This document shows, in pieces, positions 1 through 64,000 of a stretch of DNA of 64,000 nucleotides. This stretch comes from Caulifigura coniformis. GTDB lineage: Bacteria > Planctomycetota > Planctomycetia > Planctomycetales > Planctomycetaceae. The stretch covers positions 3,918,314 to 3,982,313 of the forward strand of contig NZ_CP036271.1 of the NCBI RefSeq assembly GCF_007745175.1, given 5' to 3'. The position numbers were made by a program, and so were the translations under genes. A model generated the notes under the pieces. It made no database searches. It saw only the letters and a program-made list of their open reading frames with translations, and was not told the origin of the DNA. How positions within the stretch are numbered: the stretch's first letter is position 1; the number at the start of each line of letters is the position of its first letter.

Positions 1-334
1 CGTGATGAATCATCGACGTCTTGCCGTGCATCAGCCGCTTGGCACGGAGCACCTTCGCTCCATAAACCTCGGCCATGCATTGATGGCCCAGGCAGACTCC
101 GAATACCGGCAGCTTCGGCCCGAAGTGTTCGATCACCGCCTTCGAGATTCCCGCCTCGCCGGGAGAGCAGGGGCCCGGAGAAACGATGATCCGCTCCGGT
201 TTCAGCTTTTCGATTTCGCTGATGGAAATCTGGTCGTTTCGTGCGACCTGGATGTCGAGCGCGGAGTCGATTTCCCCCAGTCGCTGGACGAGGTTGTACG
301 TGAACGAATCGTAGTTATCGAGAACGAAGATCAT
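1..334 (-). CDS. trpG: Glutamine amidotransferase, anthranilate/aminodeoxychorismate synthase component II (partial)
   Basis: Class I glutamine amidotransferase that hydrolyses glutamine and passes ammonia to a chorismate-binding partner, in tryptophan (TrpG) or folate (PabA) synthesis. Only the first 111 residues are present; the gene runs off the left edge. The N-terminus MIFVLDNYDSFTYNLVQ is the standard TrpG/PabA opening, SPGPCSPGEAG (52-62) is the conserved oxyanion region, and GVCLGHQ (79-85) carries the nucleophile Cys81. The ATG lies inside the last codons of the upstream transglutaminase gene (20-base overlap), so the two are probably translationally coupled. TrpG and PabA cannot be separated from this fragment, and the chorismate-binding subunit is not in the window. 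Confidence 0.9.
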   Translation of the reverse strand, partial: MIFVLDNYDSFTYNLVQRLGEIDSALDIQVARNDQISISEIEKLKPERIIVSPGPCSPGEAGISKAVIEHFGPKLPVFGVCLGHQCMAEVYGAKVLRAKRLMHGKTSMIHH

Positions 335-2681
335 GGCTGTCGGAGTTTACGGAGGTGCGGGAAGAAAGACAGGCTTCCAGTCGCCACAGCCGCCGTTCCA
401 GTCGATCCTCGTCAACGGTGGAAAGTTTCTCGCCGCCGAATCGGACACGGTAAAACTCGTCCGACACCGTCCCCGGCAACTCGGTCAGGCCGGCTTCATC
501 GAGCTGCCGGCCCAGCATCCGCTTCACGGTCTGCCCGAATTCCTGCGCCGTCTGTGACCGCTCCGGCGCCAGGCCTGCCCGATCGACGATCTTCTTGAAC
601 CGATTGTAGAAGGCAACCTCGGGGCCGGAGTGCTCACCGCGGGTTTTGAGGCCTCCGAGCGACCCGATCCTGTAGATCAGGCGTGAGAGCAGTTTGTAGA
701 GAATGGCCATCGTCGTCAGCAGGACGAACGCCGTCAGGCCGCCTCTCCAGCTGATCCACTGGTCAGGATTGCGGATCGTCTCCAGCGCGCCGGCCCAGAC
801 CGTCTCAAACTTGGCCTTCAGGTCGATCACGCGCTGCCAGCTCCGCTGGCCAAGCCGCTGGATCGGCAGGTACACCTGCTCGCGCTGCTGCTGGCTGTTC
901 ATCCCGATGCCCGTCAGCCACAACCGCACCGCCACGTCCTTGGCGAACGCCCACGTCGATTGCGTCTGGCCGGCTGCTACCTTGGCCGTCTTGTCGCGGA
1001 TGGCCGGAGTCGGATCGAACGTCACCCATCGATTGTAGATCCGCGCCTCGGTCCACGCGTGGGCAAAACGTTGCTGAATGTAGAACGTCCCGGTCGCCCC
1101 TTCGAAATTGCCCCCCTTGAAGCCGGTGACGAGCCGGGAGGGGATGTCGGCCGCGCGAAACATCAGCGCCAGCGCCGACGCGAAATACTCGCAGTGCCCC
1201 TTTTTCCGGTTGACCAGGAAGTCTTCGATCGGATCGACCCGCGAATTGTCCACCGCTGCCTTCGTCGTGTACTCAAACCGGCCGCTGTCACGCAGGTAGT
1301 GCAGAATCGCGTTCGCCTTCATCTCGTCGTCCTCCGCCGCGGAGGCGGGCAGGGTGGCCAGGATCTCTTTGGTGATCCGCCGAAGCTCCACAAGGTCTTC
1401 CGGCACCTGCAGGAGTTGTTCGTTGTACCGGACGTTGTTGGCGCCGAAGAAGGGCAGGCCGCGGCCAAGAATGTACGTCGGGTCGTACTCCAGCTCTTCC
1501 GCGTCATGCAGGCTGTAGACCTGATAGGAATAGCTGTCGTAGACCGATTCATCCTGCCGCGAATACTCGTTCGTCTGCTGGCGTCGGTAGATCTCGTTAC
1601 CTTCGAGAGGCCCGTCGCACGTCACCACCTGGCCGACCGTGAACAGCGTCGCGGAGTTGCTGGAATTCAGGCGGATGTCGACGCGCACGAGCTTCTCATC
1701 GGGCCGCGGCATCGAGCAGGCGTCCCCCCGCGACCGGAGCACCGGGTCCCATCGGCCCCGCGTGTAATCCTCGAGCGTCCTGGCTCGAAACAGTGGATCC
1801 TCGCCCAGCCAGGCTTTGGCCTTCACGGTGTTCATCCGGCGATTGGACGGGTATTCGAAGAAGTTGGCCGTGAGGGCAACGTCGTTGCTGGCCATGATCT
1901 CCCCGATATCCCCCAGTCGCACCCGTTCCGTGAAGCCGGCGATTCGATCGCCTGCCAGCGCCGTATCGTCGAACAGCCGCAGGCGACTCATCCACACCCG
2001 GGGGATGAACGTGAAGAACAGCGCCGAGACCACCATCCCGGCCAACGTCATCGCGGCGACCGACATCACGAACCGCCGGCTCAGCAGACGGAACTTGCTG
2101 TCGGGACGCAGTCCGTTCACGCAGTAGCTGTTTGTCGACGCCTGGGCCGCACGATTCTCTCCGGCCGCCGCACTCCGCCGCGACAAAGGCACCTGGGCCG
2201 GCTGCTGCAGCATCCGGGATGCCGAACGCTGCATGGTGAAGATGGCCATCGTCCACATCGCCATCAGCAGCCACGCCATCAGCGCCCCGCCGAACCACGG
2301 AGCCGAGGTCAGCACCGAAGCGACGGAAATCTGCAGCACCGCCAGCGCGGACAGCCACCACACCGACCGCGTCTCTTTGACCTGGAGCAGGAACAGCCAG
2401 CTCAGGTAGACGATCAGGTGCCCCCCCGCAAGAAGTCGCGCTTCGATGCTCCCGATGTACAGCTCATACCCGGCCATGATCACGGCGCTCACGCCGAGGA
2501 CGTTCAACGCCACCCTCGGCAGCGCGAAGCCTTCTTCACGCTCGTTGAGGAACCATGCGATCAGCCCGATCGGCAGCGACAGTGCGGCCGTGGCGCCCCC
2601 TTCCGCGAAGGCGAAGATCAGCCCCGACAGGATCGTCAGCAGGATGATGCTGGCGGTCAGAACGGTCGAAAGTTGCTCCAT
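315..2681 (-). CDS. TgpA-like transmembrane transglutaminase (DUF3488/transglutaminase-like)
   Basis: Inner-membrane protein of 788 residues with the TgpA architecture: a multi-helix N-terminal membrane region (roughly 1-230), an extracytoplasmic transglutaminase-like core, one more helix near 650, and a cytoplasmic tail. The papain-like triad is visible: Cys497 in GHCEYFAS, His541 in FAHAWTEAR and Asp556 in FDPTPA. The family is thought to process or cross-link envelope proteins; the substrate is unknown. The ATG start follows GGGAGACC. It lies 14 bases after the DUF58 gene and overlaps the trpG start. DUF58 plus TgpA is a recurring pair, usually with a MoxR ATPase, which is not present here. 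Family assignment is strong; the biological role is inferred. Confidence 0.9.
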   Translation of the reverse strand: MEQLSTVLTASIILLTILSGLIFAFAEGGATAALSLPIGLIAWFLNEREEGFALPRVALNVLGVSAVIMAGYELYIGSIEARLLAGGHLIVYLSWLFLLQVKETRSVWWLSALAVLQISVASVLTSAPWFGGALMAWLLMAMWTMAIFTMQRSASRMLQQPAQVPLSRRSAAAGENRAAQASTNSYCVNGLRPDSKFRLLSRRFVMSVAAMTLAGMVVSALFFTFIPRVWMSRLRLFDDTALAGDRIAGFTERVRLGDIGEIMASNDVALTANFFEYPSNRRMNTVKAKAWLGEDPLFRARTLEDYTRGRWDPVLRSRGDACSMPRPDEKLVRVDIRLNSSNSATLFTVGQVVTCDGPLEGNEIYRRQQTNEYSRQDESVYDSYSYQVYSLHDAEELEYDPTYILGRGLPFFGANNVRYNEQLLQVPEDLVELRRITKEILATLPASAAEDDEMKANAILHYLRDSGRFEYTTKAAVDNSRVDPIEDFLVNRKKGHCEYFASALALMFRAADIPSRLVTGFKGGNFEGATGTFYIQQRFAHAWTEARIYNRWVTFDPTPAIRDKTAKVAAGQTQSTWAFAKDVAVRLWLTGIGMNSQQQREQVYLPIQRLGQRSWQRVIDLKAKFETVWAGALETIRNPDQWISWRGGLTAFVLLTTMAILYKLLSRLIYRIGSLGGLKTRGEHSGPEVAFYNRFKKIVDRAGLAPERSQTAQEFGQTVKRMLGRQLDEAGLTELPGTVSDEFYRVRFGGEKLSTVDEDRLERRLWRLEACLSSRTSVNSDSHDLRSR

Positions 2682-2695
2682 GGTCTCCCGTCCCG

Positions 2696-4099
2696 TTATG
2701 CCCAGGCAAAGGCCCTGGAGTTCTCGATCTCGCTCAGCGACATGACCCGGATCATCCCCACCGGGTTCCGATCCCAGCCGTGGGTCGCCTGCAGTTCGCC
2801 CAGTTCCCGTTCGATGACTTCAGGCCTGGGCGTCAGCAGAAGGGTGGTATGCCGCCGGTCGGCGATCCGCATCGAAAACTCCACGAGCCGTCTCCAGTCG
2901 GCGTTGGCCGACGTCTCCAGCACCGCCAGGCCATCGAGCAGGTCCTCGATCGGCTGACGCTGGGAAATCTCGTTCCATTCCAGCCACGACTTTCCCGCCG
3001 CGGCAAGTGCGACCGGCGCGTCGCGCGAGGCGTGCAACTGCTGGACGCACACCGTCGCCGCAAAGCTGATCGCCAGTTCCATCCGTTCGTCGCGCTCCGC
3101 TCCGCCCGGCGCCCGCCACCCGTCGAGCAGCAGCACCACCGGGGTGTCCCGCTGGTCGCGAAACTCACGCACCATCAGTTCATTCCGCCGGGCGGACGTG
3201 CGCCAGTGGATGGTCCGCGGGTCGTCGCCGCTGTGATATTCCCGCATCGTGTGAAAGGTGTCCGCCGCGTGCGACGACTGTCGCGCCGACTGCGAACTCG
3301 TGTGCGACGTCTCCGTCAGGCGCCGCCAGCTCTGGGTCAATCGGCCGATCCGCGGATACACCAGGATCTGCGCCGGCAGGTCGAACTGGAGGCCGCGGTC
3401 GACGATTCCCAGGGGAAAACGGGAGTGAAGCTCAACCGGGCCGAGCGTCACCCGCCCGCGCGAGGCGATCGACAGCTGGTACGCCGAGACCTGTTTCCCG
3501 CCCCGCGGAACATGCACGAACAGGACTTCCGGTTCGATCACTTCGTTGACCGTTTCAGCCCGGTCGCGCACCGACATCATCCACGTCGGCATGACCCGTT
3601 TCCGGTTCGCCAGCTGCACTTCGACCGCCACGCATTCCCCGGCCATCATGCGCAGTGGCGCGTCACGCGTCACCGCCAGCCGTTGCAGCATCGCGAAGAT
3701 CAGGAAGCCGTTGATGACGAACGGGCCGATCAGGCAGCAGAACACCAGCAGCAGGGAATTCGACCGTCCCAGCAGCGAGCCGATGAACAGCACGCTGATC
3801 ATGACCAGGAAGACCCGCCCCTCTGCAGGCAGACGGAATCGGTACCGCGCGATCCGACGGGTTCGGAAGCGGGGCCAGGCGGAGACAATCAGTTCCTTAA
3901 GTCCCCAGATCGCGAAGTAGCCGGCGGCTCCCAGTGTCACCACGTGACCAGCCATCCCCAGACGCCGCGCCATCAGCCGCGTCGAAACCTCGGCAACGAT
4001 GGCTCCCACGCCCAGGCAGACGATCAGGAAGCCGCTGATGGAAATTCGCGACCTCCGGGAGCGACTCCCGGAGCCAATCGTCGAAGGATTCGGATCCAC
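2696..4099 (-). CDS. DUF58 domain-containing protein
   Basis: A 467-residue protein with two or three hydrophobic segments in the first 150 residues, then a soluble region with the DUF58 signature YHSGDDPRTIHWRTSARR near 288-305. DUF58 proteins have a von Willebrand A-like fold and usually accompany MoxR AAA+ ATPases and TgpA transglutaminases in envelope or stress modules. The next gene is TgpA-like, starting 14 bases downstream, so one transcript is likely. The start is taken as GTG at 4099; no convincing Shine-Dalgarno precedes it, so the N-terminus is uncertain. No MoxR gene lies upstream; the neighbouring region is non-coding and holds a divergent promoter. Confidence 0.85.
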   Translation of the reverse strand: MDPNPSTIGSGSRSRRSRISISGFLIVCLGVGAIVAEVSTRLMARRLGMAGHVVTLGAAGYFAIWGLKELIVSAWPRFRTRRIARYRFRLPAEGRVFLVMISVLFIGSLLGRSNSLLLVFCCLIGPFVINGFLIFAMLQRLAVTRDAPLRMMAGECVAVEVQLANRKRVMPTWMMSVRDRAETVNEVIEPEVLFVHVPRGGKQVSAYQLSIASRGRVTLGPVELHSRFPLGIVDRGLQFDLPAQILVYPRIGRLTQSWRRLTETSHTSSQSARQSSHAADTFHTMREYHSGDDPRTIHWRTSARRNELMVREFRDQRDTPVVLLLDGWRAPGGAERDERMELAISFAATVCVQQLHASRDAPVALAAAGKSWLEWNEISQRQPIEDLLDGLAVLETSANADWRRLVEFSMRIADRRHTTLLLTPRPEVIERELGELQATHGWDRNPVGMIRVMSLSEIENSRAFAWA

Positions 4100-4559
4100 C
4101 AGTCACGCAACAGGGAAGAGGACTTGGGGAGAGACGTTACCGCGAACCCGTTGAGCCCGCGGACGAAACCATCCTATCAACTCCCGCCCGCCCACAAAAA
4201 CGGGCCGATTCACACATTCCGAAGAACCGCCCCTATCAGGAGCGTCGGCGCGGATGGTCCCCGCCCGGCCGTGGAGTCGCTGCGACCGTGCCTCCCGGCT
4301 CTGGATGGGCCGATTCCCCACAGCCCTCCAGACTTTGCAGCAGTCGGGTTGGACGGATTGCCGAACCGAATCCCAGAGATTGCGCGGCCTCAGTTGTTCG
4401 GTTGTTGACCTCGGTTTTTTTACAGCCGTACAATTTCCGGTCGCCCCCGCAGAATTTGCCAGGATTCCCCGGCCTGCGGAATCGTCCGCGATCGCACACG
4501 GTTCGTTTCCTCCCCATCTCGAGTTCAGGCCCACTCACCAGGCGACTGGAAAGCCCTCA
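4100..4559. other. Intergenic region between divergent envelope gene groups
   Basis: About 460 bases without a credible gene. Overlapping open frames here run antisense to or extend real genes and lack starts with ribosome sites. It holds the promoter-like pair described at 4405-4434 and an implied untranslated leader of about 120 bases ahead of the gene starting at 4560. No strong hairpin was seen. Confidence 0.6.
4405..4434 (+). promoter_or_regulatory. Putative sigma-70-type promoter of the envelope gene run
   Basis: TTGACC at 4405-4410 and TACAAT at 4429-4434 are separated by 18 bases, with a T-rich spacer. This matches 5 of 6 bases at each hexamer. Transcription would start near 4441, about 120 bases before the ATG at 4560. 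Confidence 0.5.
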
Positions 4560-5231
4560 ATGGCGTCGTTCGGTAAAACTCTGGTGGTCGTGTTGTTTCT
4601 GAGCAGCGTTGCGTTTCTCGGATTCGCGATGGCCTCGTTCTTCGGCGGACCCAACTGGACCGCCGAGATGCGAGAGCTCGAAGGCAAAGAACCCCACCAG
4701 GGGTTCGTGTTCAACAAGAGCGAATCCAACCCTGCCAAGTGGAGCGTCAAACGCACCGGAAACGATCAGCAGATTTCCAGCTCGGTCGTGCAGGGTGAAG
4801 TCGTTGCCGCGGCCTTCAAGTCGCTGACCGCGTCACAGCAGACGGAAATCCAGGCACTGAAAGATCAGGAAGCGGCCTTCAAGGAACGCAAAGAGGCCTA
4901 CGTCGCCTCGCTTCCCGTCGACGAAGCCTCCCTCGACGCCTCTCGCACGCAGCTGCTGTCGATTCTCGAACAGACGCGGGCCCAGGGATCGCAGCTGGCT
5001 GTCCAGGTCGCTGCCAAAACCGAAGAAGCCCAGAAGATCGAACAGCGGATCGGCGAGCGGCGTGACGACGTCATCCGCCTCCGGGCCCAGCTCGACGAAC
5101 TGCGGGCGGATGCCTACAGGCTTCAGGAACTGAGGACGGAACTGAACGATCAGCTGCAGCAACTCGTGTCGCTCGTCGACAGGGCGGAAGAGCGGAACCA
5201 GCAGCTGAAGTCGACAGCCTCCGTGAAGTGA
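4560..5231 (+). CDS. Membrane-anchored coiled-coil protein, unknown function
   Basis: A 223-residue protein not recognised as a named family. An N-terminal hydrophobic helix (about 5-28) should anchor it in the inner membrane. From about residue 85 the sequence is a long charged, Gln/Glu/Arg-rich helical region with heptad-like spacing, ending in QLVSLVDRAEERNQQLK. The open frame extends upstream, but the ATG at 4560 is preferred because it directly precedes the hydrophobic helix; GGAAAG lies just upstream. It is first in a co-oriented group with a second coiled-coil membrane protein (78 bases downstream) and a 46-residue membrane protein, suggesting a membrane-tethered complex. Function is unknown. 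Confidence 0.75.
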   Translation: MASFGKTLVVVLFLSSVAFLGFAMASFFGGPNWTAEMRELEGKEPHQGFVFNKSESNPAKWSVKRTGNDQQISSSVVQGEVVAAAFKSLTASQQTEIQALKDQEAAFKERKEAYVASLPVDEASLDASRTQLLSILEQTRAQGSQLAVQVAAKTEEAQKIEQRIGERRDDVIRLRAQLDELRADAYRLQELRTELNDQLQQLVSLVDRAEERNQQLKSTASVK

Positions 5232-5309
5232 CGCCCGGTCGCGTTTTATCGAATTGATGGGAACTGACTCCGAAAGCCACCCGGCTGCCGGAGCTCGAAC
5301 GAGGTCAGC

Positions 5310-6179
5310 ATGTCCAACGTCGGCAAACTGCTGGTTTTCCTCCAGCTCACTCTGAGCGTCGTCTTCGCGGCGATGGCGGGTGCGGTCTACACCGCGCACA
5401 CCAACTGGAAGGCGACGGCGGAGAAATCCAAGGCGGACCTCGCCACCAAGGAACAGGACCTCTCCCGGGCGATCACCAACGCCGAGATGGAGAAGAACGA
5501 CCTGACCACCCGCCTCAACGCGGAAAAGGATCAGCGTCTGAAGGTCGAGGCCGACCTCCAGACGGCTCAGGTCCAGGTGGCCGCACTCCAGAAGGACAAG
5601 ATCGACCTGCAGTCGCAGAACTCCTCCCAGACCGCGCTCGCCGAAACCAAGGCCAGCGAGGCAGGGTACCGGAATGAAGAAGCCCTCAAGCAGCGGCTGA
5701 TCAACAGCGACGTTCAGAAACGCCTCGACGAAGCCCAGCAGGAACTCCGCCTCAAGACCGACAGCCTGTTCGTCACCCGCACGGAACTCGCCGATCTGGA
5801 AGCCCGCCACACGGCCCTCCTCCAGGAGAAGGCCAGTCTCGAAAAAATCCTGGCCAATGCAAACGTCAATTTCGACCTCCGCTTGGTCAACAAGCTCCAG
5901 TCGCCCCCGCCGGTGGTCGATGGCATCGTGGAGGAAGTCCAGAACGATCGCACCGGACGGGCCAAGATGCTCGTCATCTCGATCGGAGCGGATGATGGTT
6001 TGATCGTCGGCCACGAACTCGATGCGTTCCGCTCGGGTGTCGACGGCCGGCGGGCGCAGTGGCTCGGACGCGTGCGGGTGGTCGACACCCGTCCCGACCA
6101 GGCTGTGGTTGAAGTGGTCCAGACGGCCAAGAACGGCATTATCGAAAAGGGAGACAATGTCACGACGAAGCTCCTCTGA
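5310..6179 (+). CDS. Membrane-anchored coiled-coil protein with C-terminal beta domain
   Basis: A 289-residue protein with a signal-anchor helix (about 6-28), a long coiled coil (about 30-180) rich in Lys, Glu, Gln and Ala, and a compact C-terminal domain (about 190-289) whose alternating strands, such as LVISIGADDGLIVGHEL, loosely resemble the beta domains after coiled coils in MreC-like or FlgT-like envelope proteins. That resemblance is an impression from pattern, not a detected homology. The ATG follows GAGG at good spacing. The 3' end overlaps the next small gene by 23 bases, which implies coupling. With the preceding gene it makes a pair of similar topology that may oligomerise through the coils. 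Confidence 0.8.
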   Translation: MSNVGKLLVFLQLTLSVVFAAMAGAVYTAHTNWKATAEKSKADLATKEQDLSRAITNAEMEKNDLTTRLNAEKDQRLKVEADLQTAQVQVAALQKDKIDLQSQNSSQTALAETKASEAGYRNEEALKQRLINSDVQKRLDEAQQELRLKTDSLFVTRTELADLEARHTALLQEKASLEKILANANVNFDLRLVNKLQSPPPVVDGIVEEVQNDRTGRAKMLVISIGADDGLIVGHELDAFRSGVDGRRAQWLGRVRVVDTRPDQAVVEVVQTAKNGIIEKGDNVTTKLL

Positions 6180-6297
6180 GGACGCCGCTCCGGACGTCTA
6201 CACCGCGCTCCTGTTCGCCTCAGTGGCGGCCATCGCGGTCGGGATCATCCTGCTGATGTTCGAACTCGGCAGCTACAACAACAACCTGGGCGGCTGA
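6157..6297 (+). CDS. Small single-span membrane protein (46 residues)
   Basis: A 46-residue protein starting with ATG inside the end of the preceding coiled-coil gene, in another frame, with a strong ribosome site (AAAAGGGAGACA) just upstream. It has a polar N-terminus (MSRRSSSEDAAPD), one membrane helix (about 16-36, VYTALLFASVAAIAVGIILL) and a short polar tail ending in NNNLGG. The ribosome site, the 23-base overlap and the clear helix make it more likely real than random. It is probably a partner of the two coiled-coil membrane proteins. No family is recognised. Confidence 0.7.
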   Translation: MSRRSSSEDAAPDVYTALLFASVAAIAVGIILLMFELGSYNNNLGG

Positions 6298-6360
6298 TCG
6301 TCGGGCCACGGCTCCGCGGATCTGCTAGAATGCCTCGTCACTTCCGACGGGGCATTCGCC

Positions 6361-7716
6361 ATGTTGCGTCCGCATTTCTACGCCGTGATCCTCCTTTCCC
6401 TCCTGGCAGTCCGGCCTTGTTCGGTGCTCGCCCAGGGGACCGGCAACAACGGAGGCGGTGGAAATAACAACGGCGGCAACAACAGCGGCGGCATCCTGAT
6501 TGATCCCGAGGGCGTGCTCCGCCCGATGCAGGTTGTCCCCGCTCTCAATGCGAAGCGCCGCCCGGGGGCCAAAGACCTCGCGCCCGGAAACGTCTGTGTC
6601 TCCCTCCGTCGACTCAACGAAATCCTCAGGCAGGCCCCGCCGGACGCCCTTCCCGCGGAAGCGCACATCCTGGGAGGCCTGACGCGCATTGATCAGGTCG
6701 TCGTTGATGCCGAGGCACGAGACATCCTGCTGATCGGTCCCGGTGAAACTCAGGCCGCCGGAGCAGCGCCCACATTCCTGGGAGAGACGTCGGGACGTGC
6801 GCTGATGCGCACGGGAGATTTCCTGACGATGCTCGATGTCGCGAGGGGAGGGGGGCTGCGTGTGCGCTGCTCCATCGATCCCGATCCCGCCCGCCTGAAG
6901 AAGTACAACGAAACGATTCAGTCGACCGCCGGCAGCGTCAGCTTCAAGAACGCCGCGGCGTGGTACGAGGGACTGTCGCGGATCCTCGGCCGCCAGATCG
7001 TCACGGTCGAGGGAGTCCCCGGCGATTCCCGGATCGGCAACGTCCTCGCGGCAGCCGACTATTCCATGAAACGCATCGCGCTCGGGCTGGAGCCGTCGGG
7101 CGTGAAGGAAATCCGGCCGCAGCTCGCCTACGCCGCGGGTGACACCGGCGCCACGATGAAACGCTGGTGGTTCGCGCCGCTGTACGAGGATGTCGCTGTC
7201 AGTCCCGATCGAACTCTGTTTCAGTTCTCAGGCCAGCGCGTGAAGCTTTTGGCGCAGGAGGAATTGATTCTCGACAGCGGCCAGCGAGTGGACAGTGACC
7301 GGAATCGCCCCAGCACTGAAGCCTTCGCACGCCAGTTCACGACCCACTTTGAAGAACTCACGGCCGCCCGGCCGATCTTTGCCGACCTGCGAAACCAGTT
7401 CGATCTCGCAGTCACGGTATCGCTGCTCGTGCGAGAGCGGCTTCTGGAGCGCATGGACCTCGAGTTCCGGCCGTCCCCCGCAGTCATGGACACGCTCTCT
7501 CCGAAATGTCAGACCCCGCGATTCGTCGATTCCGGGGCCAACATCCGCCGCGTGAACCGCACCACGATCGTCGGTGTCGTGGGCGGCGTCGTCCTCACGC
7601 CGTCTGCGGTCATCGCGAATGAAGTTCCAATCAGGGAGCCCGGCCGCGTGGCAGACCGCCGCGCTCCCGATGACCTGGCGGGATCACAATTCGCGTGGCC
7701 CCTTCAGGTTCCGTAA
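6361..7716 (+). CDS. Secreted DUF1598-like protein
   Basis: A 451-residue exported protein with a Sec signal peptide (about 1-24, cleavage near VLAQG), followed by a Gly/Asn-rich linker (about 27-45) and a globular region. The central part (about 75-290), with LRRLNEILRQAPP and repeated short strands, looks like the planctomycete DUF1598 family; I recall this from family pattern and could not test it. Function is unknown. It lies 63 bases after the small membrane protein gene and is co-oriented with the two giant proteins downstream. A TAGAAT motif near 6325 might be a -10 element, but no matching -35 was found. Confidence 0.75.
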   Translation: MLRPHFYAVILLSLLAVRPCSVLAQGTGNNGGGGNNNGGNNSGGILIDPEGVLRPMQVVPALNAKRRPGAKDLAPGNVCVSLRRLNEILRQAPPDALPAEAHILGGLTRIDQVVVDAEARDILLIGPGETQAAGAAPTFLGETSGRALMRTGDFLTMLDVARGGGLRVRCSIDPDPARLKKYNETIQSTAGSVSFKNAAAWYEGLSRILGRQIVTVEGVPGDSRIGNVLAAADYSMKRIALGLEPSGVKEIRPQLAYAAGDTGATMKRWWFAPLYEDVAVSPDRTLFQFSGQRVKLLAQEELILDSGQRVDSDRNRPSTEAFARQFTTHFEELTAARPIFADLRNQFDLAVTVSLLVRERLLERMDLEFRPSPAVMDTLSPKCQTPRFVDSGANIRRVNRTTIVGVVGGVVLTPSAVIANEVPIREPGRVADRRAPDDLAGSQFAWPLQVP

Positions 7717-7891
7717 GAACCGAGCCTTCCTTACAGACCGCGGGAACTTCCGGGGAATGGCGACCGCCGACGGCCGAACAACTTTCGGACGTTCCATTCT
7801 TGGCGTAAACTTGGACTGTCTGATGGGACGGCCGGTCTCTTCTCGGGGACGCTCGTTTCAGGCCGTATTTCACCTTGTTCAAAGTCGCGTC

Positions 7892-10800
7892 ATGACGGGC
7901 CGGGATCCTCAGCCGACGACCCGCCAACGCTCAAACCGTGCGTCAGGGCCGCACTTCCCTGATCGCCTCGTCTGCTCGCTCCTCCTTGTTCTGTTCCTCG
8001 CCTGGAGCAGCGTCCTTTCCGCCCAGGAAAGTGCACCCGTTCGAACGGGCGCATCGGCCCCCGCGGGAGGATCGGTCGGCGGAATGGGGAGCGGGGCGTC
8101 CGCGGTTCTGGATGACCGGAAGAATGCCGCCGCAGACCCCGGGCAGGCCCCCGATGTCCCGCTCGACGTCGAACCCCTCCCGCCTCCTCCCTCGATCCCG
8201 ACACCCGCGCCCGTTCCCCCTCCGGTCGCCGACATCGCTGCTCCTCCGTATCACGTCTCTGAGGTCGCGATCGACGGCGTCATGAACGGCGATCGCGCCG
8301 ACCTCACCGTCCGCATCAATATCGAAGTCAACCGGGCTGGTGGCTGGTTCGATGTGCCGCTTCGTCTCGGGCAGGCCCATATCTATCGTCAGAAGTCCTC
8401 GGGCGTCGGATCGCGCCTCCCCGGCCAGCCCGCCCTGCAGGATGATGGGCTGCACTGGCGATTCTTCGGCCAGGGCCAGCACACTCTCGAATTCGAACTG
8501 GGCGTCCCTGTCCGGTCGACCCCCTCCGGGCGCCAGATGCAGCTCTCTCTCCCCGTCATGCCACCGCTGTTCGAAGCCCAGGTGCGGCTCCGGATTCCGG
8601 GAGGCAACTACATCGTCCGGTCGTCCAATCGCGAAGCCGCGCTGCGGACCGAATTCGACGCCGCGAAGAATGAAACCGTCGTCACCGGCGGCAGCCCGGC
8701 CGGCCGGCTGGAACTCAGCTGGCAGGATCGCAACCTGCGTCCCCCAGCCGATGGAGTCGCCAGCACCACCTACACGCTTCGCCGGCGCGGCGCCGGCTGG
8801 GAGATGGACGCCCAGCAGACGCTGATTCGCATGGAATCCCCCTCCAACGAAATCCTCATCCGTATCCCCGAGGGCTTCGAGTTCAACGACGTCACAGGAC
8901 CGCTCCTCGAAGACCGCGAAGAGGTGCCTGGCCGTCCGGGGTGGTTCCGCCTGAATTTCGTCGAAGGGGTCTCCGACCGCATCGAGCTGCGCTGGAAACT
9001 GGAGCGTCCGCTCGGGGCCACCCAGCCACTGTTGAGTCTCTCGGGATTCGAGATCGAAAGCGTTCGGACTCATGACGGCCGCATCCGCATTCTGCCGGCC
9101 CAGGGGCTGCAGTTGTTCCCCCAGCAGTCATCCTTGCGCTACGTCGAACGCGTGGAAGATATCCCCCCGGTCGGGGAGCCTCCCGCAATGCTGACGTATG
9201 CCTTCTCCGCCAGCGACTGGCGGCTGACCCTCGAACTCAGGCCAATCGAGCCGCTGTTTGCGTGCCGGCCGCGCGTCGACCTGAATATCAGGGAAGACCT
9301 CGCCACCCTGACCGCCGCGTTCGATGTCCACGAAGAGGCCGGCGAGGTGACGCGCATGGTCGTCGATGTCTCGGCCCTCGAGGCTGCGGGATGGATGCCC
9401 GCCATCGGTCCACGTCTCGCGTCCTCGGGCGCCACGATGACCAGGAGTGGCTCGGAAGTCACTTTCGAGTGGGCCTCCACATCCAGTGGTCCGAAGTTCG
9501 CCGAACTGCGCTACGAACGATCCCTGAAGGGGGCCGAGTTCAACTTCCTGGTCCCGCCTCCGGTGCCGGCGGCCACCTGGACGGAACCCGCCGTCGTCAC
9601 CGTCCGTGCGGCGGATCCCCTCCGGATTGATGTCCGGGCCGCGACTCCAACGTCCGAACCGCAGGTCGAATCCGCCGTCCCTTCCGAAAACTCGCGGCTC
9701 ATCGGCGCGTTTCGTCAGGCCGTTGCATCTGAGCCGCTTGCCGTTCACGGATCCGTCGAAGCCCGGACGATCTCCGCGACGGCCAACGTCTATGTGGAAG
9801 CGGTCGAAACCCGCCGGATGACCGTCGAACAGCAGGTCATGCTGGACGTCCGTTATGGAAGAATGGACGCGCTTCGCTTGAACGTTCCGCCGGAATTCCC
9901 GGTGACGCCCGGGGCGGAGCGGCTCGCGTTTCAGGTTTGGGTCGACGGCCGGGAAGTCACCGACCTCGAGTGGACCTCCGGTTCCCTCCGCGTCCCGTTC
10001 GCCCGCCCGCGGATTGGCCTTATCCGCGTGTCGATTCGCTACGCCCTGCCGCGGACGCCTGAACAGGCGGGAATGACGGTGCCCGTCGTTCTGACACCGG
10101 ATGTGAAGTTCCACGAACTGACGATGGAGGCCTCGCCTGCGGCCCGCACCGGGATCAACGTCGCCGATTCCAATTGGAAGGAAATCGTCACCTCCAGCGA
10201 TCGTCGTCGCTGGAGCGCCGATCCGCAGGCCGAGTCTGCCGCAATCACTTTCGAAAGCGGCCGGCCCCTCGTGCAGGAACGGGCCGTCATCTCGGCAGCA
10301 TTCATCCGCACCGAGTTGACTCCCGGAGGAGTCCATCGCACGGTCGCCAGTTATGAGATCGACCGCAGCGGCGACACGCTCACCATCACGCTTCCCCCCT
10401 CGGCGACTTCGCAGGGGCTGACGATCAACGGCCTGCCTGCCGAGACTCTCCCAACACCTTCCGGAACCCCCGGAAACGTGGTCACGATGAAAGTTCCCCC
10501 CGCCGCAGGAGACGGAGCGACCCGGCTGCGGGTCGCCTACGACGTCATGCCCCAGGGAGGCAGCGGTGCGATTGGCCGCGTACGAGTCGCATTCCCGCAG
10601 TTTGTCGCTGGAACCTACATCGACCAGCTGATCTGGAAAATCGACCTCCCGGAAACGGATGTCCTCTTCTGTTCGCCGCCCGGAATGTCCCGGCTGTTTG
10701 AATGGCAGAGGGTGGGCCTCTTCTGGCGCCGCGTTCTTTCACCCGCCTACCTCGCGACGTTGAAGGACGCCGGCTTCGAAGCGGACGGAACGCAGACGGG

Positions 10801-11221
10801 CGTCGAAGGCTACGCCTATCGCCAGATTGGCGCGCCGGCCAGCCTCGTCATCTGGACGATCGACAGGTCGCTCGTGATTCTGATCGGGGCAGGGGTCACG
10901 CTCGTTCTCGGCTTCGCCTTCTGGACGATCCGCAGTCTGCAGAATGTCGTCGTTCTGCTCTTCCTCGCGTTCCTCATCAGCGTCGCCGGCCTGTGGTTCC
11001 CCGAAGCAATCCAGGTGTTGCTGCAACCGGCGCTTGTCGGCGTCGTGATGGCCATGGCGGCCACGGCCGTGGATGGTCGGACCCGCCGCCGGCGCTACCG
11101 CTCTCCGGCCCGGGAATCCTCGATCCAGCCCGCCGTGCGCACTCCCGCTCCCAAGGTGAATGATCCGCTGCGATCGACGATCCTCCGCCCCACCGGCAGC
11201 GACCATGGAGTCCCTCGATGA
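7892..11221 (+). CDS. Giant secreted, C-terminally membrane-anchored protein (1109 aa), unknown
   Basis: Starts with ATG at 7892, directly before a basic N-terminus and a signal helix (about 27-50, ending SVLSAQE); the longer open frame upstream overlaps the previous gene and has no signal sequence at its head. After a Pro-rich linker (about 85-115) come roughly 850 residues of predicted beta-rich sequence, then three membrane helices (about 983-1012, 1017-1035, 1041-1060) and a basic tail. A recurring unit of strands around [IL][ND]G.PA is visible, for instance INGLPAETLPTPSG near 844. No named domain or catalytic motif is recognised. The stop overlaps the next giant gene by ATGA, so the two are very likely co-translated and may form one complex. 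Confidence 0.85.
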   Translation: MTGRDPQPTTRQRSNRASGPHFPDRLVCSLLLVLFLAWSSVLSAQESAPVRTGASAPAGGSVGGMGSGASAVLDDRKNAAADPGQAPDVPLDVEPLPPPPSIPTPAPVPPPVADIAAPPYHVSEVAIDGVMNGDRADLTVRINIEVNRAGGWFDVPLRLGQAHIYRQKSSGVGSRLPGQPALQDDGLHWRFFGQGQHTLEFELGVPVRSTPSGRQMQLSLPVMPPLFEAQVRLRIPGGNYIVRSSNREAALRTEFDAAKNETVVTGGSPAGRLELSWQDRNLRPPADGVASTTYTLRRRGAGWEMDAQQTLIRMESPSNEILIRIPEGFEFNDVTGPLLEDREEVPGRPGWFRLNFVEGVSDRIELRWKLERPLGATQPLLSLSGFEIESVRTHDGRIRILPAQGLQLFPQQSSLRYVERVEDIPPVGEPPAMLTYAFSASDWRLTLELRPIEPLFACRPRVDLNIREDLATLTAAFDVHEEAGEVTRMVVDVSALEAAGWMPAIGPRLASSGATMTRSGSEVTFEWASTSSGPKFAELRYERSLKGAEFNFLVPPPVPAATWTEPAVVTVRAADPLRIDVRAATPTSEPQVESAVPSENSRLIGAFRQAVASEPLAVHGSVEARTISATANVYVEAVETRRMTVEQQVMLDVRYGRMDALRLNVPPEFPVTPGAERLAFQVWVDGREVTDLEWTSGSLRVPFARPRIGLIRVSIRYALPRTPEQAGMTVPVVLTPDVKFHELTMEASPAARTGINVADSNWKEIVTSSDRRRWSADPQAESAAITFESGRPLVQERAVISAAFIRTELTPGGVHRTVASYEIDRSGDTLTITLPPSATSQGLTINGLPAETLPTPSGTPGNVVTMKVPPAAGDGATRLRVAYDVMPQGGSGAIGRVRVAFPQFVAGTYIDQLIWKIDLPETDVLFCSPPGMSRLFEWQRVGLFWRRVLSPAYLATLKDAGFEADGTQTGVEGYAYRQIGAPASLVIWTIDRSLVILIGAGVTLVLGFAFWTIRSLQNVVVLLFLAFLISVAGLWFPEAIQVLLQPALVGVVMAMAATAVDGRTRRRRYRSPARESSIQPAVRTPAPKVNDPLRSTILRPTGSDHGVPR

Positions 11222-14200
11222 GTTCCGCTTCGAGCGGTTCCTCGATGCGTCTTCGCGTCGCGCCGTTCATGGCCGGCCTGCTGGCGTCGCTCTGCGTTTC
11301 CTGGGCGGCCGTCGCAACGGCGATTGAACCGCTGCACCCGATGGCCGTCGATGAAGCCTCTGTGCGCCTTCCCGACGGCTGGGCTTCGATCGACCGTGCC
11401 ACCTTTGATGCCTACGCCGCGTCCCTCGCTTCCGGGCGCATCGGCCGCGCCGCGGGCGGTCTGAATCGGGCCCACTACACCCTCCGCCTGATGCCCGACG
11501 ATTCGCTCGTCGGCGAAGCGTCCGGCACAATGCGGCTGTCGGACGAGCCTGCGATCCTTTCGCTCGGACGTCCGAGTTTCGCGGTCAGCAACCTGGAACT
11601 CGATGGCCAGCAGGCCGTCTGGGGATCCGACTCCGCCGGCTCGACCTGCCTCCTCTGTCCAAGCGATGGCGCGGAGATTCGCTTCCAGTGCTCGCAGCAG
11701 GGACTCCGTCGAGGGGATTCCCTCGAGTTCTCTCTCGACTGGCTCACCTCGGTCGCCACTCGCGTGGAACTAAAGGTCCCTGCTGGCCTCCAGGCCGAAA
11801 CACAGGGACTGTTGAAAACGTCCACGGTCAATGAGCCCGATGGAACCGTCACCCTCACCTGTGAAGCGGGGGCGCGTTCCAACTGCACCATCCGATTCCT
11901 GCCGCGGCTGAAAGCGACCGCGGCACGATTCGGAATGGATCTCCGTCAAACCCTCTCCGCAACCTCGACCCGGGTTCTGGTCCAGTCCGCGGTGGGCATT
12001 CTGAGTTCGTCAGCAGGCCCCGCCGTCGCCGAAGTCGAAGTTCCCGACGGCTTCACGCTGCTGCGTGCGGCGATTGGCGGCGACGAACGGCTCCCCCTCG
12101 AACATCCTGTCGGGCAGGCCGGACTCGTCCGGATTCCGCTGGGAGACCTCGCGGTCGGCCAGCGGGTCGACCTGCGCCTGGTGATGGAGCGTCCCGCCGA
12201 TTGGTCGCAACCTCTTTCGGTCAGCCGCATCGTGCCGCGAAATGGCCTCCTGCTGCGCGAGGAGGTCGTCCTGCAGTTTGAAAAACCTCTCGAGATCATG
12301 CACGTCGAGGCGCCCGACTATGAACTGGTCGCTCTCGCCGTCGAACCCGCCCGTGAAGCCTGGACCTATCGCGGCACGTCCGGCAACGGAACTCTCCTCG
12401 TCACCGCACGGGCCCCGGCCGCCGAGTGGTCTGCCGAGTACTTCGTCAAACGCCGTCAGAACGGCCCCCGCACGGAGGTCCTCACCCTTGTCGACCTCAA
12501 GTCCATCCGGTCGCCCCTCTTCGAGTTCGATATCGATGTCCTGAAGCCTTGGAAGATCGTCTCGGTCTCCGCGCCCGACGCCGTCGGAAACCCCGCGTCT
12601 CTCACCTTCCGCCCGCTCGAGGAATCGGAGACGGCCGTCCGATATCGAATCCTCCTCCGGGCGCCGGCCACGCCTCAACGCGGCAGTCTCGTCACGATCG
12701 CAATGGCCACCCAGTCCAACACGGCGGACTCCTCGCTGCCTCGGCCAGTGGCGGTTCCCCGCCACGGCGGCGGCGATGCTTATCTCCTGCTCACCCGCCC
12801 CGATGAACTGGCCACTCCGCCGGCCGAGCTTGGCCCCGAAATCGCGCTGAACTCCCTTCGTCCCGGCCTGCGAAGCAATGCCTTCTTCGAACCGGTTCGC
12901 CTCGGCGCCGCAACCATCCACCGCGGTGCGTCTTCCCACGCCATCGATCAGTTTCGACAGCCGCCCCGACCGGGCGCACGCGTCAACCAGCCCCACGAAG
13001 TCGTTCCTCAGCAATTGCTCAAGGACGCGCTCGCCGTCGTCGAACTCCAGACCGTCGTCGATAGCGCCACCCGTGCAACCACTCATCGCGCCCAGGTCGT
13101 CTTCGACTCGGCCGTCGACCTGTCGGGAGCCTCGATCGGGTTTGACGGGGAGTGGTCGTTGATCGAGGTTTTGGGAGATGGTGCTCCCGTCAGTGCATCG
13201 CCGGTCGGACAGGACCTTCGCTTTCCTGAAACCTCCCGGACCGTCCGCGAACTGGTCATCCGCTACAGCACCCCGACAGCAGGGGAGAGCATTCCACGTC
13301 GCGATCGCGTGCCCTGGCCCCAGGTCCCCTCACACGTGCAGCGCTGGAACTGGCGCATCGAGACGCCCACCGATCGTCGCGTCACGGCGATCGATGCTCC
13401 GTTCGAGTTCGTCGGTGGCATGCGCCGTCCTTCCGTTCGTGAGCGCCTCCTGGCGCCCTTGAGCCGCCCCTCAGGCGCACCGATCTTTAACCCGTTCAAT
13501 GGCGACGCGTGGCGCGAACTCTGGGAGCCGACCACCCTCTCGCAGCGATTCGAATCGAACGACTCGTCACTGATCTCCGTCGCCGGCGAAAGCTATCCCG
13601 GCGCAACCACAATGGTCTCGTGGTCTGAGCGGCTTCTGGACGGCTTGAACTGGTCATTGATGATCGGCGGGATGCTCGCCGTCGCCATGCTTCGGCGTTA
13701 CCGCCGCGGCACGTTCCGATTCGTCGCCGCGGTCTCCGCGATCGCCGCAACGTCCGCCTGGCTGCTGCCGCCCCCGTTCGGGGCGATGGCCGGCGCAACC
13801 CTCTGTGGCTTCCTGATCGCCGGCTGCCTGCCGCGTCGCTTGGTGACGCCATGGCCCGGCTCGGTCGCGCGCTCCACAGGCACGCCCGTTCCAAGGTTTG
13901 TCGGCGTCACCGGTGTCGCGATTGTCTGCGGCCTTTCTTCCATGGTCGTTGCGATGGCCCAGGTTCAGTCGTCCAGGCCAAACGTGCTTCTGCCGCAGAA
14001 TGACGGGTTGCCAACCTCCACCGCTTTCGTTTCCGAGGCCGTCGCCAGCGACATCGGCGCCTGGCAGCGCGATCGCCTCGGGCCTTCCTTCCTGCTTCGC
14101 AGCGCCAGGTATGACCTGGCGGTCGATGAATCCGAAGTCGCGTCAGCGAGCGTCGAGTTCAACCTGGTGATTCCCCGCCCCGACGCGACCAGGTCGGTCC

Positions 14201-17151
14201 AGATTCCTTTTGAGGGACTGACATTTCGAGGTCCCGACGCTGTCCAGATTGACGGCCAGCCGGCCCATTTCGTCCCCACGGCCGACGGCGCCGGATTGAT
14301 CCTCTCGCTTCCAGAGTCCCCGGACGCAGTCCCCGGCGAGCCTGCGTCGCATGTCGTCCAGATGCAGGCCTCCCTCCGTGTTCCAGCCGGGGGGCTGAAA
14401 CGCGAGTTCGCCCTGATGATCCCTCGCTGCGCAGCTGCCGTCGGCGCCATCAACAGCTCGGCCGGCCCGATTCGCGATCTGCGTTCGTCCGCCCGCGGAC
14501 GGACCCAGGGCGATGCTGGATCGGTGACCTGCGCCCTCGGAGCGACCGGCCGCTGGCATGCCCGCTGGCGGGGAACGGAGAGCCCCGAGCGATCCACTCT
14601 TGATTCCACCGTCACCGCCCGCGCCGAGTCCGTCGTCACCGCCGAACCACTGACGCTGCTCGTTCAGACGCGGCTCATTTTCGAAACCCCTGAACTCGCC
14701 GATCCATTCGCGTCGGCCCGACTCGAACTCGAGCTCCCTCAGGGAAGCATCGTGGCGTCCGTCGTCGGACAGACTCTCGCCCACTGGCGCACCCGCACTG
14801 ACGGCGAACGACTGCGGCTGCTGCTCGACTTCACCAGCCCGCCGATCGTCGGCCAGTCCGTCGACTTCCAGTTCGAACTCCCGGTGCAGCCCGCGGCGGA
14901 AATCGAAATCCCACCCATTCCGTTGCTCCCGCCGCCGCGCCTCAGCAACCACCAGTTCGCCTTCGTCACGAGTCCCGATTTTCAGCTGCAGATGATTTCC
15001 AAGCCGGATCCCGAGTCCGGAGTGTGGGCCATCGAGCCGTCAGAGGCCTCCTTCTCACTCCGGAAAGATCGCGGACTGCCGATCCCGGGGGCGGCCCTGG
15101 AACTTGATCGGCCTCTGCCGCTCGCCTTCATGCTGTCGCGGCGCTCCACCGGCAGGACGGCCGAACTCGAACAGTCGCTCGTCTCCGCCGGCTCGTCGGT
15201 CGCCTGGACTGGAACGGCCCGGATCGAAACCTCCGTCCGCCCCGGCTTCCTCTACGAATTCCGGATCGATCCAGCGATCGAAATCACCTCCGCCAGCGTC
15301 GTCGAACGGGACGTCGAACGACTGAGTCGCTTCATCCGCGAAGGAGACCGTCTGCTCCTCGTCGTGGGGGACGATCGCCTCGGCACGAAGAATGTCCGAC
15401 TGGCGGGAAAGCTCCATCTGGAAGCCGGGACGATCAGCCCCGTCCCACGATTCGACCTCGCGAATACGATCATCTCCCGCCGCGAAATCGTTGTGACTTC
15501 CTCGACAGACCAGTTGCTCCAGGTCCGTCGGAGCAGTGCAGCGTCCCCCCTCGTCAGCAGTGGCGACACCGAATGGGAACCGCAGGTCCCGTCCAGTCGC
15601 CGCCTGGCGCTCACGGGCCGGGAATCCGACTTCGAAATGCGCTGGATCAATCCTGCCAGCCCCCTCAAGCTGGTCGAGTTCCTGACGCTTCCCGCCGATG
15701 GAAGCGCCGAGTGTTCCATCGAATGGCAGCTGGAATCCAGCCAGCAGCTTCCAGCCACCATCGCCATCAACGCGCCGGCCAGCACCCGCATCGATGAGTC
15801 CTCGGATTTCACCGAAGAGGGCCGGCGGATGCTCCCGGATGACCGCGTCCGGATCGAGCTGCAGTCGAAATCGAGTCGCCTGCCGTCCGCCAGGGTGCTG
15901 ATGACCTCGCCCATGCAGCAGTCGATTGACCGCTCCGGTGCCCTGCCGCGTCTCATCGACCTTTCCGTCGCGCCGGAAACCTACCTCGCCGTCCCCCGTT
16001 CGCTCGTCCCCTCGTGCGACGTTCCGGGAGACTTCCTTGATGAGCTGCCGGCAAATGCGCCCGCCATGTGGGCCGCCCCATTCACCACTCGTCACCTCCT
16101 TGTCTTCGCCCTGTCTGGCACGGATTGGCGAGTCTCGTCCAGCACCGAGGCCGAAATCGTCGGGCAGGCCACTGCAGAGATCGTCACCTTCGATGCTTCG
16201 GAAAAGATTCACGGCCAGACACGACTGACAATCAGCCCCTCTCGTGTCGGGATTCTCAGGTTCGAGCCCGCCTCCGGCGGTGCCCTGAAAGCGGTCCGCG
16301 CGTCGACCGGAGCATTGCTGGAACCCGCCGGCGACGGCGTCTGGGAGCTGCTGCTGCGTCCTTCGCAACCGGTCGCGGTCGTCTCCGAATGGACTGCGCC
16401 CCCAGGGCAGGGTGGGGCGCCCGGCCTTCCACCCGGGCCGCTGACCCGCGGGCTCGAGTTGCAGGTCACCTATCTCGCGAGAGTTCCCTCGGGAGAAGCA
16501 ACACGCTGGAGCCCCGAGGTCCTGGAACGTCCCGCAGGCGCCGAACTCCTCGTGGCCGCCCGCCTTGAAAACCTCCTCTCCGCCGCCGGCAGGCTTCCAA
16601 TTGGCGTCACCCCCCCCACCTGGCTGAGAGAAGAATTGCTCGCCCTCGGCCAGCTCGGTCGCAATTCACCCCGGCTCGGGAGACTGGCGGCGCAGGTCGA
16701 AAGCCTCATCGATTCGTGGTCTGCCCGCACCAGCGCCGTGACCGCTCCCAACTCCGTCGCCCCGGCGTCGTTGCTGCTGACCAGGTCGCCCGAGCAGGTC
16801 CTCGCTGATGGGATGCTGATCGCCGCGGCGGACCCCGACGCGGTCGTCGAACTCCCCACCGGCCACTCCGCCTGGTCGATCTCGCGCCGCCTGTTTCAGG
16901 GAACGTTCGTCTCGGCCTGGTTCATCGTCTGGGCGTTTGTCGTCACCAAGGGGGGCGAGTGGGTCGCCCGCCGCCAGTGGGCGGATCGCCTCGCCAGTCA
17001 CCCCGGGGTCGCCCTCATGAGCATTGGGCTCCTTTGGTGGCTGTTCTTCACACCCAGCGTCTTCGGCGCACTGCTCGCGTTCGCCGCCGCGCTGTGGGAG
17101 CTTCTCTGCTGGTCGCGCAACAGATCCGCGGGCTCCCCGGCTGCCTCATGA
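11218..17151 (+). CDS. Giant polytopic envelope protein (1977 aa), unknown
   Basis: Begins at the ATGA overlap with the preceding gene. An N-terminal signal or anchor (about 12-35) is followed by about 770 residues of beta-rich extracytoplasmic sequence. A central cluster of about four membrane helices lies near 806-916, then about 970 more beta-rich residues, and C-terminal helices near 1893-1911 and 1926-1964. The two outer halves look like related modules: LDGQQAV near 126 and IDGQPAHFVPTADG near 1010 occupy similar places, and the latter resembles INGLPAETLPTPSG in the partner protein. No enzyme motif is recognised. The 3' end overlaps convergent uppP by 6 bases. Coding is supported by unbroken length and uniform codon use; function is unknown. 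Confidence 0.85.
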   Translation: MSSASSGSSMRLRVAPFMAGLLASLCVSWAAVATAIEPLHPMAVDEASVRLPDGWASIDRATFDAYAASLASGRIGRAAGGLNRAHYTLRLMPDDSLVGEASGTMRLSDEPAILSLGRPSFAVSNLELDGQQAVWGSDSAGSTCLLCPSDGAEIRFQCSQQGLRRGDSLEFSLDWLTSVATRVELKVPAGLQAETQGLLKTSTVNEPDGTVTLTCEAGARSNCTIRFLPRLKATAARFGMDLRQTLSATSTRVLVQSAVGILSSSAGPAVAEVEVPDGFTLLRAAIGGDERLPLEHPVGQAGLVRIPLGDLAVGQRVDLRLVMERPADWSQPLSVSRIVPRNGLLLREEVVLQFEKPLEIMHVEAPDYELVALAVEPAREAWTYRGTSGNGTLLVTARAPAAEWSAEYFVKRRQNGPRTEVLTLVDLKSIRSPLFEFDIDVLKPWKIVSVSAPDAVGNPASLTFRPLEESETAVRYRILLRAPATPQRGSLVTIAMATQSNTADSSLPRPVAVPRHGGGDAYLLLTRPDELATPPAELGPEIALNSLRPGLRSNAFFEPVRLGAATIHRGASSHAIDQFRQPPRPGARVNQPHEVVPQQLLKDALAVVELQTVVDSATRATTHRAQVVFDSAVDLSGASIGFDGEWSLIEVLGDGAPVSASPVGQDLRFPETSRTVRELVIRYSTPTAGESIPRRDRVPWPQVPSHVQRWNWRIETPTDRRVTAIDAPFEFVGGMRRPSVRERLLAPLSRPSGAPIFNPFNGDAWRELWEPTTLSQRFESNDSSLISVAGESYPGATTMVSWSERLLDGLNWSLMIGGMLAVAMLRRYRRGTFRFVAAVSAIAATSAWLLPPPFGAMAGATLCGFLIAGCLPRRLVTPWPGSVARSTGTPVPRFVGVTGVAIVCGLSSMVVAMAQVQSSRPNVLLPQNDGLPTSTAFVSEAVASDIGAWQRDRLGPSFLLRSARYDLAVDESEVASASVEFNLVIPRPDATRSVQIPFEGLTFRGPDAVQIDGQPAHFVPTADGAGLILSLPESPDAVPGEPASHVVQMQASLRVPAGGLKREFALMIPRCAAAVGAINSSAGPIRDLRSSARGRTQGDAGSVTCALGATGRWHARWRGTESPERSTLDSTVTARAESVVTAEPLTLLVQTRLIFETPELADPFASARLELELPQGSIVASVVGQTLAHWRTRTDGERLRLLLDFTSPPIVGQSVDFQFELPVQPAAEIEIPPIPLLPPPRLSNHQFAFVTSPDFQLQMISKPDPESGVWAIEPSEASFSLRKDRGLPIPGAALELDRPLPLAFMLSRRSTGRTAELEQSLVSAGSSVAWTGTARIETSVRPGFLYEFRIDPAIEITSASVVERDVERLSRFIREGDRLLLVVGDDRLGTKNVRLAGKLHLEAGTISPVPRFDLANTIISRREIVVTSSTDQLLQVRRSSAASPLVSSGDTEWEPQVPSSRRLALTGRESDFEMRWINPASPLKLVEFLTLPADGSAECSIEWQLESSQQLPATIAINAPASTRIDESSDFTEEGRRMLPDDRVRIELQSKSSRLPSARVLMTSPMQQSIDRSGALPRLIDLSVAPETYLAVPRSLVPSCDVPGDFLDELPANAPAMWAAPFTTRHLLVFALSGTDWRVSSSTEAEIVGQATAEIVTFDASEKIHGQTRLTISPSRVGILRFEPASGGALKAVRASTGALLEPAGDGVWELLLRPSQPVAVVSEWTAPPGQGGAPGLPPGPLTRGLELQVTYLARVPSGEATRWSPEVLERPAGAELLVAARLENLLSAAGRLPIGVTPPTWLREELLALGQLGRNSPRLGRLAAQVESLIDSWSARTSAVTAPNSVAPASLLLTRSPEQVLADGMLIAAADPDAVVELPTGHSAWSISRRLFQGTFVSAWFIVWAFVVTKGGEWVARRQWADRLASHPGVALMSIGLLWWLFFTPSVFGALLAFAAALWELLCWSRNRSAGSPAAS

Positions 17152-17997
17152 TCCGGAATCGGCTGGGGGCGCTGCCATCTGCTGCACGGCCGGAGCAGGC
17201 GACTCTCCCGGCGAATGCGTCGCCCCGGGTGAAGTGAGGCTCATGATCAGCACCGCTGATCCCAGGATCAGGCAATACCACGCGAAGATCGCCAGCTTCA
17301 TTTTGATCACCATGGCCATCAGCACGCGGATCGCGGCGATCCCGACCACGAACGACACCCCGGCTCCGACCGCAAGCGGTCCCAGTGCGAGTGCCTCTCC
17401 ATCCTCGCCTTTCAGCAGCTTGCGCGAATAGAGAACAAGCGCTCCGCTGATCGCCGGCACGGCAATCAGGAACGCGAATCGGGCGGCCGCATCCCGCGTC
17501 ATCCCCCGCAGCAGGCCCCCTAGGATCGTCGACCCGGATCGTGAGACCCCCGGAGCCGGCGCCAGCACCTGGAACAGCCCCACCACCAGCCCGTCGAGCG
17601 GAGTGATCTCGTCGAGGGTCCGCGTTCCTTCCTTGAGCCGCGTCGCCAGGAACAGGAACGCCGCTGTCACCAGCAGCCCCGCTCCGGCGGCCGTCGTCGT
17701 GTTCAGCGTCTCGTCGATGATCCGCTTGCCGAACAGCCCCAGCGGAATCAGGGGCAATGTGGCCACGACAATCGCCACGATCAGCCGCGGCTTGCGGAGC
17801 GCCTCCAGCAGGTCCCGGAAAAAATAAACCACGATCGACAACAGCGTTCCCGCGTGCAGCGCGACGTTGATGGCGACGTTGTCGACCTTCCGCCCCAGCC
17901 AGTGCTCCACGATCAGCAGGTGACCGTCCGAGCTGATCGGCAGGAACTCTGTAATGCCCTGCACGATGCCGAGCAGGATGGCTTCAAGATAGCTCAT
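17146..17997 (-). CDS. uppP: Undecaprenyl-diphosphatase UppP (BacA family)
   Basis: Integral membrane phosphatase that converts undecaprenyl diphosphate to the monophosphate, recycling the lipid carrier for peptidoglycan and O-antigen synthesis. At 283 residues it has the normal family length. Both signatures are present: GITEFLPISSDGH (14-26) and PGVSRSGST (about 146-154), which hold the Glu, Ser and Arg of the active site. About seven or eight hydrophobic helices are visible. ATG start at 17997. It is convergent with the 1977-residue giant gene (6-base overlap). Together with uppS and cdsA at 35-37 kb it argues for a conventional lipid II cycle. Confidence 0.95.
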   Translation of the reverse strand: MSYLEAILLGIVQGITEFLPISSDGHLLIVEHWLGRKVDNVAINVALHAGTLLSIVVYFFRDLLEALRKPRLIVAIVVATLPLIPLGLFGKRIIDETLNTTTAAGAGLLVTAAFLFLATRLKEGTRTLDEITPLDGLVVGLFQVLAPAPGVSRSGSTILGGLLRGMTRDAAARFAFLIAVPAISGALVLYSRKLLKGEDGEALALGPLAVGAGVSFVVGIAAIRVLMAMVIKMKLAIFAWYCLILGSAVLIMSLTSPGATHSPGESPAPAVQQMAAPPADSGS

Positions 17998-18120
17998 GCG
18001 TGGAGGTGCTCAGTGATCAAGAGCATCTTCAAAGTGGGTCTTCCGGGTTCCGCAGGCAATGAACGGACCGATGCGAATCGAGATCCGTTCCGTCGCCCGC
18101 ACACGAGCCGTGAAAACGGC

Positions 18121-19926
18121 CTAGGTGGCGGCCGGCTGGCTCAATTCCACGAACTGCTTCACCTTCGCGTCGACGACGTCGAGCGCCAGGTTCCACAGTT
18201 CCGGCTGAGTCGGATCGATCCCCAGCGATTCGTGGATCGCATCTTCCGTCTCGCGGCAGCCCGTCAGCACCAGCAGCTTCCGGTAACGGTCGGGAAACTC
18301 CGGTCCGATCTTCGGCGCGATGGCGAACAGCGCCTGCGACAGCAGGTATCCAAACGTGTACGGGAAGTTATAGAACGGCAATCCGCCGATATAGAAATGC
18401 AGCTTCGACGCCCAGAACAGCGGGTTCCATCCCTCGCTGTCGAGCACGTCCAGGTACGCCTCTTTCTGCGCGGAAAGCATCAGCTCCGACAGCCGCTCGG
18501 TCGGCAGTTCGCCGCTCTTCCGCTCGACATACAGGGCGTTCTCGAAAATGAACCTCGCGTGGATGTTCATCAGGAACGCCACGGAATCCGACAGCGCATG
18601 GTCGAGCAGCGACAGCTTCTCGGTCGTCGTCTTCGCCGTTTTCAGGCGATGCTCTGCCAGAACGGCCTCGGCGAATGTCGATGCCGTCTCCGCCAGGTTC
18701 ATCGGGTAGTCCTGCAGCAGGTACGGCTGATCCTTCAGCACGTAGCTGTGGTAGGCGTGCCCCAGTTCATGCGCCAAAGTCGACATGCTGTCGGCGCTGT
18801 TCGTATACGTCATGAAGATCCGCGATTGCTGCTTCGTCGGGAACCCCGTGCAGAAGCCCCCCTGCCGCTTCCCGCCCCGGTTCTCCACTTCGATCCAGCG
18901 ATCGCTGATCGCCCGCTGCGCAAAATCTCCCATGTGCGGGCTGAACGCACTGAACGTCGACACGATCGTGTCGCAGGCCGCGTCGTAGGTGATCTGCGAG
19001 TTCTCGCCAGGCCCTTTCGGCAGCGGAGCCGCCTGGTCGAACCAGGCCAGCTTCTCGACGCCGATCAGCTCCGCCTTCCTCTGGAAATAGGCTTTGAGCG
19101 ATTTCTTCCGGTCGCTCACGCACTTCCACATCATGTCCAGCGTTTCGCGCTTCAGCCGGTTGTAGCGCAGCGGCAGGTCGAGATGATCCTTGAGGCCCAG
19201 CCGGCGATACTTCACCTGCCGCGTTCCCGCGATGTGGTTGATCGAATCCGCGCAGGTGTCGGCGATTGATGCCCACGCCTTCGACGCCGCGCAGAAGTGG
19301 TTCTCACGGATCGTCCGCTCCGGAGAATCAAAGGTCACCTGCCCGGGCGACTTCCGGACAATCTCCCCTTTCTCCATCACCTCGATCTTCAGCGCGCCGG
19401 AGATGCGGTCGTACAGCCGGCTCCACGCCATGATGCCGTCGACCGCCAGCTCCGACGACAGAATCTCCTGGTCCTTGGGCAGCCGGAAGCGGGCGCTGCG
19501 CCGGCATTCATCGAGGAAGAATCCGATCGATTTCAGCGGCTGGCTCGAGCCCATGCTCTCTGCGTAATCCGCGTCTGTCGAAGTCTGCAGCGCGAATTCC
19601 AGGTTCGTGAACACCTGCGAACGCAGCGGGCTGACTGCTGCCAGCTGGCCTTCGATCTGCTGGAACAGCTTGTTCTCGGCGTCGGCCGCGGCATGGCAGC
19701 CGATGAACGCATGCAGGTCTTCCGAGCTCGCCATCAGGCTGCTCAGCCGGGGAACGTACTCCTCCCAAACCTTCAGCGACTTCTTCGAAAGCGGTTCGAG
19801 CTTTTCGGAATCCGCCGCCGCCTTCTCCAGGTCGGTGCGGAATCGCTCGAACAGCTCCTTGAATTGAGCCGTGTCTGGATGCGGCAGCAAGGAATCCAGA
19901 TCCCACGTCACGGCATACTTGGCCAT
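18121..19926 (-). CDS. M3 family oligoendopeptidase (PepF-like)
   Basis: Zinc metallopeptidase of 601 residues that cleaves oligopeptides in the cytoplasm. The thermolysin-type motif HELGHAYHSYVL lies near residue 385, and the third zinc ligand is expected in the following helix (NLAETASTFAEAVLAEH). The length matches oligoendopeptidase F. The frame extends 59 codons upstream, but the ATG at 19926 is preferred: it has GGAAAGGA about 9 bases upstream and opens MAKYAVTWDLDSLLP, typical of the family; the upstream extension is basic and unconserved in character. No signal peptide is visible. The gene is divergent from the RmlD-like gene at 20222. Confidence 0.92.
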   Translation of the reverse strand: MAKYAVTWDLDSLLPHPDTAQFKELFERFRTDLEKAAADSEKLEPLSKKSLKVWEEYVPRLSSLMASSEDLHAFIGCHAAADAENKLFQQIEGQLAAVSPLRSQVFTNLEFALQTSTDADYAESMGSSQPLKSIGFFLDECRRSARFRLPKDQEILSSELAVDGIMAWSRLYDRISGALKIEVMEKGEIVRKSPGQVTFDSPERTIRENHFCAASKAWASIADTCADSINHIAGTRQVKYRRLGLKDHLDLPLRYNRLKRETLDMMWKCVSDRKKSLKAYFQRKAELIGVEKLAWFDQAAPLPKGPGENSQITYDAACDTIVSTFSAFSPHMGDFAQRAISDRWIEVENRGGKRQGGFCTGFPTKQQSRIFMTYTNSADSMSTLAHELGHAYHSYVLKDQPYLLQDYPMNLAETASTFAEAVLAEHRLKTAKTTTEKLSLLDHALSDSVAFLMNIHARFIFENALYVERKSGELPTERLSELMLSAQKEAYLDVLDSEGWNPLFWASKLHFYIGGLPFYNFPYTFGYLLSQALFAIAPKIGPEFPDRYRKLLVLTGCRETEDAIHESLGIDPTQPELWNLALDVVDAKVKQFVELSQPAAT

Positions 19927-20092
19927 CGTTTGCGAGTCCTTTCCAGCGATGAAATAGAGTCGCGCGGACTGTACCCGCGCACGAAGGGCCTCGCAAATGG
20001 CGTTCGCCAATCGCAAATCGCTGAGAACCATCACCCGGCTCAGCTTGCACCGCACGCCGACCCCGGCGACCGGCAGTTTCTGCCGTTTGCTC

Positions 20093-20122
20093 TTGGCGAA
20101 CAAAATCAGTCCGCGCTATAAC
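20093..20122 (+). promoter_or_regulatory. Putative promoter of the RmlD-like gene
   Basis: TTGGCG at 20093-20098 and TATAAC at 20117-20122 with an 18-base spacer, in the 295-base gap between divergent genes. The implied leader is about 95 bases. The -35 is imperfect, so this is tentative. Confidence 0.35.
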
Positions 20123-20221
20123 TCCCCCGCCGGAAAGCGGGCCGCCAATTTCGGAACCCGCTGCGGACCGGCGGTGACATGGATGTCGCCACAAGACCAC
20201 GCTTCAGCAAGGACGCTCCGC

Positions 20222-21154
20222 GTGAATCCGATTCTTGTCGTTGGTGCAGAAACCGTCGTCGGGGCCAGCCTCTCGATCCATCTCGCCGATCGTTGCGACG
20301 TCTTTGCCGCCTCCCTTGCGGGACGAATCGATCTGGTCGACTGCCAGGTCCTGCCGGAAACCGGCGACCAGCTCTCCCCCGAACGCACCGTTGCGGAAGT
20401 CCGCCCCCGGACCGTCGTTCTCTGCGGAGCCGCCTCCCGCTCCTGCTGGGATCCCTCGTCCGGCAAGGCCGTTCGCGCGGAATCGACCCAGAAGATGTCG
20501 GCCTGGGCCGTCGCAGCGAACGCCATCGGCGCAAAGACGGTCTTCATCTCCAGCGACGCCGTCTTCACCGGACCATGGATGTTTCACGACGAGGAGGGAG
20601 AGTCGCACTGCGCGACTCCCGCCGCGTTGGCCATTCGTAAGATGGAAGCCGCTGTCGTCGATGCCTGTGAAAACTCCCTGATCGTCCGCACCAACGCCTA
20701 TGGCTGGTCTCCTGCTCGGACTGCCGGCTGGCTCGAGAATACCCTCGCTCTCATCGAGGCTCGCCGGCCGATTCAGCTCGATCCCGTCCGCCACGCCACT
20801 CCCATTCTCGCGACCGATCTCGCCGAGATCCTCGAGAAGATGCTCATCGAAGATCTGACCGGCGCTTATCACGTCGCCGGCGCCGAGCGCATCAGCCCGA
20901 TGGGCTTCGCACAGCGGCTCGCCGGGCAGTTCAATCTTCCCTGGATTCCCGCCCGCAAGGCCTCCGTGCAGACGGAAGCTCCCGCCGGCTTCGGGGCAGG
21001 GGAATGCTCGCTCCAGACCCGCAAGCTCCGACGCGACCTCTGCATCCCCATGCCGCTGCTCTCGGAATCCCTCGCACGGCTGGAAGCCCAGCAGATCAAC
21101 GGACACCGCGAGAAGCTCGCCCCCAACGCGACAGTGCAGCTCCGCGCGGCCTGA
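20222..21154 (+). CDS. RmlD-like NAD(P)-binding sugar nucleotide reductase homologue, catalytic Tyr missing
   Basis: A 310-residue extended-SDR protein resembling dTDP-4-dehydrorhamnose reductase. It begins NPILVVGAETVVGASLSIH, a Rossmann glycine loop, and continues with a TVVLCGAAS strand and FISSDAVFTG, equivalent to the usual STDYVFDG. At the catalytic YxxxK site it reads LAIRK (136-140): Lys140 is kept but Tyr is Leu. The enzyme may therefore be non-catalytic or use another residue. GTG start at 20222 after AAGGACG; the frame continues upstream without a better start. The protein ends with a C-terminal substrate-domain-like region. No other rhamnose genes lie nearby, so its substrate is unknown. 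Confidence 0.75.
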   Translation: MNPILVVGAETVVGASLSIHLADRCDVFAASLAGRIDLVDCQVLPETGDQLSPERTVAEVRPRTVVLCGAASRSCWDPSSGKAVRAESTQKMSAWAVAANAIGAKTVFISSDAVFTGPWMFHDEEGESHCATPAALAIRKMEAAVVDACENSLIVRTNAYGWSPARTAGWLENTLALIEARRPIQLDPVRHATPILATDLAEILEKMLIEDLTGAYHVAGAERISPMGFAQRLAGQFNLPWIPARKASVQTEAPAGFGAGECSLQTRKLRRDLCIPMPLLSESLARLEAQQINGHREKLAPNATVQLRAA

Positions 21155-21214
21155 TCAAGACGGCCCGGTTGCTTGCGCGAACGCCCGGCTTCTTGAGCGG
21201 AAGGTCCACGCCCC

Positions 21215-22024
21215 TCACGGCGTCCAGATCGCACTCCGGCCCAGATAACTCTGCGCCTCCCGCATCCGCCGCGCTTTGATCCGCACGTACGGAGCAACGA
21301 CCATCCCTCGATGGCCGAAGTGCCCCGGCGCTGCTTTCGGATCGCCCCGCCGTGGCTCGACGAAGTCCTCGATCACGAACCCCGTTTTGCACAGGCCGCC
21401 GACCATGTCCTGCCAGCGGTGCAGGTACTCGGTCGCTCCCTCTTCCCGATAGGCCACATCCGCCAGCTCCGGAAGAGCTCCTTCGTGATAATAGGAGACC
21501 CCCAGGACGTACCGGTGGAACGCGTCGCGGTGGCTGATCTGCAGTGATGTCGGCTGCTTGTGCTGGCTGATGTACAGCCCCCCTTCGCGCAGCACCCTCG
21601 CGATCTCCCGGTAAACCGGTTCGAGCTTCGGGACGTAGCACGTGCTGACCGGCTGGTGCACGATGTCGAATTCCGCGGCGTTCAACCCCGCCAGGTCGTC
21701 CATCGTCCCCTGGATCAGCCGCATCCTGAAGCCGCGGCGATCCGCCTCACGCTGGTCGATCGCCAGCATGGCGTCGCTGATGTCGACGACCGTGACATGC
21801 GCCCCCGCCGCCGCATACAGAATCGACTGCCAGCCCCCAGCCGCCGCCAGGCACAGCACGTTCAACCCCGAGACGTCTCCCGGAAGCCAGCCGCGGCTGT
21901 CGAGCGAGGCGATCGGGCTCGTGAGTTCAGCATCCGTGGCCGGTTTCGCAAACGGGCTGTGTTCATTGGCCAGCCCGTTCCAGGCCGCGCGGTTTTGTTC
22001 AAGTTCCGGACGGGGACGCATCAT
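21215..22024 (-). CDS. Class I SAM-dependent methyltransferase
   Basis: A cytoplasmic protein of about 269 residues with a Rossmann methyltransferase core. Motif I reads LNVLCLAAAGGWQSI, followed by the acidic loop VTVVDISDAML and a motif IV-like FDIVHQPVSTCYVP. Motif I has AAAGG where ExGxG is usual, which is common among small-molecule methyltransferases. The substrate cannot be inferred. The start is uncertain: tandem ATGs at 22024 and 22021 have no clear Shine-Dalgarno, and the open frame extends to 22090. The 60-base gap to the convergent RmlD-like gene holds nothing notable. Confidence 0.8.
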   Translation of the reverse strand: MMRPRPELEQNRAAWNGLANEHSPFAKPATDAELTSPIASLDSRGWLPGDVSGLNVLCLAAAGGWQSILYAAAGAHVTVVDISDAMLAIDQREADRRGFRMRLIQGTMDDLAGLNAAEFDIVHQPVSTCYVPKLEPVYREIARVLREGGLYISQHKQPTSLQISHRDAFHRYVLGVSYYHEGALPELADVAYREEGATEYLHRWQDMVGGLCKTGFVIEDFVEPRRGDPKAAPGHFGHRGMVVAPYVRIKARRMREAQSYLGRSAIWTP

Positions 22025-22159
22025 GTCGATCGTGAGTGATGTAACGTGCCACGGCCGTTTCGGCCGTGCGCGAATGCCAGCGACTTCCACGCGTTGTCGG
22101 CGAGTCGAGGTTGAGCGCTGAGCCGTTCAAGGGTCTGCCAAAACCGGAACGCCAGCAAG

Positions 22160-22789
22160 TCACTCCGCCTGCGAAGGCGTTTCTCCCAGCACTTCCTTCA
22201 GCCGCCGCAACGCCCGCAGGTACCGCATCCCCGCCGCCGCCGGCGTCAGCCCCAGCGCCTCTGCAACCTCGTTGTTCCCCATCTGCTCGACATGCCTCAT
22301 CACCACCACTTCACGGTCGTCCTCACGCAGTTCATCCAGCGCCGAGTAGAACCGACGCTGGAGTTCCTGCCGGATGGCATGCGCGGCCGGTGTCAGTTCC
22401 GAGTCGACGAGGCGTGCCGCCAGGTCCAGTGACGAGGCGTCGTCCCAGCCGGCCGGAGCACCCGTCTGTTCGCGGGTCACGTCCCGTCGTTGCGCCCGGT
22501 GACGGCGGTGCAGGTCGATCATCCGGTCCTGGGCAATCTGCCTGAGCCACAGCCGGAACGGCATGGCCGGCCCGCGGATGTAGTCCGGCAACCGACGCGT
22601 TGCCTCCATGAGCACGTCCTGGACGATATCGCTCGCGTCGACGCGCCCCGCCATCCGCCGATCCATCCGGGCTCGGATCATTCGGCGAATCGGGTCCCGC
22701 ACCCCGTCCAGCAGGGCGTTGAGCGCCTCGGCCTGCCCGTCGGCCGCGTTTCGCAACAATTCCGGGGACGGTTCGACGCTCGGCTCCAT
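22160..22789 (-). CDS. ECF-type RNA polymerase sigma factor
   Basis: A 209-residue sigma-70 family factor with regions 2 and 4 only. Region 2 (about 25-95) includes DASDIVQDVLMEATRRLP and the helix FRLWLRQIAQDRMIDLHRR. Region 4 (about 145-205) includes LREDDREVVVMRHVEQM and a helix-turn-helix with NNEVAEALGLTPAAAGMRY. The style is the ECF type expanded in planctomycetes. The ATG at 22789 has GAAGGG at good spacing; an in-frame GTG lies at 22801. No anti-sigma factor or serine/threonine kinase gene is adjacent, so its signal is unknown. It may be autoregulated or act on the 565-base gap upstream. Confidence 0.9.
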   Translation of the reverse strand: MEPSVEPSPELLRNAADGQAEALNALLDGVRDPIRRMIRARMDRRMAGRVDASDIVQDVLMEATRRLPDYIRGPAMPFRLWLRQIAQDRMIDLHRRHRAQRRDVTREQTGAPAGWDDASSLDLAARLVDSELTPAAHAIRQELQRRFYSALDELREDDREVVVMRHVEQMGNNEVAEALGLTPAAAGMRYLRALRRLKEVLGETPSQAE

Positions 22790-23354
22790 GCGGCCCTTCA
22801 CAGGTTTTGTCAGTTCTCGAAGGTGACTGACTTCCCAGTCTAACAGAACTCCCGTGTGTCGAATCCCGGGGAGCGGCTCGCCCCGGCGCGCAACCGCTCA
22901 TGAATGGCGGGAGGGACAATGAACAGCACGAACTTGAGGGGGTTATGCCAGGAAAATTCGGTGTCGGGCCTCGGAATCACCGGGCGATTGGCCTTGGAAC
23001 TCTCGTTTTCTCGACTGGGCCGGGGAGCGGGGCAAGAAAACAGGACCACCCCCTGGCCCATGCACTCCTTGACGCCTTGCCCCGTCGGAGGCCGTCTCGA
23101 TTGACCCGGCGAGAGGGGGAAAGGCGGCCGGGATTCCGCGGAGACACGCCCGGCGCGCGATCCGACCCCTGCGGCTTTTCAAGAGGTCGCAACGCCTCTA
23201 GCATCCCTCTTTCTGGCCTCGCCGGGAGGCCCCTTGTCGAGCACCTGGACGTGCCGCCTGTTCGTTGTGGCCGGTTTTCCGACCTGGCCACGATTGGCTG
23301 GCCCCGGTGCTCCAACTCCGGATTCACCGCTTTCATTTGAGGACGACCATTTCC
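22790..23354. other. Intergenic region between sigma factor and cysC
   Basis: About 565 bases with no credible gene; the long antisense frame crossing it is the shadow of cysC. It contains small inverted repeats: a 7-bp stem GTTTTCT/AGAAAAC at 23005-23011 and 23035-23041, and GGCCTC/GAGGCC at 23215-23231. It must hold the promoters of two divergent genes, but no hexamer pair stood out. Confidence 0.5.
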
Positions 23355-23963
23355 ATGGCTGAACAACTGGCAACCAACGTTACCTGGCACGACCACAGCG
23401 TGGCCCGTGCTGACCGCGAAAAGATCAAGGGACAGAAGGGCGTGGTGATCTGGTTCACCGGCCTGTCCGCTTGCGGCAAGAGCACGATCGCCAACACCGT
23501 CGACCACATGCTGAATCAGATGGGCCGCCACACCTATCTGCTCGATGGCGACAATATCCGCATGGGCCTCAACAAGAACCTCAAGTTCTCGGCCGAAGAC
23601 CGTGCGGAAAACATTCGCCGCATTGGCGAAGTCGCCAAGCTGTTCGCCGACGCCGGCGTCATCACCCTCACCGCCTTCATCTCCCCCTACAAGAAGGACC
23701 GCGACGCCGTCCGCGCCCTCCTGAAGGACGGGGAATTCATCGAGGTCTACGTCGACGCGTCCCTCGAAACCTGTGAAAAACGCGACCCGAAGGGCCTCTA
23801 CAAGAAGGCCCGTGCCGGCGAAATCAAGGGTTTCACCGGAATCGATGACCCGTACGAAGCTCCGGAAAAGCCGGAACTCGTTCTCGATTCCAACAACAAG
23901 GGAATCGACGCACTGGCGAACGAAGTCGTCGCCTACCTCAAGTCGAAGAATCTCCTCGGCTGA
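23355..23963 (+). CDS. cysC: Adenylyl-sulfate kinase CysC
   Basis: Phosphorylates adenosine 5'-phosphosulfate with ATP to PAPS, for sulfate assimilation or sulfation. At 202 residues it has the normal stand-alone CysC length. The P-loop GLSACGKST (about 35-43) is a variant of GLSGAGKST. The conserved [33 protein letters not shown] and [17 protein letters not shown] segments of APS kinases follow. The ATG at 23355 follows GAGGACGACC; the open frame begins 30 codons earlier without a ribosome site. No cysD, cysN or PAPS reductase is adjacent, so whether it feeds assimilation or sulfation is open. Confidence 0.95.
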
Positions 23964-23979
23964 TCCCGCATGAGGCGAC

Positions 23980-23999
23980 CAGGGGGCATCTGCCCCCTG
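23980..23999 (+). terminator. Hairpin downstream of cysC
   Basis: Inverted repeat CAGGGGGC-ATCT-GCCCCCTG, 8 bp with a 4-base loop, 17 bases after the cysC stop. No T-run follows, so it may be a processing or stability element, or an extragenic palindrome, rather than an intrinsic terminator. Confidence 0.45.
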
Positions 24000-24191
24000 A
24001 TCCCGCCCGCTTGTCAGTCGACCAACCAATCGCCACAGCCGGCCCAGGACGGCGGCTGGACCATCCAGTCGCAACGCCCCGGGGCAAATCAGGAAACGCC
24101 TCCGGCTGCATCGACCGATCTTCCATGAGAAGCGCGTCGGCGGAGGGAGCCTGCGCGGACGGAGCGACCGACAAACTTCACCCGGCTTGAC

Positions 24192-25685
24192 ATGAATACC
24201 ACGGAAACGACGATTCGCGCGGTCGTGGAGCAGGTGCTGCAGCAGCTCGGCTCGAAGCCCGCAACAGCGGCTTCAAAACCGGCGCCCGCACGAACCTCCG
24301 GCGGCGAGATCCCCGTGATCTCCTCCCGCAACGGTGCGGCTTTCTCGGCTGGATCACGCGGCTCCGACGGTGTCTTCCATTCCGTCGACGACGCTGTCGC
24401 TGCGGCCGGAGAGGCCTTCGAGAAGTTTCGCATGCGGCCGGTCTCCGACCGCGAGAAGGTCGTCCAGATCGTCAAGACCCTCTGCGAACAGCAGGCCGAA
24501 GAACTCGGCCGGCTGGAAATGGAAGAAACGAAAATCGGCCGCCTCGATCACAAGGTCGAGAAGCTCAAGATCATCAAGCTCGTCCCGGGGACAGAGTTCC
24601 TGAAGCCGACCGCCTATACCGGCGACCGCGGCCTCACGATGATCGAGCAGGCCCCCTTCGGTGTCATCGGCGCGATCACGCCTGTGACCCACTCTCTCCC
24701 GACGCTCGCCGGCAACGTGGTCAACATGGCCGCCGCCGGCAACTCGATGGTCTTCAATCCGCATCCCAGCGGAGCGAAGATCGCTTGCGAAGGTGTCCGT
24801 CGCTTCAATCGCGAAATCTCCAGGGCGATCGGCATCGAAAACCTGGTCACGATCATCGAGAAGCCGACAATCGAATCGGCCGACGAGATCTTCCAGCATC
24901 GCGGCGTGAAAATGCTCTGCGTCACCGGCGGTCCTGCCGTCGCCCGCGCAGCGCTCGCCGCCAAGAAGAAGTCGGTCGTCGCCGGACCGGGCAACCCGCC
25001 TGTCGTTGTCGACGAAACGGCCGACATCGACAACGCCGCAAAGTGCATCGTCGCCGGCGCCGCCTACGACAATAACCTCCTGTGCATCGGCGAGAAGGAA
25101 GTCTTCGCCGTCGCCCCGATCTTCGACAAGCTGATGGACGCCGTGGGGCGGCATGGCGGATTCCGCCTGAACTCCACGCAGATCGACGCCCTCACCAAAC
25201 TCGCCTTCGCTCCTCCCAAAGAGCAGGGGGGGCACGCGATCCTCAACAAGGATCTCGTCGGAAAAGACGCCGCAGTCCTCGCCCAGATGATCGGCGTGAA
25301 GGTCCCGGCCGGCACGCAACTGCTCTACGGCGAAACGGACACGAACAACCCGTTCGTCCCCGAAGAACAGATGATGCCCTTTGTCCCGTTCGTCCGCGCC
25401 AAGAACACGCAGCACGCGATCGAACTGGCCCTCGAGTTCGAGCATGGCTTCGGCCACACCGCCATCATCCATTCCCGCGACATGCGGACCACGACGATGA
25501 TGGGCCGCCTGATGAACACCACCCTGTTCATCGCGAACGGCCCATCAATGGCCGGCCTGGGCCTCGGAGGCGAAGGCTTCCTCTCGTTCAGCGTCGCCAC
25601 CCCCAGCGGAGAAGGGGTGACCACGCCCGCCACCTTCACCCGCAGCCGCCGCTTCGTCCTCGCCGACGATCTCCGTATGATTTAG
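24192..25685 (+). CDS. pduP: CoA-acylating aldehyde dehydrogenase, microcompartment type (PduP/EutE-like)
   Basis: A 497-residue aldehyde dehydrogenase that oxidises a short-chain aldehyde to acyl-CoA with NAD+ inside a bacterial microcompartment. The first 20 or so residues ([15 protein letters not shown]) form a short amphipathic helix, followed by an Ala/Pro/Ser linker to about residue 50, the layout of a cargo-encapsulation peptide. The catalytic Cys298 lies in [12 protein letters not shown], and [10 protein letters not shown] is typical of the PduP/EutE branch. The next gene is a EutN/CcmL shell-vertex protein, which supports the assignment. ATG start without a clear Shine-Dalgarno. A REP-like palindrome overlaps the stop codon. 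No BMC-H shell genes are in the window. Confidence 0.9.
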
Positions 25686-25713
25686 GCGAGCGGCCGGCGT
25701 CAGCCGGCTGATG
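25685..25713 (+). repeat. Solo REP-like palindrome
   Basis: GGCGAGCGGCCGGCGTCAGC followed by CGGCTGATG. It shares the GGCGAGCGG head and the GGCGTCAGCC core with the two copies flanking the RAYT gene at 43.5-44.2 kb. The two base pairs that differ in the stem are swapped on both arms. It begins on the last base of the aldehyde dehydrogenase stop codon. Confidence 0.75.
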
Positions 25714-25738
25714 ACGTCGCATTCAGAAACGCTGCCCA

Positions 25739-26002
25739 ATGCAACTCGCCAGAGTCGTCGGACGTGCCACCGCCACGGCGAAACACCCGTCGCTGAACGG
25801 CTGGCGGCTCCTGATCGTCCAGCCACTGGATCAGGAAAAGCAACCGGATGGTGACCCGCAAATCGCAATCTGCGAGCTGGGCAGTTCCACCGGCGACGAA
25901 GTCATGATCACCGCCGACGGCTCAACCATCCGCGACATGATGAAAGTCGAAAACAGCCCCGTCCGCTTCGCCGTCCTCGGGCAGATTGATCCGCAGTCGT
26001 GA
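25739..26002 (+). CDS. eutN: EutN/CcmL-family microcompartment vertex protein (BMC-P)
   Basis: An 87-residue pentamer-forming shell protein that caps the vertices of bacterial microcompartments. The N-terminus MQLARVVGRATATAKHPSL and the following GWRLLIVQPLD are typical, as are GDEVMITADGSTIRDM and the C-terminal strand FAVLGQID. ATG start at 25739, 53 bases after the aldehyde dehydrogenase with the REP palindrome in between. Planctomycetes usually carry several such genes in a larger locus for fucose/rhamnose breakdown. Here the pair stands alone, so it may be a satellite that supplies parts to a main locus elsewhere. Confidence 0.92.
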   Translation: MQLARVVGRATATAKHPSLNGWRLLIVQPLDQEKQPDGDPQIAICELGSSTGDEVMITADGSTIRDMMKVENSPVRFAVLGQIDPQS

Positions 26003-26016
26003 GGCGTCCGTCGAGG

Positions 26017-26376
26017 TCACTCCGCGTGCCTGATCGCGGAGAGTCGTTTCTCTGGCGGAATGAGCGTTGAACGCCGCTCCATGGGACGAACACGCTCGAC
26101 GATTTCGTACCAGACTTCGTCCGAGTCGCCATCGAGCAATCGAATCAGTTCGAGAACGCCGACGAACTCAAAGTAGACTGGATTGCCGTCGGAGTTTGGA
26201 AAGCGGTACTTCGCCGCGCGGCCCCGGCGCTTGGCTTCGCGTAACGCCTGCCGGGCGTTTTCCGCGGAGAATGTGAGGATGCGTTCTTCGCAAAGGCGAC
26301 GGACGCCTGACGAGCCGTTCACCTCGACCCGAAACTGAAACAGAAGCTTCGCCGAATATCTGGATTCGAACTTCAT
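26017..26376 (-). CDS. DUF4288 domain-containing protein
   Basis: A 119-residue soluble protein, convergent with the shell-vertex gene and 14 bases from it. The features match the small DUF4288 family as I remember it: [12 protein letters not shown] at the start, [20 protein letters not shown] in the middle, and [11 protein letters not shown] followed by DEVWYEI. Function is unknown. The family occurs sporadically across bacteria, often as a stand-alone gene, as here. The start at 26376 opens [10 protein letters not shown], giving full family length. Upstream, the gene is divergent from purB, with only about 60 bases between them, so the promoters overlap. Confidence 0.8.
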
Positions 26377-26435
26377 GGACGATCTGCTGGCCGAGGGATT
26401 TGGCGAGAGAGATTGCCCTCCCTACTATGCGTTCC

Positions 26436-27866
26436 ATGTCCCACGACGTCTACGAATCTCCGCTCAATTCCCGCTACGCCTCGAAGGAGATGAGCGCCCT
26501 CTGGTCCGATCAGGCCAAGCACTCCACCTGGCGCCGCATCTGGGTCGCACTCGCCGAAGCCCAGAATGAACTCGGCCTTGATGTCACGAAAGCCCAGGTC
26601 GAAGAGCTCCGCGCCAACGTCGACAACATCGATTTCAACGTCGCCGCGAAATACGAACTCGAACTCCGTCACGACGTGATGGCGCATGTGCACGCCTTTC
26701 GCGACCAGTGCCCCACCGCCGGCGGCATCATCCACCTCGGCGCCACTTCATGCGAAGTCACCGATAACACCGAACTCATCCAGATGCGGCAGGCGCTGCA
26801 TCTCATCCGCCGCCGGCTCGTCCAGGTGATCGACGTTCTCGCGGCGTTCGCCTCGAAGTACCGCGATCTTCCCTGCCTGGGGATGACTCACCTGCAGCCG
26901 GCGCAGCCGACCACCGTCGGCAAGCGGGCCACCCTCTGGTGCTACGACCTTGTCCTCGACCTCGAGGAAATCGAACACCGGATCGACCAGTTGAAGTTCC
27001 GCGGGATCAAGGGGACCACCGGAACCCAGGCCACCTTCCTGCAACTGCTCGGCGGCGATCACGCCAGGGTGTCGGAACTCGAAAAACGCGTCTCGGCCAA
27101 GCTGGGATTTGAAGCGGTCTACCCCGTGACGGGCCAGACCTATTCCCGGAAGGTCGATGCCCAGGTGCTGGCGGCCCTTTCCGGCATCGGCCAGTCGGCC
27201 CACAAGATGGGCTCAGACATGCGGATCCTCCAGAGCCGGAAAGAACTCGAAGAGCCGTTCGAAACGAAGCAGATCGGCTCCTCCGCCATGGCCTACAAAC
27301 GCAATCCGATGCGGGCGGAGCGGATGTGCGCCCTCTCGCGGTTCGCCATGCATCTGGCAGGCAGCGCCGACGACACGGCGGCAGTGCAGTGGATGGAGCG
27401 GACGCTCGACGACAGCGCCAACCGCAGACTCGTCATTCCGCAGGCGTTCCTCGCAATCGATGCGACCCTCATTCTCTATCGAAACATCGTCGACGGAATG
27501 GTCGTCTATCCCGAGGTGATTGGTCGCCATCTGGCAGAGGAACTTCCGTTCATGGCCACCGAAGAAATCCTCATGGCCGGCGTCCAGCAGGGGGGGGATC
27601 GCCAGGAACTCCACGAGCGGATTCGCGTCCACAGCCAGGCGGCCGCCCGCGAAGTCAAGGAATTCGGCCGACCAAATGACCTGATTCAGCGCCTTCAGGA
27701 AGATTCAGGCTTTGTTAAGGTCGACGTCGGGGCCACACTGGACGCCCGGCGTTACATCGGCCGGGCTCCGCAGCAGGTCGACGACTTTGTTGAAGATTTC
27801 GTGGAGCCGGTCCGAAAGAAATATGTTGGCGACCTCCGAGGGGCGACGGAGGGATTGCGCGTCTGA
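26436..27866 (+). CDS. purB: Adenylosuccinate lyase PurB
   Basis: Catalyses two beta-eliminations in purine synthesis: SAICAR to AICAR plus fumarate, and adenylosuccinate to AMP plus fumarate. At 476 residues it resembles the longer, eukaryote-like form. The fumarase-superfamily signature is [15 protein letters not shown] (about 278-292). [12 protein letters not shown] (about 105-116) and [15 protein letters not shown] carry the expected catalytic and substrate residues. The start is taken as ATG at 26436 ([14 protein letters not shown]); an ATG three codons upstream is possible. The gene is alone, without other purine genes nearby. Confidence 0.93.
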
Positions 27867-27899
27867 CGGTCGCCTGTGCTCGGAGTGACCTGGCGTTCA

Positions 27900-28139
27900 A
27901 TGAACAATTGGCTCGCAATCGCAGCCGCCGTCTTCGCTTTCGGGGCGTGCGCGACGTGGTTCCTGTCCAGCCGTCCGATCCTCTTTACGCGACTCTTCGT
28001 CTCGTATGAGGAGCGGATGGTCGTCCGTCGGGAAATTCTCGAAGACAGAAGCTTCGGACGGCGCCTGAAGTGGATCGGATTTGTCCAGTTCCTGATCGGA
28101 CTCGGCTGCGTCGCAGCGGCCGTCCTCATCAAGAAGTGA
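27900..28139 (+). CDS. Small membrane protein (79 residues), unknown
   Basis: Two predicted membrane helices (about 3-22 and 56-76) flank a basic, charged loop containing SYEERMVVRREILEDRSFGRRLKW. It ends VLIKK. The ATG at 27900 lies 33 bases after purB in the same direction; a GTG at 27876 would add eight residues. No family is recognised. The clear two-helix pattern and position right after purB favour a real gene, but coding is supported only by the sequence pattern. It ends 22 bases from the convergent aminotransferase gene. Confidence 0.6.
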   Translation: MNNWLAIAAAVFAFGACATWFLSSRPILFTRLFVSYEERMVVRREILEDRSFGRRLKWIGFVQFLIGLGCVAAAVLIKK

Positions 28140-28161
28140 CCCTCACGCCCGTCGCCCGCAT

Positions 28162-29451
28162 TCAACCCGCCAGTACTTGCTTCACCGCCCGTGACAGGCG
28201 CCACATCCCGTCCGTGATCCCCTCCGGCGTCTGCACGCCGTAGCTCAGACGCATGTGATTCTTGGGACGCCCTCCCTGGACCGGCGCGAAACAGAGTTCG
28301 CCCGGCACATACATCACGCCGTGCTGCTTGACCGCGGCCTGGAACAGCGGGCTCTGAAAGCCCGTCGGAATCGACGCCGGCAGGCTCATCCACACATACA
28401 GCCCCCCGGAGGGCCGCCGCCACGTCACGCCCGGTATGTCCGCGAAGTATTTCTCGGCGGCCGCCAGCATCGCGTCACGCTTGCGCGTGTACGAATCCCG
28501 CACATGCCGCACGTGTTCCTGGAACGCTCCTGATTTCAGCATCCGGGTCACGATCGCCTGCGGAAAGTTCGCCGATCCGAAATCCTCATTCCCCTTACGG
28601 TCGAGCACTGGCTTCATGACGTCCTTCGGCAGCACGCCGAAACCGACGCGCAGCCCGGGGGAGAGCGTTTTTGAGAACGTCTGCGTGTACAGCACCTGTT
28701 CCTTCGAGCCGTCGAGCGCCAACAGGCTGGGCAGGGGATTGCCGTCGAAACGCAGATCGCGATACGCCGCGTCTTCCAGGATCAGGATTCGGTTGTGGAT
28801 CGACCAGCGGTTCGCGATGTCGACAATCGCTTTCCGACGTTCCAGCGACACCGAGACGCCGCTCGGATTATCGAACTCGCTGACGACGTAAATCATCTTC
28901 ACCTGCGGCAACCGCCCCAGCTCGTTCAGCCGTGCGAGCGCCTGCTCGAGCAGTTCCGGCTGCATCCCGTTCTCGTCCAATGGCACGCTGATCGGCTCGG
29001 CCCCGACCCCCGCCAGGCATCCCAGGAACACGAAGTACGTCGGCGCTCCAACGATGCAGATGTCACCCGGATCGAGCAGCGTTTCACAAAGCAGCGACAG
29101 CAGCTGCTGCGAGCCCGTTGTCACCACCATCCGTGAGGCGTCATACCCCAGCGTCTCACGAGGGACGCCTTCCTGCGCCGCCATGTAATCGAGAAGGCTG
29201 CCCCGCAGGTCCAGTCGGCCCTGTGTCGTTCCGTACTGCAGCGCCGACCGTGCGGAGGCGCTGTCGGAAAGGAGCGTCACCACCGTCTCCCGCACCGGCT
29301 CGGCCGGAAGGGAGTCTTCGTCGACCAGTCCCGCGGCCAGCGAAATACACCCCGGGTTCTCCACTCCCTGTTGCATCAGGAAGCTGATCGCCTGGTCGGC
29401 CGCCCAGCGGCTGCGCTGGGAGAGTCCGGATGTGTGGAGCACGTGTGACAT
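28162..29451 (-). CDS. PLP-dependent aminotransferase (class I/II, 2-aminoadipate-type)
   Basis: A 429-residue fold-type I aminotransferase of the MocR/LysN-like branch without a DNA-binding domain. The Schiff-base lysine is in YTQTFSKTLSPGLRVGF, the cofactor-contact segment is VTTGSQQLLSLLCETLLDPGD, and the carboxylate-binding Arg is in KNHMRLSYG. SEFDNPSG replaces the usual PxxQNPTG. The substrate is uncertain, with aromatic or branched amino acids or aminoadipate all possible. The start is the ATG at 29451; an in-frame TTG at 29460 also exists. It is tandem with gyrB, which ends upstream behind a terminator, so it should have its own transcription. Confidence 0.88.
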   Translation of the reverse strand: MSHVLHTSGLSQRSRWAADQAISFLMQQGVENPGCISLAAGLVDEDSLPAEPVRETVVTLLSDSASARSALQYGTTQGRLDLRGSLLDYMAAQEGVPRETLGYDASRMVVTTGSQQLLSLLCETLLDPGDICIVGAPTYFVFLGCLAGVGAEPISVPLDENGMQPELLEQALARLNELGRLPQVKMIYVVSEFDNPSGVSVSLERRKAIVDIANRWSIHNRILILEDAAYRDLRFDGNPLPSLLALDGSKEQVLYTQTFSKTLSPGLRVGFGVLPKDVMKPVLDRKGNEDFGSANFPQAIVTRMLKSGAFQEHVRHVRDSYTRKRDAMLAAAEKYFADIPGVTWRRPSGGLYVWMSLPASIPTGFQSPLFQAAVKQHGVMYVPGELCFAPVQGGRPKNHMRLSYGVQTPEGITDGMWRLSRAVKQVLAG

Positions 29452-29502
29452 CGTGACCAATCAACGAGCGGCAGGGGATCTGGTGCAGCGCACGTCGCGC
29501 CG

Positions 29503-29532
29503 AAAAAAACCGCCGGCCGCGACCGGCGGGTT
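29503..29532 (-). terminator. Intrinsic terminator of gyrB
   Basis: On the minus strand, a GC-rich hairpin (about 7 bp plus two pairs after a mismatch, arms CCGGCGG and CGCCGG) is followed by a run of seven T. It sits 43 bases past the gyrB stop and about 50 bases before the aminotransferase start. Confidence 0.75.
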
Positions 29533-29574
29533 CCATGACGAACTCTCGTCCCGTCAGTGACTTCGTGGTTGCGC

Positions 29575-32085
29575 CTAAACGTCGAGGTCCCGAACTTCGA
29601 GCGCGTGCTTCTCGATGAACTCGCGCCGCGGTTCCACGTGGTCTCCCATCAGCACTCGGAAGATCTCTTCCGCCGAGGCCGCATCGTCCAGGGTGACCCT
29701 CTTGAGGATGCGGACGCTGGGATCCATCGCAGTTTCGAACAGTTCGTCCGGGTTCATTTCCCCGAGCCCTTTGAACCGCGTGTAGTTCAGGCCGCGTCCG
29801 CCCAGATCGCGAAGGGCCGGCACGATGTCACGAATCGTCTGCAGCTTCCGCTCGCCGTTCTCCGTCGACAGCAGATAGGGAAAGACCGGCTCGGCGTTGA
29901 CGTTCGGCGGCAGCGTCAGATCGCGCAGATCGAGCTCGAAGTCCGAACGCAGGGTCGCGACGGCCTTGTTGATCGAGCGGACTTCATGCAGCTCGGAAAT
30001 ATGAGATTCCACCGGCGCTGCGGCTCCGTCCGTAGGCGCTGTCGCGGCCGGACGCGTCTCCGCTTCGTGCGCCTCGCGCTCTTCCTTCGTGAAGAACCAC
30101 TTCTCCTCAAAGCCGACAGTCGCCCGGAATCGCGGCAGCTCACCCTCGCGGGAGTGGGCCCTCGCGAACTGCGCAAGGTTGATCCCCCGGTGCTCGAGGG
30201 TCGCCAGTGGCTCGTCGATCTGCGTCATCACTTCGGCCAGCTTCTTCAGCTGATTCGCGCCGAACACCCTCGGCGGCTTGCCGTTGGGGGAGGGATCATC
30301 CGGTCGGTGGTGTAGCGTCAGTTCTGCGCCGTGCAGACCCAGGTCCAGCAGCTCACCCATCATCTCTTCGTGCGTCTGCACATAGCGGGGCTTCTGGTTC
30401 CGGCGGTTCTTCTGCAGCACCCGGTACAGCGGCGGCTGGGCGATATACACGCAGCCCTGCTTCACCAGTTCCCGCATATGGCGGAAGAGAAACGTCAACA
30501 GAAGTGTCCGGATGTGCGAGCCGTCCACGTCGGCGTCGGTCATCAGGATGATCTTGCCGTAACGCCGCTTCGCAATGTCGATATCTTCGGCCATCGGGGA
30601 GATGCCGATCGCCTTGAACAGCGCCGCCACTTCCTGGTTCGCCAGCACCTTGATCAGCTGTGCCTTCTCGACGTTCAGAATCTTCCCGCGCAGGGGAAGC
30701 ACCGCCTGCGTCGCCGAGTCGCGTCCGGTGTCGGCCGATCCGCCGGCCGAATCACCTTCCACCAGGTACAGTTCCGAGACGTCGAGATTGTGGTTCCGGC
30801 AGTCACGCAGCTTTTCCGGCAGTCCGCCCCCCGAAACCTTGTTCTTGTCGCGGGCGAGATCCCGGGCCTTTCGTGCGGCCTCGCGGGCTTCCGCCGCGCG
30901 CAGACCCTTCGTGCACAGCAGCTTCGCGACCTGCGGATTCTCTTCGAAATACTTGCCGAGATGCTCGCCGACGATCGCTGACACCGCGCTTTCCGCATCG
31001 GGGTTCAGGCAGCGGATCTTCGTCTGGGCCTCGAACTTCGGATCCGGATGCCGGATTGTCACGACAGCCGCCAGGCCTTCACGGAAGTCCTCGCCCTGAA
31101 CGTTGACGTCCTTCTCTTTGATGATCCCTTCTTTCCTCGCGTAGCTGTTGAGCACACGGGTGAGGGCGGTGCGGAAGCCGCTGAGATGGGCGCCGCCTTC
31201 GCTGTTGTAGATGCCGTTGGCGTAGCAGCGGACCGTTTCCGTGAAGCCGTCGTTGTATTGCAGGGCGACATTCACATCGACCTGCCCCCCCGCATCCGCC
31301 GGAGCGTTTCCCGAAATCTGGATGACGTTTGGAAACAGCGTCGTCTCGGTGCGGTTCAGGTGCTTGACGAACGCTTCCAGCCCGTTTTCGTAATAGAACT
31401 CGTCCGACCGCCCCGAGGCGTCATCCGCGATCCGGATCCGCAGCCGAGCGTTGAGGAAGGCAGCGTCCTGGAGCACGCGGTGAATCGTCTCGTAGGAGAA
31501 TTGCACCCCCTTGAAGATCGTCGGATCCGGCTTGAAGGTGACCTTGGTCCCCGTGGCTTCCGTCGGTCCCAGTTTCGTCAGCGGCTTGGTGACCTTGCCT
31601 TCCGCGAACTCCATCGTCCAGACGAAGCCCTCGCGCTTCACTTCCACTTCCACCCATTCGCTGCAGGCGTTGACCGCCTTCACGCCCAGCCCGTGCAGAC
31701 CGCCCGTGCCCACCTGGTACCCGCTCTTGCGGTCGAATTTGCCCCCCGCGTGCAGCTCGGTGAACACAACTTCGAGGGCAGGGCGGTTGTCCATGTCCGG
31801 CATTGGCCCGACCGGAATACCGCGGCCGTCGTCTTCCACCGTGCACGAACCGTCCGCGTGCAGGTTCACCAGCGCGTACGAAGCATGCCCGTTGACATTC
31901 TCGTCGATCGAGTTCGAAACGAGTTCGTAGACCAGGTGGTGCAGGCCGTGCTGGTCGGTTCCGCCGATGTACATGTCCGGGCGCAGCCGGATCCCTTCGA
32001 TTCCCTCAAGAGCCCTGATTTGCTCCGCGCCATATTCGACAGAAGTCGTTTTGGTCGAATCAGTTCCGCTGTCAGTTCCAGCCAC
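29575..32085 (-). CDS. gyrB: DNA gyrase subunit B
   Basis: ATPase subunit of the type II topoisomerase that supercoils DNA. At 836 residues it has the GHKL ATPase motifs VSNSIDENVNGH, DDGRGIPVG and GGLHGLGVKAVNA. The Toprim region (near 440) reads LVEGDSAGG and later DADVDGSHIRTLLL. A charged, Ala/Pro-rich insertion follows around 680-715, before the C-terminal GLGEMNPDELFETAMDP. The GTG start at 32085 has a strong GGAGGAG Shine-Dalgarno about nine bases upstream; the frame extends 38 codons further without one. ParE cannot be wholly excluded, but the motifs fit GyrB. No gyrA, dnaA or recF is adjacent. Confidence 0.95.
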   Translation of the reverse strand: MAGTDSGTDSTKTTSVEYGAEQIRALEGIEGIRLRPDMYIGGTDQHGLHHLVYELVSNSIDENVNGHASYALVNLHADGSCTVEDDGRGIPVGPMPDMDNRPALEVVFTELHAGGKFDRKSGYQVGTGGLHGLGVKAVNACSEWVEVEVKREGFVWTMEFAEGKVTKPLTKLGPTEATGTKVTFKPDPTIFKGVQFSYETIHRVLQDAAFLNARLRIRIADDASGRSDEFYYENGLEAFVKHLNRTETTLFPNVIQISGNAPADAGGQVDVNVALQYNDGFTETVRCYANGIYNSEGGAHLSGFRTALTRVLNSYARKEGIIKEKDVNVQGEDFREGLAAVVTIRHPDPKFEAQTKIRCLNPDAESAVSAIVGEHLGKYFEENPQVAKLLCTKGLRAAEAREAARKARDLARDKNKVSGGGLPEKLRDCRNHNLDVSELYLVEGDSAGGSADTGRDSATQAVLPLRGKILNVEKAQLIKVLANQEVAALFKAIGISPMAEDIDIAKRRYGKIILMTDADVDGSHIRTLLLTFLFRHMRELVKQGCVYIAQPPLYRVLQKNRRNQKPRYVQTHEEMMGELLDLGLHGAELTLHHRPDDPSPNGKPPRVFGANQLKKLAEVMTQIDEPLATLEHRGINLAQFARAHSREGELPRFRATVGFEEKWFFTKEEREAHEAETRPAATAPTDGAAAPVESHISELHEVRSINKAVATLRSDFELDLRDLTLPPNVNAEPVFPYLLSTENGERKLQTIRDIVPALRDLGGRGLNYTRFKGLGEMNPDELFETAMDPSVRILKRVTLDDAASAEEIFRVLMGDHVEPRREFIEKHALEVRDLDV

Positions 32086-32352
32086 CGAGAAACACTCCTC
32101 CGGGATGCAATCCGTGAAGGTGAAATTGTAGTAAGAACGGGCCCGCACGTCGTCGCCAAAACCGTCTGATTCCAACGCACGACCCCACGTTTCCAGCAAC
32201 CGAAATCAACCCGCCAGCACCCGGCATCGTCCGCTGCCTGCCGGGCCGGTTTCTGAGAATGACGGCATGCGTTCTCGACGCCGCGTCCGGCTTTCAATAA
32301 GGTTCCAGAAGGACTGGTTTTTCGCAGTGATTTTTCGTGGCTGGCGAGTGGT

Positions 32353-33009
32353 ATGCCGATTTCATCGCAAGACGTGACCTGGGTCGAAGAGCCGAAAATC
32401 GGGTTCTGGGAGGCAACATTCCTTCCAGCGATCGCGGCAGGTCTCAAAACGACGATCGGCCACGTCACAAATTACAAGCCCACCACCATCCAGTATCCCG
32501 AAGTGAAGCCGGAACTCCCGCTTCACTATCGTGGCGTTCATCGCCTGAATCGTGATGAAAAGGACCGCGTCAAATGCGTCGCCTGCATGCTGTGTGCGAC
32601 GGCCTGTCCCGCAAACTGCATCCACATCGAGGCCGAAAAGGCTCCCCCCGAGTGGCCCGACCGCGACAAGTTTCCCAAGTCGTTCGTCCTCGATGAACTC
32701 CGCTGCATCTATTGTGGCATGTGCGAAGAGGCCTGCCCCGTCGACGCGATCGAACTCACGCACATCTATGACATGACCGGGCTCACGCGCGACGAAATGA
32801 ACTTCGATCGCGAGAAGTTGCTCAGCGTCTTTGACCAGACCAAGGACAACCCCCGCGATCCGATCCGCACCCGCCGCGGCAAACTCGGCCCCGCTTCCGA
32901 TTTCCAGACCCTCCCAGCCGTTGGGCCCGCGACCTCCGTTCCCGACCAGGATCGGGCTGCCAACGCGGCGACCCCGGGCGTCATCCGCGGCGTCGTCCGT
33001 CAGGATTGA
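32353..33009 (+). CDS. nuoI: NADH-quinone oxidoreductase subunit I
   Basis: Peripheral-arm subunit of complex I that carries clusters N6a and N6b, passing electrons toward quinone. Two complete CxxCxxCxxxCP motifs are present: C75, C78, C81, C85 and C118, C121, C124, C128. A hydrophilic N-terminus contains TNYKPTTIQYPE, then LHYRGVHRL, as in NuoI proteins. At 218 residues it is longer than the E. coli form; the C-terminal tail after about 165 is Pro/Arg-rich. It is divergent from gyrB, with a 267-base gap. The other complex I genes are absent here, apart from nuoE-nuoF at 46-48 kb. Confidence 0.93.
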   Translation: MPISSQDVTWVEEPKIGFWEATFLPAIAAGLKTTIGHVTNYKPTTIQYPEVKPELPLHYRGVHRLNRDEKDRVKCVACMLCATACPANCIHIEAEKAPPEWPDRDKFPKSFVLDELRCIYCGMCEEACPVDAIELTHIYDMTGLTRDEMNFDREKLLSVFDQTKDNPRDPIRTRRGKLGPASDFQTLPAVGPATSVPDQDRAANAATPGVIRGVVRQD

Positions 33010-33796
33010 CGTCCAGTCGCATCTGAAGAAAAGGGGCACTGGCTCCACCAGTGCCTTCTCGAACCGCGGGCGCCAGCGTGAAACCGACTGGCACAGTGCC
33101 AGCCTCGCAGCCGTGCACGCAGTCTCTCAGGCTTGAAGGTCACGATTCCGGTTGATCCCTCCGGGCTGCGCTGCCGCAGCGGGCAGACACGGCCATCCGC
33201 GCCGCGACCTGTGTCTCGCGGTGGCACTCCTTGCCCCCGTCTTTCTCCCGGGGCCGCGGTCTGTCGAATGACGGACCTCCATCGAGTCCGCCCGCGCGCT
33301 TGATGGAATCCTCCGGACGCGCACGACCCGCAACACCCCTCCCGTTTGACCCGGTTGCGCGGTGTTTGCCGCCGACGACCGGCGCAGGCGGATGCTCTAG
33401 ACGGAACAATCGTCAGTCTCGCTACCTCCGGAACGCCGCAAGCCTATAGGCGACAATGGCTTGCGGAATAGAACTCGTGAAGAGGGGTCTCCGCAGTCGC
33501 CGATGGAGGATGTGACTCCCCAGCGAACTCACACGGGGTGTTCGAGTTGCCAGGGCGACCTGCTCAGAAATTGATACTCGTGGACGAGCGGTCTCATTCG
33601 GCAACGCGAGGTTTGGAGACGCACTGGCGTCTCAGAGGAACAGAGCAGTCCGTCAATGTGCCAGCCTGAAGCGCCCTTCGCGACGTGCGATTGGAGTTCG
33701 CTCGGCCTGGTCACACCGTGATGCGGCAAGGTTGCCGCTGGGGGAACCACACGGCGGATGACGGAACACGGAAGTCCCAACGGTAAGGAGACGCGA
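33010..33796. other. Long non-coding region ahead of the Cys-rich protein gene
   Basis: About 790 bases with no supportable gene; short open frames on both strands lack ribosome sites and family features. It contains the nuoI hairpin (33035-33055), the perfect inverted repeat CTGGCAC-A-GTGCCAG (33088-33102), and a 9-bp stem CCGCAAGCC/GGCTTGCGG with a 13-base loop (33436-33466). It could hold a structured leader or a small RNA; no known riboswitch consensus was recognised. Confidence 0.5.
33035..33060 (+). terminator. Probable terminator of nuoI
   Basis: Stem GGCACTGG-CTCCA-CCAGTGCC (8 bp, 5-base loop) followed by TTCTC, 26 bases after the nuoI stop. The T-run is short, so efficiency is uncertain. 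Confidence 0.5.
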
Positions 33797-34783
33797 ATGA
33801 GAACCCTGAAGACCTGCGCAGCCGTCGTGGCCGTGCTGGCGATGAGCAATCTGGCTCACGCCGCTCGGACCTCGGCCCGGCTGAGCGGTGCGTCGAAGTG
33901 CTGCGAATGCGCGCCGACGAGCATTGCTCCCTGTTGCAAGCCGACGATTCCTCGTCCCTGCACCACCAACGTCTACACCTACCAGCGGCAGATCTCCTGC
34001 CTCAAGCCGCCCTGCTGCGACTCGGGCTGCGGTCCGAAACGCTGCTGCCGTCCCCGTCGCCACGGCGCGAACTGCGGCAACGGATCTTGCGGCAACGGCT
34101 GTGATCCGAATGGCGCCTGCTGCAACAACGGCTGCGGAAACAGCCGGCGCAGTCGGCGCGCCTGCGGCGATGTCTGCGGAAGCGGCAGCTGTGATCAGGC
34201 CTGCCAGGCTCCCTGCCAGACGTACACCTCACGCGACAACGGCAACGCCTGTGCGATCGCCCAGCTGATCTACCAGTCGCAGACTGGCTGCTACGCCCGG
34301 ACGCGCCGCGCCGCCCTGCGCCGCCTCGCCAAGTACGACTGCAGCTGCAATCCCGAAATCATGTCGGCCTTCGTGTACGCCCTGAACGACGCGGTGGAAA
34401 CCGTTCGCTCGACCGCGGCTGACGCGATCGGCGACCAGGTGCGCCGGAACCCCTGCTGCTGCTCCCCGTGCATCGTGAATGCCCTCACGAACACGCTGGG
34501 AGATTGCAACCGTCGCGTTCGCAAGAACGCCGAGAAGGCCCTGTGCGCCTGCGGTTATGAAGTCGTCACGCCCGTCTGCGAGGAAGCCTGCGACGTGCAG
34601 GCCTGTGCGGCGGAACAGGTCCCGGTGTACTCGCCGGCGGCTGGCCAGCAGCCTCCTGCTGAGCCGGAAGCCACGCCTCCTCCCCCGGCCGAGCCCAAGG
34701 CTCAGACGTACAAGGGTGACGCGAGCATGCACACCGTGTCGTCGAAGAAGAGCCTGAAGAACATCTTCGGTCTCCTGCGGTAA
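33797..34783 (+). CDS. Secreted cysteine-rich protein with HEAT-like helices
   Basis: A 328-residue exported protein with a signal peptide (about 1-22, MRTLKTCAAVVAVLAMSNLA, cleavage after AHA). The mature part has about 36 Cys residues, many as CC or CCC pairs. The first half (24-150) is Cys/Gly/Asn-rich and looks disulfide-bonded. The second (about 155-270) has repeated helices such as YARTRRAALRRLAKYDC and VETVRSTAADAIGDQVRR, resembling HEAT repeats. The tail is Pro/Ala-rich and ends KSLKNIFGLLR. AAGGAG precedes the ATG. Planctomycete envelopes are reported to be rich in cystine and proline, so a structural envelope role is an inference. No close named family is recognised. Confidence 0.8.
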   Translation: MRTLKTCAAVVAVLAMSNLAHAARTSARLSGASKCCECAPTSIAPCCKPTIPRPCTTNVYTYQRQISCLKPPCCDSGCGPKRCCRPRRHGANCGNGSCGNGCDPNGACCNNGCGNSRRSRRACGDVCGSGSCDQACQAPCQTYTSRDNGNACAIAQLIYQSQTGCYARTRRAALRRLAKYDCSCNPEIMSAFVYALNDAVETVRSTAADAIGDQVRRNPCCCSPCIVNALTNTLGDCNRRVRKNAEKALCACGYEVVTPVCEEACDVQACAAEQVPVYSPAAGQQPPAEPEATPPPPAEPKAQTYKGDASMHTVSSKKSLKNIFGLLR

Positions 34784-35234
34784 TCCCGCACCAGGCCAGC
34801 GCAGCGCCAGGCAGCCCTGGCGAATGCTCCTGTTGAGTTCGAGGCGTCGCCGGAGAGTTCTCTCCGGCGACGCTTAACTCGTTTGCGCGGAGTTCAGTTT
34901 CGAGAACTCCGACGCGCTCGCTCCGCCAGTGGGGGGCCGCGCTCACGAACAGTTCAATCTCGCGCTCCGCGTCATCGAAGGAACGCTCGATCGAAGCAGC
35001 ACTCAACGGGTCGCTCAGCCTGTTGACTTCGTACAAGCGCACGACGCGCGCCAACCATTCCTCTCATCGAACGGCAAGAGCGCGCGATCACTTGATGCAT
35101 GATTTTTGACCGACTGCCGGTTTCCCCGAGCGACTGCTGTTGCTGAACGGACACGACTCGATCAGAATCCCTGCCGTTCCAGGCCGCCTTTCATGGGTGG
35201 TCGCCCGAATCAGGTCAGTTCTAGAGGTCGAGGC
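34784..35234. other. Intergenic region after the Cys-rich gene
   Basis: About 450 bases with no credible gene. It holds the strong hairpin at 34844-34873 and a TTGACC motif near 35109 without a good -10 partner. Short minus-strand frames here have no ribosome site or recognisable content. Confidence 0.5.
34844..34873 (+). terminator. Strong hairpin after the Cys-rich gene
   Basis: A perfect 13-bp stem (arms beginning GCGTCGCCGGAGA) with a GTTC tetraloop, 60 bases past the stop. It is followed by TTAACTCGTTTG, without a true T-run. It probably ends transcription or protects the 3' end. Confidence 0.6.
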
Positions 35235-35444
35235 ATGCACGTCGTGGAACGCGGAATCGACGAGTCGGTGATCGTGGGCGATGTGATTGTGCGAGTCATC
35301 GCGATCGCAAAGAACGGCGAAGTCCGAGTCGCGATTTCCAACCCCGACGGCTTTCCCCGTTACCAGGAAGTGACTCTCCGATCGGGCGAAGCACTGATGC
35401 AGGAACGCTGCTCCGGCGCGGCCGCGACCATGCTGGAATGCTGA
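35235..35444 (+). CDS. Divergent CsrA-like RNA-binding protein
   Basis: A 69-residue protein with the CsrA strand pattern: MHVVERGIDESVIVGD aligns with MLVLTRKVGESIVIGD, and VIVRVIAIAKNGEVRVAIS with the following strands. In CsrA, Arg44 of VHREEIY contacts RNA. Here the region reads PRYQEVTL, with Gln in that place, and position 4 is Val rather than Leu; Arg6 is kept. It may have changed specificity or lost RNA binding. The C-terminus, with two Cys, is longer than usual. ATG start after GAGGTCGAGG. It lies 34 bases ahead of uppS in the same direction. Assignment rests on pattern alone. Confidence 0.65.
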   Translation: MHVVERGIDESVIVGDVIVRVIAIAKNGEVRVAISNPDGFPRYQEVTLRSGEALMQERCSGAAATMLEC

Positions 35445-35478
35445 AGATCGAGAGAGCCGGGAAACTGAGATCACTGGT

Positions 35479-36270
35479 GTGGAACAGCGGTATTCCGATT
35501 CCGAACTCGCCAGTCTCGGGCTGAAAGCCGATCGGTTGCCAGGGCACGTGGCAATCATCATGGATGGCAACGGGCGCTGGGCACGCTCCCGTGGACTCCC
35601 ACGCATCGAAGGGCATCGCCGCGGCGTCGCCAGTGTGCGTTCGGTCGTCGAAGAAGCCGCCCGCTGCGGCCTCAGGCAGCTCACCCTCTACTGCCTCTCG
35701 AGCGAAAACTGGAAGCGGCCTCCGCTCGAACTCGAACTCCTCATGGGGCTCCTCAAACGCTTCGTCGTCGCCGAACGCAAGCTCCTGATGGAGCAGGGCA
35801 TTCGCCTCACCTCGATCGGACGCACCGACCGGCTCCACAAGGGAGCACTCGCAGAACTTCAGAAAACTCGCGAGATCACCGCCGGAAACTCAGGGCTGAA
35901 CCTTTGCCTCGCGATCGACTACGGCGCCCGTGACGAAATTGTCACGGCGGTTAAAGACATCGCGACCAAGGTGCGCGCCGGCGAAATGAAGATCGAAGAG
36001 ATCTCAGAAGAGACCATTTCGGCCCACCTCGGCACCGCCGGGTCGCCGGACCCCGATCTCATGATCCGTACGGCCGGAGAAATGCGCGTCAGCAACTTCC
36101 TGCTGTGGCAGTTGAGCTATGCAGAACTGTGGGTCACCGATGTCTTCTGGCCCGACTTCCGCGACGAGCAGTTCCGGGAAGCATTGAAGAGCTTTGCTGC
36201 CAGGGACCGCCGGTTTGGAGGGTTGAAGCCGGAGCTTGCCGCCAGCCAGAGTGAGTCCGCTCAACACTGA
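35479..36270 (+). CDS. uppS: Isoprenyl transferase (undecaprenyl diphosphate synthase)
   Basis: Cis-prenyltransferase that extends farnesyl diphosphate with isopentenyl units to make the C55 lipid carrier. At 263 residues it shows the family motifs: HVAIIMDGNGRWARSRGLP (the Asp and Asn of the active site), GHRRGVASVRSVVEEAARCG, LTLYCLSSENWKRP and the C-terminal DLMIRTAGEMRVSNFLLWQ. The last usually reads RTSGExRLSNFLLWQ. GTG start at 35479. The coding end lies close to the following cdsA gene, which supports a shared transcript for lipid carrier and phospholipid synthesis. Confidence 0.95.
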   Translation: MEQRYSDSELASLGLKADRLPGHVAIIMDGNGRWARSRGLPRIEGHRRGVASVRSVVEEAARCGLRQLTLYCLSSENWKRPPLELELLMGLLKRFVVAERKLLMEQGIRLTSIGRTDRLHKGALAELQKTREITAGNSGLNLCLAIDYGARDEIVTAVKDIATKVRAGEMKIEEISEETISAHLGTAGSPDPDLMIRTAGEMRVSNFLLWQLSYAELWVTDVFWPDFRDEQFREALKSFAARDRRFGGLKPELAASQSESAQH

Positions 36271-36304
36271 GCGCACGTCCCGGAAAACCTCTTCGAGAAG
36301 CACC

Positions 36305-37192
36305 ATGCTCGGCTGGCGACTGGCCATCTCCGCGATCCTGATTCCGGCGCTTGTCGGCATCCTCTGGCTCGACCATCGCGCCGGAGCCACCGCCCCCTGG
36401 TTGTTGGCCTTGTCGCTGCTCCTCGGAGTCCGATCGACCTGGGAGATGACCGATCTCCTGACGACCCGCGCCATGCGGCCGTCGTTTCTTGTCTCCGTCT
36501 TCGGCGTCCTCTCTGTACTGACGGCCGCCTGGGGCAGTCGCTGGCAGGGAGGGGCCCTCAGCAACGATCTCGCGGTCTTGCTGGCGATTGGCATGACGAC
36601 GCTCCTCGCGTTCTATGTCTGTTTCGTCAAAGGGGCGATCCGTTTCCGTGAACCCGGCACGACGATGGAATCCCTTGGTGCAGAACTGTTCACCGTCGCC
36701 TATTGCGGCGTCCTTCTCGCGATCACCGCGCAGATGCGCTGGCTCGACGGCGGACGCTGGGGCTACGCAGCGCTGGGCTCGTTGATCGTGGCCGCGAAAT
36801 GTGGAGATATCGGCGGCTACACGCTGGGACGCCTGTTTGGAAAACGGAAGATGGCTCCCTGGCTCAGCCCGGGCAAAACATGGGCCGGATTCGTCGGCGC
36901 GATCCTCGGCGCCGCGCTCGGCAGCTGGCTCTGGGTGACTTTCGCCATCCCCCGCATGGTTCCCGGGGCAGCCGCTGCGAATGTCGCGAATGTCCTGGCC
37001 TTTGGAGTCACATTGGGCTTCGTAGGCCTTGTCGGCGACCTCTGCGAGTCGCTGATCAAGCGGGATGTCGGCCGGAAAGACGCGGCAGCGCTGTTCCCCG
37101 GTTTCGGGGGGCTGCTTGATCTCCTCGACAGCGTCCTGTTCGCAGGCCCCATTGCGTGGATCTGGTGGTCCGTCGCCCCACTGATCCGCTGA
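36305..37192 (+). CDS. cdsA: Phosphatidate cytidylyltransferase
   Basis: Integral membrane enzyme that makes CDP-diacylglycerol from phosphatidate and CTP. It is 295 residues from the ATG at 36305 (MLGWRLAISAILIPAL). A GTG at 36251, overlapping uppS, would extend it. Seven or eight membrane helices are visible. The C-terminal signature region reads SLIKRDVGRKDAAALFPGFG then GLLDLLDS, where the family usually has HGGxxDRxDS; the two Asp are kept but His and Arg are replaced by Phe and Leu. The order uppS-cdsA is classic. The substitutions may be lineage-specific. Confidence 0.9.
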   Translation: MLGWRLAISAILIPALVGILWLDHRAGATAPWLLALSLLLGVRSTWEMTDLLTTRAMRPSFLVSVFGVLSVLTAAWGSRWQGGALSNDLAVLLAIGMTTLLAFYVCFVKGAIRFREPGTTMESLGAELFTVAYCGVLLAITAQMRWLDGGRWGYAALGSLIVAAKCGDIGGYTLGRLFGKRKMAPWLSPGKTWAGFVGAILGAALGSWLWVTFAIPRMVPGAAAANVANVLAFGVTLGFVGLVGDLCESLIKRDVGRKDAAALFPGFGGLLDLLDSVLFAGPIAWIWWSVAPLIR

Positions 37193-37414
37193 GCGCGCCA
37201 GGCGGTCGGACGCCCGCTCGGAAGCAACGCCATTCCAGCCGTGGCCCGGTCCACAGGACAGGTTTTCCCGCCATCGCGATCGGCTTCAAACTTCTGGTGA
37301 CTCCGTTTGCCCCATCCCGCTAGACTTTCCGGACGGCGCGATCGGGAGTGGTCGGCCGAAAGTACCTCGAATCACTGGGCCCGGGCCCGGGACCGGTCAA
37401 CGGAGTGTCTCGCG

Positions 37415-39343
37415 ATGTCTCGATTCGCAACACGGAGTTTCACGGGTTTGGTCGTCGCCGCCGCCGCCGCGACCGCCTCCGCACAGCAGGCCGCGACCGG
37501 CGTTGATGCGGCGGCCATGCTCAAATACAAGCCCTCGCGGCCGAAGGTTGACTTCGAAATGCCCGCTGCGGCCGACATCGCCAAGTGCCGTGTCGACACC
37601 GAACAGCGCGGCAAGTCGACTGGCTACGTCCTGTACGGCCCGCAGGGGCAGGTGCTCCGCCGCTTTGTCGACGCCGATGCACGCGGCACCATCAACGAGT
37701 TCCGCTATTACGACAGCGGTATGGAGGTCTACCGCGAGGCCGATACCAATGGCGACTCCAAGGCCGACCTCTTCCGCTGGCTCGGCCCCGGCGGAATGCG
37801 CTGGGCCATCGATAGCGATGCCGATCTCAAGATCGACCGCTGGCAGCAGATCTCCGCGGAAGAGGCCACGCTCGAAGCGATCCGCGCCATGGCGGCCGGA
37901 GATGCCGCGACGCTCAAGAGCCTGATGGTCAGCGCCGACGACATTCGCACGCTCGGCATCTCGCCAAAGGTCGGGGAGCGCCTCCTCGCTCAAAGCAAAG
38001 ACATCCCCGGCGCGATGCGCCAGGCGATGACCGGCTCGAAGACCCTCACCGCCGCCACCGAATGGGAGCGTTTCGATTGCTCGATGCGCGTCCCGTCCTG
38101 CCTCGCCGCCAGTTCCGGCAAGTGGGACAAGGACCAGCTCGTCTACGAAAACGTCATGGCCATGGTCCGCACGGGCCAGGAAACCGGCTTCGTGCAGATC
38201 GGTGAAATGGTCAAGGTCGGCGACACCTGGAAGCTGACGCGGATTCCCAGGCCCATTGACGGCGACAATCTGCAGGTCGAAGGCGGCATCCTGATGCAGG
38301 AGTCGCTGGACGGCGCCAGCGGGGGAGCCGCGGAAGGTCTCTCGCCGGAGGCCCAGAAACTGGTCGAGCAACTCAAGGTGCTCGATGACACTCGCCCGGC
38401 CGAGAACGCCTCGAAAGACACCATCGAGAAGTACAACATCGCCCGCGCCGACTTGATCACCCGGCTCGCCAAGGCCTCCACCAGCGAGAGCGAGAAAGTG
38501 CTCTGGTGGAAGCAGCTGGTGGAAGGCGTCGCCGCCAACACCCAGATGGGTGTCTTCCCGAACGGCGTCGAGCGACTGGCCGCCATCGAGAAGGACATCG
38601 AAGCGACCGGACTCACCGATCTCATCCCGTTTACGAAGTTTCGTGTCCTGCTCGTGACCTTCGCTGAGAAGATGAAGGCCGCCACCGACGCCGCAGCCCG
38701 TCAGAAAGTTCAGGAGGCGCACCTCCAGGACCTGTCGGACTTCGTGAAGGAGTACTCGAAATCCGAGGAAGCGCCAGAAGCCATCTGGCAGGTGGCGACC
38801 ACCGTGGAATTCAATGGCAACGCCGCTGCCGCGACCGACTGGTACAAGATCGCGTCGTCCCGGTACGCCTCGTCGCCCGCAGGCATTCGCTCAAAAGGGG
38901 CGCTCAACCGCCTCGACCTCAAGGGCAAGGAACTCGCTCTCAGCGGACCTTCTCTGGATGGCAAGGGAGTGGTGAATGTCGCCTCGATGAAGGGCAAGGT
39001 CGTCGCCGTTGTCTTCTGGGCAACCTGGTTCAAGCCGAGCGTTGACGAGACGCCGCAACTGGTCGAACTCTACAAGCAGTACAATCGACAGGGATTCGAG
39101 ATCGTCGGTCTGAACCTCGACCCCGAGGGAACGCCCGTCTCGAATTTCCTCAGGGACCAGACGGCCGCATGGCCTCAAATCCTCGATCCGGGCGGCATGG
39201 AGAACGGCAAGGCCGCGCGGGAGTTCGGCATCATCGCTCCCGGAACCATGTTCCTGGTCGGCAAGGACGGCAAGGTCATCTCCAACAGTGCGTCCATGGA
39301 AGACCTGAAGAAGCTCCTGCCCGAACTGCTGGCGGGCAAGTGA
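37415..39343 (+). CDS. Secreted thioredoxin-fold (redoxin) protein lacking CxxC
   Basis: A 642-residue exported protein with a signal peptide (about 1-24, ending ATASAQQ). The N-terminal third has two acidic loops resembling calcium-binding repeats, DTNGDSKAD and DSDADLKID. The middle is helical. The C-terminal 150 residues are a TlpA/AhpC-like thioredoxin fold beginning VAVVFWATW. At the place of the CxxC motif it reads FKPS (539-542), so it has no redox-active cysteine pair. It may be a binding or scaffold protein. The ATG is at 37415. The stop overlaps the next gene by GTGA, which implies translational coupling. Confidence 0.82.
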   Translation: MSRFATRSFTGLVVAAAAATASAQQAATGVDAAAMLKYKPSRPKVDFEMPAAADIAKCRVDTEQRGKSTGYVLYGPQGQVLRRFVDADARGTINEFRYYDSGMEVYREADTNGDSKADLFRWLGPGGMRWAIDSDADLKIDRWQQISAEEATLEAIRAMAAGDAATLKSLMVSADDIRTLGISPKVGERLLAQSKDIPGAMRQAMTGSKTLTAATEWERFDCSMRVPSCLAASSGKWDKDQLVYENVMAMVRTGQETGFVQIGEMVKVGDTWKLTRIPRPIDGDNLQVEGGILMQESLDGASGGAAEGLSPEAQKLVEQLKVLDDTRPAENASKDTIEKYNIARADLITRLAKASTSESEKVLWWKQLVEGVAANTQMGVFPNGVERLAAIEKDIEATGLTDLIPFTKFRVLLVTFAEKMKAATDAAARQKVQEAHLQDLSDFVKEYSKSEEAPEAIWQVATTVEFNGNAAAATDWYKIASSRYASSPAGIRSKGALNRLDLKGKELALSGPSLDGKGVVNVASMKGKVVAVVFWATWFKPSVDETPQLVELYKQYNRQGFEIVGLNLDPEGTPVSNFLRDQTAAWPQILDPGGMENGKAAREFGIIAPGTMFLVGKDGKVISNSASMEDLKKLLPELLAGK

Positions 39344-40200
39344 GCGAACAGCTCGAGGCGCTCATCCGGCTCGCGTGCCAGGCCGAAGTGCTGGCACGCA
39401 AGCCGGGAAACGTGCATCCCGAAGCATCGTTCAACGACCTCGACGCCGACGATTTTCTGCGGGCGGCTGACGCCGTGGCGCCGCGTCTCGCCGAGGCCGC
39501 TGAACTCGGCGTCGGCAAAGCGGTCTACGAGTCGGTGCGGGCAACCCGTCAGTCGGTCGCGACAAACGCCAATCTTGGAATCTGCCTTCTCCTCGCCCCC
39601 TGCGCCGCAGCTGTGGGGCAGGGGGACGCGTTGCGGCCTGCTCTGGCGAGGAGGCTCGAGGCATTGAGCGTGGACGACGCCCGTTGGGCCTACCGTGCCA
39701 TTCGCCTGGCCATGCCGGGCGGCCTCGGAACGGCTGAGCAGCAGGACGTCTCGGACGAACCGACGGTGACGCTTCTGGAAGCGATGCGCCTGGCCGCTGA
39801 TCGCGACGATGTCGCCCGCCAGTTTGTGACGGGCTTTGAAGATGTTTTCGAAACCGGCCTCTCCGCCTTGCGGGATTTTCGCGCCGCGGGCATCGAACGG
39901 GCGATCATCGGCGCTCATCTCCGGCTGATGGCGGCAAGGCCCGATACGTTGATCCTTCGCAAATGCGGCCCTGGGATTGCGACGGAAAGCGCCCAGCGGG
40001 CCGCTGCCGTCCTCGAAGCCGGTTGGCCCGATCGAGGTGACGCGGATCTGGCCGGACTCGATCACTGGCTTCGGGCCGATGGTCATCGCCGCAATCCCGG
40101 AACGACTGCGGATCTCATCGCGGCAACGATCTTCGTCGCCCTGTGCGAAGGAGTGCTGGACTCCGCCCGCGTGCGACAGTGGGCCTTCAAGCTCGCCTGA
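39340..40200 (+). CDS. CitG/MdcB-like triphosphoribosyl-dephospho-CoA synthase family protein
   Basis: A 286-residue protein resembling the enzymes that make 2'-(5''-triphosphoribosyl)-3'-dephospho-CoA, the precursor of the citrate lyase or malonate decarboxylase prosthetic group. The N-terminal ACQAEVLARKPGNVHPEASF is a hallmark, and ATNANLGICLLLAP follows as in this family. The GTG start at 39340 overlaps the redoxin stop as GTGA. No citrate lyase or malonate decarboxylase genes are in the window, so the biochemical role may differ; homologues exist in organisms without those enzymes. The family is fairly secure, the function is not. Confidence 0.75.
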   Translation: MSEQLEALIRLACQAEVLARKPGNVHPEASFNDLDADDFLRAADAVAPRLAEAAELGVGKAVYESVRATRQSVATNANLGICLLLAPCAAAVGQGDALRPALARRLEALSVDDARWAYRAIRLAMPGGLGTAEQQDVSDEPTVTLLEAMRLAADRDDVARQFVTGFEDVFETGLSALRDFRAAGIERAIIGAHLRLMAARPDTLILRKCGPGIATESAQRAAAVLEAGWPDRGDADLAGLDHWLRADGHRRNPGTTADLIAATIFVALCEGVLDSARVRQWAFKLA

Positions 40201-40277
40201 GAGTCGGTCCACCTCACGTCGACGGCCACACAAAAGTGTGTCCGCGCGGACCGATCAGTCCTCAGAGCGACGTCTGG

Positions 40278-41690
40278 TCACAGGGTCTTCAGATACTCCA
40301 GCACGGCCCGTTTCTCGTCCTCGTTGAGATCATCGACGAAGAGATGCCCTGCCGCGCTCTTGGAGGGCTTCGAGGTGTCGAAATACCAGCGACGATCGGC
40401 CGAACTCATCTGTTCCGGAATCGCCTCGAGCGTTTCGACGGTCAGCCCCATCCGCTCACGATCCACGGAGTCCGAAGTCCGTCGCCAGATCCGGGGGCGT
40501 TCCTCAGGATGCAGCACATGCCACAGGGTCGGCACCGACCCGTTGTGAAAGTACGGAGCGCTGGCCCACACGCCGTCCAGCGGCGGAGCAACGTAACCGG
40601 CCGGTTTCGTCTCCACATGATCTTCGCCAAACCGGCTCATCCACCCGTCCTTCATCCACTGGCGATGCTCGGCCGACAGGGCCTGAAATCGAACGGGATC
40701 AGTGCCGATTTCGTTCAGCGGAACGACCTTCTCGGGATAAGTCTCCTCGTTCACGTCCCCGTACGTCCCGTGGCACCGGGCGCAGTGATCGTTGAAAGCC
40801 GCCAGTCCCCTCTGGGCAAGCGGCTGATCGACAGGACCGTCGTACCGCGGAGGCTGCACGGTGTGCATCCACTTCAGGATCTGTCGGAAATCCTCCTCCC
40901 AGCCGAGGATTGTCTCCCGGTCGTTCTCAGGGAGCAGCATGAACTGCATCACCGCCCGGTGCGTCTTGGGGGAGAATCCGTCGGCGTAGAGACGCTGTTT
41001 TTTCGCCAGATGCCACCAGGGCGGGGCATCCATGTCGTGGTGCGCCAGCTTGGGAACCGGACGCGACGTGTCGACGCTCATGTCCGGCAGCCGCTTGGCC
41101 CCCAGGATGACCCCGAAGATCACCGAATTGGAGGTCCCGTTCGTCGTGTTGAGAGGGAGCTTCAGGATCGCCATGTCCAGATGCGACGGCCGCTTCAGGC
41201 TCAACAGCTTGGTCCGCCGCACGTCCTCGGTCAGGGTCTGCAACGCGTATCGGTTGTTGCCCAGCCCCGGAGAGGGCGACCCCTCGAGAGTTCCCCCGTG
41301 GCAGGCGAGACAATTCATCACCCACCCTGAGTCGGTCTTCACATAGCCAAGCAGGTCGAATTCACCCGCGGAGGCCCACGGATTCAGGGTCAACCCGTAA
41401 TGCTCCGCGATCATCCGGCGGCGCTCGGCCAAAGGCAGCCCCTCGGCCGCGGCCCGCTCCGCTTCCGGCCAGTTCCAGGGCAGTTGGTCGAACGTCGCCT
41501 GGTCGAAGTCAGCCGGCAGGAACGCACGGGACTTCAGGATGCGCCAACCCGGATGATCTGGCTCCGGCGCGCCGAACGGGCCCGCGGAATCACTGGCCGC
41601 AGCGAACCGGGACGCCAGAACGATTGCCACGATCCACACGAGTGCTCGCGCGATCTTCGTCCGCCAGTCCTTGGAACACGCCGCACACAT
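40278..41690 (-). CDS. Secreted dihaem c-type cytochrome
   Basis: A 470-residue exported protein with two haem c attachment sites, CLACH (127-131) and CARCH (303-307). The N-terminal hydrophobic stretch (about 16-34) is a signal or anchor. The sequence between the sites, with His and Met candidates for axial ligands, and the overall layout suggest a dihaem peroxidase- or oxidoreductase-like cytochrome. ATG at 41690 follows GGAG at six bases; an in-frame TTG at 41696 is less likely. It is convergent with the CitG-like gene and divergent from ettA. Electron donor and acceptor are unknown. Confidence 0.85.
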
Positions 41691-41773
41691 ACTCAACTCC
41701 CGGGAGGTCCGCCGATTTTACGCCTGACCGCGACCACGAGGAGAATCTCACACGCAAATTTGACGGCGATCCC

Positions 41774-41779
41774 TATAAT
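41774..41779 (+). promoter_or_regulatory. Candidate -10 element of ettA
   Basis: A perfect TATAAT 73 bases before the ettA ATG. The nearest TTGACG is only 8 bases upstream, too close for a paired -35, so this is a -10 without a convincing partner. Confidence 0.35.
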
Positions 41780-41852
41780 TCGCGGCTTGCAGAATGAAGG
41801 CTCTCAATCCCGGCGCGCGCTCTGCGCTCCGGCCTTTCCCCGGTTTGATTCC

Positions 41853-43523
<1,671 letters not shown>

Positions 43524-43540
43524 TGATTTTCTGGATTCTC

Positions 43541-43568
43541 GGCGAGCGGGGGGCGTCAGCCCCCTGTG
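43541..43568 (+). repeat. Left REP-like palindrome of the RAYT unit
   Basis: GGCGAGCGGGGGGCGTCAGC then CCCCTGTG: a head GGCGAGC followed by a hairpin GGGGGC-GTCA-GCCCCC. The reverse complement recurs at 44146-44175 with two extra C. The TGA stop of the RAYT gene lies within it. Confidence 0.85.
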
Positions 43569-44113
43569 TCAACAGCGAGTGGCCCAACCCACGATGCCAG
43601 CGGCCTCGCCTGATCGCGAACATACCTGACGCCACCAACAACAGCTTCTGCTGATGGCAACTTTCTCTTCGACCCTGACTCGGTCCACCACGTTCCAGAC
43701 AAGGGGCGTCCAAACGACTTGTTCAATGATCGCGACGCGTAGCTCTTGAAGTCCCGCAAGATGTTTTCTGGATCGGGATCGCCCACGACGCGCAGGGCAA
43801 CGTGGACATGGTTGCTCATGACGGCAATCGCGAGGATCACCCAACCCCGATAATCGGCCGTCTGTAGCAACTGGTCGAGTGTGACTCGGGCTTGGTCGCC
43901 GGTAAGCCAGTTTGGCTTCCCCTTCAAGAATGCGGCGCTGGCACGTTCCAGGCCGGGCATCGCACGGTCGAACTCTTCACCAATTCGATTGCGACGAATT
44001 CGACGGTCGTCATCGCGTTTGACCTGCCCGACAAAGCCGCGTTCGTCACCCGGAAGCCAAGTTCCATACGTCGTCCAGGTCAGAAGCCAGACGCGAACTG
44101 AAGGATCATCCAT
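43556..44113 (-). CDS. REP-associated tyrosine transposase (Y1_Tnp, RAYT-like)
   Basis: A 185-residue single-strand DNA transposase of the IS200/RAYT superfamily. The HUH metal site is in MSNHVHVAL (His102 and His104). The catalytic Tyr is likely Tyr125 in DFKSYASRSLNK. TWTTYGTWLPGD near the N-terminus is characteristic of this RAYT branch. RAYTs are generally domesticated, processing REP palindromes rather than moving as independent insertion sequences. The ATG is at 44113. The stop codon lies inside the left REP. All expected active-site residues are present, so it looks intact. Confidence 0.88.
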   Translation of the reverse strand: MDDPSVRVWLLTWTTYGTWLPGDERGFVGQVKRDDDRRIRRNRIGEEFDRAMPGLERASAAFLKGKPNWLTGDQARVTLDQLLQTADYRGWVILAIAVMSNHVHVALRVVGDPDPENILRDFKSYASRSLNKSFGRPLSGTWWTESGSKRKLPSAEAVVGGVRYVRDQARPLASWVGPLAVDTGG

Positions 44114-44145
44114 AACGCTGCCCGTTCGTTTGTGGTAGCCGCATT

Positions 44146-44175
44146 CACAGGGGGCTGACGCCCCCCCCGCTCGCC
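44146..44175 (-). repeat. Right REP-like palindrome of the RAYT unit
   Basis: Inverted copy of the left palindrome: read on the minus strand it begins GGCGAGCGG and continues through the same GTCA loop. It differs only by a C-run of eight rather than six. It lies 32 bases upstream of the RAYT start codon. Confidence 0.85.
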
Positions 44176-44197
44176 GGTTCGAGTTGGTGCAGGACTG

Positions 44198-44560
44198 CTA
44201 CAGCTGCCCCATCACCGCCGCGCCGCGATCCCGGTAATTCGGCAATCGGTCGCTCAGGTGCAGCACGCGAAGAATGTCGGCGTTGTCGTGGCTGAGACCG
44301 CACAGCCGGAATGTCCCCCCCTCCAGGTGCAGCCGCTTGTGCAGCGCCACGACCTGGCCGACGAGGAAGCTGAACAGCATCACGTTGCCGTCAAAATCCA
44401 TCACGACGCGCTTGATGCCCGTGTTCGAAACTTCGCGAGCCACGCTTTCCGCCAACGGCGGCTCTCCCGGTGCTCGCGGGGACGGGGCGGTGACATGAAA
44501 GAACAGCCATTCAGGGCTCGACTCGACATGCATCTGCCAGCCGTTGTTCAGATCGATCAT
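44198..44560 (-). CDS. STAS-domain protein (anti-anti-sigma-like)
   Basis: A 120-residue protein with a STAS-like pattern: alternating strands, then VMDFDGNVMLFSFLVGQVVA followed by LHKRL, and later RLCGLSHDNADILRVLHLSD, typical of SpoIIAA-like proteins. The usual phosphorylated Ser is in the DSxG loop; here the loop reads MLFSFLVGQ, so the exact site is unclear. It may bind an anti-sigma factor or act in a signalling complex. ATG at 44560. It sits 13 bases downstream of gatB in the same direction, so the two are probably transcribed together. Confidence 0.75.
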   Translation of the reverse strand: MIDLNNGWQMHVESSPEWLFFHVTAPSPRAPGEPPLAESVAREVSNTGIKRVVMDFDGNVMLFSFLVGQVVALHKRLHLEGGTFRLCGLSHDNADILRVLHLSDRLPNYRDRGAAVMGQL

Positions 44561-44573
44561 TGTGCGGGCGCAA

Positions 44574-46091
<1,518 letters not shown>

Positions 46092-46200
46092 GACCGTAGG
46101 GCCGGCTGGACCGACCCCCCTTTCAGATGGCTGAAAACGACGGGGAACCCGCAGTGTGAGTCGTCTCGATAAGGTCGTCAAACGGATCGATGAAATGCAA

Positions 46201-46232
46201 GAACCCCGGCCGCTCGAACGAGGCCGGGGTTC
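46201..46232 (-). terminator. Hairpin downstream of nuoF
   Basis: An 11-bp stem GAACCCCGGCC/GGCCGGGGTTC with a 10-base loop, 20 bases past the nuoF stop. On the minus strand it is followed by TTGCATTTC, a weak T tract. It probably separates nuoF from gatB. Confidence 0.6.
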
Positions 46233-46252
46233 CGAATCCGCTGACAGTCATC

Positions 46253-47578
46253 TCAGTGAGCGTAATGCACCGGGTCCACGCTCTTGCGGCCCGACTTGAT
46301 GTACTCCTCGAATTCCGGCCGGAACTTCGTCAGAGCGTTCTTCACCGGCCACGCCGCTCCATCCGACAGGCCGCAAATCGTCGTCCCCGGAATGATGCCC
46401 ATCGAACTGGCGACTTCCATCAGGAGGTCGAGGTCTTCGAGGCGGCCATGCCCCGCGCGGATTCGCTCGAGGATCTTCGTCATCCATGCCGTTCCTTCAC
46501 GACACGGCGTGCACTGGCCGCACGATTCGTGCGAGAAGAACCGGCAGCAGTTGTACAGCACGTCGACCATCGAGGTCTGGTCGTCCACGACCACGACGGC
46601 CGCGGTTCCCAGACCCAGGCATCCGCGCTTGCCCGGACCGGCGAAGTCCAGCGGCGTGTCGAGCTCATCAGCCGAGAAGAATCCCATGCTGATGCCGCCC
46701 GGCACCACGGCTTTCGCCTTGCGCCCTTTCCAGACGCCGCCGGCGTGCACGTCGATCAGCTCGCGGGCCGTCACGCCCATCGGCAGCTCGAAGCACCCTG
46801 GGTTATTCACGTGGCCGGCGACCGTGTACAGCTTCGGGCCATAGCTGCCCGCGTCGCGCGGATTACCCGACTCCGGAGGAATGCCGATCGACTTGAACCA
46901 CTCGATGCCCCGGTTGACGATATGCGTCACGCAGCACAGTGTCTCGACGTTGTTGACGATCGTCGGCTTGCGGAACAGCCCTTCGATGGCCGGGAAGGGG
47001 GGCTTGATGCGCGGCCAGGCACGCTTCCCCTCCAGGCTCTCGATCAGTCCCGTCTCTTCGCCGCAGATGTAAGCCCCGGCTCCGCGATGCAGCACGATGT
47101 CGAGCTGGAATCCCTGGCCGAGAACGTTGTCGCCCAGGATGCCCGCCGCGTAGCACTCCTGGATCGCCTTCTCGAGGACCCGGTAACTCTTGCCGTATTC
47201 GTAACGGAGGTACAGGTACGCCCGGTTCGACTTGATCGCATAGCAGGCGATCGCGATCCCTTCGATCAGCTGATGCGGGTCGTATTCCATCAGGATCCGG
47301 TTGTTGAACGTCCCCGGCTCCGATTCGTCCGCGTTGATGCACAGGTACACCGGGCCCGGATGGTCCTTCGGCAGGAACGTCCACTTGAGGCCCGTCGGAA
47401 ATCCCGCGCCGCCGCGTCCGCGGAGGCCCGAGTTCTTCACCAGGTCGGTGACTTCCGCCGGGCTCATGCCCAATGCCTTCTTCAGCGTTTCGTAACCGCC
47501 GTCGGCGCGATAGCCCTCCAGTGCGGCCGAGTTCGGCTTGTTGACGCGGGCGAGAAGGACGGGTTCAAAGGCAGGCAT
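46253..47578 (-). CDS. nuoF: NADH-quinone oxidoreductase subunit F
   Basis: NADH-binding subunit of complex I, holding FMN and cluster N3. At 441 residues it has the normal length. The FMN/NADH site shows GLRGRGGAGFPTG (about 51-63) and AYICGEETGLIESLEGKR. The cluster-binding ESCGQCTPCREG lies near 345-356, with the final Cys in TICGLSDGAAWP. ATG at 47578. It follows nuoE by 46 bases, so the two form a nuoE-nuoF pair. The distance to nuoI, on the opposite strand, shows that complex I genes are dispersed here. Confidence 0.95.
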   Translation of the reverse strand: MPAFEPVLLARVNKPNSAALEGYRADGGYETLKKALGMSPAEVTDLVKNSGLRGRGGAGFPTGLKWTFLPKDHPGPVYLCINADESEPGTFNNRILMEYDPHQLIEGIAIACYAIKSNRAYLYLRYEYGKSYRVLEKAIQECYAAGILGDNVLGQGFQLDIVLHRGAGAYICGEETGLIESLEGKRAWPRIKPPFPAIEGLFRKPTIVNNVETLCCVTHIVNRGIEWFKSIGIPPESGNPRDAGSYGPKLYTVAGHVNNPGCFELPMGVTARELIDVHAGGVWKGRKAKAVVPGGISMGFFSADELDTPLDFAGPGKRGCLGLGTAAVVVVDDQTSMVDVLYNCCRFFSHESCGQCTPCREGTAWMTKILERIRAGHGRLEDLDLLMEVASSMGIIPGTTICGLSDGAAWPVKNALTKFRPEFEEYIKSGRKSVDPVHYAH

Positions 47579-47624
47579 GTCAGTTCTTCAGAAACGTTGG
47601 CCACGGTAACCGGGAGCGACGAAG

Positions 47625-48098
47625 TCAGAGCGTCTTCGACAATTCGTCGAACGACTCCGGCGTCAGGTTCATGTGGCAGTTGTCGTCGACCAGCACGCAC
47701 GGAGCTCCTTCGCAGGCGCCCAGGCACTCGGCGAACTCAAGTGTGATCCGGCCGTCTTTCGTCGTTTCGCCGGGCCCCACATGCAGCTTTTCACAGGCGT
47801 GGGCCAGCAGTTCTTCGCCGCCGCGAAGCGCGCAGGCGATGCTGCGGCAGACCCACACGCGATGCTTCCCCAGGGGATGTTTCTCATCCTTGAAGAAGTT
47901 GTAGAACGTCATCGTGTCGTGCACTTCCGACGGATGAAGCTCCAGCAACTGCCCGATCTCACGGATCGCCTCGATCGACACCTGCCGCATCTCGTCGTGC
48001 ACCAGGTGCAGGGCCGGAAGCGTCACCGCGCGCTTGTTCGGATAGTTGGGAAAGAGGGCCCGGATTTTCTCGCGGAGGCTCTCGCTAAGCACACTCAT
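47625..48098 (-). CDS. nuoE: NADH-quinone oxidoreductase subunit E
   Basis: Subunit of complex I with a thioredoxin-like fold and one [2Fe-2S] cluster (N1a). It is 157 residues, as expected. Four cysteines are arranged as VCRSIACALRG and ECLGACEGAP, the C-x4-C and C-x3-C pattern of NuoE. The N-terminal helix bundle, with LPALHLVHDEMRQVS, is typical. ATG at 48098 (MSVLSESLREK); an in-frame TTG lies three codons upstream. It leads the nuoE-nuoF pair and is divergent from the PQQ-like gene, with a 240-base gap. Confidence 0.93.
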   Translation of the reverse strand: MSVLSESLREKIRALFPNYPNKRAVTLPALHLVHDEMRQVSIEAIREIGQLLELHPSEVHDTMTFYNFFKDEKHPLGKHRVWVCRSIACALRGGEELLAHACEKLHVGPGETTKDGRITLEFAECLGACEGAPCVLVDDNCHMNLTPESFDELSKTL

Positions 48099-48338
48099 GG
48101 GAAACAACGCCGCAACGGGGAATTCTGGCTGGTTCGGCCGGATCGTAGGTCAATCAGGGAGCGGGCATCAAGCACCCGGTTTCACGGATTCGCCCGCTTG
48201 GGAATGAATTGTCCGGAACCTTCCCGAACTTGGGCGGTTTCATCCCCGGCGCCACGGATTTGCCATCCCTCGCCGACCTCTTTCTTCGACCTGACCTTCG
48301 CGTTTGGCCAGTCGTCGCCATCGTCACGGAGCAAAACT

Positions 48339-49631
48339 GTGAATCGAGTCACCATCGCGTCGGTCGGACTGGTTTTGGCATGGACGACGTGCGGATTCGG
48401 CGAAGATTGGACCGCGTTTCGAGGCTCCGATGGTCAGGCCAGCGGGCAGGGGAATCCCCCCGTCAAATGGTCCGCCGCCGAGAATCTTCGCTGGACCTGC
48501 CCGCTCCCCGGGCCGGGGGCATCAAGCCCCATCGTGCTCGGCGACCGTCTCTACGTCACCTGCTACAGCGGCTACGGAGTGCCCGATGGTCCGGATGGGG
48601 CGATTTCTGAATTGAAACGCCATCTCGTCTGCGTCGACAGAGCTACCGGAAAAATCGTCTGGAACACCGTCACCGCCGCCGATTCGCCGGAGGACCCCTA
48701 TCAGAGCATGCTGCGCGAGCATGGCTATGCCAGCCATACCCCGGTCACGGACGGCGAAAGAATCTACGTTTTCTACGGAAAGACCGGCGTCCTCGCCTTC
48801 GATCTCGATGGCCGCGAACTCTGGCGGCACAACGTCGGCAAGGAATCGAGCCCCATGCGCTGGGGCTCGGCCGCCAGCCCCGTCCTCGTCGGCGATCTCC
48901 TCGTCGTCAATGCCTCCGATGAGAGCCTGTCACTTCGAGGCCTCAATAAGAAGACAGGTGAAGAAGTCTGGAAAGCCGAAGGGACGAATCTCGAGTCGGC
49001 CTACGGAGCCCCGGCCATCGCGAAAATCAGCGACGAACGGACCGATATCGTCGTTTCCGGCCGCCAGGAAGCCTGGGGCGTAAACCCCGCCACGGGAAAA
49101 CTCCGCTGGTACGGTGAATTCGGACGCTCCGGCGCAGCGTCCCCGACGCCGATCGTCCACGGCCAGACCGCCTATCTCTTCGGCGGCCGCGGCTCATCGA
49201 CGGTCGCCCTGAAACTCGATGGAAAAGGGGACGTCACCAACTCCAGCGTCGTCTGGAAGGCCCAGCCCGGCTCCTACACTTCGACCCCCGTTCTGGTCGA
49301 TGGGCGGCTCTACTGGCTCAACGACCAGCGCATCGCCACCTGCATCGACGCCGCCACCGGAAAGACGGTCTTTCAGGGCCGCACCAGCCTCGGACGCGAT
49401 TCCGGAAAGCTCTACTCGTCGCCCGTCGCGGCTGCCGGCCGCATTTACCAGGTCACCTCGCGCGGCGGCACGATCGTCTTCGCTGCGAAGCCCGAGTACG
49501 AGGAACTGGCGTTGAACACGATTGAAACCGACGATTCCGATTTCAATGGAACCCCGGCGCTCTCCGGCGACGAGATGTTTCTCAGGTCGAACAAGGCCCT
49601 CTATTGCATCGCTGCACCCCTGGCGAAATAG
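48339..49631 (+). CDS. Secreted PQQ-like beta-propeller protein
   Basis: A 430-residue exported protein with a signal peptide (about 1-20, VNRVTIASVGLVLAWTTCGF) and repeated PQQ-like blades. Recurring strands end in patterns such as GRELWRHNVG, GEEVWKAEG and GKLRWYGEFG, each near an acidic or Gly turn. Such proteins are common in planctomycetes and usually lack PQQ; they may bind protein partners or sugars. The GTG start at 48339 follows GGAG at nine bases; the frame extends upstream without a signal sequence. No dehydrogenase residues were identified, so an enzymatic role is unproven. Confidence 0.85.
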   Translation: MNRVTIASVGLVLAWTTCGFGEDWTAFRGSDGQASGQGNPPVKWSAAENLRWTCPLPGPGASSPIVLGDRLYVTCYSGYGVPDGPDGAISELKRHLVCVDRATGKIVWNTVTAADSPEDPYQSMLREHGYASHTPVTDGERIYVFYGKTGVLAFDLDGRELWRHNVGKESSPMRWGSAASPVLVGDLLVVNASDESLSLRGLNKKTGEEVWKAEGTNLESAYGAPAIAKISDERTDIVVSGRQEAWGVNPATGKLRWYGEFGRSGAASPTPIVHGQTAYLFGGRGSSTVALKLDGKGDVTNSSVVWKAQPGSYTSTPVLVDGRLYWLNDQRIATCIDAATGKTVFQGRTSLGRDSGKLYSSPVAAAGRIYQVTSRGGTIVFAAKPEYEELALNTIETDDSDFNGTPALSGDEMFLRSNKALYCIAAPLAK

Positions 49632-49689
49632 TACCCCCTGGCAGGGATTACCAGGCAGTCACGACGGCAACGGGCAGGGGCGGACGACT

Positions 49690-50568
49690 TTGGCTTCCGA
49701 AACAACGGAATGGACCGTCCGCCGTGTTCTCGATTGGACGATCGGCTACCTCAAGGAGCATGGAAGCGAATCGCCCCGTCTCGAGGCGGAGGTTCTTCTG
49801 GCCCATGCCTGCGGCTGGCCCCGGATCAAGCTCTATACGCATTTCGAGGATGCCCTCTCCCCGGACGTCCGTTCCCGGATGCGCGAACTGGTGAAACGTC
49901 GGGGCGCACGCGAGCCCGTCGCCTACCTGGTGGGCTATCGGGAGTTTTTCAGCCTGAAGTTCGAAGTCGGACCCGGCGTCTTCATTCCGCGACCAGAGAC
50001 CGAAACCCTTGTCCTCGAATCGCTGGAAGCCCTCAAAACCTGCGGCCACCAGAATCCTCGCGTCCTCGACCTTTGCACCGGCTCGGGAGCCGTTGGAGTG
50101 TCGATCGCCGTCAACTCTCGCTCGGCCAGCGTCATCTGCATCGATCAGAACGATGCGCCCGCTGCCTTCGCGGCGAAAAACGCGGAAAACCACTCGGTCG
50201 CTGAGCGGGTCACCGTACTTCAGGGGGACCTCTTCGAACCGCTGGCTGCCGACGCCACCTTCCATGTGATCGCCTGCAATCCGCCGTACGTCACGACGCC
50301 TGAAATCGAGCGGCTCGACGCCGACGTGAAGAGCTACGAGCCTCATGCGGCCCTCGATGGCGGTCCCGATGGCCTCGATGTGCTCCGCCGCATCATGCAG
50401 GAGGCGTCGTCGCGGCTCGTTCCGGGCGGAGCGATTCTCTTTGAACTGAGCCCGGAGCAGGGTGAGCCCGCGCAGCAGATCCTGCGCGAGGCCGGATTCA
50501 CTGACGTCTCCGCCGTGAAAGATCTCTTCGGCGTCGTCCGCGTCATCAAGGGCCGTCGATCGGCCTGA
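49690..50568 (+). CDS. prmC: Peptide chain release factor N5-glutamine methyltransferase PrmC
   Basis: Methylates the Gln of the GGQ motif in release factors RF1 and RF2. It is 292 residues. The N-terminal helical domain contains SPRLEAEVLLAHAC; the SAM motif I is VLDLCTGSGAVGVSIA and the substrate motif is ACNPPYVTT. FIPRPETETLV is a strong family hallmark. The TTG at 49690 follows CAGGGGCGG; the frame upstream lacks a better start. It is 58 bases after the beta-propeller gene in the same direction. A bidirectional terminator separates it from the convergent tig gene. The release factor genes prfA and prfB are not in the window. Confidence 0.92.
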   Translation: MASETTEWTVRRVLDWTIGYLKEHGSESPRLEAEVLLAHACGWPRIKLYTHFEDALSPDVRSRMRELVKRRGAREPVAYLVGYREFFSLKFEVGPGVFIPRPETETLVLESLEALKTCGHQNPRVLDLCTGSGAVGVSIAVNSRSASVICIDQNDAPAAFAAKNAENHSVAERVTVLQGDLFEPLAADATFHVIACNPPYVTTPEIERLDADVKSYEPHAALDGGPDGLDVLRRIMQEASSRLVPGGAILFELSPEQGEPAQQILREAGFTDVSAVKDLFGVVRVIKGRRSA

Positions 50569-50613
50569 CGCCGGTGCGACGCTGCCCCGGTGCGACGTTG
50601 CCTGTGTCCCGAC

Positions 50614-50654
50614 AAAAAAACACCCCTGCCGGTCAACGCGGCAGGGGTGTTTTC
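50614..50654. terminator. Bidirectional terminator between prmC and tig
   Basis: An 11-bp stem CACCCCTGCCG/CGGCAGGGGTG with a 7-base loop. It is flanked by seven A on the left and four T on the right, so it can stop transcription from either side. Confidence 0.85.
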
Positions 50655-50690
50655 GATTCTGTGATCGCCTGCCGGGGCAGACGCTTGCGA

Positions 50691-52142
50691 TTACTCTTCG
50701 GCGGCGACTTCCGCTTCCGCCGCTTCCGTCTCGGGACAGATCGAGTATTCGACCGAGTACACGTCGCGGCTTGCGGGGAGTTCCATCGGCACGTCCTTGA
50801 ACGTCGCGCTCTCCAGGATCACGTCGACCGCCTTACGCTCGCGGATCTGGGCTTCGAGGTTCTCGATGACGCCCGACTTCTGCAGGCGGCTGCGGACACG
50901 GCGGGGATTCTCGCCGCTCTGGAGCGCCATCAGCAGGATTTCGTCGTTGATTTCCTGGCCGGTGACTTCGAGCTTTTCCTCTTCCGCGATGCGGTCGAGA
51001 ACGAAGTGTTCCTTCAGGTTCCGGCGGGTCATCGTCAGCGACTTCTGACGCAGTTCGTTCTGCCGCGTCAGGATTTCGTCGCTGGTGAAGCCGGCCTGCT
51101 GCATTTCGAGGATTTCGCGACGCAGGGCGTTGTTGACCTGCTTCGAAACCAGCTCTTCCGGCAGGTCCCACTTGGCCGATTCGGTGATCTGGCCAAGCAC
51201 CTGCGAGCGCGTCTGCTGACGCTGCGTGTAGGTCACCTGCCGCTCGAGGTTGCCGCGGATCAGCTTCCGCAGGCTCTCTTCCGACGTCACGTTCAGGCGG
51301 GTCAGGAATTCCTCGTTCAGCTCAGGCGTGTCGAGGCGCTTCACATCCAGCACTTCGAACTTCGCGGTCACTTTCTCGCCGCGGAGCTCGATCGTCGGAG
51401 CTTCCAGCGACACTGTGACCGTGGCTTCCTTGACGTCGCCGGCCTTCACGCCGGTCATCAGCTTGTCGAATCCGGTGATTTCACCGTCGGCGAACCGCAG
51501 GGTGGGGCGGACTCGCAGGGACGTTTCCTGCAGCGATTTGACGACTTCCCCATCCTTCGCGAACTCGATGTTCACGGTCAGGAAGTCGCCGTCGCGGGCC
51601 GGCTCTTCAATCGGCGTCAGTTGGCCGTACTGCTCGAGATAACGCGACAGGTGGTCGTCGATATCCTGCTCCGAGATCTCGCGGACAGGCCGCTCGATCT
51701 TCAGGCCCTTGTACTTCGGCAGATCGAATTCGGGACGCACTTCGACGTCGAATTCGTATTCGAAGTCGCCGTCATCCGGGATGTCGATCGCGTCCAGGTC
51801 GAGCTTAGGCTCGTTGATCGGATCGAGGTCCTTTTCGTCCGCAAGCTGTTCGAGGCTCTGCATGAGCACCCGCTGCTTGATCTGCTCGTTCAGTTCCTTC
51901 TTGAAACGCTTCTTCACGAGCGCCAGAGGAACGTGACCAACGCGGAATCCCGGAACCTGGGCTTCGCCGGCGAAACGGTCGATGACCGACCCTTCGACCT
52001 CGTCCAGCGAGGCGCGAGCGATCTTCACCCGGACGTGCTTTTTGCAGGGGCCGACGGGGGAGACTTCGACGTCGAGCTTCAGCTTCGCTTCGCCCGGGGC
52101 AGGGGCGACCGCCTCAGCGACGGCGGTTTCTTTCTCAGCCAT
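50691..52142 (-). CDS. tig: Trigger factor
   Basis: Ribosome-associated chaperone with peptidyl-prolyl isomerase activity. It is 483 residues with three parts: a ribosome-binding N-terminal domain with the VPGFRVGHVPLALV tail signature, a PPIase-like middle domain (about 180-265) and a C-terminal helical arm domain. It has an acidic C-terminus rich in Glu and Ala, ending EVAAEE. The ATG at 52142 (MAEKETAV) follows AGGA at seven bases; a second ATG two codons upstream is possible. The gene is alone and convergent with prmC; clpP and clpX, often downstream in other bacteria, are not adjacent. Confidence 0.93.
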   Translation of the reverse strand: MAEKETAVAEAVAPAPGEAKLKLDVEVSPVGPCKKHVRVKIARASLDEVEGSVIDRFAGEAQVPGFRVGHVPLALVKKRFKKELNEQIKQRVLMQSLEQLADEKDLDPINEPKLDLDAIDIPDDGDFEYEFDVEVRPEFDLPKYKGLKIERPVREISEQDIDDHLSRYLEQYGQLTPIEEPARDGDFLTVNIEFAKDGEVVKSLQETSLRVRPTLRFADGEITGFDKLMTGVKAGDVKEATVTVSLEAPTIELRGEKVTAKFEVLDVKRLDTPELNEEFLTRLNVTSEESLRKLIRGNLERQVTYTQRQQTRSQVLGQITESAKWDLPEELVSKQVNNALRREILEMQQAGFTSDEILTRQNELRQKSLTMTRRNLKEHFVLDRIAEEEKLEVTGQEINDEILLMALQSGENPRRVRSRLQKSGVIENLEAQIRERKAVDVILESATFKDVPMELPASRDVYSVEYSICPETEAAEAEVAAEE

Positions 52143-52458
52143 GGTCATCCTCGTCCGGAATACGGCGCCTGCACCGAAAAAAATCGCCGGCACGCAGCCA
52201 GTCAAACCGATACCGGTCGAACCGATCCTGCGCCGGCTGATGCACGGTGGCGACAGTATAGCCGCCTGGCGCCACGCTGTGTTGTCTATCTCTCGAAACG
52301 GGCCAGTGCCCGATTCGTTCCTCCGGCAGATTCTCTGCCGAAGTGGCGCCGTCGACTCGACTTCGACGCCGTCCGTGCCGACCCGATGTCGGAACCACTC
52401 ACATCAAACTGGTCTCGGAATCATCCGCATCGACTTGGTGTCGATGTGAACGAAACAG
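52143..52458. other. Intergenic region between tig and tRNA-Gly
   Basis: About 316 bases upstream of tig with no credible gene. A TATACT -10-like element on the minus strand (plus-strand AGTATA at 52255-52260) could serve tig, but no -35 at normal spacing was found. Confidence 0.5.
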
Positions 52459-52531
52459 AGCGGGTGAAGGGACTTGAACCCTCGACATCCACGATGGCAA
52501 CGTGGTGCTCTACCAACTGAGCTACACCCGC
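52459..52531 (-). tRNA. tRNA-Gly (GCC anticodon)
   Basis: A complete 73-nucleotide cloverleaf. The acceptor stem pairs GCGGGTG with CACCCGC. The D arm is GCTCAGTTGGTAGAGC, the anticodon stem CCACG/CGTGG encloses TTGCCAT with anticodon GCC, and the T arm carries GGTTCAAGTCC. The discriminator base is T (U in RNA), as in bacterial tRNA-Gly. CCA is not encoded. A good promoter lies upstream. Confidence 0.97.
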
Positions 52532-52572
52532 AACTCGCGACTGGCCTCAACCCGCCGCAAATGCGAACGCGG

Positions 52573-52600
52573 ATTATGAACAGTTCGCTCGGGTCGTCAA
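52573..52600 (-). promoter_or_regulatory. Promoter of tRNA-Gly
   Basis: On the minus strand, TTGACG (52600-52595) and CATAAT (52578-52573) are separated by 16 bases. Transcription would start about 35 bases before the tRNA 5' end at 52531. Confidence 0.65.
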
Positions 52601-52675
52601 GCGACGACTTGTCTGAACATTTTCGTCCCGAAGAGAGACGACACTTCAGCCAATAGCCCGGTTCGTCTGATGTCC

Positions 52676-53440
52676 TCAGGATGGCCGCTGCAGCAGGAAC
52701 ACTGCCTCCCCTCCAATCCGGCGCGCAACAACGTCCAGTAGACGCTCGGCCCCATAAACCCCGGCCGGCCAGATGCGGTTCGCGAAGGGAATTCCCAGGC
52801 GATAACGCTGCTGGCGGCGGATCGTCAGCCCGGCCGCCTCGACACCCTTTTCAATGTCATCCAGCCGAAAATAGGAGATTTTATATCCCTCCTGTTGTTC
52901 GGAACGCCGGCCTGTCCACATCGTCTTCAGTCGGTTCCCCACGTGACCCGACAGCGACGACTGCAGGAGAATTCCGCCTCCCGGCGCCAGCATCGCCCCC
53001 AGGTGTCGCAGCAATTCCTCCAGCCTGCCCGTGTGGGCAATCAGTCCCAGGCAGAGAATCAGGTTGTAGGAACCCGACACATTCGTCGGACGGAAAGAAA
53101 AAATGTCCTGGTTGACGAAGTCGAACCGGATCTTCCCCTCGTGACGCTCCAGACGCTGCCGCGCCTGTTGCAGCATGTTCGTGGAGAGGTCGACGACTGT
53201 GGCCTCGCGGAACCTGCCCGAGGACAGGATCGACTCCGTCACTTCCCCGGTCCCGGACGCGCAATCGAGGAGCGCCCCACTGAAGCCGCTCGCGAAATCA
53301 CTCGCGATTTCCAGCCGTCGGTGGAAGTTGTAGGTAATGCTCGACTTCTTGTCGGAATAGAAATCGGCGTAGTGGGCCGCGCGTTCCTGAAAGACGGCCG
53401 CTTGGGGCGAATTCCACTGCTGTTGGTCGTCGCCGCTCAC
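52676..53440 (-). CDS. Class I SAM-dependent methyltransferase
   Basis: A 254-residue soluble protein with motif I LLDCASGTGEVTESIL, post-I ATVVDLSTNMLQQARQRL and a motif IV-like NLILCLGLIAHT. The C-terminal extension is basic and aromatic (YRLGIPFANRIWPAG). The pattern is that of small-molecule or lipid methyltransferases of the UbiE/type 11 group, but no substrate can be named. The GTG start at 53440 has GGAGG seven bases upstream. It is co-oriented with the sulfatase upstream (65-base gap), so the two may share a transcript. Confidence 0.85.
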   Translation of the reverse strand: MSGDDQQQWNSPQAAVFQERAAHYADFYSDKKSSITYNFHRRLEIASDFASGFSGALLDCASGTGEVTESILSSGRFREATVVDLSTNMLQQARQRLERHEGKIRFDFVNQDIFSFRPTNVSGSYNLILCLGLIAHTGRLEELLRHLGAMLAPGGGILLQSSLSGHVGNRLKTMWTGRRSEQQEGYKISYFRLDDIEKGVEAAGLTIRRQQRYRLGIPFANRIWPAGVYGAERLLDVVARRIGGEAVFLLQRPS

Positions 53441-53505
53441 TCACCACCTCCGCAATGTTCACTGGTTCGGCATCCATTGCCTGCGGCGGAGTGTGACTGG
53501 AACGT

Positions 53506-54945
53506 TCATTCCGAGGAAGCCGGATCCGGGGCGATCAGCCGCACCATGGCGGGCGGACGGGTGCCGCTCCCGGTCTGCATCGTCGCCGAATCGCCGAGGT
53601 CCGCCCGGGCCTGTTCCGCGAGACGCCTCAGCCGGCTCACCACCTCAGGTTGCTCGTCGATCAGATTCCTCGTTTCGCCCACGTCCGACCGCAGGTTGTA
53701 GAGCGCCGCCTCCGTCGTCTGCTGACGATATCCGTTCGGCCGCCCCTCCATGCCGGGCGCCTCTGCCAGGCTCCGGTACTTGTGGGGAAAATGCAGCTTC
53801 CAGTCGCCGCTGCGCACCGCCTGCAGCTCCTTGTCCCAGTAAAAATAGAGGGCGTCATGCGGTGACCTGGCTCCAGCCTGACCCGAAATCAGCGGCCAGA
53901 CGTCCAGTCCGTCGATCGCGTGGGCAGGCAAGGCCGCTCCGATCAGCCGGGCGATTGTCGGCAACAGGTCGATGGTCATCACCGGCTCCTGGCATGTGGT
54001 TCCGGCAGGAATCTTTCCAGGCCAGCGCATCACGCACGGCACGCGCACGCCCCCCTCGAACGTCGTCCCTTTGCCTTCACGCAGCGGTCCCGCCGATCCG
54101 GCGTGGTTCCCATAGGAAAGCCACGGGCCGTTGTCGGTCGCAAAAATCACGAGCGTCTTTTCGTCGAGCCCCTGCTTCTTGATCGCCCCGAGAATCTCCC
54201 CGACCGACCAGTCGACCTCCATCACTACATCGCCGTACAGCCCCTGACGGCTCTTCCCTCGGAATTTGTCCGACACGAACAGCGGCACGTGCACCATGTT
54301 GTGCGCCACGTACAGGAAGAACGGCTTCTCGTGATTCGCCTCGATGAACTTCACCGCCCGTTCGGTGTACCAGGTGGTCAGGTAGGGCTGGTCATCGGCC
54401 GTCACATCGGCGTCGACGATCTTGTCCCCCTCGATCATCGGCAGGGGAGGGTACGCCTTGGGGTTCGTCGGATGAAAAGGCCACATGTCGTTCGAGTACG
54501 GGAGCCCGAAATACGTGTCGAACCCGTGATGCACGGGGAGGAACTGCCGGTGATGGCCCAGGTGCCATTTCCCGAACATCCCCGTCGCGTACTCCTTCTG
54601 CTTGCAGATCTCCGGCAGCAGCACCTCCTCCGAGTGAATCCCGTGCTGCGTCTTCGGACCGGGCGCTCCCAGCATGCCGATCCGGTTGGGATAGCAGCCG
54701 GTCAGCAGGGCCGCCCGCGACGCGCCGCAGACCGCCTGCGCCACGTAGAAATCCGTCATCCGGACCCCTTCCGCCGCCATCCGGTCGATATTCGGCGTGT
54801 CCAGCGTCTTCGACCCGAAGCAGCCCAGGTCGCCGTAGCCCTGGTCATCCGTGTAAATGATGACGACGTTCGGAACGCGATCCTGGGCGAAGGTCGGGTG
54901 AGGCAAAGCGGCCAGGCAGGCCAAAAGTGTCAGAATGGCTTTCAT
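53506..54945 (-). CDS. Secreted sulfatase (arylsulfatase family)
   Basis: A 479-residue exported hydrolase that removes sulfate esters, probably from sulfated polysaccharides. The signal peptide spans about 1-20 ([20 protein letters not shown]). The metal-binding [10 protein letters not shown] starts near residue 30. The formylglycine motif is CGASR (Cys73 to Arg77) in [13 protein letters not shown], of the CxASR class. Later motifs GKWHLGHH and [13 protein letters not shown] are also typical. ATG at 54945. Planctomycetes carry many such genes. The maturase that makes formylglycine is not in the window. Confidence 0.94.
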
Positions 54946-55102
54946 CGGCGGCCGCCTTGGAGAAAGGAGTCGTTGATCGCAAGGATCATGCCTCCACCGA
55001 TGCGGCAACGCCAGTGCAGGCGACACTGACATGGAAATTCTTCCAGAACCGCGCAGCTTCCGTTGCGGTGCCTGGCCTCTCGAGACTCTGAGCCCGTCCC
55101 GC

Positions 55103-55888
55103 TCAACCGGGTGAAATCAGCAGGCTGACCCCGGGGACCGACAACTTCTTGATGAACTCTGCAGCGCTCAACTCAAACAGAAACTGGGAGTTTCGTTCGA
55201 GAGGGTTGTAGATGTGATACACGTCGTTGTTTCCATGGCCTCCCGTCTGTTCGTCGAGGTGGACCCACGTCTCCTGGTCAACGATCCCGTCGACGTTGAT
55301 TCTCGCGGCCTGTTGGAACTCGCGGACACGGGCCTCGGTTTTCACGCCAAAGATTCCATCGACATCGAGTTGGGGCAGTTCGGGCCGCCATTTGTTCAGC
55401 GCGGCCTGCAGGAGGGGAACCTTCTCGTTCGGCATGCCCCTCCACAGCCTCGGAAGGTTCTCCATTCCACGCCCCTTGGCGTGTCCAAGAACACAAATCC
55501 AGTGTCCGGACACGATGGAACCGATCGCCAGCAGGGCGCCCTGTCGAGACTCGACTCGGGGCACGCGCGGCATCACCAGCCTGCGAAGTTCCTGCTCGCC
55601 TCTCAGTCGGCTGAAGTACTGCGACGAATACCCGGCGTCGCATCCGAGGACCCGCAGGTAATCCTGCATCTCAATCGAAGAATTGACGGCCTTGCTGGAA
55701 TCCATCAGCGGCCTGAAATCGCCACCGCCCAGGTACATGTTCCGGGCGTCATAGACGTCCTCATCGCTGAACATCACTGAGCCGGTGCCCTCCCCGTAGC
55801 GATTCACGAGATTCAGCGCGAAGCCGGCGAAATAACCACAGTCGTAGCTGTCCGGCGCTTGCCCGATCGTTCTCAGCGTGCCCTGCAT
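55103..55888 (-). CDS. Papain-like protein with inserted peptidoglycan-binding domain
   Basis: A 261-residue protein without a signal peptide. The N-terminus has [13 protein letters not shown] (Cys17), then [13 protein letters not shown] (His129) and VYHIYNP (Asn228), an arrangement like the Cys-His-Asn sites of papain/C39-like peptidases. Between His and Asn sits a PG_binding_1-like domain (about 155-211) with [28 protein letters not shown] and [10 protein letters not shown]. The ATG at 55888 follows GGAGAATCTC; the frame extends to a TTG at 55948. Activity is an inference from motif order. An alternative is a non-catalytic wall-binding protein. Confidence 0.65.
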
Positions 55889-56073
55889 GAGATTCTCCAG
55901 AACTGGCGGAGGATGACGTTCTTGTGTCGGATTAGCCAACACTTGCAATGGCGGAATCGACTCGCCAATGCAACAGCATCCGCGGAGAATCTTGTGTTCT
56001 CGCCTGCATCACCCCAGGGGCGGGGCCAACTTTTCAAGAACCGGCTTCCGGTCTGAACTGGCTCGCAGGCGGA

Positions 56074-57165
56074 TCAGGCGTCCTCGTCGTGAACATCCAC
56101 CGACGGGCCCGCTCCCGGATTCACCGGGTGGTGCGGGCGGTGATCGAGATGACCTTCCCCCGCCGCATCTTCCCGCGCGCTCGCCACCAGCGAGGCCACA
56201 ACGCCCGTCGCCAGGATTCCCGCGATGATACCCAGCGAAATCCCGATCGGAATGTGCCCCAGGCCGCTCGCCTGCAGGATCATCTTGATCCCGATGAACG
56301 CCAGCAGCACGACGAGCGCCGTCTTCAGGTAGCGGAACTTGTCCATCAGCCCGGCCAGCGCGAAATAGAGCGAGCGCAGCCCGAGGATCGCAAAGATGTT
56401 CGACGTGAACACGATGAACGATTCCTGCGTCAGCCCGATGACCGCCGGAATCGAATCCAGGGCGAACATCACGTCCGTCCCTTCCACCAGCAGGATCGTC
56501 AGGAACAGCGGCGTCACGTGCCGCACACCGTTGATTTCGGCGAAGAACTGGCTGCCGTGGTACTGGGTCGTGACGGGATAGAACTTCCTCACCATCCGCA
56601 CGACGAGGGTCTTCTCGACCTCGATCTCTTCTTCGCCCGCCTTGAACATCTTCCACGCGGAATACAGCAGGAGTACCCCGAAGACATACATCATCCAGTG
56701 GAACTCTTTGATCAGGGCGGTTCCCCCCGCGATCATCAGCCCTCGAAACACGACCGCCCCTAGAACACCCCAGAACAGGACGCGATGCTGTTCCGCAGGT
56801 GGGACGCGAAACGCCGCGATGATTAGGGCGATCACGAAGATATTGTCGACCGACAGCGAGTACTCCAGCACGTACCCCGCAAGGTAGACGAGAGCCGCGT
56901 TCATCCCGCTCAGCGGGACCTCTTTCTCCACGCGTTTGCCTTCGACCCGCTGGACGACCCGCTCAGTCCCTTGCAGCAGCCCGCTGTCATAGAGGTAGTA
57001 GACGACGCCGGTGAAGGCGAGGGCCATCGTGACCCAGATCAGGGTCCACTTCAGCGCCTCCTTCATCGAAATCGTGTGCGATTTCCGGTGGAAGACCCCC
57101 AGGTCCAGCGCGACCATGAAGGCGATAAAGGTCAGGAAGCCGGACCAGATCAGAAACGTCTGCAT
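56074..57165 (-). CDS. TerC-family integral membrane protein
   Basis: A 363-residue protein with about eight or nine membrane helices. The TerC signatures are clear: [17 protein letters not shown] and [20 protein letters not shown], whose acidic residues are thought to bind or move metal ions. A cytoplasmic loop (about 195-215) separates the halves; the C-terminus is His/Asp-rich (HLDHRPHHP, then DVHDEDA). Members are linked to tellurite resistance or to metallation of exported enzymes by manganese. ATG at 57165. No tellurite genes are adjacent. Confidence 0.9.
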
Positions 57166-57368
57166 GGAATGCGGGAAGAAGACTGCGGCGGGCGAAAAGC
57201 GCGGGGCAGCGTAGTCGACTGCCCCGCAACGGTACAGGAACGGTCGCAGCGGCTTGTCAGGACCAGGAATCCACCACCGAATCCTGCGACCCGCGGGCAA
57301 TCCCTACCTCCGACCCTCAATTCCCGATTACCGCCACGTTCCGGCGCGTCAACTCGCCCTTGCGCCGA

Positions 57369-57374
57369 TATAAT
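57369..57374 (+). promoter_or_regulatory. Candidate -10 element of nadA
   Basis: A perfect TATAAT lies 22 bases before the nadA ATG, giving a very short leader of about 15 bases. The best -35 at a 17-base spacer (GCGTCA) is weak. Confidence 0.45.
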
Positions 57375-57395
57375 GGCCGATTAAAGGATTCAATC

Positions 57396-58406
57396 ATGTC
57401 AGCCTCGCTCGAACTCCCTGTTGTCGACGCCTTCGCCGGAGTCCCCGCTCCTCCGGAGGATCCCCTTGCGCTGATGGACGAAATCGACCGGCTCAAGGTC
57501 GAAAAGGACGCCACGATCCTCGCCCACTACTACGTGGATGGCGAGATCCAGGACATCGCCGACGTCAGCGGCGACAGCCTGCAGCTCGCCCGCGCCGCCA
57601 CGAAAGTCACCTCCGGCACAATCGTGTTCGCCGGCGTCCATTTCATGGGCGAGTCGGCGAAGATCCTGAATCCGGAGAAACGGGTCCTGATGCCCGACCT
57701 CCTCGCCGGCTGCTCGCTGGCCGACAGCTGTCCCGCCCCGGCCCTCAAGGCCTTCCAGGACAACCTGCGGGCGGAAGGGCGGCAGTTCGAAACGGTCGCC
57801 TACATCAACACCACCGCGGCCGTGAAGGCCCTCTGCGACTGGATTGTCACCAGCGGAAACGCCCGCGAGATCATCGAACGCGTTCCGGCGGACAAGGAGA
57901 TCCTGTTCGTTCCCGATCAGCACCTGGGCCGCTACCTCATGGAAGTGACCGGCCGCCCGATGATTCTCTGGCCCGGCTCCTGCATGGTGCACGAGGTCTT
58001 CTCGATTCAGGACCTCCTGCGCGCCAAACGCAACAATCCGAAGGCCGTCGTCATCGCGCACCCGGAATGCCCGCGCAACGTCCTCGAGCATGCCGACGTG
58101 ATCGGCGGCACCGAGAAGATGAAGAAGCACGTTTCCGCGATTGCCGAGCCGACGACCTTCCTCGTGGCGACCGAAGCCAACATGATCCACCCGCTGCACA
58201 AGGCCGCGCCGCAGCACACCTTCATCCCGGTCCCCGGCATCATGACCTCGACCGGTGAGACCTGTGCCTGCAATCGCTGTCCGCACATGGCCCGCAACAC
58301 GCTCCAGAAGGTGCGCGACTGCCTGCGCGACGGCCGGCCCGAAATCACATGGCAGCCTTATTTCGACGACGCCCGCGACGTCCTGATCCGAAGCCTGCTG
58401 CAGTAG
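57396..58406 (+). CDS. nadA: Quinolinate synthase
   Basis: Condenses iminoaspartate with dihydroxyacetone phosphate to quinolinate in NAD synthesis, using a [4Fe-4S] cluster. It is 336 residues. The likely cluster ligands are Cys106 ([10 protein letters not shown]), Cys196 ([10 protein letters not shown]) and a Cys in CACNRCP (290-296). Further conserved segments include [20 protein letters not shown] and [13 protein letters not shown] at 57396 follows AAAGGA. nadB and nadC are not nearby. A TATAAT box close upstream suggests a dedicated promoter. Confidence 0.95.
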
Positions 58407-58476
58407 GACGCAGCGGAGTGATCCGCGGGCCCATCGAACCAACAGACTGTCGTCCCCCCTCGTACCGAGTACCCGG

Positions 58477-59172
58477 TCACCCCCGCACCAGCTGCATGAT
58501 CTGGAACGCGTTGCTTCTCGGAGCAGGCTGCTCCTTCAGCTCTTCGTCGAGGATCGTCACCACGAACCCGCTCTCTCGCGCCAACGCCACGAACGCAGCC
58601 GCGTGATACCGTCCCGGATCCGCAATCCACACCACGGAGGGAAACTCTCCTTCCGGCGTCGGGGCCAGCATCGACGTCAACAACGCGATCAGCGGCTCGT
58701 GGTTTCGCCTCTCATACGTCACCTCGCAGCCGGTGATCACCCGGAACTGCCGCTCCATCGGTCGCCGCCAGTCGAGCAGGAGCGTCTCAGGATCGGCAAG
58801 ACCATTGCGGACGGCGTTGTGTCGCGAAAGCAGCAGCGACTGCGGATCGTAGTCCGAGAAAATGACTTGGTCGCCGCGGACCAGGCCTGACACGCCCGTC
58901 AGACCAACGCCGGAACCGAGGTCGAGCACTTCCGCCCCGCGCGGCCACGGAGCCGATTGCATCGCGCGCGCGAACGGGCCCGCCGCCGGCCACAGATACG
59001 ACCAGTACGGCATGTAGTCGTCGCGTTCATTGGCGGCGAGCACTTCCGGGTCTTCGAGAAGATGGTCGGGGTCCCCGGGAAGGATAATCTGCAGCTTCCG
59101 GCCGGGGAGCTCGAACGTGGTTTCCTTCCATCCTCCAGGGAGTGCGGGAAGAGGCGGGAGAAGATGGAGCAT
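58477..59172 (-). CDS. Methyltransferase, lysine-methyltransferase-like (Methyltransf_16 type)
   Basis: A 231-residue protein with motif I VLDLGSGVGLTGVSGLV and post-I VIFSDYDPQSLLLSRHN, a pattern shared with METTL-type protein or small-molecule methyltransferases. YMPYWSYLWPAAGPFAR precedes motif I, as in that family. The C-terminal strand VVWIADPGRYHAAAFVALAR is conserved too. The substrate is unknown. ATG at 59172, with no strong Shine-Dalgarno. It is convergent with nadA and divergent from the large hydrolase gene. Confidence 0.8.
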   Translation of the reverse strand: MLHLLPPLPALPGGWKETTFELPGRKLQIILPGDPDHLLEDPEVLAANERDDYMPYWSYLWPAAGPFARAMQSAPWPRGAEVLDLGSGVGLTGVSGLVRGDQVIFSDYDPQSLLLSRHNAVRNGLADPETLLLDWRRPMERQFRVITGCEVTYERRNHEPLIALLTSMLAPTPEGEFPSVVWIADPGRYHAAAFVALARESGFVVTILDEELKEQPAPRSNAFQIMQLVRG

Positions 59173-59291
59173 GAGGCGAAAAGGACGACGAGACTAAGAT
59201 TCCGGAATTCGTAACGCCCGGCCTCGACACGGCCGCGGGATTGCAGACCATAACGCCTGCCCGGTCCTGTCACACGGAAGTCGAAGATCCG

Positions 59292-61628
59292 ATGAGCTGT
59301 CGCGCGCTGTTCCTGCTGCTCTCCGCCATCCTCTTCGCAGGGATTGCGCCGACAGTCGTGCGGGCCGACGAAACGCCGGCGAACGCCGTGCGGGCGGCCG
59401 AATTTCGCGACGAGGTGCTGACCGATCAGCAAGGCGACCATCGCTATGTCGTCTTTCTTCCCCCCGGCTATGATCCTTCCCGGCGCTGGCCCGTCATTCT
59501 GTCCCTGCACGGCGCGGGGGAACGCGGCCACGACGGACGCCGCCAGCTGGCGGTGGGGATGGGGGCCATTGTTGAGCTGCACCCCGACCAGTTTCCCGCC
59601 GTCATCGTCTTTCCGCAGGTCGAGGAGACTGATGAGCGGATTCTGACGGCCTGGTCGCCGCAGAATCCCGACGGTCGACGCGCGCTGCAGATGCTGGCCG
59701 ACGTGGAGCATCGCTACTCGATCGATGCCAGCCGTCGCATCCTGGCCGGATGGTCGATGGGAGGGTTTGGCGTCTGGCAGGTGGCAGCCGGAAGCGAGCC
59801 AGGCTTCTGGTCCGCGGCGCTCTCCGTCTCTGGCGGCGCAACGGCGGAAACGGCTTCGAAACTCCCCGCCGGGCTGCCGCTGTGGGCCATTCATGGCGCC
59901 GACGACCGGATCGTCAACCCGGCCCGGATGGTACAGGCGGTTTCAGCGGCCGCGAAGTCCGGACGAACCGTCGCCAGCACGCTCGTCAACGGAGAAGGGC
60001 ACGACGTGTGGCAGGTGGTGTTCGGGCGCGACGAGGTCCGACGCTGGATGCTCGATCCCGCGTCGGTGAATCCACAGTCGCTCGACTGGTCCTCGAAATC
60101 GCTTGCAGGCATTCGGCAGCAGAATCGACTTCCCGAGCGGGACTTTCGAGCCTCGGCGGTGATCGCCAGGGCCGTCGCGATTCGCATCGGGAACTCCGCC
60201 TTCGAGGAACTGGCGCACGGCATCCCCCAGGCGATCCCGCGCGAACGCCTCCAGGGACAGGTGGCCGACATCGAGCAATCGATCACTTACGGCGGGGCGA
60301 CGATCCGCGCCGGCATTCGCGACATCACATGGACCGCGGACCTGGCCGAGGCGCAGGTCGCGGCGGTTGAGGCGGAGCGGCTCGTCATCCGTGTCGGCCT
60401 GAAGAATCTGACGCTCCACTGCGGGAGCGGAGACCTGGCAGGCGGAGAATACGAAGCCAGCTGCGGCCCGTTTGATGTTGTGCTGGGCCGCCGTCGGCCC
60501 GTCTGGGTGGAAGTGTCGACCCGGCCAAGGGTGCAGGGGGGGGAGATCCTCCTGACACAGCGCGACATCCGCTTCACGATCCCCGATGACAACTGGTACG
60601 TCACGGAGCCGGGCTGGGCCAGGGCATCCGGACCTGGACTCACTCCCGACCTCGTGAAGGTCGGAGTCGTCGGCGGGATGTATCGCGCGAAGGCGCGCGT
60701 CGAGTCGGCTGTCCGCGAGTTGATTCCTCCCCTGATCGAACGGATCGAGGAGCGACTGGTCCAGGTTCCACCCGACTCTCTCGCGTCGCTGTTGTGGCCT
60801 CTGCCGACGGCCCCACCGCGCATCCGATTGATTCCCGAAGGGATCCGGACCGATTCCAGAGGGGTCTCCGTGACGGTCGGCCTCGCGGTGGAAGGTCCGT
60901 CGACGGCGGAGTCTGTCGCGGCATTTCCGACCGCGACGCCGATCGTGGAAGGGGAAAGCCAGGGCGTCATCGTCGGAATCGCCCCGCGCATTCTGTCCTC
61001 GGTTGCCGAGGTCTTTGCCGACGACCCCCAGGCGCGTCTCGATCTCCGCGACGCACCCGACAGCGCTCTCACGCGGCTCGGAGACGAGAGCCTGCTTCGC
61101 CGCGCGGCGCCGGGACTCGCAGAAGGGGCGGACGATTTCGAACTGCGGACGGTCCTGTCATTGCCCCGGCCATTCACGCTGGCGCCGGCGGATGCGCAGG
61201 GCGATTCTCCGACACGGCTTTCTCTCCGGCTGCACGCGCCCTCCGTTCTGCTGGAAATCTCGCGCCGGCCGCGAGATCGCTCGGCCGCCTGGCAGAAATG
61301 CGTGGAGTGCACCCTCTCCCTCGACCAGAATCTCTCCGTGGAGCTCAATGGCGACACCAGCGGCCGCACCGTCACGATGAATTGGGACGCGAACCCCGTG
61401 CTTCATGGGCACGCGAAATTCGCCGAAGGATTCTCCCCCTCGGACGCCTCGCTCAACGGCGATGTTCTCGTCGATGCGTTCGCCTCGGCGTGGCGCGAAT
61501 GGACGGGCAACGCGGGAACGACCTCCCCCGTCGACGACCTGGCCGTCGGCCCGGCCCGCCTCAGGCTCAACGCCATCCCCGTTCGCGGCGGACGAATCTG
61601 GCTCGAGTTCGAGCCAGCCTCGCGCTGA
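59292..61628 (+). CDS. Secreted alpha/beta hydrolase with long C-terminal extension
   Basis: A 778-residue exported protein with a signal peptide (about 1-25, ending RADE). The first 270 residues are an esterase/PHB-depolymerase-like alpha/beta hydrolase: FLPPGYDPSRRWPVILSLHG, nucleophile Ser155 in GWSMGG, Asp205 in GADDRIVNP and His237 in GEGHDVW. The remaining 500 residues are beta-rich, without recognised domains, and look like a separate exported module. ATG at 59292. The combination suggests a surface enzyme with a binding or anchoring part. It ends before a terminator that serves the convergent gene. Confidence 0.82.
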   Translation: MSCRALFLLLSAILFAGIAPTVVRADETPANAVRAAEFRDEVLTDQQGDHRYVVFLPPGYDPSRRWPVILSLHGAGERGHDGRRQLAVGMGAIVELHPDQFPAVIVFPQVEETDERILTAWSPQNPDGRRALQMLADVEHRYSIDASRRILAGWSMGGFGVWQVAAGSEPGFWSAALSVSGGATAETASKLPAGLPLWAIHGADDRIVNPARMVQAVSAAAKSGRTVASTLVNGEGHDVWQVVFGRDEVRRWMLDPASVNPQSLDWSSKSLAGIRQQNRLPERDFRASAVIARAVAIRIGNSAFEELAHGIPQAIPRERLQGQVADIEQSITYGGATIRAGIRDITWTADLAEAQVAAVEAERLVIRVGLKNLTLHCGSGDLAGGEYEASCGPFDVVLGRRRPVWVEVSTRPRVQGGEILLTQRDIRFTIPDDNWYVTEPGWARASGPGLTPDLVKVGVVGGMYRAKARVESAVRELIPPLIERIEERLVQVPPDSLASLLWPLPTAPPRIRLIPEGIRTDSRGVSVTVGLAVEGPSTAESVAAFPTATPIVEGESQGVIVGIAPRILSSVAEVFADDPQARLDLRDAPDSALTRLGDESLLRRAAPGLAEGADDFELRTVLSLPRPFTLAPADAQGDSPTRLSLRLHAPSVLLEISRRPRDRSAAWQKCVECTLSLDQNLSVELNGDTSGRTVTMNWDANPVLHGHAKFAEGFSPSDASLNGDVLVDAFASAWREWTGNAGTTSPVDDLAVGPARLRLNAIPVRGGRIWLEFEPASR

Positions 61629-61655
61629 AGAACCGATCAGGTCGCACATCCACGG

Positions 61656-61686
61656 AAAAAGGACGCGCCGTTTCCGGCGCGTCCTT
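61656..61686 (-). terminator. Intrinsic terminator of the TolC-family gene
   Basis: A 12-bp stem AAGGACGCGCCG/CGGCGCGTCCTT with a TTTC loop. On the minus strand it is followed by five T. It lies 30 bases past the TolC-family stop and between convergent genes. Confidence 0.85.
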
Positions 61687-61715
61687 CATGGGAGTGGCGA
61701 TTGTCGGACCGTCTT

Positions 61716-63758
61716 TCAGGACTCGGTCCGCCCCAGGGCGCCCGCCGAGATTCCAGTGGTCTTCGGCTTCTCGTCCGCCGGCGTCGGCTGCGGCTCACCC
61801 GGCTCGAACGATTCGACTTCCGGGGGAGACGACGACTTCGGCGTGCTGTAACGCATCTCACGCGTCTTGTAGTCGGTCGAGAAGGCCGCCGGGTCGTGAT
61901 ACAGCGTGTCGTCCGGACGGGCGTACGACCGCGCCTTGTGCTGCCGGGCTGCGTCCCCGTACGCATCGGGGACCCAGGGACCTTCAGACAGGTGCACCCC
62001 GTTGTATTCCAGCAGCGTTCCACGGCGGAGCTGCAGAGTTGCCAGGGCCTGGTTGTACTGCGTCACGCTTTCGTAGTACGTCTGTTCGGCCTGTGCCCGG
62101 CGTTCATAGGCACGCAGCAGGACGTCGATCAGTTCTTCACCCAGCCGGAATCGCGGTTCGCGCCCGGCGACGTCTTCTTCTGCAGCGATGAACCGCAGGT
62201 AGTTCGAACGCATCGTCTGGTACGACCGATCGACTTCCTGGAACGCGACGGCCAGTTCGTGACCGATTTCGAGTTCCTGTGCGGCCAGCAGCTTGCGGGC
62301 GCGGGCCACACGCAGTTCATAGTTGCGCACCTGGGCATTCGCAGCCCGGAAACCGAGCGGGACGTTCATCTGCACGCCAGCCTGCCACCCCGTCTGGTCG
62401 GCGCTCCCCAGCGACGAGAAGTACCCGCCGGAGGGGCTGCCATTGTTGTAGTCGAACAGGTTCTCGCCGAATGCGTTCACCTGGTAACCACCGACAGCAT
62501 CCAGCCGCGGCTGGGTGAGGTCCTGGGCGGCGACGAGCTGCAGCTCCAGACTCTTGATGTTCCACTTCTGGCGGCGGAGTTCCACGCGCCGGTTCATCGC
62601 GTCCGACAGGCTCACCTCCCAGTCGGGAAGCACTTCCGCCGTCACCGGCTCATCGATCGGCCGGATGACCGTGCCGTCGTTGACCGGCAATGCCAGCAGC
62701 CGACGCAGACGGGTTTCCGCCGTGAAGATGTTCGACTGTGCGGTTTCCGCAATCGACCGCGATGCGTAGTAGGTGTTTCGTGCCTGGGCCTCGTCGGCCG
62801 GCAGGACGTTTTCCACCTGGCCGGCCCGCTTCTTCGTGAGCCGCCACGCGTCGAGTGACGAGTTTCGCAGCGCGATCGCGGTGTCGAACTGGCGGTACGC
62901 GAAGTAGAGATCCCAGTACGCGGTCTCGACGTCGAGCATCAGGTTCCGGGCTGCCAGCTCGAAGTCGGAGATCGCCAGGTCGTTGTTGATCTTCGCGATC
63001 AGAACACCCTGCGACACACCGGAGATGCCGCCGAAGCTGTTCGCGATCGGACCGGCGATCCGCGTGTATTCCGTACCCGCTCCAGCGAGCAACGGCTGGC
63101 GGTAGGTCACGCCGGCCGCACCCGAATAGTTCGACCCGAACAGACCGGGTGTGTTCGTCCGCAGGTAGTTGATCTCGTTGAACACCTGGATCGAGCCGCC
63201 GTTCGCGAAGTTCTTCGACAGGGCGTTCGAAAACTCGGCCGCGTTGGTGTCCTGGAACCCGAACGAGTTGTTGAAGTTCTGGTTGCCGGAGAAGTTCAGC
63301 ACCGAGTTGTACTGCACGTCGAAGTCGGCAAGAGCCGCCTCGACGCCTCGTCCGCCGAACAGCACCCCCGACTCCTGGATCGCAGGGTCGTACACCGTCC
63401 GCACCGCGCCGTCTGGATTCGTCAGCAGCGAGTTGCCGAGCGCCAGGAAGGTGCCGGCCGAGCGGATCACTTCACTGTTCTGCAGCGCGATGTGGACCGT
63501 TTCCGCGAGCGACATGTCGCGAACCTGCGTTCGGGCCCTGTCGCGGATCGTGTGCGGCTTGTGCGACGCCAGCAGGTCCGGGTTCGGACATTCCTCGATC
63601 ACCGGGTGATCGATTTCCGTCGCGTTCGTCTTGCAGACCTCGGCATGCGGCTCGCCAAAGTAGTCGATCTTCGGCTGGCCGTGATTACAGCCGGCTCCGG
63701 CGAATGCCATGAAGGACCAGGTACAGATCCTGGCCAGATTGCGGGCGGGGTAGGGCAT
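61716..63758 (-). CDS. TolC-family outer-membrane efflux protein
   Basis: A 680-residue protein with the TolC helical pattern: long amphipathic helices with repeated LxxxxQxxxA spacing, such as DVETAYWDLYFAYRQFDTAI and HELAVAFQEVDRSYQTMRS. It has the two-fold repeat of the family. A short N-terminal hydrophobic segment ends FAGAGCNHG, a lipoprotein-like but imperfect lipobox. The C-terminal 100 residues are Pro/Ser/Glu-rich and atypical. It is longer than E. coli TolC. ATG at 63758, with GGAGAAGG about 10 bases upstream. No pump or membrane-fusion gene lies in the window to its right. Confidence 0.88.
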   Translation of the reverse strand: MPYPARNLARICTWSFMAFAGAGCNHGQPKIDYFGEPHAEVCKTNATEIDHPVIEECPNPDLLASHKPHTIRDRARTQVRDMSLAETVHIALQNSEVIRSAGTFLALGNSLLTNPDGAVRTVYDPAIQESGVLFGGRGVEAALADFDVQYNSVLNFSGNQNFNNSFGFQDTNAAEFSNALSKNFANGGSIQVFNEINYLRTNTPGLFGSNYSGAAGVTYRQPLLAGAGTEYTRIAGPIANSFGGISGVSQGVLIAKINNDLAISDFELAARNLMLDVETAYWDLYFAYRQFDTAIALRNSSLDAWRLTKKRAGQVENVLPADEAQARNTYYASRSIAETAQSNIFTAETRLRRLLALPVNDGTVIRPIDEPVTAEVLPDWEVSLSDAMNRRVELRRQKWNIKSLELQLVAAQDLTQPRLDAVGGYQVNAFGENLFDYNNGSPSGGYFSSLGSADQTGWQAGVQMNVPLGFRAANAQVRNYELRVARARKLLAAQELEIGHELAVAFQEVDRSYQTMRSNYLRFIAAEEDVAGREPRFRLGEELIDVLLRAYERRAQAEQTYYESVTQYNQALATLQLRRGTLLEYNGVHLSEGPWVPDAYGDAARQHKARSYARPDDTLYHDPAAFSTDYKTREMRYSTPKSSSPPEVESFEPGEPQPTPADEKPKTTGISAGALGRTES

Positions 63759-64000
63759 AAGGACGTCGCCTTCTCCGACAGACACGTACAACCGACGACC
63801 CCGGTCGATGCCGCAGCACCCAATCCGTGGTCATCTCTCGTATCGGCGGAACAATCGGCCCCGTTGCAGCCCGGCGCAGCCCGATTGCCGCGCCTGTCAC
63901 GCATTTCCGGACCTGCGCCACAAAGGCGGATCGACCACTCCGGCCGGAACCACCCGCACAGGTCCACCCCCGGGAATCACTGTCGCAACGCCGCTGACGC

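Follow-up and report, generated by a model that had tools for sequence, protein, structure and literature searches.

Three neighbouring gene modules in Caulifigura coniformis, one of them a candidate elongasome scaffold

Planctomycetes divide without FtsZ. MreC, the described protein closest in layout to one product of the locus presented here, is a bitopic protein built of a membrane helix, a coiled coil and a beta domain. A published survey gives RodZ as missing and MreC as patchy in planctomycetes (PMC5147048). In Planctopirus limnophila, deletion of mreB is reported to have had no effect on growth, morphology or budding (PMC6952346), and a genome-wide transposon data set has been published for this species (PMC10632474). 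In a search of the literature on planctomycete MreB, operons, the elongasome and giant genes, no paper named the genes discussed below in its title or the opening of its abstract, and none on DUF1598 was found; they may have been mentioned before in a 2012 comparative-genomics study of morphogenesis in planctomycetes.

Gene content of the locus

The window, a stretch of 64,000 nucleotides of Caulifigura coniformis contig NZ_CP036271.1, contains at 4405–17151 a run that an earlier note on this DNA had described as six co-oriented genes for uncharacterised envelope proteins. Gene calls and coordinates bear this out: the six genes, all on the + strand, are real, and their products are supported as uncharacterised exported or membrane proteins. 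The remark that none carries a recognised enzyme motif agrees with Pfam and NCBIfam, in which no enzyme family exceeds the cut-off for any of the six. The full run is present in two of 61 genomes of the family, both from the window's genus (G000 and G087), with identical strand and order. Judged from the comparison of genomes, it is a juxtaposition of three modules, A, B and C.

Module A (4560–6297) comprises coil1, coil2 and a small membrane protein. Coil1 (4560–5231, 223 amino acids) has an N-terminal transmembrane helix followed by a coiled coil, and its start is the ATG at 4560, within a longer frame from 4254. Coil2 (5310–6179, 289 amino acids) contains a transmembrane helix, a coiled coil of ~150 residues and a C-terminal six-strand beta domain. 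The two, rightly noted before as membrane-anchored coiled-coil proteins, are a tandem pair of paralogues. The small single-pass membrane protein (6157–6297, 46 amino acids) begins with an ATG inside the 3' end of the coil2 gene, the two frames sharing 23 nucleotides (6157–6179).

Module B is the gene of a secreted DUF1598 protein (6361–7716), and module C (7892–17151) encodes two giant exported proteins. The first giant (7892–11221) has a signal-like N-terminus, one unit of ~1,000 amino acids and three C-terminal hydrophobic segments; a start at 7892, which is followed by the signal-like segment, is more likely from the sequence than the GTG at 7574 inside the DUF1598 gene. The second (11218–17151, 1,977 amino acids) consists of two tandem units, each with hydrophobic segments at its end. 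The ATGA by which the giants overlap (11218–11221) and the overlap of coil2 with the small gene, both confirmed, had been taken to imply coupled translation; both recur in other genera, which is consistent with coupling.

Module A and its position beside mreB

A sigma-70-like promoter of module A, TTGACC-18-TACAAT, lies on the + strand at 4405–4434. Because 18 kb of the window contain one promoter-type site against 1.6 expected by chance, the match in the window is uninformative when taken alone, but it is rescued by comparison across 30 family loci. A sigma-70-like pair with at least 9 of 12 matching positions occurs in the 250 bp before coil1 in 24 of these loci, against 2.2 expected, the spacer is 18 nucleotides in 21 of the 24, and TTGACC-18-TACAAT itself precedes coil1 in both species of the window's genus. 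One of the six loci without such a pair (L090) has a cut flank and was scanned in the wrong place.

Coil1 precedes and adjoins coil2 in all 53 genomes of the family sample that have both. A homologue of the small protein is found 3' of coil2 in 30/30 family loci and in 61 of the 63 named loci, the other two being cut by a contig end. The codon in which the ATG of the small gene is embedded is AAT in 18 of 21 cases, compared with 74 of 275 among the remaining Asn codons (p 1e-7), and this start codon is apparently under selection. Of 20 distant loci, 19 have a small hydrophobic ORF after coil2, with 0.7 expected from shuffles; the correspondence there is mostly positional, the small-protein profile matching 4 of the 20. 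On these comparisons promoter, coil1, coil2 and small protein are a conserved unit. The AlphaFold2 model of coil2 (pLDDT 88.7) contains a helix at residues 3–183 and then the beta domain, and together with hydropathy gives the layout membrane helix, coiled coil, beta domain. Coil1 and coil2 also gave weak matches to various coiled-coil families, which we attributed to composition.

The profile of coil2, searched within Planctomycetota, matches 105 of the 119 genomes of the phylum sample at E ≤ 1e-3, and the gene that recurs beside coil2 is mreB. It lies on the same strand, at most 1.7 kb downstream, in 72 of these 105 genomes, all 72 being among the 100 genomes outside the window's family and spanning many families; the two are unlinked in 33, eight of them on one contig. 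In the family the order is kept in 11 of the 58 genomes having both genes, while the two are apart on one contig in nine and on different contigs in 38. The window's own genome is one of the nine, with coil2 3.4 Mb from mreB, and by gene order coil2 has left mreB in this genus. Location in the mreB operon, expected of an elongasome component, is thus seen as adjacency, that is, as gene position and not transcription, in the phylum and family samples but not in the window's genome. The typical order in the phylum is often lnt, then coil2 with a small single-pass ORF, mreB, mreC and a PBP2-type gene: profile matches to mreC and/or PBP2 lie downstream in 13 of 15 distant fetched loci with mreB, and the upstream genes of ~520–580 amino acids proved to be Lnt in all eight tested. 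A gene of ~170 amino acids after mreC would presumably be MreD, as expected from the usual operon order; the gene after PBP2 is MnmA, not RodA, according to Pfam.

Judging by gene order and predicted structure, the reading that we consider fairly probable as a whole is that coil2 and the small protein form an undescribed elongasome scaffold, placed in this genus in a run beside giants that are probably unrelated to it. Coil2 would insert into the membrane N-in/C-out, its coiled coil of ~150 residues (about 22 nm at 1.5 Å per residue) would span the periplasm as a helical rod, and the rod would carry a putative FlgT-like beta-barrel to the wall or the outer membrane. The small protein, co-made with coil2, may pack against the coil2 membrane helix and link it to MreB, MreC and PBP2, and module A would work like MreC-type bitopic coiled coils. 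Against this reading count the genomes in which coil2 and mreB lie apart, the window's own included, and the unchanged phenotype of P. limnophila after mreB deletion, by which such a part of the elongasome may be dispensable there. The two small genes, conserved in most of the phylum and placed first in the mreB operon, make up a short candidate list and add to the candidates for growth and division in FtsZ-less planctomycetes. It is doubtful that they go further and form a planctomycete-specific MreB membrane anchor in RodZ's place, core to the growth or budding machinery.

Alternatively, coil2 and the small protein may serve other neighbours, PilT/STAS or the lipoprotein enzyme Lnt, and might then act as a scaffold for a type IV pilus or for envelope transport. 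Among 16 coil loci taken from the family but from outside the genus, nine have a divergent PilT-like T2SSE gene near coil1 and eight have a STAS gene; both neighbours recur in named loci, and Lnt is upstream in eight distant loci. We regard this as unlikely, since the PilT and STAS genes are on the opposite strand, whereas the link to mreB is same-strand, extends over many families and is commoner.

That coil2 is a diverged duplicate of MreC agrees with its topology and genomic place, which are those of MreC, and Foldseek places Listeria MreC at rank 10 for coil2 (E 8e-3, rmsd 13). Such an origin is nevertheless improbable, as a separate mreC (PF04085) is present in the same operon, and sequence comparison lends no support to coil2 as MreC: coil2 of the window has no match to PF04085 at E ≤ 1, its one hit within that limit being to something unrelated (E 0.23), and its match to a planctomycete MreC profile (probability 32%, E 4.8e-4) is at the level of reversed controls of other profiles, which reached 3e-4.

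DUF1598, the giants and the run as a whole

Outside the elongasome-scaffold reading of module A stand modules B and C. A DUF1598 homologue occurs in 61/61 family genomes, and DUF1598 is a separate, paralogous and uncharacterised family. TAGAAT at 6326–6331 (+) is a candidate -10 box of an independent DUF1598 promoter; the same box precedes DUF1598 in G087, and TAGAAT lies upstream of the gene in 7 of 30 loci versus 0.57 expected, so DUF1598 appears to carry a promoter-like box of its own. Such boxes are enriched also before the giants. An inverted repeat at 6328–6357 (+), with 12-nucleotide arms that are 92% complementary, a 6-nucleotide gap and no T-run, sits between the small gene and DUF1598.

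The three giant units of ~1,000 residues are mutually homologous (profile E 3e-24 to 1e-33, best control 3e-4), and two distant genomes (L331 and L332) encode them as three separate genes. Judged by this homology, the two giants form a single system of three units, one in the first protein and two, fused, in the second. They are found in 44 of the 119 phylum genomes. Membership of a known family found no support in Pfam and PDB profile searches: among 28 relatives and the window's first giant no Pfam family was present in more than one member, and a profile search of the PDB gave nothing at E ≤ 1. With their three units, the giants constitute a second uncharacterised family, one whose domain history can be read, and would probably form a periplasmic scaffold or adhesin that is anchored in the membrane and has no relation to module A.

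The earlier note had suggested that all six genes might together make one envelope structure and would have given this up if homologues lay mostly apart, as they do in the sample of 61 family genomes. Of 55 genomes with both coil2 and the first giant, 3 have them no more than 10 kb from each other; the same holds for DUF1598 and the first giant in 2 of 57, and for coil2 and DUF1598 in 4 of 59. These counts use the best-scoring place per genome, and many of the misses are hardly informative, the two genes falling on separate contigs of draft assemblies. In nine genomes the first giant is on the contig of coil2 without being its neighbour, at spacings of 0.15–5.7 Mb. One envelope structure made from one six-gene operon is very improbable and rejected on synteny. 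In its favour are the shared strand and order within the genus, the neighbouring though divergent modules A and C in G154 and, in G132 and G155, a DUF1598 gene 4–5 kb from coil2 on the far side of STAS and PilT genes; against it are these low linkage counts and the enriched TAGAAT boxes before DUF1598 and the giants.

Comparison with DUF1598, MreC and FlgT

The gene at 6361–7716 matches PF07643 at E 5e-19, with 68.7 bits against a gathering score of 25; this is above the curated cut-off, no difference from the family was found, and the product is the DUF1598-like secreted protein that had been proposed. Coil2 resembles MreC (PF04085) in its succession of membrane helix, coiled coil and beta domain and in its place in the mreB operon. 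Unlike MreC, it has a single beta domain of ~90 residues and a far longer coiled coil, and its sequence gives no significant match.

The C-terminal domain of FlgT (PF16538) differs from coil2 in sequence, the match being far under the curated level: sub-threshold Pfam matches occur in 5 of 28 relatives at E ≤ 0.1, the best at E 0.017. FlgT takes ranks 1–2 in fold comparisons of the coil2 barrel, with F1-ATPase barrels within about 1 Z, the fold being a common one. By fold, the coil2 barrel is matched best by this domain (PDB codes 3w1e and 8z5n), with a VIA Z of 10.5 over 85 residues and an rmsd of 3.1.

Three modules within the six-gene run

The genome is a single contig of 6.76 Mb, in which the run is preceded, on the opposite strand, by a DUF58 gene and a gene for a TgpA-like transglutaminase, and followed by a convergent UppP gene, which lies downstream of the giants also in G087, the other genome of the genus, and in three other fetched loci. 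The genes coil1 (4560–5231) and coil2 (5310–6179) code for proteins of 223 and 289 amino acids, each combining a single hydrophobic helix at the N-terminus with a coiled coil; the two fall into the same BLAST cluster. The 46-residue membrane protein (6157–6297) starts 23 nt inside coil2. The next gene (6361–7716) has a clear Pfam match to DUF1598, and the two giants (7892–11221 and 11218–17151) have signal-like N-termini and hydrophobic segments at the C-terminal side. Between the 46-residue gene and the DUF1598 gene lies an inverted repeat (6328–6357) whose arms are 12 nt long and which lacks a T-run.

The order of the whole run, from which, together with topology and spacing, an earlier note had suggested a single envelope structure, is not conserved: among 61 family genomes, its own included, the full run occurs only in the window's genome and in G087, both of one genus. 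Searches with each large protein gave matches to DUF1598 in all 61 genomes, to coil2 in 59, the first giant in 57, coil1 in 53 and the second giant in 47. Pairwise linkage was scored at the best-matching place in each genome, a few second-giant matches being entered as additional rows. The coil genes are adjacent in 53 of 53 genomes, and the giants are at most 5 kb apart in 39 of 46 and within 5.7 kb in two more, the remaining pairs being 1.3 Mb apart (one) or on different contigs (four). Coil2 lies within 10 kb of the first giant in 3/55 family genomes, while DUF1598 is linked to the first giant in 2/57 and to coil2 in 4/59. Many unlinked cases are on different contigs of draft assemblies and hence uninformative, yet in all nine cases where coil2 and the giant share a contig and are unlinked, the distance is 0.15–5.7 Mb. 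The run therefore consists of three modules: the coil genes with the small protein, the DUF1598 gene, and the giants. In G154 the first and third are divergent neighbors, a hint towards their belonging together.

The promoter-like pair that the note had placed at 4405 is at chance level within the window alone, but is borne out by conservation: such a site precedes coil1 in 24 of 30 family loci versus 2.2 expected (L090, misplaced owing to a cut flank, counts as a miss), with an 18-nt spacer in 21 of the 24. TAGAAT occurs upstream of DUF1598 in 7/30 loci versus 0.57 expected (window copy 6326–6331; L152 and L160 are misplaced owing to cut flanks), and upstream of the first giant in 8/30 versus 1.31, although not in the window itself. 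Promoter conservation and TAGAAT enrichment favor, without proving, separate transcription of the modules.

The giant proteins

The first-giant profile aligns with both parts of the second giant (E 1e-28 and 1e-33; probability 99.8 and 99.9), and these parts align with each other (E 3e-24, probability 99.6), the best of the controls with unrelated and reversed profiles being 3e-4. Two distant genomes have three separate genes called instead (1112, 1237 and 1138 aa in L331; 1163, 1419 and 1447 aa in L332), which makes the second giant appear to be a fusion. The first-giant profile finds matches in 44 of 119 phylum genomes. A long open frame begins within about 0.4 kb after the first giant in 29/30 family loci, 20 of which show an overlap of 4 nt, these frames including some without demonstrated second-giant homology. 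Upstream of the first giant, at a distance of up to 1.5 kb and in the same orientation, 17 of the 30 loci carry an inositol-monophosphatase family gene. The giants matched no known family or structure among Pfam families and in a PDB profile search; tentatively, they might be a membrane-anchored scaffold or adhesin.

The window's genome contains a second giant pair of 1137 and 2648 aa (G000:C1:3490000–3509900; L329 2491–13950, minus strand), which adjoins a T2SSE/MshEN ATPase; also next to the pair is a short ORF that has no Pfam match and whose N-terminus looks pilin-like on visual inspection. The pair in G149 adjoins Tad pilus genes identified with Pfam (A24 prepilin peptidase, CpaB/RcpC, Tad-like, T2SSE); BLAST clusters show the same genes in G130 and the A24 peptidase in G119 (loci L180, L181 and L168). 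Outer membrane efflux protein (OEP) genes are found near the giant arrays of G048 and G011 (L330, L332), and two BLAST clusters, one of the MotA/ExbB family, neighbor the giants of G153 as well as DUF1598 of G130 (L172, L203).

Coil2, the small membrane protein and mreB

The small protein is real. Its homolog follows coil2 in all 30 family loci, where the ATG overlaps coil2 by 20–26 nt in 26 and lies 70–135 nt behind in four. Of 63 named loci, 61 also have a homolog behind coil2, and the other two are cut off. Codon positions 1, 2 and 3 differ by 0.35, 0.23 and 0.56 among the 30 family members. The Asn codon that makes the embedded ATG is AAT in 18/21 family loci that have the residue, versus 74/275 Asn codons elsewhere (p 1e-7); for named loci the figures are 27/29 versus 111/388 (p 4e-12). 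Both p-values are too small, since related sequences are not independent. The test excludes L069, 11 further named loci, and the 8 family and 23 named loci that lack the residue. In distant loci, a small ORF containing a single hydrophobic segment stands behind coil2 in 19 of 20 (exception L248), four times with no mreB next to it, versus 0.7/20 in shuffled gaps; the small-protein profile matches in 4/20, so likeness there is mostly positional.

Named coil2 relatives are mostly from Planctomycetaceae-type planctomycetes, among them Thalassoglobus, Gimesia, Schlesneria, Planctomicrobium and Fuerstiella. Across the phylum, coil2 is found in 105/119 genomes, the weakest matches (e.g., G002, G034) being short, partial and near threshold. 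PF06723 exceeds its cut-off in 119/119, with weak, possibly Hsp70-like matches in G036, G089 and G116. In 72 of the 105, coil2 stands 0.16–1.7 kb before mreB in the same orientation, and every one of these belongs to the 100 genomes from outside the family; of the other 33, eight have the two apart on one contig, and in the remaining 25 the contigs differ or no strong mreB is among the matches listed. Within the family, coil2 precedes a co-oriented mreB by 0.3–1.2 kb in 11 of 58 genomes, and mreC and a PBP2-type transpeptidase come next in most of those stretches by gene maps (Pfam for L186), L205 having no called mreC and L208 stopping after mreB. Fifteen of 20 distant fetched loci contain mreB, followed in 13 by mreC and/or PBP2 profile matches. 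All eight upstream genes of ~520–580 aa tested from these 20 loci are Lnt, directly adjoining coil2 except in L254, with one gene between.

The simplest history would have an ancestral order lnt-coil2-small TM gene-mreB, with the coil2 and small-protein pair leaving mreB repeatedly within the window's family, and coil1 probably arising through duplication. G012 has two tandem coil2-profile matches before mreB (L249 7469–9163), an apparent separate duplication. In G087 (L320, contig C41) a PilT-like ATPase ~3 kb from mreB may be left over from an ancestral PilT-STAS-coil-mreB cluster.

Predicted structure and role of coil2

The AlphaFold2 model of coil2 (53 sequences; pLDDT 88.7) predicts a single helix (residues 3–183) and a beta domain (204–285); its pTM of just 0.39 may be expected of a long rod. 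The ~150 helix residues past the membrane would extend some 22 nm, close to the width of the Gram-negative periplasm. Coil2 and the small protein are somewhat more probably than otherwise a periplasm-spanning scaffold of the elongasome. The main caution about this reading is that mreB was deletable in P. limnophila with no phenotype, according to PMC6952346. The beta domain modeled alone (58 sequences) reaches pLDDT 81 and a best Foldseek E of 1.7e-3. F1-ATPase barrels match it with Z of 9 to 9.5, and its best fold match is FlgT (8z5n, Z 10.5; 3w1e, Z 9.7), whose FlgT_C family is weakly matched by 5 of 28 coil2 relatives.
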